This document shows positions 1-22,783 of a DNA stretch of 22,783 nt, in pieces (within the stretch, counting starts at the first letter, position 1; the number at the start of each line of letters is the position of its first letter). Position numbers and translations under genes: made by a program. Origin of the DNA: a virus. The notes beneath the pieces are model-generated. The model had not been told where the DNA came from and ran no database searches. It saw only the letters and a program-made list of their open reading frames with translations. The stretch is taken from the IMG/VR virus record IMGVR_UViG_3300031766_000075, positions 1 through 22,783 of that record; one strand, given 5' to 3'.

Positions 1-4
1 TATA

Positions 5-33
5 AGTATAACAGGTAAACCACTGAAAGTCAA
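5..33 (-). promoter_or_regulatory. sigma70-type promoter at left window edge
   Basis: Read on the minus strand there is TTGACT, a 17-base spacer and TATACT (-35 at 33..28, -10 at 10..5). The -35 contains the TGA stop codon of the last gene in the window, so the promoter is nested in that gene's end and fires out of the window to the left. Same architecture as the promoter before uvsE. The gene it serves is not visible. Confidence 0.6.
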
Positions 34-215
34 GGCTTTTTTTCGCTGAGTAGCTTTAAATCGTAGTCCCAGATGTTGTCTCCAACCTTACCGTTTTGCC
101 ACAATACCTTGAACACTTTATTTAGAGCGGTTGAGTGTGGCACTGAGGCAACAACTATTCCAACCCAGCGTCGGCCGGTTGGGTGGTTGTCTTTCACTAG
201 GTCACCGACCTTCAC
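30..215 (-). CDS. small SH3-like GDLV-family protein A
   Basis: 61 residues, GTG start preceded by GGAG eight bases upstream. It opens M-K-V-G-D-L-V, then has a W-V-G-I-V strand near residue 17, a K-V-L-W-Q-N-G turn near residue 36 and an acidic/basic end. The alternation of short hydrophobic strands with a central N-G or D-G turn suggests a small beta barrel of the SH3/KOW kind; this is a fold guess from pattern, not a known family match. It is the last of five consecutive paralogues and overlaps its upstream neighbour by 14 bases. Function unknown; binding nucleic acid or a protein partner are both possible. Confidence 0.75.
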   Translation of the reverse strand: MKVGDLVKDNHPTGRRWVGIVVASVPHSTALNKVFKVLWQNGKVGDNIWDYDLKLLSEKKP

Positions 216-384
216 TAACTAACTCCAATTCATCATGATCGTTTTCTATCGGTCCGGTGGTGTTACCATCAAACCAAAGCACATAAACGATAGAGCTTCC
301 AGTAATCTTGCTGACGATTCGCGTCTGTAGAACAATGCCCATTCCATCATCGGCGCGCCATCGTACCAGGTCACCTGCTTTCAT
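202..384 (-). CDS. small SH3-like GDLV-family protein B
   Basis: 60 residues starting M-K-A-G-D-L-V-R. It carries the family pattern: a G-I-V strand at about residue 16, V-L-W-F-D-G at 35-40 and L-E-L-V-S-E at the end, which closely parallels the L-K-L-L-S-E end of the downstream paralogue. The ATG sits in an ATGA overlap with the stop of the preceding gene, so the two are probably translationally coupled. Function unknown. The recurring V-L-W-x-(N/D)-G turn suggests gene duplication rather than chance. Confidence 0.75.
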   Translation of the reverse strand: MKAGDLVRWRADDGMGIVLQTRIVSKITGSSIVYVLWFDGNTTGPIENDHDELELVSEGR

Positions 385-548
385 GGCACAATCTTTCTCA
401 TTAAATCGTCAGACCAATGCTCTCTCTTGCCTGTGTGTTGGTCCACAAGAATGTGCCAACATTCAGTTACCTCAACAATGATTCCGTAACCCATTACTTC
501 ACCTGAAGCAGCGCGGTATTGGACATAATCACCCACATCTATGTTCAC
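381..548 (-). CDS. small SH3-like GD(Y/L)V-family protein C, GTG start
   Basis: A 55-codon gene that is easily missed because it starts with GTG. Reading from 548 gives V-N-I-D-V-G-D-Y-V-Q-Y-R, then G-Y-G-I-I-V-E-V, W-H-I-L-V-D, and an end in D-L-M-R-K-I-V-P with TGA at 383..381. The start is supported by a strong Shine-Dalgarno (TGGAGG, seven bases before GTG) and by filling what would otherwise be a gap. Its stop overlaps the next ATG (ATGA). The pattern (G-D-Y-V, G-I-I-V, a strand-turn-strand) matches its neighbours, so it belongs to the same paralogous set. No known function. Confidence 0.75.
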   Translation of the reverse strand: MNIDVGDYVQYRAASGEVMGYGIIVEVTECWHILVDQHTGKREHWSDDLMRKIVP

Positions 549-696
549 TGATAACCTCCACTGACCGTTCGTGAGTAAAAACGATTACTCCGTCAGATCT
601 CAAAACATCAAAATAACCGTTGCCTGTGAGTAGACTCGCGATCACACCTATGAAACTGTGATTACGCCTGTGCCTCACCAAATCACCGACTTTCAT
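529..696 (-). CDS. small SH3-like GDLV-family protein D
   Basis: 55 residues. The frame stays open further upstream, but the ATG at 696..694 is chosen because it has GGAGGTG just before it and gives the family N-terminus M-K-V-G-D-L-V-R. A G-V-I-A strand near residue 17, a D-V-L-R-S-D-G turn near 30-36 and a V-E-V-I-S-E end follow, as in the paralogues. It overlaps the upstream gene by 14 bases and the downstream gene by 20. Function unknown. Confidence 0.75.
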   Translation of the reverse strand: MKVGDLVRHRRNHSFIGVIASLLTGNGYFDVLRSDGVIVFTHERSVEVISEHRCG

Positions 697-904
697 TAAG
701 CACCTCCACGAAACCAGGGTCACCAAACCTAACGTGTGTATCAGGACCACTGGTGGAAACAAAAACCCGATACTTAACATTGGCGCTATTTTCTGGTTCA
801 ATGACGTCGACGACACCGATCTGGTTTTGCCACCACCAGCTACATCCAGGTACATCCGGAAGCCTAACCAGGTCACCTATCTTGATTTCTTCCATAAAGC
901 TCAT
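683..904 (-). CDS. small SH3-like GDLV-family protein E
   Basis: 73 residues from the first ATG; an ATG at 895..893 (giving M-E-E-I-K-I-G-D-L-V-R) fits the family N-terminus better and is the likelier start. A tryptophan run near residues 23-25 is followed by G-V-V-D-V-I and Y-R-V-F-V, again a strand-rich pattern, and it ends F-V-E-V-L-N-E, similar to the V-E-V-I-S-E of the next paralogue. It overlaps the small membrane protein upstream by 20-30 bases. Function unknown. Confidence 0.7.
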   Translation of the reverse strand: MSFMEEIKIGDLVRLPDVPGCSWWWQNQIGVVDVIEPENSANVKYRVFVSTSGPDTHVRFGDPGFVEVLNESR

Positions 905-1037
905 CCAATTTCTTTTTTTGTTCCACTTTTTTAATTACTTCTCGCCAGAAGTCTTCCTTCTGACGCTGATAAAGAGCGTGTTTGATTCTGTTGCGAATAA
1001 AAAGGAGAACAACTATCCCAATAACAATTTCTATCAT
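873..1037 (-). CDS. small single-pass membrane protein
   Basis: A 54-residue reading frame from ATG 1037..1035 to TGA 875..873. Residues 2-14 are almost entirely hydrophobic (I, V, L, F), followed by R-N-R-I-K and a highly charged Lys/Glu/Gln-rich tail. That is the layout of a short membrane anchor with a basic cytoplasmic tail. AAGGTAG lies about ten bases upstream as a modest ribosome site. A near-consensus promoter ends only six bases before the ATG. It fills a 140-base gap and overlaps the next gene by about 30 bases. Such tiny membrane proteins are common in phage early regions; no specific role can be assigned. Confidence 0.55.
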   Translation of the reverse strand: MIEIVIGIVVLLFIRNRIKHALYQRQKEDFWREVIKKVEQKKKLDELYGRNQDR

Positions 1038-1043
1038 AATACT

Positions 1044-1072
1044 ATTCTACCTTAGTATGTCTGTAATGTCAA
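1044..1072 (-). promoter_or_regulatory. sigma70-type promoter
   Basis: TTGACA (1072..1067), 17-base spacer, TAGAAT (1049..1044), on the minus strand. The -10 contains the TAG stop of the upstream gene. The predicted transcription start falls at or next to the ATG at 1037, so the first transcript would be leaderless or nearly so, or the promoter mainly serves the GDLV genes further on. Confidence 0.65.
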
Positions 1073-1250
1073 TAACTTTTTCTTGTGATTTTGGTACTTC
1101 TTCTATCTCTTGACAGTGGTACCATCCGTTCTTGGTAGGGTCTTGAAATTCAAGATCGACGAGCCATTGGGCGATGCCAATGCAAACACACTTGCGTTTG
1201 AACCTCTTGGACCAATAAGTGTGATTGCATTTGACGTCTCTTGATTTCAT
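1047..1250 (-). CDS. small Cys/His-containing protein of unknown function
   Basis: 67 residues if the ATG at 1250..1248 is used; it overlaps the upstream TGA (ATGA), which favours coupling. A GTG at 1283 would add 11 residues; neither has a clear ribosome site. The N-terminal half is very basic with K-C-N-H near residue 8, C-V-C at 21-23 and H-C at 45-46, and the C-terminal half is acidic. The Cys/His spacing could bind a metal, but the pattern is not a recognised zinc finger. Function unknown. Confidence 0.6.
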   Translation of the reverse strand: MKSRDVKCNHTYWSKRFKRKCVCIGIAQWLVDLEFQDPTKNGWYHCQEIEEVPKSQEKVIDITDILR

Positions 1251-1501
1251 GTTGGAAAGGAATACTCTAGTGTTTTTATACACTTAACAAATTCTTTGTT
1301 TTTCGTGGGTATATATCCTGGTTTGTTTATGAGCTCAAATTGATCCTCTTTTAGCTCCGCCCATTCACCGTTGATCCAAAAGTAAATCAAAGATTTGTTT
1401 GAGTGGGCGTCAAGCTTTATGAAACAACCTTCTTCTCCATTGACGTTCAAGTCAAACAGATCGTAGTCGTCAGTGCAGCGTACTGCTTCACCCCTCTTCA
1501 T
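1247..1501 (-). CDS. small beta-rich protein, possible distant GDLV-family member
   Basis: 84 residues. The frame is open further upstream, but the ATG at 1501 is chosen because AAGGAG lies six bases before it and it shares a base with the preceding stop (TGATG). It begins M-K-R-G-E-A-V-R, resembling the K-x-G-D-L-V start, and contains C-F-I-K-L-D, I-Y-F-W-I-N-G-E-W and F-E-L-I, parallel to the strand, N-G turn and E-L-V end of the GDLV proteins. Membership is an inference from these short matches. Function unknown. Confidence 0.65.
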   Translation of the reverse strand: MKRGEAVRCTDDYDLFDLNVNGEEGCFIKLDAHSNKSLIYFWINGEWAELKEDQFELINKPGYIPTKNKEFVKCIKTLEYSFPT

Positions 1502-1779
1502 CAAAGCTCCTTGCGTATAAGCTGGCTCTTTCTGAGAGAGTCTGCCACGACTTGCGAGATCGAAAGCCGATCGGATTCGTCGCCGCAACAGAATTGTCCA
1601 TTGTTTTCTAGAGCCTCTCTTACGGTGATGAATACCCTCTCGTACGAGTCTTCGGCGTCCGATAAAGCCTTCGTGTCTAGGTTATCTACTTCATGAAACT
1701 CTGAAGTGCGATATTCTTCTTCAATTATCGTCTTCAAATGTCTCCCATTTCTTATTTTTGTCACTCTGTCTAAAGACAC
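1501..1779 (-). CDS. small helical protein of unknown function
   Basis: 92 residues from a GTG with AAGGAAG six bases upstream. This start gives a 59-base overlap with the preceding gene; a TTG at 1737 preceded by GGGAG would cut the overlap to 17 bases and is a fair alternative. The sequence is charged and looks mostly alpha-helical, with C-C at about residues 64-65. A near-consensus promoter inside the preceding gene (1821..1849) would give a leader of about 35 bases to the GTG, supporting expression from here. No family recognised. Confidence 0.55.
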   Translation of the reverse strand: MSLDRVTKIRNGRHLKTIIEEEYRTSEFHEVDNLDTKALSDAEDSYERVFITVREALENNGQFCCGDESDRLSISQVVADSLRKSQLIRKEL

Positions 1780-1966
1780 AATCGTCTTCCTTTCTTATCT
1801 CAAATGACTTGAGTCTTCTTATTTTACCTTTTCCGTAACCGTTTGTCAACAATATATTAAACAAACCTTCACTTACAAAGCCAACGATCACGCCTCGTAT
1901 TTTCGTAACGTGCCCTAGTGGCCTGTCGAGCAAGATGACGCGGTCCCCTTTTTCAAAGTCGTCCAT
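1721..1966 (-). CDS. SH3-like GD-V family protein F
   Basis: 81 residues. N-terminus D-F-E-K-G-D-R-V-I, then R-G-V-I-V-G-F-V and F-N-I-L-L-T-N-G-Y, i.e. the same order of a G-D-x-V strand, a G-V-I-V strand and a strand ending in an N-G turn as in the 30-904 cluster. A charged C-terminal extension of about 25 residues is unlike the others. It starts 19 bases after the thymidine kinase stop with no strong ribosome site; CTATTTAGAG lies directly upstream. Function unknown. Confidence 0.7.
   Translation of the reverse strand: MDDFEKGDRVILLDRPLGHVTKIRGVIVGFVSEGLFNILLTNGYGKGKIRRLKSFEIRKEDDCVFRQSDKNKKWETFEDDN
1821..1849 (-). promoter_or_regulatory. sigma70-type promoter inside gene F
   Basis: TTGACA (1849..1844), 17-base spacer, TAAAAT (1826..1821) on the minus strand, lying within the coding sequence of the SH3-like gene at 1721-1966. 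Predicted start near 1814, upstream of the gene at 1501-1779. The match is good but it is also coding sequence, so chance cannot be excluded. Confidence 0.5.
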
Positions 1967-1985
1967 ACTCTAAATAGGGCGTTGA

Positions 1986-2537
1986 TTAACTTTCTAACAT
2001 GAGCGAGTGTCTATAACATACTGGTTGGTAAGACTCTGCTCCACCTACGAGGACTTCTTTCTCTTCTTTACGCAACCTCTCCGTATAATAAGCGTCGCGG
2101 TTACATTTAGAGCAAACTGCAGGGCAAACTTCTATGTTTGTTGCCCACGGCATAAGCTCCTTAACTTCATCAAATGCCGCGTAGCCGGTTGGCTGCGAAG
2201 ATAATTGCAGTGTAGATACTAAAATTGTCTTTCCTCTCTTAAATAGAGTTAGTAACGCCTGGGCAGACCCGGGTATCATGAACATTTCGTCGACAGCCAC
2301 GACATCGGAGTCGCTGCTCTTCTTCAATATCTCTATTCCCGAGGACACCAGGATCGATTTGTGGGTCTGCCCTTTGTGCGTCACTACTTTGCCAGAAGAA
2401 TACCTTTTGTCTATGTCCGGCTTGAATAGGATTGTTTTCCTATTCTGATACGAGAAGCGTTCAAGAGCGGCTAGCATTCTTGTTGTCTTTCCGCCAAACA
2501 TTGGGCCTGTAAAGATCTTTATTTCTGGTCTTTTCAT
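1986..2537 (-). CDS. tdk: thymidine kinase (type II)
   Basis: Phosphorylates thymidine to dTMP with ATP, salvaging precursors for phage DNA. 183 residues, close to the 190-200 usual for the bacterial/poxviral type II family. The P-loop G-P-M-F-G-G-K-T is at 11-18, the Walker B-like D-E at 83-84 carries the catalytic Glu, and the zinc site is C-x2-C at 142/145 with C-x2-H at 174/177. V-G-G-A-E-S-Y at 164-170 matches the thymidine-binding lasso. All key residues are present, so it should be active. It follows an acidic unknown gene by one base; CTATTTAAG directly precedes the ATG and there is no good Shine-Dalgarno. Fits with dUTPase and GMP reductase in this window. Confidence 0.96.
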   Translation of the reverse strand: MKRPEIKIFTGPMFGGKTTRMLAALERFSYQNRKTILFKPDIDKRYSSGKVVTHKGQTHKSILVSSGIEILKKSSDSDVVAVDEMFMIPGSAQALLTLFKRGKTILVSTLQLSSQPTGYAAFDEVKELMPWATNIEVCPAVCSKCNRDAYYTERLRKEEKEVLVGGAESYQPVCYRHSLMLES

Positions 2538-2538
2538 C

Positions 2539-3027
2539 TTAAATAGTTACTGAAAACTCTCCGCCATTATGCGGAATACTTACTGTCCAGCCTGATGCTG
2601 CGCATAAACTTTCTTTCAGGTTTTTGACAGTTGTCGTAAACTCTGCTGAAACAGTGCAACATCCTCTCTTGTGGTCGTACTGTTCTGTCGAAAACTCTAC
2701 GAACTCGTCTAAATCAAATGGATTTTCTCGAATAGTTTCCGCAATGAACTGTTGAAACTCGTATTCTCCCCTTTCATAATCTTCCAAAAAGTCAGCCTCC
2801 CTCATAGCCTGCAATGCGTTAGTGTCCCCAAAGGCAGTGTGCACAGCCAGCTGAGTGTCAGTAATTAGATCAGCGACCCGATCTGCGGTATCCGTCTCCC
2901 GAACGGCATTCTCTTCTAAGTCCCCTGTAGAGTGCCAGCCTTCGTGCCGATCTTCATAGGTTAGTGTGACGATTGTCTCGTCGGTTACATCAAGGTTGTT
3001 GATGGTATCAATAATTGTTACAGACAT
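2539..3027 (-). CDS. acidic protein of unknown function
   Basis: 162 residues, strongly acidic, with a ribosome site AAAGGAG six bases before the ATG and a 10-base overlap with uvsE upstream. The N-terminal part is rich in Thr/Asp/Glu (D-E-T-I-V-T-L-T-Y-E-D), the middle is helical and acidic, and the C-terminus looks like beta strands (W-T-V-S-I-P ... F-S-V-T-I). Two adjacent cysteines sit near residue 122. No family recognised. Its place between uvsE and tdk in one transcription unit suggests early expression but does not reveal its role. Confidence 0.8.
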   Translation of the reverse strand: MSVTIIDTINNLDVTDETIVTLTYEDRHEGWHSTGDLEENAVRETDTADRVADLITDTQLAVHTAFGDTNALQAMREADFLEDYERGEYEFQQFIAETIRENPFDLDEFVEFSTEQYDHKRGCCTVSAEFTTTVKNLKESLCAASGWTVSIPHNGGEFSVTI

Positions 3028-3986
3028 GTTTTCTCCTTTATTTGTTGATGTCTTTCTGTTGTTGTCGCTCTCAATCTTAAGAGCGCTAATTCTTTCTTCT
3101 TACATTCTAGCATAATATCGTGTGTTTGTCCATGGTTTTCTACTGGTCTTTGGATAAAATCTGAATGAGCTTGTTTGCGAATTTTTGGGTCGCCGTATTC
3201 AATAGCTTTCGACTCCGAGACGTGAACAACGGGAGTGATCCAGGGTGGCCAGGTTTTGGCGGCGAGTTTGACTGCTTCTCCTTCTGTGAGTCCTCCGGTG
3301 CAGAATCGATGGTGATGGTAATCGAAAACAATCGGGATTCCAGTTTTGTGATGAATTTTTTCATATATCTCCTTTGTGCTCCACATTGAAGCTTTATCAT
3401 CGTTCTCTAGTGTAAATCTCTTCCTACAGTTGACGTCGAGTCCGTTAGGATTATTGAAGTTCTCAATAAATCTAGCAGCTGTTTTCTCCTTGTCTCCGTA
3501 AGTGCCGCCAACATGAATATTTATCTTGTTGTAGTGGCTTGGCTCAAATCCCATCATGTCAAAGATGCGAGAGTGCATGTTTAAGTCCTTGTACGCCTTC
3601 TCTACGACGTTCTTGTGGGGTGAGCCAAGGCAATTGTAAGGTCCAGGGTGAAACGTCAGCCTATGGCCGTTTCTCGTGGCATACTCGCCAATTAGCTTGA
3701 GGCGTCTCCTGATCTCTCTGATATCTGGTAAGTCCTCATATTCATACTCTGAAGCCCATGGAAAGATGTCTGAAGACATGCGATAGAACTTGATACTGTT
3801 CTGCTCGTTCCACTTCAGTATTCTAAGTAGGTCCATAATATTGTCAAGCGCTAGTTCCGATGCGTATTTGACGCCTTTAGCTTTGAATGTACGCTTAATC
3901 ATAGAGCGGTTAGTCATGATACGCATTGATTTTGGCACGTCGGATAATGTCATGTTGATGCAGGCATAGCCGTAGTTCTGTGTCAC
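3018..3986 (-). CDS. uvsE: UV DNA damage endonuclease (UvsE/UVDE)
   Basis: Metal-dependent TIM-barrel endonuclease that nicks DNA 5' of UV photoproducts to start repair. 322 residues. Family signatures in order: Y-A-C-I-N-M near 7-12, R-M-S-S-D-I-F-P-W 69-77, F-H-P-G 112-115, I-H-V-G-G-x-Y-G-D-K 157-166, L-E-N-D-D 193-197, F-D-Y-H-H-H 221-226, V-H-V-S-E 254-258, D-I-M-L-E 290-294. Metal ligands H113, H158, E194, D222 and H255 are all in place. The lysine that the Thermus enzyme modifies two residues before the last of these His is Val here. GTG start with AAGGAA five bases upstream, 31 bases after a consensus promoter. Light-exposed habitat is plausible. Confidence 0.95.
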   Translation of the reverse strand: MTQNYGYACINMTLSDVPKSMRIMTNRSMIKRTFKAKGVKYASELALDNIMDLLRILKWNEQNSIKFYRMSSDIFPWASEYEYEDLPDIREIRRRLKLIGEYATRNGHRLTFHPGPYNCLGSPHKNVVEKAYKDLNMHSRIFDMMGFEPSHYNKINIHVGGTYGDKEKTAARFIENFNNPNGLDVNCRKRFTLENDDKASMWSTKEIYEKIHHKTGIPIVFDYHHHRFCTGGLTEGEAVKLAAKTWPPWITPVVHVSESKAIEYGDPKIRKQAHSDFIQRPVENHGQTHDIMLECKKKELALLRLRATTTERHQQIKEKTCL

Positions 3987-4017
3987 GCGAGTTCCTTAGT
4001 GTTGTGATTGTTTATAA

Positions 4018-4046
4018 AGTATAGCTTAAGTCTTGCGAAATGTCAA
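4018..4046 (-). promoter_or_regulatory. sigma70-type promoter for uvsE-tdk unit
   Basis: TTGACA (4046..4041), 17-base spacer, TATACT (4023..4018), minus strand. The TGA inside the -35 is the stop codon of the upstream cytidylyltransferase-like gene. The flanking AAAACCC before and TTTC after the -35 are shared with the groEL promoter. It lies in a 56-base gap and leaves a 31-base stretch to the uvsE GTG. Confidence 0.8.
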
Positions 4047-4465
4047 GGGTTTTCTGCACCTGAAGATGCAGATTCCACTAATTCGGAACTAGATTGAATC
4101 TTACCTCCGCCGGCGTTCCAGACAAGTATGATACCCATCTCTTCACAGATAAGAGATTCTGGGGTATTATTTTCGCCGCGGTCGCCCCCATTAGCAAAAA
4201 GGGCCGGCTTAATTCTTCGTATGGCCTCGCATACGGTGCCATCAGAGTCATCAACGGCGACAGCGCTGTGTACACCCTCTATGGATTCTATGATCTCAGC
4301 GCGTTCGGCCCAAGGCATAAATACGTATCCCTTTTTCCTCATTAACCAGTCGTCTGAATTGACTACTACTACTACTTCCCCGAACTTTGCAGCTTCCAAA
4401 ATCATGCGGACATGTCCCACGTGGATAGGATCGAACCCTCCTGATACCATTATCTTTCTTTTCAT
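4043..4465 (-). CDS. cytidylyltransferase-like nucleotidyltransferase
   Basis: 140 residues from the ATG at 4465..4463, chosen because AAGGAGTGAG precedes it perfectly. The N-terminus has the family signature G-G-F-D-P-I-H-V-G-H-V (HxGH class of adenylyl/cytidylyltransferases such as TagD, the RfaE C-domain and FAD synthase), with V-N-S-D-D after the second strand and F-A-N-G-G-D-R near residue 89. This fold transfers a nucleotide to a phosphorylated sugar, polyol or cofactor precursor. The substrate cannot be told from sequence alone; heptose-phosphate or glycerol-phosphate activation are the common options. A sugar-surface role is possible, as the nearby window also encodes a second nucleotidyltransferase-like protein. 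Confidence 0.88.
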   Translation of the reverse strand: MKRKIMVSGGFDPIHVGHVRMILEAAKFGEVVVVVNSDDWLMRKKGYVFMPWAERAEIIESIEGVHSAVAVDDSDGTVCEAIRRIKPALFANGGDRGENNTPESLICEEMGIILVWNAGGGKIQSSSELVESASSGAENP

Positions 4466-4466
4466 C

Positions 4467-4682
4467 TCACTCCTTTTCTGACACAATCAGCGCGCCAGTA
4501 TTATATGAATCTCTTTCTCTACAGAACCAGCCATACTCCCTCACTACTCGTATTGCGATTCGCCTCATCATGTCAGAGTTGCCAGTAATGATTTGACACG
4601 GAAGCTGCACAAAGTTCAGGAACATTCTGATCCTGTCCTCTGCGTCTCTATGTCTTGTTCCGTGAAGGTCTAGGCTCTCCAT
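4467..4682 (-). CDS. Smr-domain protein
   Basis: 71 residues, a minimal Smr (small MutS-related) domain. L-D-L-H-G at 4-8 is the hallmark motif, followed by an amphipathic helix, I-I-T-G-N-S at 32-37 in the place of the usual T-G-x-G, and R-R-I-A-I-R-V-V. Smr domains nick branched or junction DNA, or cleave RNA at collided ribosomes. The canonical glycine of T-G-x-G is Ser here, so nuclease activity is uncertain. It overlaps the upstream SH3-like gene by 35 bases and is followed one base later by the nucleotidyltransferase gene. Confidence 0.82.
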   Translation of the reverse strand: MESLDLHGTRHRDAEDRIRMFLNFVQLPCQIITGNSDMMRRIAIRVVREYGWFCRERDSYNTGALIVSEKE

Positions 4683-4950
4683 CTTCTATCTCTATCTTAA
4701 ATAGCCAATTGACAGACACATAGCCTAAATTACTACTGACCTTGTTTGCCGTGGGCGCAATCTTATCAAAGAAGCCGTCATATTTTGTTCCTGGCTGGAT
4801 CTGTATGAGCGCTTTTTCTTTGTTTAGTTGATTTTCGTATTGCGGGTGCATAAATTTTATTATCACGCCTATCCATGTCTTTCCGTAAAGAATGTGGGTG
4901 ACCAGATCTCCTGCTTTGAGATCTTTCGTTCTCGATGTTCGATGCGACAC
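4648..4950 (-). CDS. SH3-like GDLV-family protein G, extended
   Basis: 100 residues, GTG start with AGGGG nine bases upstream. An eight-residue lead is followed by D-L-K-A-G-D-L-V-T, then W-I-G-V-I-I-K-F, the same opening as the 30-904 cluster nearly 4 kb away. After that comes a long insertion (N-K-E-K-A-L-I-Q-I-Q ... Y-D-G-F-F-D) and a basic tail. It is the longest family member. It overlaps the Smr gene by 35 bases. Function unknown. Confidence 0.72.
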   Translation of the reverse strand: MSHRTSRTKDLKAGDLVTHILYGKTWIGVIIKFMHPQYENQLNKEKALIQIQPGTKYDGFFDKIAPTANKVSSNLGYVSVNWLFKIEIEDGEPRPSRNKT

Positions 4951-5053
4951 AATAAATAACCCCTAACATAATTAAGGAACAAATCCACATTATCAGCATA
5001 ATATACCTAATCCTGTGAATAAAGTTCAAAAAATATGCAAAAGGCTTGCTCAT
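4778..5053 (-). CDS. possible overlapping small membrane protein
   Basis: A 91-codon frame whose ATG overlaps the stop of the preceding gene (TAATG). Residues 17-38 form a strong hydrophobic segment (Y-I-M-L-I-M-W-I-C-S-L-I-M-L-G-V-I-Y) after an Arg/His-rich lead, as in a real membrane anchor. After residue 40 it runs out of frame over the GTG-started SH3-like gene for 173 bases and is just charged sequence. It fills an otherwise empty 102-base gap. No good ribosome site. It may be a genuine nested gene or a chance hydrophobic frame. Confidence 0.35.
   Translation of the reverse strand: MSKPFAYFLNFIHRIRYIMLIMWICSLIMLGVIYCVASNIENERSQSRRSGHPHSLRKDMDRRDNKIYAPAIRKSTKQRKSAHTDPARNKI
5000..5029 (-). 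promoter_or_regulatory. weak sigma70-like site before gene G
   Basis: TTGAAC (5029..5024), 18-base spacer, TATATT (5005..5000). The -10 is good but the -35 matches only four of six. It lies in the only gap between the LeuA-domain gene and gene G, so it could drive the G-smr-nucleotidyltransferase unit. Confidence 0.3.
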
Positions 5054-5649
5054 TAGTTGTCGTAACTGTTGACAGTGGTCAAAAAATGAAGATCTGATAA
5101 ACATTTTTGCACTATATCCGCTCGGTTTCGCGACTCAGCTTCAGATATTATTAGCCGGATCTTCTTGAATGCCTTGTCGCAGTTTATGTAGAACTGAAAT
5201 GCTTCCAAAGTTGCCGCTAAACTGGAGTATAATATAGACCGGGACGTGTATTTAAACTCAGCCGCTGGTCGGGCTCTGACCTCCATTGTAAGGGAGACTG
5301 TTGTCTTCGCGTCGGTGCCCATGGAGTTTTTAGGCTGCACGAATTCGGGTTTTACTTGGTAATCCACCAACCTAATGTTTCGCAGACTGGGGTTTTTACT
5401 AACATATTGGCTGTGACAGGCTTTGAAAATACCATCTACGAACCCTTTTGCCTTGTCTTCAGTTATCTCGCGACATGTTCGAACTCCCCCTATCGTCTCG
5501 TTTATAGCTAGCTCAACACATGTGAAGTCACTACTCCAAGACTCCTTTACCGATATGTCGTGTGGAGATATTTCTAGTGCCTGTGATTGCAGCACTCTCT
5601 CGAAAAGTTCTCTTACGTTTTGTCTTTTGATCTGCTGAGGTGTTTTCAT
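5053..5649 (-). CDS. stand-alone LeuA/CimA-type regulatory (allosteric) domain protein
   Basis: 198 residues. The middle matches the C-terminal regulatory domain of isopropylmalate/citramalate synthases in order: C-V-E-L-A strand and a K-A-K-G-F-V-D-G-I-F-K-A helix (the G-x-G-P-V-D-A-x-x-x-A region, residues about 68-80), L-V-D-Y-Q-V at 95-100, G-T-D-A near 112, T-V-S-L-T-M-E-V, then S-R-S-I-L-Y-S-S-L-A-A-T-L-E-A in the place of the S-x-D-I-I-x-A-S-x-x-A helix. No catalytic TIM barrel is present. The host domain dimerises and binds leucine or isoleucine. Here it may have been recruited as a dimeric ligand-binding module or as a partner of the host enzyme; this is inference. It abuts the PcfJ-like gene without a gap. 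Confidence 0.65.
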   Translation of the reverse strand: MKTPQQIKRQNVRELFERVLQSQALEISPHDISVKESWSSDFTCVELAINETIGGVRTCREITEDKAKGFVDGIFKACHSQYVSKNPSLRNIRLVDYQVKPEFVQPKNSMGTDAKTTVSLTMEVRARPAAEFKYTSRSILYSSLAATLEAFQFYINCDKAFKKIRLIISEAESRNRADIVQKCLSDLHFLTTVNSYDN

Positions 5650-8175
5650 CTATTCTAATCTTATTAGGCCTGTTGATAATTTAAACAATGACTGTACATT
5701 GGTCAGCCTCTTTACATCTCTTACTATTCTTGCTTTTACGTTCTCCGGAGCGTTCATGTTGCCGGGAGTGGTGGGTATGAATTTAATAGCCAATCCGGCG
5801 ATGTACCTTCCTTCAGCGACCTTTTGATTTCTTATCGCGACGGTCACAATCGTCACATTTTCTAGGGCTCTCATGTCTGCTAAGATGTCGTCGAGGCCTC
5901 TGGATTTTCCTTCCCCGACTGTTAAACCATAGGCGATCATGCAATGGAATTTATAAACCCCTCTCTGCCGCGACCTTCCTTGTTCTTCTTTTATCTTTAA
6001 CTGTTCTTTAATAGTACCATAAAATTTGCCTTTTGTCATTATGTTTTTCCTAAAATAATTGTCTATTTCTGTGCCTACTTTATTGTTCGATTCACTTAGC
6101 CATGGCGGCTTTCCTGTTGTGACCGTATCAAGCTTCACAGATGTGTATGCTCCACCCCTATAATTTTGCAAAGCCATATCGCGGGCTTTCTTCATAATCT
6201 CGACACCCTCTTTGCTGTCGTAAGGAATCGAGTCAAGGTTTGGCCTCTTGCCTGTGAGTTTTGATTGTTGGTCAGCCCACAAGTTCGCATACTGAGGGTC
6301 GAACATTCCAGAGTCAATCATATATTTTACAACTTTCCTACTGAATTTACTCTCCCTGGCTGCTTCGACAAATTTTCGCGATGATGCGCGGTCTGAGAAG
6401 GACCACTTGAGCATAGGATTTTGTTCTGATGCGGGGAGGCCGATTCCAGACAAATTATTAGAAGACGTCCGAGTTTCCGCTTTTCCCACGTTAAGCATTT
6501 CAATTTTCTTTGAGTCACTGACTTTAGGATTCGCTATTACATCTATCCAACGACTCGATATCAAACTCTGCCGGCTTCGAGACTTAATGTCCTCTATTAT
6601 ATCATCGACCAACTCGTCACTCATCCCGGCTGAGTCAACGACAGTGGCGCTCAATCTGTCGTGGGCCCTTATAACTTGTATAAACTTTCCGTCTTTCTGT
6701 ATTGTATACAACTTTCTTACCAATTGCTTGTCAGCTTGTGGAGATTTTATGTATAGTTGCAGAATCTTACCATAAGGGGAAGAATTGTGATTCGCCATAT
6801 TGGGAGTCTGTGATGCTGCTTTTTCCACAAAGGGTTCACTCAGAAGATGTTCTACGATCTCCCTTTTTATACCTGCGTCTAGTTCGGGTATATTCATTAG
6901 TGTCTCCATGTAGTATAATTTTTCATCGAGTATGCCTCGTTTCAGCTCATCTCCCAGTCCTTGCCAGATTCTTGTCGCTAATTCAACAGGAGAAAAGCCC
7001 GGGGCATCGGCATGGAAAGTTGGGCCGTTGTCTCCAAGGAGAAAGCTTAACTGGCGCCCAATTGCTGGGTCCCTCAAATTCAAATTGACCCTTGCTAGGG
7101 TGTATCTCTGCTCTTCACTCAGATTGGAGTTCCTGACAATATAGTGTACTATTTCCTGTGTTCCTACTTTTTCTAAAACCGGTTCTATGCTAGAGCCGCC
7201 ATAGACCGGTCCGATAGCTTCGACCTGGCCGATGAAAAAGTCAATTAGCTCTGGAGATTGAGTTGATCTTATTAATTCTTTTATCTTATGTTCCGGAAGT
7301 TTTCCTGAGAGCAACATTTCCTTGATCTCTTCGTTTGACAACATATTCATGTAGTCGTGACTACCCTTGTAGTTGAACTTGGTGGTCTGTAGCCACTGTT
7401 TGATCATGGGTCTATACTTCTCTGCAGGTGGCTCGTTTCCTTTGCCTTTTATTTGTTCCACCTCTCCTGATCTTGTGACTTCTATTGTTGCATGCGGCTT
7501 GTTCCTTTTATCACGCAGAGAATAGATAGTCATGATGCCTTCCGCTACATCGTCACAATACCCTCCAACGCAATGCCCCATGAGATCGCCTTCTATCTCT
7601 AAGTCGTGTTCCGTGTTAACATCTACTATAGTAAAGCCGTTTTCGAATTCGTAAGCTACATCCTTTTGATCGTATTCGCCAGTGTATTTAATGCCTCTCT
7701 TCAACTCTTCGTGCCAATCTTCTGAAAGGTTAAATACGCTTTGCCAGTTCATTTCCCAGATATTGTCTGGAACTTCTTGCGATCCATTGAGGTAGTCTGC
7801 AATATATCTAACATCGTTGCTGTAGACATTTAGTTCTTCAGGGTTGTCAACAGAATCTAAGTTGTTCCTATCGGTTGTCTCGTGGGTGTAGATGGCGTTT
7901 CCGAGCCATTTAGCAAAGCGCTTCCTGCCTTCTCGTGGAAAATGATTGTCAGGTAAAAATTCCATCCAATCCACTAGTCCTTGTGGGAAGATTGGATTCA
8001 AATACTCGGGATCACGTTCCATTGCTTGAATTCGAGCAAAGTAGTCCCTAGTCTCCTCTTCGGGATCTTGTGGCTCTTCTTTTTGGAGAGCTTTGATATT
8101 TAGATTTCTGAGAATCTTAGAGTCTTGTTGTGCTTCAGCGAGGTAAGACCTCCACCTTTTATAATATTCTACCAT
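5650..8175 (-). CDS. large PcfJ-domain phage protein
   Basis: 841 residues. The N-terminus (Y-Y-K-R-W-R-S-Y-L-A-E) looks like a short helical tag. Residues about 155-265 match the PcfJ domain: L-M-G-H-C-V-G-G-Y at 198-206, I-Y-S-L-R-D 217-222, A-T-I-E-V 229-233 and Q-I-K-G-K-G-N 241-247. PcfJ is named after a conjugative-plasmid protein and its biochemical role is unclear. The middle (about 280-560) is a run of short helices resembling HEAT-like repeats. The last 150 residues look like a beta-alpha-beta-beta-alpha-beta (ferredoxin-like) domain. It lies behind a CTATTTATAG element; a weak AAAAAGG precedes the ATG. Probably a late or virion-associated product, but no structural homology is certain. 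Confidence 0.7.
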   Translation of the reverse strand: MVEYYKRWRSYLAEAQQDSKILRNLNIKALQKEEPQDPEEETRDYFARIQAMERDPEYLNPIFPQGLVDWMEFLPDNHFPREGRKRFAKWLGNAIYTHETTDRNNLDSVDNPEELNVYSNDVRYIADYLNGSQEVPDNIWEMNWQSVFNLSEDWHEELKRGIKYTGEYDQKDVAYEFENGFTIVDVNTEHDLEIEGDLMGHCVGGYCDDVAEGIMTIYSLRDKRNKPHATIEVTRSGEVEQIKGKGNEPPAEKYRPMIKQWLQTTKFNYKGSHDYMNMLSNEEIKEMLLSGKLPEHKIKELIRSTQSPELIDFFIGQVEAIGPVYGGSSIEPVLEKVGTQEIVHYIVRNSNLSEEQRYTLARVNLNLRDPAIGRQLSFLLGDNGPTFHADAPGFSPVELATRIWQGLGDELKRGILDEKLYYMETLMNIPELDAGIKREIVEHLLSEPFVEKAASQTPNMANHNSSPYGKILQLYIKSPQADKQLVRKLYTIQKDGKFIQVIRAHDRLSATVVDSAGMSDELVDDIIEDIKSRSRQSLISSRWIDVIANPKVSDSKKIEMLNVGKAETRTSSNNLSGIGLPASEQNPMLKWSFSDRASSRKFVEAARESKFSRKVVKYMIDSGMFDPQYANLWADQQSKLTGKRPNLDSIPYDSKEGVEIMKKARDMALQNYRGGAYTSVKLDTVTTGKPPWLSESNNKVGTEIDNYFRKNIMTKGKFYGTIKEQLKIKEEQGRSRQRGVYKFHCMIAYGLTVGEGKSRGLDDILADMRALENVTIVTVAIRNQKVAEGRYIAGLAIKFIPTTPGNMNAPENVKARIVRDVKRLTNVQSLFKLSTGLIRLE

Positions 8176-8195
8176 AATGATGTGTAACCTTTTTA

Positions 8196-8205
8196 CTATA
8201 AATAG
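8196..8205 (-). promoter_or_regulatory. CTATTTATAG element upstream of PcfJ-like gene
   Basis: In the 77-base gap before the 841-aa gene the minus strand reads GACTATTTATAGT; exactly the same 13 bases occur before the acidic-protein gene at about 14750. No convincing -35/-10 pair lies nearby. The repeat suggests a phage-specific promoter or operator; read on the plus strand it contains TATAAATA, the T4 late-promoter core, but pointing away from the genes. The rest of the gap shows nothing else. Confidence 0.4.
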
Positions 8206-8252
8206 TCAAGACTAATCGAAGAAAACTACTTATAATTATGGAATATAAACTA

Positions 8253-8591
8253 TTAATAGAATATCTGGATCAAAAGAATCAAAAGGGCCAGTCCGAAACA
8301 AATCATAGTCTTTGCAGTAAACATAGACTCTCCCAGTAAAAACCAAGTAAGTATAGGAAAAACAATCAAACCAGCTGATGAACCTATGAATCTAGCCGTC
8401 CACGCTGACCCGGTGGCGTCGACAATAAGCCTCCACGAATACCAAAAAGCCATAGAAGTCGGTATACCCAATATGATTGCCGCATGGAATGGTTTTCCTT
8501 GCCACCATTGAGACAGGTATTGGGAGTTTAATTGGAACCAACCGGCTATTTGTCCTAAGAACATTAAGAGGACCCCGACCACTACAGCCAT
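8253..8591 (-). CDS. four-helix membrane protein, half-EamA/DMT-like
   Basis: 112 residues from the ATG at 8591, which shares a base with the preceding TGA; a GTG four codons upstream is possible. Four hydrophobic segments (about residues 2-17, 38-56, 68-84, 92-111) alternate with short loops. The last half (S-A-G-L-I-V-F-P-I-L-T-W-F-L-L-G-E-S-M-F ... G-L-A-L-L-I-L-L-I-Q) resembles the end of an EamA drug/metabolite transporter repeat, with its conserved G-E between the last two helices. A single four-helix unit would have to dimerise, as in SMR proteins. It may move a metabolite, or simply be a membrane protein of another kind. Resemblance is from pattern only. Confidence 0.7.
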   Translation of the reverse strand: MAVVVGVLLMFLGQIAGWFQLNSQYLSQWWQGKPFHAAIILGIPTSMAFWYSWRLIVDATGSAWTARFIGSSAGLIVFPILTWFLLGESMFTAKTMICFGLALLILLIQIFY

Positions 8592-8929
8592 CAGTTCACC
8601 CACATTGCGACTTGACCTATAGATGTTCGCTGGACCAGTTCTACTGTCTTTGCCAACTGCAAGATCACCTTGAATTCTGGATTTGGGAGGGTGACGGCCG
8701 TTGCACTATGCTCTTCTGCTTGGCTTAAATACTCTCCTAACAAGCAAGTCAATGTTGTACTAGCCGATGCCATCTCCATAAGAAGCACATGTTCCGACTC
8801 GGAAAGCTTTAGCTGCCCCGAATAGTAGTCCCTTAGTATAGATTCCAGGCGATTGGTTACTGGACGAGTCGTGTTTGCAATGAGTTGAATAGTTGAAACC
8901 TTTACATCTATTTCTTTTTTAGTGCTCAT
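8591..8929 (-). CDS. small helical protein of unknown function
   Basis: 112 residues, predicted almost wholly alpha-helical. It begins K-K-E-I-D-V-K-V-S-T-I-Q-L-I-A-N and has S-E-S-E-H-V-L-L-M-E-M-A-S-A at about 43-56. It overlaps glutaredoxin upstream by 11 bases and the membrane protein downstream at TGATG. No family recognised, no signal peptide or membrane segment, no clear ribosome site. Co-expression with the neighbouring groEL unit is likely from the tight packing. Confidence 0.75.
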   Translation of the reverse strand: MSTKKEIDVKVSTIQLIANTTRPVTNRLESILRDYYSGQLKLSESEHVLLMEMASASTTLTCLLGEYLSQAEEHSATAVTLPNPEFKVILQLAKTVELVQRTSIGQVAMWVN

Positions 8930-9170
8930 CGAAATATTCCAGAAGGTCGGTGTAGCCGCCGACCCTTTCGACTTTACCTGTGATTAAGTTATTCGACAAA
9001 ATGATAGGGACAGTGCCTTGGTCGTAAAATTCTTTATACTCTTCCAGGATTGTTGTGTCTAGCGCATAGTCCAGGAATATATATTCTGCTTCTCTGGCAG
9101 TGCAATAGTCGATTGCTCGAATACAAAACGGACATGTTGATCTTCCTATGATTATGTATCTGCTATCCAT
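8919..9170 (-). CDS. glutaredoxin
   Basis: 83 residues, the usual size of a bacterial glutaredoxin (Grx3-like). The redox site C-P-F-C is at 13-16 after a short first strand, the cis-proline loop T-V-P-I-I is at 53-57 and the glutathione-contacting G-G-Y is at 71-73. It reduces disulfides using glutathione; phages use such proteins to feed electrons to ribonucleotide reductase, though no reductase gene is in this window. Overlaps its upstream neighbour by 8 bases and its downstream one by 11. Both cysteines and the proline are intact. Confidence 0.92.
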   Translation of the reverse strand: MDSRYIIIGRSTCPFCIRAIDYCTAREAEYIFLDYALDTTILEEYKEFYDQGTVPIILSNNLITGKVERVGGYTDLLEYFDEH

Positions 9171-9447
9171 TTATCAAGCCCTTTTTGGTGTTCGAGGCTA
9201 TCCTGTCACTTATCATAGCGGCTGTGCCTTTTACTATTATATCTTCATAGTGGGAGCCATTGTTGACCCTCAAGAGACAAAATGGCTCCGTAGATAATGA
9301 TGAACCCTCCTCTTCAAGGAATGGTTGCGCGCCGGCGTAGTCTGAGACGGAAACAATGCTCCTTGTATTAACATACATTTCCACCAAGGAGATATCTCTC
9401 TTAAAACCCTCGTTTTTAATATTTAATTTTGTAATCTCTAATAACAT
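9163..9447 (-). CDS. small beta-strand protein, FlbD-like pattern
   Basis: 94 residues. The order M-L-L-E-I-T-K-L-N ... M-Y-V-N-T-R-S-I-V-S-V ... C-L-L-R-V-N-N-G ... I-I-V-K-G-T-A-A-M-I-S-D-R-I resembles the small FlbD-type fold (strand, N-x-x-x-I-x-x-I, strand with N-G turn, V-K-E-x-x-x-x-I-x-x-R-I), stretched by an acidic insertion near residues 40-52. FlbD proteins are small flagellum-associated proteins of poorly known function. Here the similarity is only a pattern and the role in a phage is unknown. Confidence 0.6.
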   Translation of the reverse strand: MLLEITKLNIKNEGFKRDISLVEMYVNTRSIVSVSDYAGAQPFLEEEGSSLSTEPFCLLRVNNGSHYEDIIVKGTAAMISDRIASNTKKGLING

Positions 9448-9456
9448 ATTCTTTCT

Positions 9457-9732
9457 TTATCGAAACGACTTTAAAATAAAAGCACCGATCAAGCCAACAA
9501 CCGTCGTGAACAACGTCCATATCATCCGAGAGGATGTCTGCTTCCAGCTTTCGAGCTCTCTCAGCCTCGCATAGAGTCCGTTGTCAGGATTATATACAGC
9601 CTCTTTTATCTTCTCTACGTCTTCCGACATCTCTTCTTGTTTGTCTCTTATTACATCAATTCCATGACAGACTCTATCTAGTTTGCTCTGAATCTGTAAA
9701 TCTAAATTTTCGGCCTCTTTCTTATTAACCAT
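9457..9732 (-). CDS. coiled-coil protein with C-terminal membrane anchor
   Basis: 91 residues. The ATG at 9732 is chosen over one 18 bases upstream because GGAGG lies seven bases before it. Residues about 5-45 form a charged coiled coil, N-P-D-N-G-L-Y-A-R-L-R-E-L-E-S-W follows, and the last 20 residues are one membrane helix ending K-S-F-R. This tail-anchored layout resembles the XhlA-type proteins near phage lysis genes, but it is widespread and may be just a membrane tether. It lies 41 bases after groEL. Confidence 0.72.
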   Translation of the reverse strand: MVNKKEAENLDLQIQSKLDRVCHGIDVIRDKQEEMSEDVEKIKEAVYNPDNGLYARLRELESWKQTSSRMIWTLFTTVVGLIGAFILKSFR

Positions 9733-9773
9733 TCCAATACCCTCCGCCATTGTAGCACATATTAACTAGTGCA

Positions 9774-11342
9774 CTACTGGTGTACGATACTATGATTAGT
9801 CAACAAAAGAGTTGAGGCTACCGATACTGCATTTTTAAGGGCACATCTGGTGACCTTTGCTGGATCTATGACTCCAGATTCTAAAAGGTTTTCTCTATCT
9901 CCTGTCAAAAAATTGATACCTTCGAAGTCTTCGCACTTCTCTACACTCAGGATTGCCACGTCAGGACTGATACCTGCGTTCAATGCCATGGTTCGAAATG
10001 GAGATTCTAATGCGCGGCGGAAAATAGACAGAGCAGTCGCCTGTTCTTCGTTCAGGAAGTTAGGAGCGACTCTTGTAGATACCTGCATCAAAGTCATGCC
10101 TCCTCCTGGGACGATCCCCTCTTGTTGTGCTGATCTCACGGCTTCTAGGGCATCTTCGATGCGGTGCTTCTTCTCAGTCATTTCTACTTCTGAGCTTGCT
10201 CCGACGCGTATGATGGCAACACCAGAAGAAAGCCTAGTCACTCGCTGTTGTAGTCGCTCTGCTTCTGATATATTTTCCGTCTGCTGGATCTCTGCTTTCA
10301 CTCTTTCGATTGTCTCGTCAACCTTTTCGTGGTCCCCCTCGCCATCGACGACCGTGGTAGTCTTCTTCGTGATCTCTATGCTGGCAGCTTTTCCGAAATC
10401 GACCAATGCTACTTCAGTTAGTTTGTGCCCCATTGACTGTTGGAAAAACTTTGCACCGGTGGTCGTCGCTAGATCACTTAGTATCGCGCGGCGTTCTTCC
10501 CCATACCGTGGAGCCTTAATTGCAGCTACCTTCATAGAGCCGCGCATAGTGTTCATAATTAGAGCGGCGAGGGCTTGGCCCTCAATCTCATCTGCAACAA
10601 TGACAAATGGCCGGCCTTCTCGCGCAGCAATCTCCAGCGAAGGAAGAATATCGTTAACTTGGTCAATCTTTGAGTCAGTGATTAAAAACATCGGCGTGTC
10701 GTATCGGCATACGCTCCTTCTTTCATCTGTTATAAATGCAGTAGCAGCATAACCGCTATCAAATCTGAACCCTTCTACTAAGTCTAGACTTGTCTCGTGC
10801 GACCTCGCCTCCTCAATGGTGATAGACCCGTTCTTTCCCACCTTGTCGACCGCGGTGGCAACTAAGGTACCGATGGTCTCGTCATTGTTCGCTGAGATGG
10901 TCGCGATATGTTTCACGTCTTCTTCTGAAGAGATCGGCCTGGCTATATCTGAGACTGCGGCTAGAGCTTGCTCCAGGCACTGCTCCAGGCCTCTCTTAAT
11001 CTCAATCGGTGATGTGCCTGATGCAATGTGTTTGTTTGCTTGGTTTAGAATTTCTCTTGCCAATACTGTGGAGGTCGTCGTACCATCTCCTGCTTCGAGG
11101 TTGGTCATCGAAGATACTTGCTTTACGACTTCGGCGCCGGCGTTCATGTGAGGGTCTTCGAAAGAAATATTCTGCGCTACAGTGACTCCGTCCTTTGTAA
11201 CGAAGGGTCTCCTGTCTTTCTGGTGAATCAGAACGTTCTGTCCTTTTGGACCGAGTGTTGTTGCTACGTAATCCGCAAGAGTATTTACGCCTTCGAGAAC
11301 CTTGTTGCGGAGATCAGGCCCGTGGCTTAGTTGTGTTGTCAT
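9774..11342 (-). CDS. groEL: chaperonin GroEL (phage Cpn60)
   Basis: ATP-driven chaperonin that folds proteins inside a ring cavity. 522 residues versus 548 in E. coli. Conserved ATPase residues are present: T-L-G-P-K-G at 29-34, D-G-V-T-V-A at 51-56, G-D-G-T-T-T at 85-90, D397 in I-E-D-A-L (E. coli D398) and G-G-G-M-T at 413-417. It lacks the Gly-Gly-Met tail. The apical region is more diverged, as in phage chaperonins. No groES is in the window; the phage EL chaperonin works without one. It has its own TTGACA/TATAAT promoter; the ATG is preceded by a GCGAG ribosome site. Confidence 0.97.
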   Translation of the reverse strand: MTTQLSHGPDLRNKVLEGVNTLADYVATTLGPKGQNVLIHQKDRRPFVTKDGVTVAQNISFEDPHMNAGAEVVKQVSSMTNLEAGDGTTTSTVLAREILNQANKHIASGTSPIEIKRGLEQCLEQALAAVSDIARPISSEEDVKHIATISANNDETIGTLVATAVDKVGKNGSITIEEARSHETSLDLVEGFRFDSGYAATAFITDERRSVCRYDTPMFLITDSKIDQVNDILPSLEIAAREGRPFVIVADEIEGQALAALIMNTMRGSMKVAAIKAPRYGEERRAILSDLATTTGAKFFQQSMGHKLTEVALVDFGKAASIEITKKTTTVVDGEGDHEKVDETIERVKAEIQQTENISEAERLQQRVTRLSSGVAIIRVGASSEVEMTEKKHRIEDALEAVRSAQQEGIVPGGGMTLMQVSTRVAPNFLNEEQATALSIFRRALESPFRTMALNAGISPDVAILSVEKCEDFEGINFLTGDRENLLESGVIDPAKVTRCALKNAVSVASTLLLTNHSIVHQ

Positions 11343-11369
11343 TGTGACTCGCTTTCATGTGATATATAT

Positions 11370-11397
11370 ATTATAGCGTATTTTTAGGAAATGTCAA
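11370..11397 (-). promoter_or_regulatory. consensus sigma70 promoter for groEL
   Basis: TTGACA (11397..11392), 16-base spacer, TATAAT (11375..11370): both boxes perfect. It occupies the 64-base gap before groEL, leaving 27 bases to the ATG. The bases around the -35 (AAAACCCC before, TTTC after) are also seen at the uvsE promoter. No heat-shock sigma32 or CIRCE element is visible, so expression should follow the housekeeping sigma factor. Confidence 0.9.
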
Positions 11398-11406
11398 GGG
11401 GTTTTG

Positions 11407-13308
11407 TTATTTTTCTTGCTGACCGGATGGTTTTAGATCAGTAGTCTTTTCGATGATGTTTTCGGACGCGTCAATGGCAGCGTTTGCCTTGGACTCGTCT
11501 TGCAATCCGCCAGCCATGAACGAGTATGTATTTTCTTGAACTTCCTTAACATTAAGAAAAATACCAAAAATAGCATCGTTAATTAAGCCGGTCATTCTGT
11601 TGAGCATGTTCTGGGTGTTTTGGGCGCCGATGAATATCTTTGCAAACTCAGCCTTAGATTGGCCCTCAGGTAAAACTCTCGATTTTGATAAGGTGTGGAC
11701 CTTTTCGACCACTGTTTGATTGAGGTTAAACTGCTCCCTGGAAAGGTAACCATAGCTTTGCTTAATTGCCAGTTTCCTCTCTTCGGTCGTACGTGAATCT
11801 TTATTATACCATTCTCTTGAATCTTGAACCGTTGCGAAGACGCCCGGGCTGTTAAGTTGCCTGAGTCTCTCGTCTTTAAGTTTAGATTTGGAATAAACAG
11901 ATAATACGTTAGTGCCTTGAAGACCGGACGCGGTCTTTTTGCCTGCAGCTTTTCCGTTATTGGCATATACCGCACAGCGAGCTAGATCCTTGACTACTGC
12001 GGTTAATTCGGCCTGTTCGAATTGTTCAATGAAAGGGTGCTGCTCAGCCTGGGTTTGAGTAAGGATGGCTGCGATTACTTCCTGCAGCTGTTTAAACCCC
12101 GATTTGCTTGCCATCATCGTTGAATCACCTCGTGAGATCCTCTTTGGCTCCGGTACAAAGCCTTCTGGGCGTTCTTCGCCTTTCTTTAGCTTGGGGTTTG
12201 GATCCCACTCGTTGAAATACGCATCTTCTGATGGCCAATTGATTCCTGTTGTAACCAAGGACAAAATGTCTTCGTCAACTGGCACCATAAAGCCTTTTCT
12301 AGCATATGTTTTATTTAGTGCGTCGACCTCCAACTTAAGCGCGGCTACGAACACTTGCTCCAGCTCTTCAGGTGATGGTATCGCTGATCCTGGGAGGGTT
12401 GCGGCGAAGTCCAAAGTTTGCCCAGAAATGAACTCTTGCGGTAGCATAATACACTTCCTAGATTTATCTGAAGATTGTGACAAGAGGTCAAAGACGTTCT
12501 CCAAAGTGAAGTCAAACTGAAACCACCTGAGGTATCCGTTTATATCTAGTCCTTCCTTTTGTTCTCCTTGGAACTTTTTAGTTACTGCCAAGTATCTCAT
12601 AAAAGGGTGGTCAAAGATATCCTTTTGTTGCTCAAGATCGTTAACCAAATCAGTGAACGAGCCGCCGACATGAAGCTTACCTTCTTGGTAGAGCTTGAGA
12701 GAGATTGGCGTATTCGTGCCATCTATTCTTGCTACAAAGTCTGCGATGGTACCGGTGTTGGCCTTAACTTGTTCTCCGCCAGAAAGGACGGCCAGGAATG
12801 CTTCAAAGTTGAATCCTGCAGACGCAGCATTAAAGTTCGAGATAACCTTTGTCAGAGTCTTAAAGAAGGTGAGGTACCCCAAGGCTGCAGCGATTTGCTT
12901 TGGCATAGGCGCTGCATCGTCGCCGAACATCGCCTGCAATGCAGCATCAGGATCATCATAGAACCTGGATAGGGAACTGATCTTTTCTTGAAAATTGTTT
13001 CCTTGTATGTTTGCGAGAAACTGTTCTAATTTCTGACGCTCAGGACCTGAGACATCTCCAGCTTCCCCTGTGAGGTTCGTCCAGCCTAATTCTGACACTG
13101 CTATCTCCGGGATAGCCTGAAGGGTGAGGGTCATCCCTTGATCTGATTCGAATCTCTCCCTCAGTAGCTGGGTTTTGCTCTTTTTAGGTGCAAAAAGTGT
13201 ATCTTTCTTGTGCTCATACACCTCTTCTATAAGCTTGAAAAGGTCGCCCATTGTCGATACTGATTTCCTGTTATTGTTTTCTGATAAAAATTCTTTGTGC
13301 CACGTCAT
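11407..13308 (-). CDS. large phage protein with possible PD-(D/E)xK-like core
   Basis: 633 residues. The best clue is at 165-225: G-F-N-F-E-A-F-L-A-V-L-S-G-G, then T-I-A-D-F-V-A (D190), then I-S-L-K-L (S203, K205), then G-S-F-T-D-L. A helix with Glu followed by a Gly-Gly turn, an Asp strand and an S/E-x-K strand is the order of restriction-endonuclease-like folds; the usual second acidic residue is Ser here, so activity is doubtful. The rest is helical, with a Lys/Gly-rich segment near 450-490 and Q-E-K at the end. Ribosome site GAGGAA before ATG. It directly follows clpP and shares its promoter. It could be a structural or packaging-related protein. Confidence 0.65.
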   Translation of the reverse strand: MTWHKEFLSENNNRKSVSTMGDLFKLIEEVYEHKKDTLFAPKKSKTQLLRERFESDQGMTLTLQAIPEIAVSELGWTNLTGEAGDVSGPERQKLEQFLANIQGNNFQEKISSLSRFYDDPDAALQAMFGDDAAPMPKQIAAALGYLTFFKTLTKVISNFNAASAGFNFEAFLAVLSGGEQVKANTGTIADFVARIDGTNTPISLKLYQEGKLHVGGSFTDLVNDLEQQKDIFDHPFMRYLAVTKKFQGEQKEGLDINGYLRWFQFDFTLENVFDLLSQSSDKSRKCIMLPQEFISGQTLDFAATLPGSAIPSPEELEQVFVAALKLEVDALNKTYARKGFMVPVDEDILSLVTTGINWPSEDAYFNEWDPNPKLKKGEERPEGFVPEPKRISRGDSTMMASKSGFKQLQEVIAAILTQTQAEQHPFIEQFEQAELTAVVKDLARCAVYANNGKAAGKKTASGLQGTNVLSVYSKSKLKDERLRQLNSPGVFATVQDSREWYNKDSRTTEERKLAIKQSYGYLSREQFNLNQTVVEKVHTLSKSRVLPEGQSKAEFAKIFIGAQNTQNMLNRMTGLINDAIFGIFLNVKEVQENTYSFMAGGLQDESKANAAIDASENIIEKTTDLKPSGQQEK

Positions 13309-13328
13309 GTTAAAGTTCCTCTATGTAA

Positions 13329-14036
13329 TTAGATAATTTCGTCTGCAATTCCCATTTTAATTGCTTCTTCTGCGGAGATATAAACATCCTTCTGTGTCTT
13401 CAATAACTTCTTTATTTTTGACGGAGTCAGGTTGGTATAATTCGCGAGAGTCTGTATGTACCTTTCCTGGATCCATTTGATCTCCTCAAGTTCATTCTCC
13501 ATAGAGAAGATTGTTCCACCTGTGCCCGCCATTACATTATGAAGCATGATGCGACAGTTGCGACCCACTCGGCGCTTGCCGGGTGTGCCGGCTGCTAGAA
13601 TAGGAACTCCGGCTGACATGACCTTGCCAATACCAATCGTCTCAATGTCACATGTCCTTTCCCTGATCATGTCCATCACATCAAGGATAGAGAACATGTC
13701 GGAAGCGGTGCCACCGTGAGTGGACACCAACATAGCTATGCTGCGTGCGACGATGACCGGGCCTTCAGTTTCGCCATCGGGGTGTTCATCCACTTTAACG
13801 TGCGAGGAGTTCTCTAGATAAAGCAATGCAGCTACGACGTCTGCTCCCTTCTGCTCGCTGATATCTCCGTAGAGGTTTATTGTTCTCAACTCCGGCTCTG
13901 GATTCGCTGGAGGTTGGATATTATTTATGATTACGATATTCTTCTCTTCGTCCAGCAAGGACTCGGAAGGCTTCTTCTTTTCTTTGTGCTTATTTTTCTT
14001 TTTCTTTTGGGGTTGGCCCGAGATTCTTTGCACCAC
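13329..14036 (-). CDS. ClpP-like serine protease
   Basis: 235 residues, ClpP/crotonase fold. Catalytic triad by position: S141 in V-M-S-A-G, H166 in M-L-H-N-V, D217 in K-D-V-Y-I; the Ser-His and His-Asp spacings (25 and 51) match bacterial ClpP (25 and 49). The oxyanion G-G is at 108-109 within S-T-H-G-G, replacing the usual N-S-P-G-G. The Lys-rich N-terminal 22 residues and an insertion near 80-96 are unlike host ClpP. Either a partner for host Clp ATPase or a prohead protease; no capsid gene is beside it in this window. GTG start with GAGG five bases before. Confidence 0.9.
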   Translation of the reverse strand: MVQRISGQPQKKKKNKHKEKKKPSESLLDEEKNIVIINNIQPPANPEPELRTINLYGDISEQKGADVVAALLYLENSSHVKVDEHPDGETEGPVIVARSIAMLVSTHGGTASDMFSILDVMDMIRERTCDIETIGIGKVMSAGVPILAAGTPGKRRVGRNCRIMLHNVMAGTGGTIFSMENELEEIKWIQERYIQTLANYTNLTPSKIKKLLKTQKDVYISAEEAIKMGIADEII

Positions 14037-14073
14037 TTATTCCTCTTTTCTTTATTAGTTATAGTGTCTATAT

Positions 14074-14102
14074 ATAGTACCACCTGGTATTGAAAAAGTC
14101 AA
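14074..14102 (-). promoter_or_regulatory. promoter for the clpP unit
   Basis: TTGACT (14102..14097), 17-base spacer, TACTAT (14079..14074), minus strand; an overlapping TATATA three bases further on could also serve as -10. It starts two bases after the U-tract of the terminator, making a compact terminator-promoter junction. About 37 bases separate it from the clpP GTG. Confidence 0.55.
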
Positions 14103-14103
14103 T

Positions 14104-14143
14104 ACAAAAAAGCCCCAGGTTCTAAAAAGAACTTGGGGCTTTA
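14104..14143 (-). terminator. rho-independent terminator after acidic-protein gene
   Basis: In minus-strand RNA a 14-base stem (arms 14141..14128 and 14123..14110, GC-rich AGCCCC/GGGGCU base, one A-C mismatch) with a UUUU loop is followed by six U. It sits 25 bases after the stop at 14168. This is the only strong hairpin terminator in the window. The plus-strand RNA would form the stem with a G-U pair but lacks a U-run, so the direction is clear. Confidence 0.9.
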
Positions 14144-14167
14144 AAAGAGTGATAGCGTATTATTCTC

Positions 14168-14704
14168 TTACTTTCGAGAGTTTCTTGCTGAGATGATTCT
14201 CTTTGTAACTCTCTTCATGATCTCTTGTACAAGAGCATCCTGATTCTCATATCTCACACCTGGAGCTTCCTCTTCGTCCTCAAGCGGCATCTCTTCATCT
14301 GCTGGCGCTTCATCTTCAAGCTCTGGCATCTCTTCATCACCAGGCATTTCGCCTCCTTCGCCTTGACCCTCAAGTGCAGTTGCGAGTCGTTCCCCAAGAC
14401 TAACTAGAAGCTGTGCTTCTTCTTCAGTGAGGCTCATGTCGGCAACGCCCATTTCAGGCTCTTCCTCTGCGCCCATATCTAGCTCTGGCTCTTCGTCCAT
14501 ATCCAGCTCTGGTTCTTCGCCCATTTCTACTTCAAGCTCTTCTTCAGCTTCTTCGATAGGCTCCTCTTCGTCGTCCATCATTTCCTCAAGATCTTCTTCT
14601 TCTCCGTAGTTCTCGGAAATGAAGTTGCTTGTCAACGGCTCTATGTTTGCCAGTTTCATGAACTGACGAATTGTGTTCTCTGCTAATAATTTCTTACCAC
14701 TCAT
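14168..14704 (-). CDS. very acidic protein, repeat-containing
   Basis: 178 residues from ATG 14704, which has AAGGAG eight bases upstream; an upstream in-frame start has no ribosome site. The N-terminus (T-I-R-Q-F-M-K-L-A-N-I-E-P-L) is a helix-like tag. The middle (about 35-145) is nearly all Glu/Asp with imperfect repeats of E-E-P-E-L-D-M-(D/G) and E-E-M-P; the C-terminal 22 residues are basic (I-M-K-R-V-T-K-R-I). Acidic, low-complexity proteins with a basic end occur as scaffolding, decoration or nucleic acid-mimic proteins in phages. Which one applies here is not shown. Ends at a strong terminator, so it closes its unit. Confidence 0.8.
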   Translation of the reverse strand: MSGKKLLAENTIRQFMKLANIEPLTSNFISENYGEEEDLEEMMDDEEEPIEEAEEELEVEMGEEPELDMDEEPELDMGAEEEPEMGVADMSLTEEEAQLLVSLGERLATALEGQGEGGEMPGDEEMPELEDEAPADEEMPLEDEEEAPGVRYENQDALVQEIMKRVTKRIISARNSRK

Positions 14705-14749
14705 TTTATGTTCTCCTTTTGTGAAAGTAGTGTTATCTAAATAATACAA

Positions 14750-14759
14750 CTATAAATAG
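14750..14759 (-). promoter_or_regulatory. CTATTTATAG element upstream of acidic-protein gene
   Basis: Minus strand GACTATTTATAGT, identical over 13 bases to the element before the 841-aa gene. It lies 45 bases before the ATG, in a 74-base gap that also contains a weak TGACT/AGTCA hairpin at about 14765-14780 and ATTATTTAG. No good -35 is present. Likely the same phage-specific regulatory site as at 8196. Confidence 0.4.
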
Positions 14760-14778
14760 TCGGTTTTGACTAGAAAAG

Positions 14779-15024
14779 TCAGATTTTTATTCTCTTTGAA
14801 AGCTTCTTTATCGCTTCTTTTTCAATCTGCGACACCCGGACGAGAGAAACCTTCAGTCTTTTTGATACCTCGTCCAGCGTCATCGCTCCGTGGTGGTAGA
14901 TAGATATTAAAGAACAATTGTTGTCTTTATCATAATCTACCCACATTCTGCAGGATGTCTCACTGCAAACCTTTTCGTCCCTCATACACTCCTTTGAACA
15001 TTGAGGTAGTTGGTCATCATTCAT
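14779..15024 (-). CDS. sigma-70 region 4-like regulator with Cys cluster
   Basis: 81 residues from ATG 15024 (GAGG seven bases upstream). Residues about 48-78 read M-T-L-D-E-V-S-K-R-L-K-V-S-L-V-R-V-S-Q-I-E-K-E-A-I, matching sigma-70 region 4.2, the helix-turn-helix that binds the -35 box. Before it C9, C13, C20, C25 and C37 could bind zinc. No region 2 is present, so it is not a complete sigma factor; it may act as an anti-sigma, co-activator or DNA-binding partner. It overlaps the RHH-like gene upstream by eight bases. Confidence 0.82.
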   Translation of the reverse strand: MNDDQLPQCSKECMRDEKVCSETSCRMWVDYDKDNNCSLISIYHHGAMTLDEVSKRLKVSLVRVSQIEKEAIKKLSKRIKI

Positions 15025-15346
15025 ATTCTTCCTCACTTGAGGCTATCATATCAAATATATCATTCCTGTCTGTTTTAGTTATTCCTAGTTCTTCTAGCAT
15101 TTTAATTCCTTGTTCATGTTCCTTTCTAGTATTTGTTATCTTTTTTCGTCCCATCGTGTTTTGGGTTTCCTTGATCCTTTGCACCACTGGGAGAATGGTC
15201 GGGTCATTTGCGATGTACATCTTTAGAAGCGACCTAAAAAATTCACTCTGCTTCAGGCCATCGTACCTAAGCCTTATCTTCAGATCTGCCGATTCCTTCT
15301 CATAGCACCTAAATACGAACGTAACGTTTTTATCCGGATCTCTCAT
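15017..15346 (-). CDS. possible ribbon-helix-helix DNA-binding protein
   Basis: 109 residues. V-T-F-V-F-R-C-Y at 8-15 looks like the ribbon strand; L-K-I-R-L-R-Y and D-G-L-K-Q-S-E-F-F-R-S-L-L-K-M-Y look like two helices of a RHH/MetJ-Arc type domain. The remainder is a charged helical tail ending in Glu-rich sequence. If right it would bind DNA as a dimer. Its ATGA overlap with the GMP reductase-like gene and its link to the sigma region 4-like gene suggest a small regulatory pair. The fold call is by pattern only. Confidence 0.6.
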   Translation of the reverse strand: MRDPDKNVTFVFRCYEKESADLKIRLRYDGLKQSEFFRSLLKMYIANDPTILPVVQRIKETQNTMGRKKITNTRKEHEQGIKMLEELGITKTDRNDIFDMIASSEEEYE

Positions 15347-16380
15347 ATCGATAAAATATGGGTGTTACTCTCGCTCTGTGCCGCGGAGGTTTGTCTAATA
15401 AATTTTGCCTTAGCTTGGAGTTCTGTTATGTTTTTTGCCCCCGTATATGAAAGTCCCGATTTGACCTTCTGAGTCACATCTTCCAATATCTTCTCGACGG
15501 TTCCCTTGTATGGGATCGTAGTTGATATCCCCTCTAAGGACCTCGCGTTGCCGCGCCAGGCGATTTGTGCTTCTGGTGAGGCCATTCCTCGGTAAACCTT
15601 GTACTGATTTCCCTCCTTTGATTGGAACACTTGACCTGGGGACTCTTTCGTTCCTGCGAGCATGGAGCCCAGCATCACCATGTCAGCGCCGGCGGCCAGT
15701 GCCTTGACTATATCCCCAGACGTTTTAATTCCACCATCTGCGATTATCGATGCGCCATCGACATCGCGGCAATCAAGTACAGATTGGAAAGTAGGTACGC
15801 CATGGCCAGTTTGGATTCTCGTCGAACATATAGAGCCACCGCCGATGCCAATCCTAACTGCATCAGCCCCCCACTCTGAAAGATCAGCAAACCCTTCTAC
15901 AGTTGCGACGTTGCCGGCTATGATGGATAGTCGCGACCCATACTTGTCCTTCAGCCTCTTTATTGCCGATTCAGTCATTGAGTGATGTCCGTGGGCGACA
16001 TCTACACAGAGTATGCGCGCTCCAGCATCATAGAGGGCTTGAGTCCTCTCTAAATAATCGTTATTGACTCCTACTGCCGCGGCAATAGAGTTTACTTTGC
16101 TACTGGATTGCTCCTCTAGCTTTTCTCTAGTCGATATCACAATTTCACATTGTTCCACAATGCTGTTGTAGCGATGGACTATCCCTAGGCCCCCCTTGGA
16201 CAAAATTGACAGCACCATATCGGATTCGGTGACAGTGTCCATTGGAGAAGAAACAATCGGTATACGAAACCTTGTATCTCCAATGCTTGTAGACAAGTCT
16301 ATTTGGGACCTGCTAGTTATTTCACTCTTTTGAGGTGCCAGTAATACGTCATCAAAGCATAAAGTCTCTCTAAACATCAT
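15343..16380 (-). CDS. IMP dehydrogenase/GMP reductase family, most like GMP reductase
   Basis: 345 residues from ATG 16380 (GGAAG six bases before; a longer start at 16410 has no ribosome site). GMP reductase makes IMP from GMP with NADPH. The catalytic Cys is residue 185 in G-S-I-C-S-T-R, against 186 in E. coli GuaC. The tandem CBS domains of IMP dehydrogenase are absent and the total length equals GuaC (about 346). The C-terminal Y-R-G-M-A-S-P-E-A-Q, E-G-I-S-T-T-I-P-Y-K-G and K-F-I-R-Q-T follow the GuaC order, and the R-Y flap of IMPDH is missing. It supports purine interconversion. Substrate direction should be tested. Confidence 0.85.
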   Translation of the reverse strand: MMFRETLCFDDVLLAPQKSEITSRSQIDLSTSIGDTRFRIPIVSSPMDTVTESDMVLSILSKGGLGIVHRYNSIVEQCEIVISTREKLEEQSSSKVNSIAAAVGVNNDYLERTQALYDAGARILCVDVAHGHHSMTESAIKRLKDKYGSRLSIIAGNVATVEGFADLSEWGADAVRIGIGGGSICSTRIQTGHGVPTFQSVLDCRDVDGASIIADGGIKTSGDIVKALAAGADMVMLGSMLAGTKESPGQVFQSKEGNQYKVYRGMASPEAQIAWRGNARSLEGISTTIPYKGTVEKILEDVTQKVKSGLSYTGAKNITELQAKAKFIRQTSAAQSESNTHILSI

Positions 16381-16618
16381 CAGCGGCTTCCACGGGGGGC
16401 GTTTCCACATAACAGCTTGTGCAGATCAAGTCTATATTCTCCGACTCCTTGTTTATACGCCAATCATCAATGTTCTCCCCCTCAGCGGGAGGACGACCAC
16501 AGTCGGTGCACTTCACTTGCTTCTTGAAGTTGGCCATCTTCGATCGGAAATCCTTCATGAACTGCTTTCTTGCGGCGACCATCTGCTTTCTTTTGAGTTT
16601 CCTTTCAAAACTGGCCAT
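16370..16618 (-). CDS. zinc-ribbon protein of unknown function
   Basis: 82 residues. The first 36 are very basic (R-K-L-K-R-K-Q, F-K-K-Q-V-K) and helical, then C-T-D-C-G at 37-41 and C-T-S-C at 66-69 form a likely four-Cys zinc ribbon, followed by an acidic tail. A basic helix plus a zinc ribbon suggests binding of nucleic acid or polymerase. It overlaps dUTPase by one base (TAATG) and the next gene by 11, so it is tightly coupled within the nucleotide-metabolism unit. No known function. Confidence 0.8.
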   Translation of the reverse strand: MASFERKLKRKQMVAARKQFMKDFRSKMANFKKQVKCTDCGRPPAEGENIDDWRINKESENIDLICTSCYVETPPVEAADDV

Positions 16619-17079
16619 TATTCGTCCCCCGTAGAGCCAAGTGCGCCTTGGCCGCGGCTGGTAGCTCCTCCATAAATGTTATCTTCCTCTATCAGAGTCA
16701 ATGCCGGTTTTTCAATTCTCACAAAAACTCCTTGAGCAATTTTTTGGCCGATCTCGATATACTCGATGTCAGTGCCTATGTTGTGAAGATTAACAAATAT
16801 TTCTCCGTCGTAACCCTCATCAACGACGCAGGCGCCTGTGATTAAGTGTCGCTTACTAGCTATTCCAGATTTATTCATTATCTGCAACATGCATCCACTT
16901 GGAACTTGCACTTTCACTCCTGTCTCCAGGAGCGCGCATTGGCCAGGGCGGATCCTGACTGCGGCGCCTTCCATTGGTGCGAAAAAGAAATCCATACCAG
17001 CATCGGTGGGGTGAGCTCTGACGGGTAACTTTGCTATTGGGCGTGTGCGAAACACCTTTACGCTATCAAACGAGGTCAT
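16618..17079 (-). CDS. dut: dUTPase (deoxyuridine triphosphatase)
   Basis: Hydrolyses dUTP to dUMP and pyrophosphate, keeping uracil out of DNA and feeding dTMP synthesis. 153 residues, trimeric family size. Motifs I-V are in order: D-A-G-M-D 26-30, N-K-S-G-I-A 69-74, G-A-C-V-V-D-E-G-Y-D-G-E-I 82-94, G-Q-K-I-A-Q 111-116 and the C-terminal G-A-L-G-S-T-G 145-151. The catalytic aspartate in Y-D-G (91) is present, and S-R-G-Q-G precedes motif V. It overlaps the upstream cell-wall-enzyme-like gene by 14 bases. Confidence 0.95.
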   Translation of the reverse strand: MTSFDSVKVFRTRPIAKLPVRAHPTDAGMDFFFAPMEGAAVRIRPGQCALLETGVKVQVPSGCMLQIMNKSGIASKRHLITGACVVDEGYDGEIFVNLHNIGTDIEYIEIGQKIAQGVFVRIEKPALTLIEEDNIYGGATSRGQGALGSTGDE

Positions 17080-17713
17080 AACTATTACCCATCCCTTTCA
17101 AATCCTTCTCTTCTATTAATGTATACGTGAATTTGTTGCCCCACTTGTCTGCAGCAACGTTACAGGTATGCATAAATTGGTAGAAGTCTTGTGAACTTTG
17201 AAACACCTGGCAGCCGGCAGAAACTCCGCCGGTATATTCTCGTTCGTCGGGCCCGAATTGTCTGTGAATATTAATTCCGTACATTCCTTTGTCTTTGTGG
17301 CCTGTATAATCCGGGGTGGAGTCTCGATTTTCATCTCTCCAGACCCTGACCTTTCCGGAGCGCTGGCATAGTGCAGTATATTTTCTCTTTCCCCCGTGGG
17401 TATCAATTTTATATGTCGATTTATATTGATCGGGTACCAATATAGCGGTACCTTTGCTATTGATTGGTCTTCGCAGGATTCTAGTTCCGGGCTCGGTGGT
17501 GGCTGGGTACGTATCAACTACCCACTCATCTTCGATCTTATATATCACGTTGATTAAATCGTCAAATCTACTAGCATCTCCAGAATCATTTCTGACTCCA
17601 ATAATATTGAGGTTGTAATCTCCGCTTTCGAAGAAACTGTACCCCTTATTTGTAAGGGTCTCTCTATAGTGAGAGACCATCATGCGGGCGCAAAGCCCTG
17701 TTAGTCTAGACAT
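17066..17713 (-). CDS. YkuD-like L,D-transpeptidase-fold protein, putative cell-wall enzyme
   Basis: 215 residues. I-N-I-H at 147-150 followed 15 residues later by V-S-A-G-C-Q-V at 164-170 is the H-x(n)-[S/T]-x-G-C catalytic signature of YkuD L,D-transpeptidases, with C168 as nucleophile. Strand-rich sequence precedes it, as in that beta-sandwich. No signal peptide or membrane segment, so export would need a holin or another route. It may be an endolysin-like peptidoglycan enzyme or remodel the wall for phage release. Ribosome site AAGGAG before the ATG. The N-terminal 60 residues are not recognisable. Confidence 0.7.
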   Translation of the reverse strand: MSRLTGLCARMMVSHYRETLTNKGYSFFESGDYNLNIIGVRNDSGDASRFDDLINVIYKIEDEWVVDTYPATTEPGTRILRRPINSKGTAILVPDQYKSTYKIDTHGGKRKYTALCQRSGKVRVWRDENRDSTPDYTGHKDKGMYGINIHRQFGPDEREYTGGVSAGCQVFQSSQDFYQFMHTCNVAADKWGNKFTYTLIEEKDLKGMGNSYDLV

Positions 17714-17886
17714 TCTTCTTTCTCCTTTTCGTTTTTACAAATACTGACTATTTTCCACGCATATCCTAATTTGGAGCGCGTATTGTAAGCTTCCATAACT
17801 GCCTCTGGAAAGGTGAGTCTCTCGACAACCCTTTCTTCCCACAGTTCTTCTTTTTCATTGTGTATCTTAATTGTGTAATTTTTCAT
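17701..17886 (-). CDS. small protein of unknown function
   Basis: 61 residues from ATG 17886 with AAGGAG six bases upstream (an earlier in-frame start at 17901 lacks this). It reads M-K-N-Y-T-I-K-I-H, then L-T-F-P-E-A-V-M-E-A-Y, then W-K-I-V-S-I-C, a strand-helix-strand pattern with Glu/Lys-rich ends. It overlaps the preceding gene by 20 bases and the next by 13. No family recognised. Confidence 0.7.
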   Translation of the reverse strand: MKNYTIKIHNEKEELWEERVVERLTFPEAVMEAYNTRSKLGYAWKIVSICKNEKEKEECLD

Positions 17887-18118
17887 ATGTTTCTCCTTCA
17901 CAAATAATTTCTGATTCTGTTTCTATCCAAACCTTTGCTCCACAAGGCAGTGGCTTATCTGGTGAGTATATTACCCTGCAGGGCCCGGTTATAAGAACTT
18001 CTTCGCAATAAGTATTACTCTTATATGTCTTGACCGTTATTACAGGTACCCTGTCTCCCGGGTCGACCTTTGAGTTAGAGCGGATCTTATGCTGGTTTAT
18101 ATGTATTTTCTTTTTCAC
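17867..18118 (-). CDS. small beta-rich protein of unknown function
   Basis: 83 residues, GTG start with a weak GAG just upstream. D-P-G-D-R-V-P-V-I-T-V near residue 19, V-L-I-T-G-P-C-R-V-I-Y, L-P-C-G-A-K-V-W-I-E-T are alternating strands; P-G-D-R-V and the strand order recall the GDLV family but the similarity is too short to assign. Three of its four cysteines (residues 38, 47, 59) are in or near the strands. It lies four bases downstream of the polymerase gene stop. Confidence 0.65.
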   Translation of the reverse strand: MKKKIHINQHKIRSNSKVDPGDRVPVITVKTYKSNTYCEEVLITGPCRVIYSPDKPLPCGAKVWIETESEIICEGETYEKLHN

Positions 18119-18122
18119 TTTC

Positions 18123-21100
18123 TCATGCCAGTAGTTTGAACATCTTTCTCATGCTGAAGGTGGAGAATCCCCACTGCTGATTATAATTTAGTCTTGCCAT
18201 GTACGGTCTATTGATGTGTACAATATCTCTAGTTGGGTCGACACCCCAACATCTGATTATGTTAGTTTCATTGTTGTCGTCGATCACCTTGACTACATAG
18301 AAGTTCTTGCCGTTCTTGGACTTCTTGAGTTTGCATTCCCTGGGGATAAACCACGTTACTCCAAGCTCGGGATCGAACTCTGAGATTGGAGGGATATAAA
18401 GTTCGTCCAGCTTTGTTCTCACTCTGGGTGTCACTACCGCAGAGATTGGGAACACACCAGTCAAGTTAACCATGTACTCTAATTTCTCTTCTTCCGAAAA
18501 GTCCCCTTCGGGTGCATATGTAACAATGTTCTCTTCTAGATTCTTTAACTTTCGAGGGCGATCCTCTGCAATTGCGCTATAAAAGTGCTTCAAGCCGGTG
18601 AATCTGTCATCAACCAAATCATTGAGAGCCTGAGCCAGTGTCAATGCCGAGATTGATTTCTTGTTCAGTTTTGAGTACTTAATCTTCTCGTGAAACAAGA
18701 AGTCCTCAACCGTGTTGAATGGCCGATGTTCTATGATTTGTTGAATCGCTACAGCACCTAGTCCTTTGATTGACGTTAGTGGTTGAATGAGCGTTTTACC
18801 ATCAGCGCTGATATCCCAGACTGTACCTGAAGTGTTCACATTCAAAGGCTCAACTATATAGCCCAACGACTTGGCCGTTGCGATTGCTCGCTCCTTGCGA
18901 GTCTCTGGTTCTTTGTCTAGAAAAGCCGCCAACCACTCCACCGGATAATAGTTAAGGAGGTAAGCACACTGATAAGACAGCACGCAATAGGAAACAGCAT
19001 GAGACTTATTGAAGCCGTACCCTGAAAAGTATTCAAATGTTTCCCATAGTTCTCTTGCTTCATATTCTTTCATTCCCTTCTCGATGCAACCGCGCTTGAA
19101 CTTGTCGAAGATCTTATCCTTCTCTGCCTGGACCGAGCCGGTGCCCTTCTTTGTTAGGAGCTTTCTTAACTTGTTACCCTCATCGAGGGACAGGTCCTTG
19201 CCCAACTTGTGGGCGAGCATTGCAATCTGCTCTTGGAAAATAAGGAAGCCGTACGTTTCTTCAGTCACTTCCTTTACTCGATTGTTGATGTACTCTACTT
19301 CGTCTGGGTTGTTCTTTGCGTGGACAAACTTCCTGTCTACTCCTGCGCCGAGAGGGCCAGGCCTGTAGATTGAAGTGATAGCCGACAGGTCAATAATATT
19401 GTCTGGCTTTGCATTCTTGCAGAACGATTGGGCGCCGGCTTCTGTGAATTGAAAAATTCCAGCCCACTTGCCTTTGTGAAAGATATTCTCCCACACTTCT
19501 TTGTCATCTAGGTTGATCTTCTCGGGATGAAGCTTCTCATCATAAAAGTTCTTTATGTCTGCAAACGTAGGATTCTCCAGGCCATGGTGCCGCTTGAGGA
19601 TTCGTTCGATGGCGCCTTCAAGCATTCGCAAAGAGGCCAAGCCCAAGATGTCAAATTTGATGAAGCCCATGGGCTCTAGATGGCGGACGTTCTGACCCTC
19701 TGACCATGGAGTCTGTGTCACCCCTCCCGAGTTGATTAGTGGCATCCACTCGTTTAGGTTCTCTCCCACAACAACGCCGCCTGCATGTCTCGATGCTGAA
19801 CGAGTTTGCCCATACAACTTTTCAATGTGAGTTTTGATGTGCGGGTATTTACTCAAAAACTCTTGCAGCGACTCCGAGAACTCCATTAGTTCCTCGAAGG
19901 TAGGAGCATAAACACCAGAGGTGATACCATGCTTTGCTTTGGCACGCGGAGTTGCCTCGTATACCATCTTGCTAGTCACATTGTTAACTTCTGTGAACTC
20001 GATTCCGTAGAACTTGGAGATATCCTTGATTAGGGATCTCAATTGAAGAGTATTCCAGTTTGTGATTGGTACCACCGAGTTGCGGCCCCACTGTTCAATC
20101 AGCTCTTCCTTGAGAGTCATAGGGTCTGAAACATCATAATCAATATCTGGGTATCCGGAGCCACCTTTGGTCAAGAATCTCTCGAATTGAAGTCCGTAAG
20201 CAATTGGGTCGACCTGAGTTATATTCAACACATAAGCTACTAATGAACCTGCAGCGGAGCCGCGGCCAGCACCTACAAGCTGACGGTCTGAAGCGACGTC
20301 TGCAATTGCCTTCATTGTGAGGAAGTACTTCGAGAAACCTCTCTCTTCAATTACCGCAACCTCTCTCTTCAAACGCTTGACGTATTCCTCGTTGTCCTGC
20401 ATGCCCATTGATCTAAGGCCTTCGACACACAACGCAGATAGGGTCTGGCCAGCAGTGGAGCCCTCAGGTACTACGAAGTCAGGTAGTCGAACCGTGTTAT
20501 CGGGCAAGAAAGACTCGATACGCTCATGAGCGATTTGATGAGTCCTCTTGATTGAGTCAAGAACAAGGTCGTCATCATACTCTGTGTTGGTTGAAGCTGA
20601 GTATCTCTTGTAAGATTCGAACATTTCGTCACCGTTCTTGGGGTACAGTTCGTATCCGATTTCTTCAACCGAGACGGGCAACTCATTGGACAAGTAGTCC
20701 GGGCGTCCCTTGCCTAACCAGCCGAGCCTTTTGTAAAGTTCGCGGTCCTTCCATACATCTGCATTGTAATAGTGCGAGTCAGCTGTCGAAATTAGTTCAA
20801 TTCCAAATTCTTGGTGCATCTGGATGATGTATTTGTTCAGGTCGTGCTGCTCTGGGATGTTGTTCCATTGCAACTCTCCATACCACCTATCCCCGAAGAT
20901 GGACACCATCTTCTGAGTTGTTTGTCTCATTGCGGACAAGATCATATCTGGGCCAGCGTCTCTGTTTTCCCAGTAATTTCCAGCATAAACCCCGCCGAGG
21001 CATGCGGATGCAGCGATGACACCCTCGTTGTGTTTCTTGAGCAGTGCATAGTCTACCCTTGGGTATCGATAAAAATTATCACCAGAGTAAGATCTGGAGA

Positions 21101-21554
21101 TCATCTTGAAAATATTTTGGAGACCTGTCTGATTTTGAGCTAGCAAAATAAGGTGGCGCCGGCGGTTCAGGACAGACTTCATCTTCTTCTTGGACTCTTC
21201 GTTCTCGACAGTAGTTCCAGAATTGTTAGCCTCGTACTCTGACTTGTTCTTAGCTGCTGATTTGATTGATTCGTATTCTTCTTTCCACTTTGCAACGGAT
21301 GGAATAAAGTAAGCCTCGCACCCAAAGATGGGCTTAAAGTCTCTGCCTTGCTTTTGCATCTTCTTTGCATGGAGCACCTGATAGGCTAGCCCGTTAGCAT
21401 TGCCGTGATCAGTCAATGCTAAGGCATCCATGCCGTTGTCGTAGGCAAAATCCATGTGCTCCTGCGGGTAGCCCAAGGCGTCGAAAGGTGAGCCAGCGAC
21501 GGAGTGGGCGTGGAGGCCGACAAACGGGATAGCGCTTTTTTTTCTAGATGTCAT
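18123..21554 (-). CDS. dnaE: DNA polymerase III alpha subunit (DnaE type)
   Basis: Replicative DNA polymerase of the bacterial C family. 1143 residues, the full DnaE length (E. coli 1160). PHP domain at the N-terminus with H-A-H at 15-17 and T-D-H at 48-50; palm catalytic carboxylates D470 and D472 in P-D-I-D-Y-D and D635 in K-F-D-I-L-G-L; thumb/fingers around 700-850 (G-F-N-K-S-H-A); helix-hairpin-helix I-K-G-L-G-A-V-A-I-Q-Q-I; OB-fold near the end. No clamp, clamp loader or helicase is in the window. Phages normally encode family A or B polymerases, so this is unusual. It may displace the host alpha or use the host clamp. Confidence 0.97.
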   Translation of the reverse strand: MTSRKKSAIPFVGLHAHSVAGSPFDALGYPQEHMDFAYDNGMDALALTDHGNANGLAYQVLHAKKMQKQGRDFKPIFGCEAYFIPSVAKWKEEYESIKSAAKNKSEYEANNSGTTVENEESKKKMKSVLNRRRHLILLAQNQTGLQNIFKMISRSYSGDNFYRYPRVDYALLKKHNEGVIAASACLGGVYAGNYWENRDAGPDMILSAMRQTTQKMVSIFGDRWYGELQWNNIPEQHDLNKYIIQMHQEFGIELISTADSHYYNADVWKDRELYKRLGWLGKGRPDYLSNELPVSVEEIGYELYPKNGDEMFESYKRYSASTNTEYDDDLVLDSIKRTHQIAHERIESFLPDNTVRLPDFVVPEGSTAGQTLSALCVEGLRSMGMQDNEEYVKRLKREVAVIEERGFSKYFLTMKAIADVASDRQLVGAGRGSAAGSLVAYVLNITQVDPIAYGLQFERFLTKGGSGYPDIDYDVSDPMTLKEELIEQWGRNSVVPITNWNTLQLRSLIKDISKFYGIEFTEVNNVTSKMVYEATPRAKAKHGITSGVYAPTFEELMEFSESLQEFLSKYPHIKTHIEKLYGQTRSASRHAGGVVVGENLNEWMPLINSGGVTQTPWSEGQNVRHLEPMGFIKFDILGLASLRMLEGAIERILKRHHGLENPTFADIKNFYDEKLHPEKINLDDKEVWENIFHKGKWAGIFQFTEAGAQSFCKNAKPDNIIDLSAITSIYRPGPLGAGVDRKFVHAKNNPDEVEYINNRVKEVTEETYGFLIFQEQIAMLAHKLGKDLSLDEGNKLRKLLTKKGTGSVQAEKDKIFDKFKRGCIEKGMKEYEARELWETFEYFSGYGFNKSHAVSYCVLSYQCAYLLNYYPVEWLAAFLDKEPETRKERAIATAKSLGYIVEPLNVNTSGTVWDISADGKTLIQPLTSIKGLGAVAIQQIIEHRPFNTVEDFLFHEKIKYSKLNKKSISALTLAQALNDLVDDRFTGLKHFYSAIAEDRPRKLKNLEENIVTYAPEGDFSEEEKLEYMVNLTGVFPISAVVTPRVRTKLDELYIPPISEFDPELGVTWFIPRECKLKKSKNGKNFYVVKVIDDNNETNIIRCWGVDPTRDIVHINRPYMARLNYNQQWGFSTFSMRKMFKLLA

Positions 21555-21747
21555 TAATTATTTCTTTCATTTCTTCAGTTAGTTGTGCAAGGTCCTTACG
21601 GATAAGTTCCCTGTCGGTAAAGTACATATCTATTATAAACCGTTCTTGTTCTGTTGTCAAGTTAATAAAGTTGCTTGGAAAACCAATATCCTCTTTTGTA
21701 ATCGTCGCCAAGTTGTTGTATGTTTCCTCAATTCTCTTCGTGTTCAT
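21544..21747 (-). CDS. small helical protein of unknown function
   Basis: 67 residues, ATG with a perfect GGGAGG five bases upstream. Acidic with two predicted helices (E-E-T-Y-N-N-L and R-K-D-L-A-Q-L-T-E-E-M-K-E-I-I). It overlaps the polymerase gene by 11 bases and the upstream gene by 20. A perfect TTGACA-N17-TATAAT lies inside it. Unknown function; coupling to the polymerase gene is plain from position. Confidence 0.75.
   Translation of the reverse strand: MNTKRIEETYNNLATITKEDIGFPSNFINLTTEQERFIIDMYFTDRELIRKDLAQLTEEMKEIINDI
21632..21660 (-). promoter_or_regulatory. consensus sigma70 promoter before the polymerase gene
   Basis: TTGACA (21660..21655), 17-base spacer, TATAAT (21637..21632), minus strand: both boxes perfect with an optimal spacer. 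It is inside the 67-aa gene and would give a leader of about 70 bases to the polymerase ATG at 21554. This spacing and quality make it a strong candidate. Confidence 0.75.
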
Positions 21748-22594
21748 CGATGCCTCCCTTAAATATGTATGGTTTCATAAACTGCTTTGACAGTCTAGGT
21801 ATTTTTATGTCGGATTTATAATATTCTCTGAGGCTAGCCCAGCTGTCAAGATCGTAATACTCTTGAACTTTAATAACTTTATCTTTAGTTATTATATCAA
21901 GTTTAAACATTTTGTCAAGAGTTATATTTCTACTAGACCATCTTTCTTGGAATGGTATAGATTTGTTTCCGCCCGTACAGAGCGATTTGGCATTGTATTT
22001 AAATTTGGGCCAATCTTCCGGAAAGAAGGTGAAGGACATGTACCTGTTTTCTCTGACAGTCTCGGCAGATGGGGTCGCCAAAAAGAATGAGTTGGGACCT
22101 CTAATATCGTCCCTGTGTTTATTGACAATGCCTGGATGATAGATCCCTTGCGGAAACGACACGAAATACTTAGTAGGTTTACACCACTGGCTCATTTTAC
22201 TAGAGACCACAAAAGAAGTTAGTGAACCATGCAATATCGTCCAAGCCAAACTGTCTCTTCGATCTCTATCCTTCTGAGCGATTGGTGAGTAAAATATTGG
22301 TGTCCACTTTTCATGATAGTCTTTTCTTTTTACAAAGTTTTTCTCTTGAAAGTATCTAGGATTCATTACGTAATCGCCTAGGCGAGATCTAACGAGCGGT
22401 GAAACGTCATCGTTGCAAACTATCCATATACTGTCGCAACCAGCATGTGCGCATTCATACACTGACCGCTCAATGGCCAACATGCCCTCTCGCAACGGTT
22501 GCAGATAGTCAGGCCACGGGAAATCAAAACAATCCTTGTGGCCGGAAATAGGTATTATGCCTGCTAAATTTCTACCTTTTGGGGCTGCATTCAT
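21728..22594 (-). CDS. nucleotidyltransferase-like (GT-A fold) protein
   Basis: 288 residues, ATG preceded by AGAGG. The first 75 residues resemble sugar-nucleotidyltransferases: A-G-I-I-P-I-S-G-H, a hydrophobic loop, L-Q-P-L, then R-S-V-Y-E-C-A-H-A-G-C-D-S-I-W-I-V-C-N-D-D. This is the loop/helix/strand order of the NTP-binding half of the fold, but the usual G-x-G-T-R-L is changed to G-H-K-D-C-F, so substrate and activity are uncertain. The rest is rich in aromatic residues with no recognised domain. It overlaps its neighbours by about 20 bases on each side. Confidence 0.6.
   Translation of the reverse strand: MNAAPKGRNLAGIIPISGHKDCFDFPWPDYLQPLREGMLAIERSVYECAHAGCDSIWIVCNDDVSPLVRSRLGDYVMNPRYFQEKNFVKRKDYHEKWTPIFYSPIAQKDRDRRDSLAWTILHGSLTSFVVSSKMSQWCKPTKYFVSFPQGIYHPGIVNKHRDDIRGPNSFFLATPSAETVRENRYMSFTFFPEDWPKFKYNAKSLCTGGNKSIPFQERWSSRNITLDKMFKLDIITKDKVIKVQEYYDLDSWASLREYYKSDIKIPRLSKQFMKPYIFKGGIDEHEEN
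21891..21918 (-). promoter_or_regulatory. consensus sigma70 promoter inside the nucleotidyltransferase-like gene
   Basis: TTGACA (21918..21913), 16-base spacer, TATAAT (21896..21891): perfect boxes. It lies inside the 288-aa gene, 144 bases upstream of the 67-aa gene start. The coding sequence here is AT-rich (L-D-K-M-F-K-L-D-I-I), so chance is more likely than for the intergenic promoters. Confidence 0.5.
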
Positions 22595-22739
22595 CTAGAA
22601 CCTCTTGAATCGACATTTTTTTGAGCTTTACATGTTCAGAATCCTGGTATGTCGAATTATCCAGTGGGATCACCACTCTCTTCACATGTTTCACTTTCGG
22701 CTTCCTGTATTTTGGGGTACCGTTTTTGTAGTTGTTCAT
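22572..22739 (-). CDS. small basic protein of unknown function
   Basis: 55 residues from the ATG at 22739..22737. Lys/Arg-rich N-terminus (K-Y-R-K-P-K-V-K-H-V-K-R), then a shorter acidic end M-S-I-Q-E-V-L-D-E-C. No recognisable family. A near-consensus promoter ends one base before this ATG, so its transcript would start inside the reading frame; either translation begins at a later codon or the gene is read from an upstream promoter. It overlaps the next gene by 23 bases. Confidence 0.55.
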   Translation of the reverse strand: MNNYKNGTPKYRKPKVKHVKRVVIPLDNSTYQDSEHVKLKKMSIQEVLDECSPKR

Positions 22740-22740
22740 A

Positions 22741-22769
22741 AATATACCATAAACGCCCAAGTTTGTCAA
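22741..22769 (-). promoter_or_regulatory. sigma70-type promoter at right window edge
   Basis: TTGACA (22769..22764), 17-base spacer, TATATT (22746..22741), minus strand. Likely drives the nucleotidyltransferase-polymerase unit. The predicted start falls about five bases inside the small gene at 22572-22739. Confidence 0.65.
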
Positions 22770-22783
22770 GTGCCTTAAGACAA

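Follow-up and report, generated by a model that had tools for sequence, protein, structure and literature searches.

Small SH3-like genes of ocean phages form arrays of box-joined cassettes that are probably exchanged between diverged genomes

The window analyzed here, the 22,783 nucleotides of IMG/VR record IMGVR_UViG_3300031766_000075, carries at 30-904 a run of tandem genes that is the edge of a longer array cut by the contig end; in these uncultured ocean phages such rows comprise up to about 30 tiny genes. On balance, the data favor an account in which box-joined cassettes encoding host-directed binding modules are exchanged by general recombination. The array is a row of single-gene units, each encoding a different predicted SH3-like barrel of ~60 residues. 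In the sequence, successive units are joined by a box of ~33 nt that combines a strong Shine-Dalgarno sequence and the beginning of the next gene with, in another frame, the final residues and stop of the preceding one. Genome comparison shows units passing singly between diverged phages, with block ends in the box.

Five open frames were located where the original prediction had placed them, all on the minus strand: copy A (30-215, 61 aa, the last gene of its sub-array), copy B (202-384, 60 aa), copy C (381-548, 55 aa), copy D (529-696, 55 aa, start at 696) and copy E (683-904, 73 aa, start at 904 or 895). An overlapping chain had been proposed for the first four; the chain exists, but all five genes take part in it, overlapping by 14 (E/D), 20 (D/C), 4 (C/B, ATGA) and 14 nt (B/A). 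A longer frame of copy D reaching 876 was not adopted. Junction boxes, likewise on the minus strand, lie at 677-709 (E/D, 28/33 consensus matches) and at 196-228 (B/A, 26/33), the latter comprising a Shine-Dalgarno sequence, the stop of B and the start of A. The D/C box (529-561) matches at 21/33 positions when ungapped and contains a 6-nt insertion, the 20-nt overlap being the usual 14 nt plus two codons inserted inside the box, whereas the C/B junction (365-397, 17/33) is degenerate and overlaps by 4 nt instead of 14. The array is preceded by a gene for a small, apparently membrane-anchored protein (873-1037, minus strand), whose counterpart in some relatives terminates in the junction box itself (...NESR-stop). 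The spacer after copy A, which precedes the next sub-array lost at the contig end, contains a sigma-70-like promoter match on the minus strand (5-33; TTGACT, 17-nt gap, TATACT). Its sequence is conserved in six contigs, window included; the match is not significant alone, since shuffling gives p values of 0.11-0.48 per spacer. The window gave no match when scanned for Rfam families or tRNAs.

A decoy-controlled profile identified 15-33 copies per contig across 14 related IMG/VR contigs, amounting to 350 family members together with the window. In one relative, G001, the genes orthologous to A and B are separated by four additional copies. The iterated, decoy-controlled search recovered the five tandem genes and the gene at 4648-4950 with E-values of 2e-20 to 4e-5, and most pairs among A, B, D, E and 4648-4950 are more alike than shuffled sequence. 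With both box ends removed, a profile trained on some contigs and applied at E<=0.1 to 158 held-out copies recovered 113 of them, compared with 3 of 2976 other ORFs and 1 of 790 shuffles. Three further minus-strand genes had been counted as copies or possible copies, with unequal outcome. The 4648-4950 gene (100 aa) belongs to the family as a single-copy member lacking the box (profile-profile probability 93%) and has orthologues in all compared contigs except two. The conserved single-copy gene at 1247-1501 is a doubtful distant relative (77%, against 3% for an unrelated control) and not an array cassette. For 1721-1966, also conserved and single-copy, membership is unproven, as the profile misses the gene and the profile-profile probability is only 30%; the latter two genes have orthologues in most related phages. 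When copies A and B were compared by tblastn with 50,697 phage records, no significant match emerged, and no copies were detected in the isolates nearest by terminase or capsid (Flavobacterium phage immuto, Microcystis phage Mel-JY01, Rhodothermus phage RM378 and Synechococcus phage ACG-2014e).

The predicted SH3-like fold is backed by AlphaFold2 models and by profile matches to KOW/SH3-like domains. Copy A is modeled as a small SH3-like barrel of five strands (pLDDT 89.8) and the divergent copy E, at moderate confidence (pLDDT 78.3), with the same strand order. The family profile matches Spt5 KOW (E 1.5e-5) and uL24 (0.002), and also NusG and eL21. The best PDB match is 2heq, B. subtilis YorP (TM 0.73), with an E-value of 0.038 that supports assignment to a fold class only. 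We are nearly certain that one fold extends throughout the array family. Its members share the predicted fold and a weak but consistent profile similarity with the small SH3-like/KOW/Tudor barrels (Spt5 KOW, uL24, YorP, Pfam DUF1918), but differ from them in having no conserved catalytic residues and no Pfam or PHROGs family describing them; both databases, queried with individual copies and with a set of 90 members, returned scattered weak matches, none above curated cut-off and none indicating a function.

With respect to function, the proteins would be binding modules that supply the phage with a changeable repertoire inside the host cell, most likely directed at host defences or regulators. 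Inhibition of host complexes, as the original prediction had suggested, is the most plausible class of function, and we tentatively infer host binding with a role in counter-defence or host takeover. A Bacillus phage counter-defence protein, Nip, contains SH3-like domains (PMC11984713). PADLOC applied to the array proteins returned only two weak matches and no convincing defence-related one. Alternatively, the proteins might serve the phage itself, for instance by decorating the virion or by binding nucleic acid like KOW/Tudor factors, as suggested by the profile resemblance to Spt5 KOW, uL24 and eL21 and by Foldseek lists that include Tudor/PWWP and ribosomal barrels. We consider this somewhat doubtful: the cassette pool is open (137 types in 196 box-bearing copies, 104 of them seen once) and turns over between near-identical phages, which argues for dispensable accessory roles, and the arrays of contig G005 stand apart from head and tail genes.

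The junction box comprises 33 nt (consensus TTGGAGGTAATCAGTGAAAGTCGGTGATTTGGT) and is read in two frames, yielding the gene end EVISESR-stop and the next gene start M/V-KVGDLV, with the Shine-Dalgarno sequence GGAGGT 6 nt ahead of the start. An overlap of exactly 14 nt occurs in 150 of 221 close array pairs compared with 21 of 870 other gene pairs in the same phages. Among the close pairs, 198 overlap by more than 4 nt in the same phase, one in another phase, and 17 overlap by 4 nt; 229 of 234 boxes begin an SH3-like gene. A coupled dual-coding junction between units is thus highly likely, and the phased overlaps with embedded Shine-Dalgarno sequences back the earlier proposal that the proteins are made together. 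The E-(L/V)-(L/I)-S-E end described as common to the copies is present, but mostly reflects this junction, being found in 137 of 150 copies with a following 14-nt overlap versus 23 of 200 others. Judging from this design, any unit could follow any other and still give two intact coupled genes. An RNA hairpin was not consistent among three boxes examined.

Array genes have been compared between phages. Single genes are up to 98-99% identical between diverged phages with 66-76% identical backbones; copy A, for instance, shares 98.6% nucleotide identity with copies in G001, G002 and G005. Cassette versus backbone identities are 95.4% versus 73.0% for G001-G005 (medians), 97.7% versus 73.3% for window-G001 and 92.8% versus 67.6% for G015-G016, the backbone being mosaic as well, with one gene block at 87.7% in window-G001. 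Gene order is scrambled; 5 of 50 orthologous pairs retain their adjacent order. G002 and G005, with flanks of 100% and 99.6% identity, differ in one cassette. Blocks end at the start-codon box on the 5' side in 75% of cases (null 12%) and at the next box on the 3' side in 82% (null 11%); as BLAST alignments of blocks with different neighbors always continue until the conserved box stops, these figures place the crossover only to within the box. Some exchanges fall inside genes, seen as 3'-half matches of 89-92% identity. The array genes are under purifying selection (pooled dN/dS 0.13, 0 of 73 pairs above 1). Collectively, these data make cassette exchange at the box very probable.

It is unlikely that translation signalling alone maintains the box and that shuffling is general phage mosaicism surviving at gene borders. 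The position of GGAGGT, comparable to the mycobacteriophage SAS (PMC3203893), would suit such a role, the box logo shows strongest conservation near start and stop, and crossovers in the box could be a by-product. Conservation nevertheless covers ~20 nt of coding sequence, where the choice of codons is fixed (GTC for Val-3 in 89% of boxes versus 21% in gene bodies, AAA for Lys-2 in 85% versus 52%), and dispersed family members do without the box.

The original prediction read the row as a local expansion, which is misleading: same-genome copies are no closer than copies elsewhere, and recent change consists of single-gene exchange between phages. Without box ends, window copies score 0-16 bits against each other versus 67-105 bits against other phages' copies. 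That the array arose mainly by simple local tandem expansion is rejected on the between-phage identity, the scrambled order and the best relatives elsewhere. Ordinary tandem duplication by unequal crossing-over within one lineage, with the box as an inherited junction kept by the reading frame, would automatically yield the uniform phase, and a few within-genome pairs do reach 81-87%. The single-unit difference between G002 and G005 also looks like one such event. We hold this quite improbable, as between-phage identity exceeds that of the backbone, order is not kept, and for 158 of 169 box copies the closest relative lies in a different phage, a preference that is weaker in a fair one-to-one comparison (1007 better elsewhere versus 740 better at home).

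For the exchange of cassettes, the box would serve as homology for phage general recombination and not as an integrase site. Homologous recombination is probably the driver, with a RecA/UvsX-like protein encoded in 11 of 18 contigs. A dedicated enzyme, either a homing endonuclease or an uncharacterized recombinase recognizing the box and moving cassettes, is very unlikely: in G005, the contig examined, two HNH/homing-type endonuclease genes (2945-4189 and 6004-7128) are interspersed with array genes, but none of the 18 possibly incomplete contigs encodes a tyrosine or serine recombinase, the PF00589 integrase search returning 0/18 against 14/14 controls. The compared contigs are metagenome assemblies, in which short repeats can produce chimeras, and the window ends within a repeated spacer right after copy A; that chimeric assembly mimics shuffling is nonetheless extremely improbable given the in-phase junctions, the purifying selection and the agreement of G002 and G005, from different IMG datasets, over 17 kb apart from one unit.

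Several known systems resemble these arrays in part. T4-type promoter early stem-loops (PeSL; Arbiol 2010, Comeau 2014, as cited in PMC4503421) are short conserved intergenic elements of T4-like phages with modular shuffling of small genes, and share with the box gene exchange between related phages with breakpoints at a conserved element. PeSLs are intercistronic and combine promoter and stem-loop, whereas the box lies within a coding overlap with Shine-Dalgarno sequence, start and stop, and the genes shuffled here are all of one fold family; the three boxes examined have no consistent hairpin, and a promoter-like match appears in some spacers only. In cluster K mycobacteriophages, SAS/ESAS sequences recur at many gene starts and are tied to translation initiation (PMC3203893); SAS (GGGATAGGAGCCC), however, stands upstream of unrelated gene families, unlike the two-frame box of a single-family array. 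In T4, phage recombination via short homologies changes how many copies of a small counter-defence gene are present, an anti-toxin gene being amplified through 6-10 bp microhomologies (PMC9391042); this segmental tifA amplification is experimental and yields identical copies, in contrast to the standing array described here, whose copies have diverged and share a conserved 33-nt box. Anti-CRISPR loci likewise contain runs of very small genes shuffled among related mobile elements, but the candidates form clusters of 2-4 genes with no shared sequence or structure and an adjoining Aca regulator (PMC7648647), as opposed to 15-33 copies of one fold with no regulator identified here. Integron cassettes are also single genes in a row, in free order and from a common pool; they differ in that no integrase was found here and in being separate, whereas the coding sequences of our cassettes overlap. 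No earlier description of such arrays was found in the open-access literature, the part of the literature searched.

Phage genomes are mosaic, and how small accessory genes swap without breaking their neighbors is rarely visible. The junction appears to solve this problem: each cassette brings its own ribosome-binding site and fits in phase after any other. With close to even chances, the arrays may represent a recombinase-free phage analogue of the integron, carried by a broad group of marine myoviruses, in which an open single-fold pool is exchanged through a dual-coding junction that provides the homology for recombination and at the same time the ribosome-binding site, the stop and the start, and which would give each phage ~20-30 private, fast-changing binding proteins. 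A 23-nt box pattern, used as search key for wider occurrence, already retrieves at least 120 viral contig stretches. Should the proteins prove to be counter-defences or host-takeover modules, these arrays would form a ready catalogue of them, with 137 types so far, most seen once.

Five overlapping minus-strand genes (copies A to E) were found as originally predicted at 30-215, 202-384, 381-548, 529-696 and 683-904, and several pairs among the claimed copies score above shuffled sequence. An iterated profile search of 10,350 ORFs from the window and 14 related contigs retrieved 350 family members, and every reversed-sequence decoy scored E 0.07 or worse; each related contig carries 15-33 members, on a single strand within each contig. 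As a control for shared ends, nine N-terminal and six C-terminal residues were removed, and six contigs were used for training and others for testing. At E<=0.1, the trimmed profile recovered 113/158 held-out members, compared with 3/2976 other ORFs and 1/790 shuffles. Three further proposed copies fared differently: 4648-4950 is a real relative (profile-profile probability 93%) but single-copy; 1247-1501, offered as a possible copy, reaches 77% (control 3%), but is a single-copy neighbour conserved in most related phages; and 1721-1966, likewise such a neighbour, reaches 30% (control 3%) and was discarded as an array copy.

Successive family members most commonly overlap by exactly 14 nt (150/221 close pairs), an overlap present in 21/870 non-family neighbour pairs, where 4 nt is commonest. 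Among overlaps longer than 4 nt between family neighbours, 198 are in one phase and 1 is out of phase. The junctions form a ~33-nt conserved box with consensus TTGGAGGTAATCAGTGAAAGTCGGTGATTTGGT, read in the upstream frame as the protein end ...L-E-V-I-S-E-S-R-stop and in the other frame as the next start, (M/V)-K-V-G-D-L-V, with GGAGGT shortly 5' of the start codon. The E-L-S-E end predicted as a shared protein feature does exist as a conserved end but, as the upstream frame of the box encodes it, is the overlap itself: it occurs in 137/150 copies preceding a 14-nt overlap versus 23/200 others, many of the latter due to chosen gene starts. Box codons are fixed at sites where gene bodies vary. 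Boxes use GTC for Val-3 in 89% of cases and GTA in 10%, compared with 21% and 17% in gene bodies. Either codon contributes an Arg to the protein encoded upstream, which speaks for dual coding. Window boxes lie at 196-228 and 677-709, with a 6-nt insertion (20-nt overlap) at 529-561, and in degenerate form at 365-397. In a MAG contig (L247:161-983), a gene of 197 aa, apparently a GTP cyclohydrolase II (RibA) from its sequence, has the ending ...IISESR and shares 14 nt with the SH3-like gene that follows; the junction end is thus possible on a non-SH3 gene too.

A sigma-70-like promoter match at window 5-33 (minus strand) overlaps the stop of copy A and is conserved in relatives. Spacers of 52 nt (related contigs G001, 2282-2333, and G005, 13302-13353, among others) carry a promoter-like match, and individual sub-arrays may be driven by promoters of their own. 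Within the spacer, GACTTTCA complements the start box that follows; a predicted 10-bp stem could cover the start.

Comparison of related contigs revealed cassettes far more alike than their surroundings. Copy A shares 98.6% DNA identity with copies in G001, G002 and G005, compared with 66-76% for most surrounding sequence. G001 has four additional genes between A and B, and the two matching blocks around the A/B join meet inside the box (window 194-214). Median identity between G001 and G005 is 95.4% over eight cassettes versus 73.0% for the backbone; G015 and G016 show 92.8% versus 67.6%. Shared cassettes are scrambled in order, with 5/50 adjacent pairs kept outside the closest strains. For 55 blocks of 120-300 bases, 75% of 5' ends fall in the box at the start codon (12% for random positions) and 82% of 3' ends in the following box (11%). 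G002 and G005 are 100% identical over 11.8 kb and 99.6% over the next 5.5 kb, differing by one extra cassette in G002 with a box on either side. We conclude from these alignments that cassettes move one at a time between phages. Blocks starting mid-gene were also found, so exchange is not limited to the box. The best relative lies in another phage for 158/169 box copies, a figure biased by the larger number of copies elsewhere than in the own genome; a fair one-genome-at-a-time comparison gave 1007 better elsewhere versus 740 at home, with 115 ties. Members of a single array are thus related no more closely than members from different phages, which argues against the proposed local expansion as the main process. 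Pooled dN/dS of orthologous cassettes is 0.13 and exceeds 1 in 0/73 (box excluded), which indicates that the genes are real; between-phage variation therefore stems from unit swapping, not from rapid change within units. The 196 box-bearing copies comprise 137 cassette types, 104 of them singletons.

It is evident from the box itself that frame, stop, start and ribosome-binding site would be kept whatever the unit order. Gene shuffling works similarly in T4 PeSL, but the box has no consistent stem-loop; integron cassettes are alike in outline, but no integrase was found; SAS elements also mark gene starts, but the box is tied to one gene family. As the array lacks a tested defining feature of each, it is a variant rather than a member of these systems. 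Tyrosine and serine recombinase families were not found in 18 contigs, 11 of which encode a RecA-like protein. We infer that units would be exchanged at the box by ordinary phage recombination; two HNH/homing-type endonuclease genes among the G005 array genes (2945-4189 and 6004-7128) point to an enzyme-based route as a less likely alternative. T4 amplifies a counter-defence gene via 6-10 bp homologies (PMC9391042), and a 33-nt box every ~180 bases gives far more homology.

The exact 23-nt pattern TNARTGAAAGTCGGTGAYTTRGT matched at least 120 IMG/VR stretches; among the matches listed, looser matching gave 851 boxes, 664 of which end an open frame of at least 40 codons. Another four large contigs hold between 17 and 29 copies each (17-29). 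No family copies were detected in the isolates tested (immuto, Mel-JY01, Rhodothermus RM378 and Synechococcus ACG-2014e). Seven MAG-contig stretches matched and also contain arrays, several of which look like phage DNA in bins, with the MAG identity not indicating a host. In CP070664.1, a WOR-3 MAG chromosome (stretch L252), boxed array genes adjoin EF-G- and Lgt-like genes, with further copies ~60 kb off on the opposite strand; prophage-like insertion or mis-assembly are the alternatives.

The window, a virus record of 22,783 bases, encodes by Pfam a thymidine kinase, UvdE, a PcfJ-like protein, glutaredoxin and ClpP, together with GroEL and a DnaE-type polymerase III alpha, both with phage homologues. 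Among related contigs, sizes go up to 190-293 kb. G005, of 190 kb, carries genes for a major head protein of T4 type, a portal, a terminase and a baseplate wedge. Judged by terminase, the isolates closest to it are Flavobacterium phage immuto (45% identity) and Microcystis phage Mel-JY01. The group thus appears to consist of uncultured T4-related myoviruses. The DnaE-type polymerase (18123-21554; best phage matches ~30% identical) is an unusual partner for the T4-type head and terminase of the relatives. A 633-aa protein (11407-13308), aligned over much of its length by related contigs, had no match in phage records or Pfam. The UvdE-type UV endonuclease gene (3018-3986) shows 86-88% DNA identity to G001 and G003, compared with 64-76% for most flanks, and was perhaps also recently exchanged.

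The guessed SH3-like fold is supported by AlphaFold2, which predicts five strands for copy A (pLDDT 89.8) and the same strand order for the divergent copy E (pLDDT 78.3). Hits of the family profile include Spt5 KOW (E 1.5e-5) and ribosomal uL24, and Foldseek returned YorP of B. subtilis, Tudor, PWWP and ribosomal barrels (TM up to 0.74, every PDB E-value >=0.03). Many unnamed viral proteins in BFVD match the predicted fold; many small ones belong to one accession series (A0A516M*/A0A516L*), probably arrays deposited earlier without annotation. Conserved family positions comprise G-D-L-V and the G, V and W of the barrel core. Because no catalytic residue pattern was seen among them, binding modules are the natural reading. 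Small binding modules of one fold, strong ribosome-binding sites, an open pool, fast turnover and a location apart from virion genes fit counter-defence or host takeover, which we regard as a tentative candidate role of the array proteins. Nip, a Bacillus phage inhibitor with two predicted SH3-like domains (PMC11984713), offers a precedent for such a fold.
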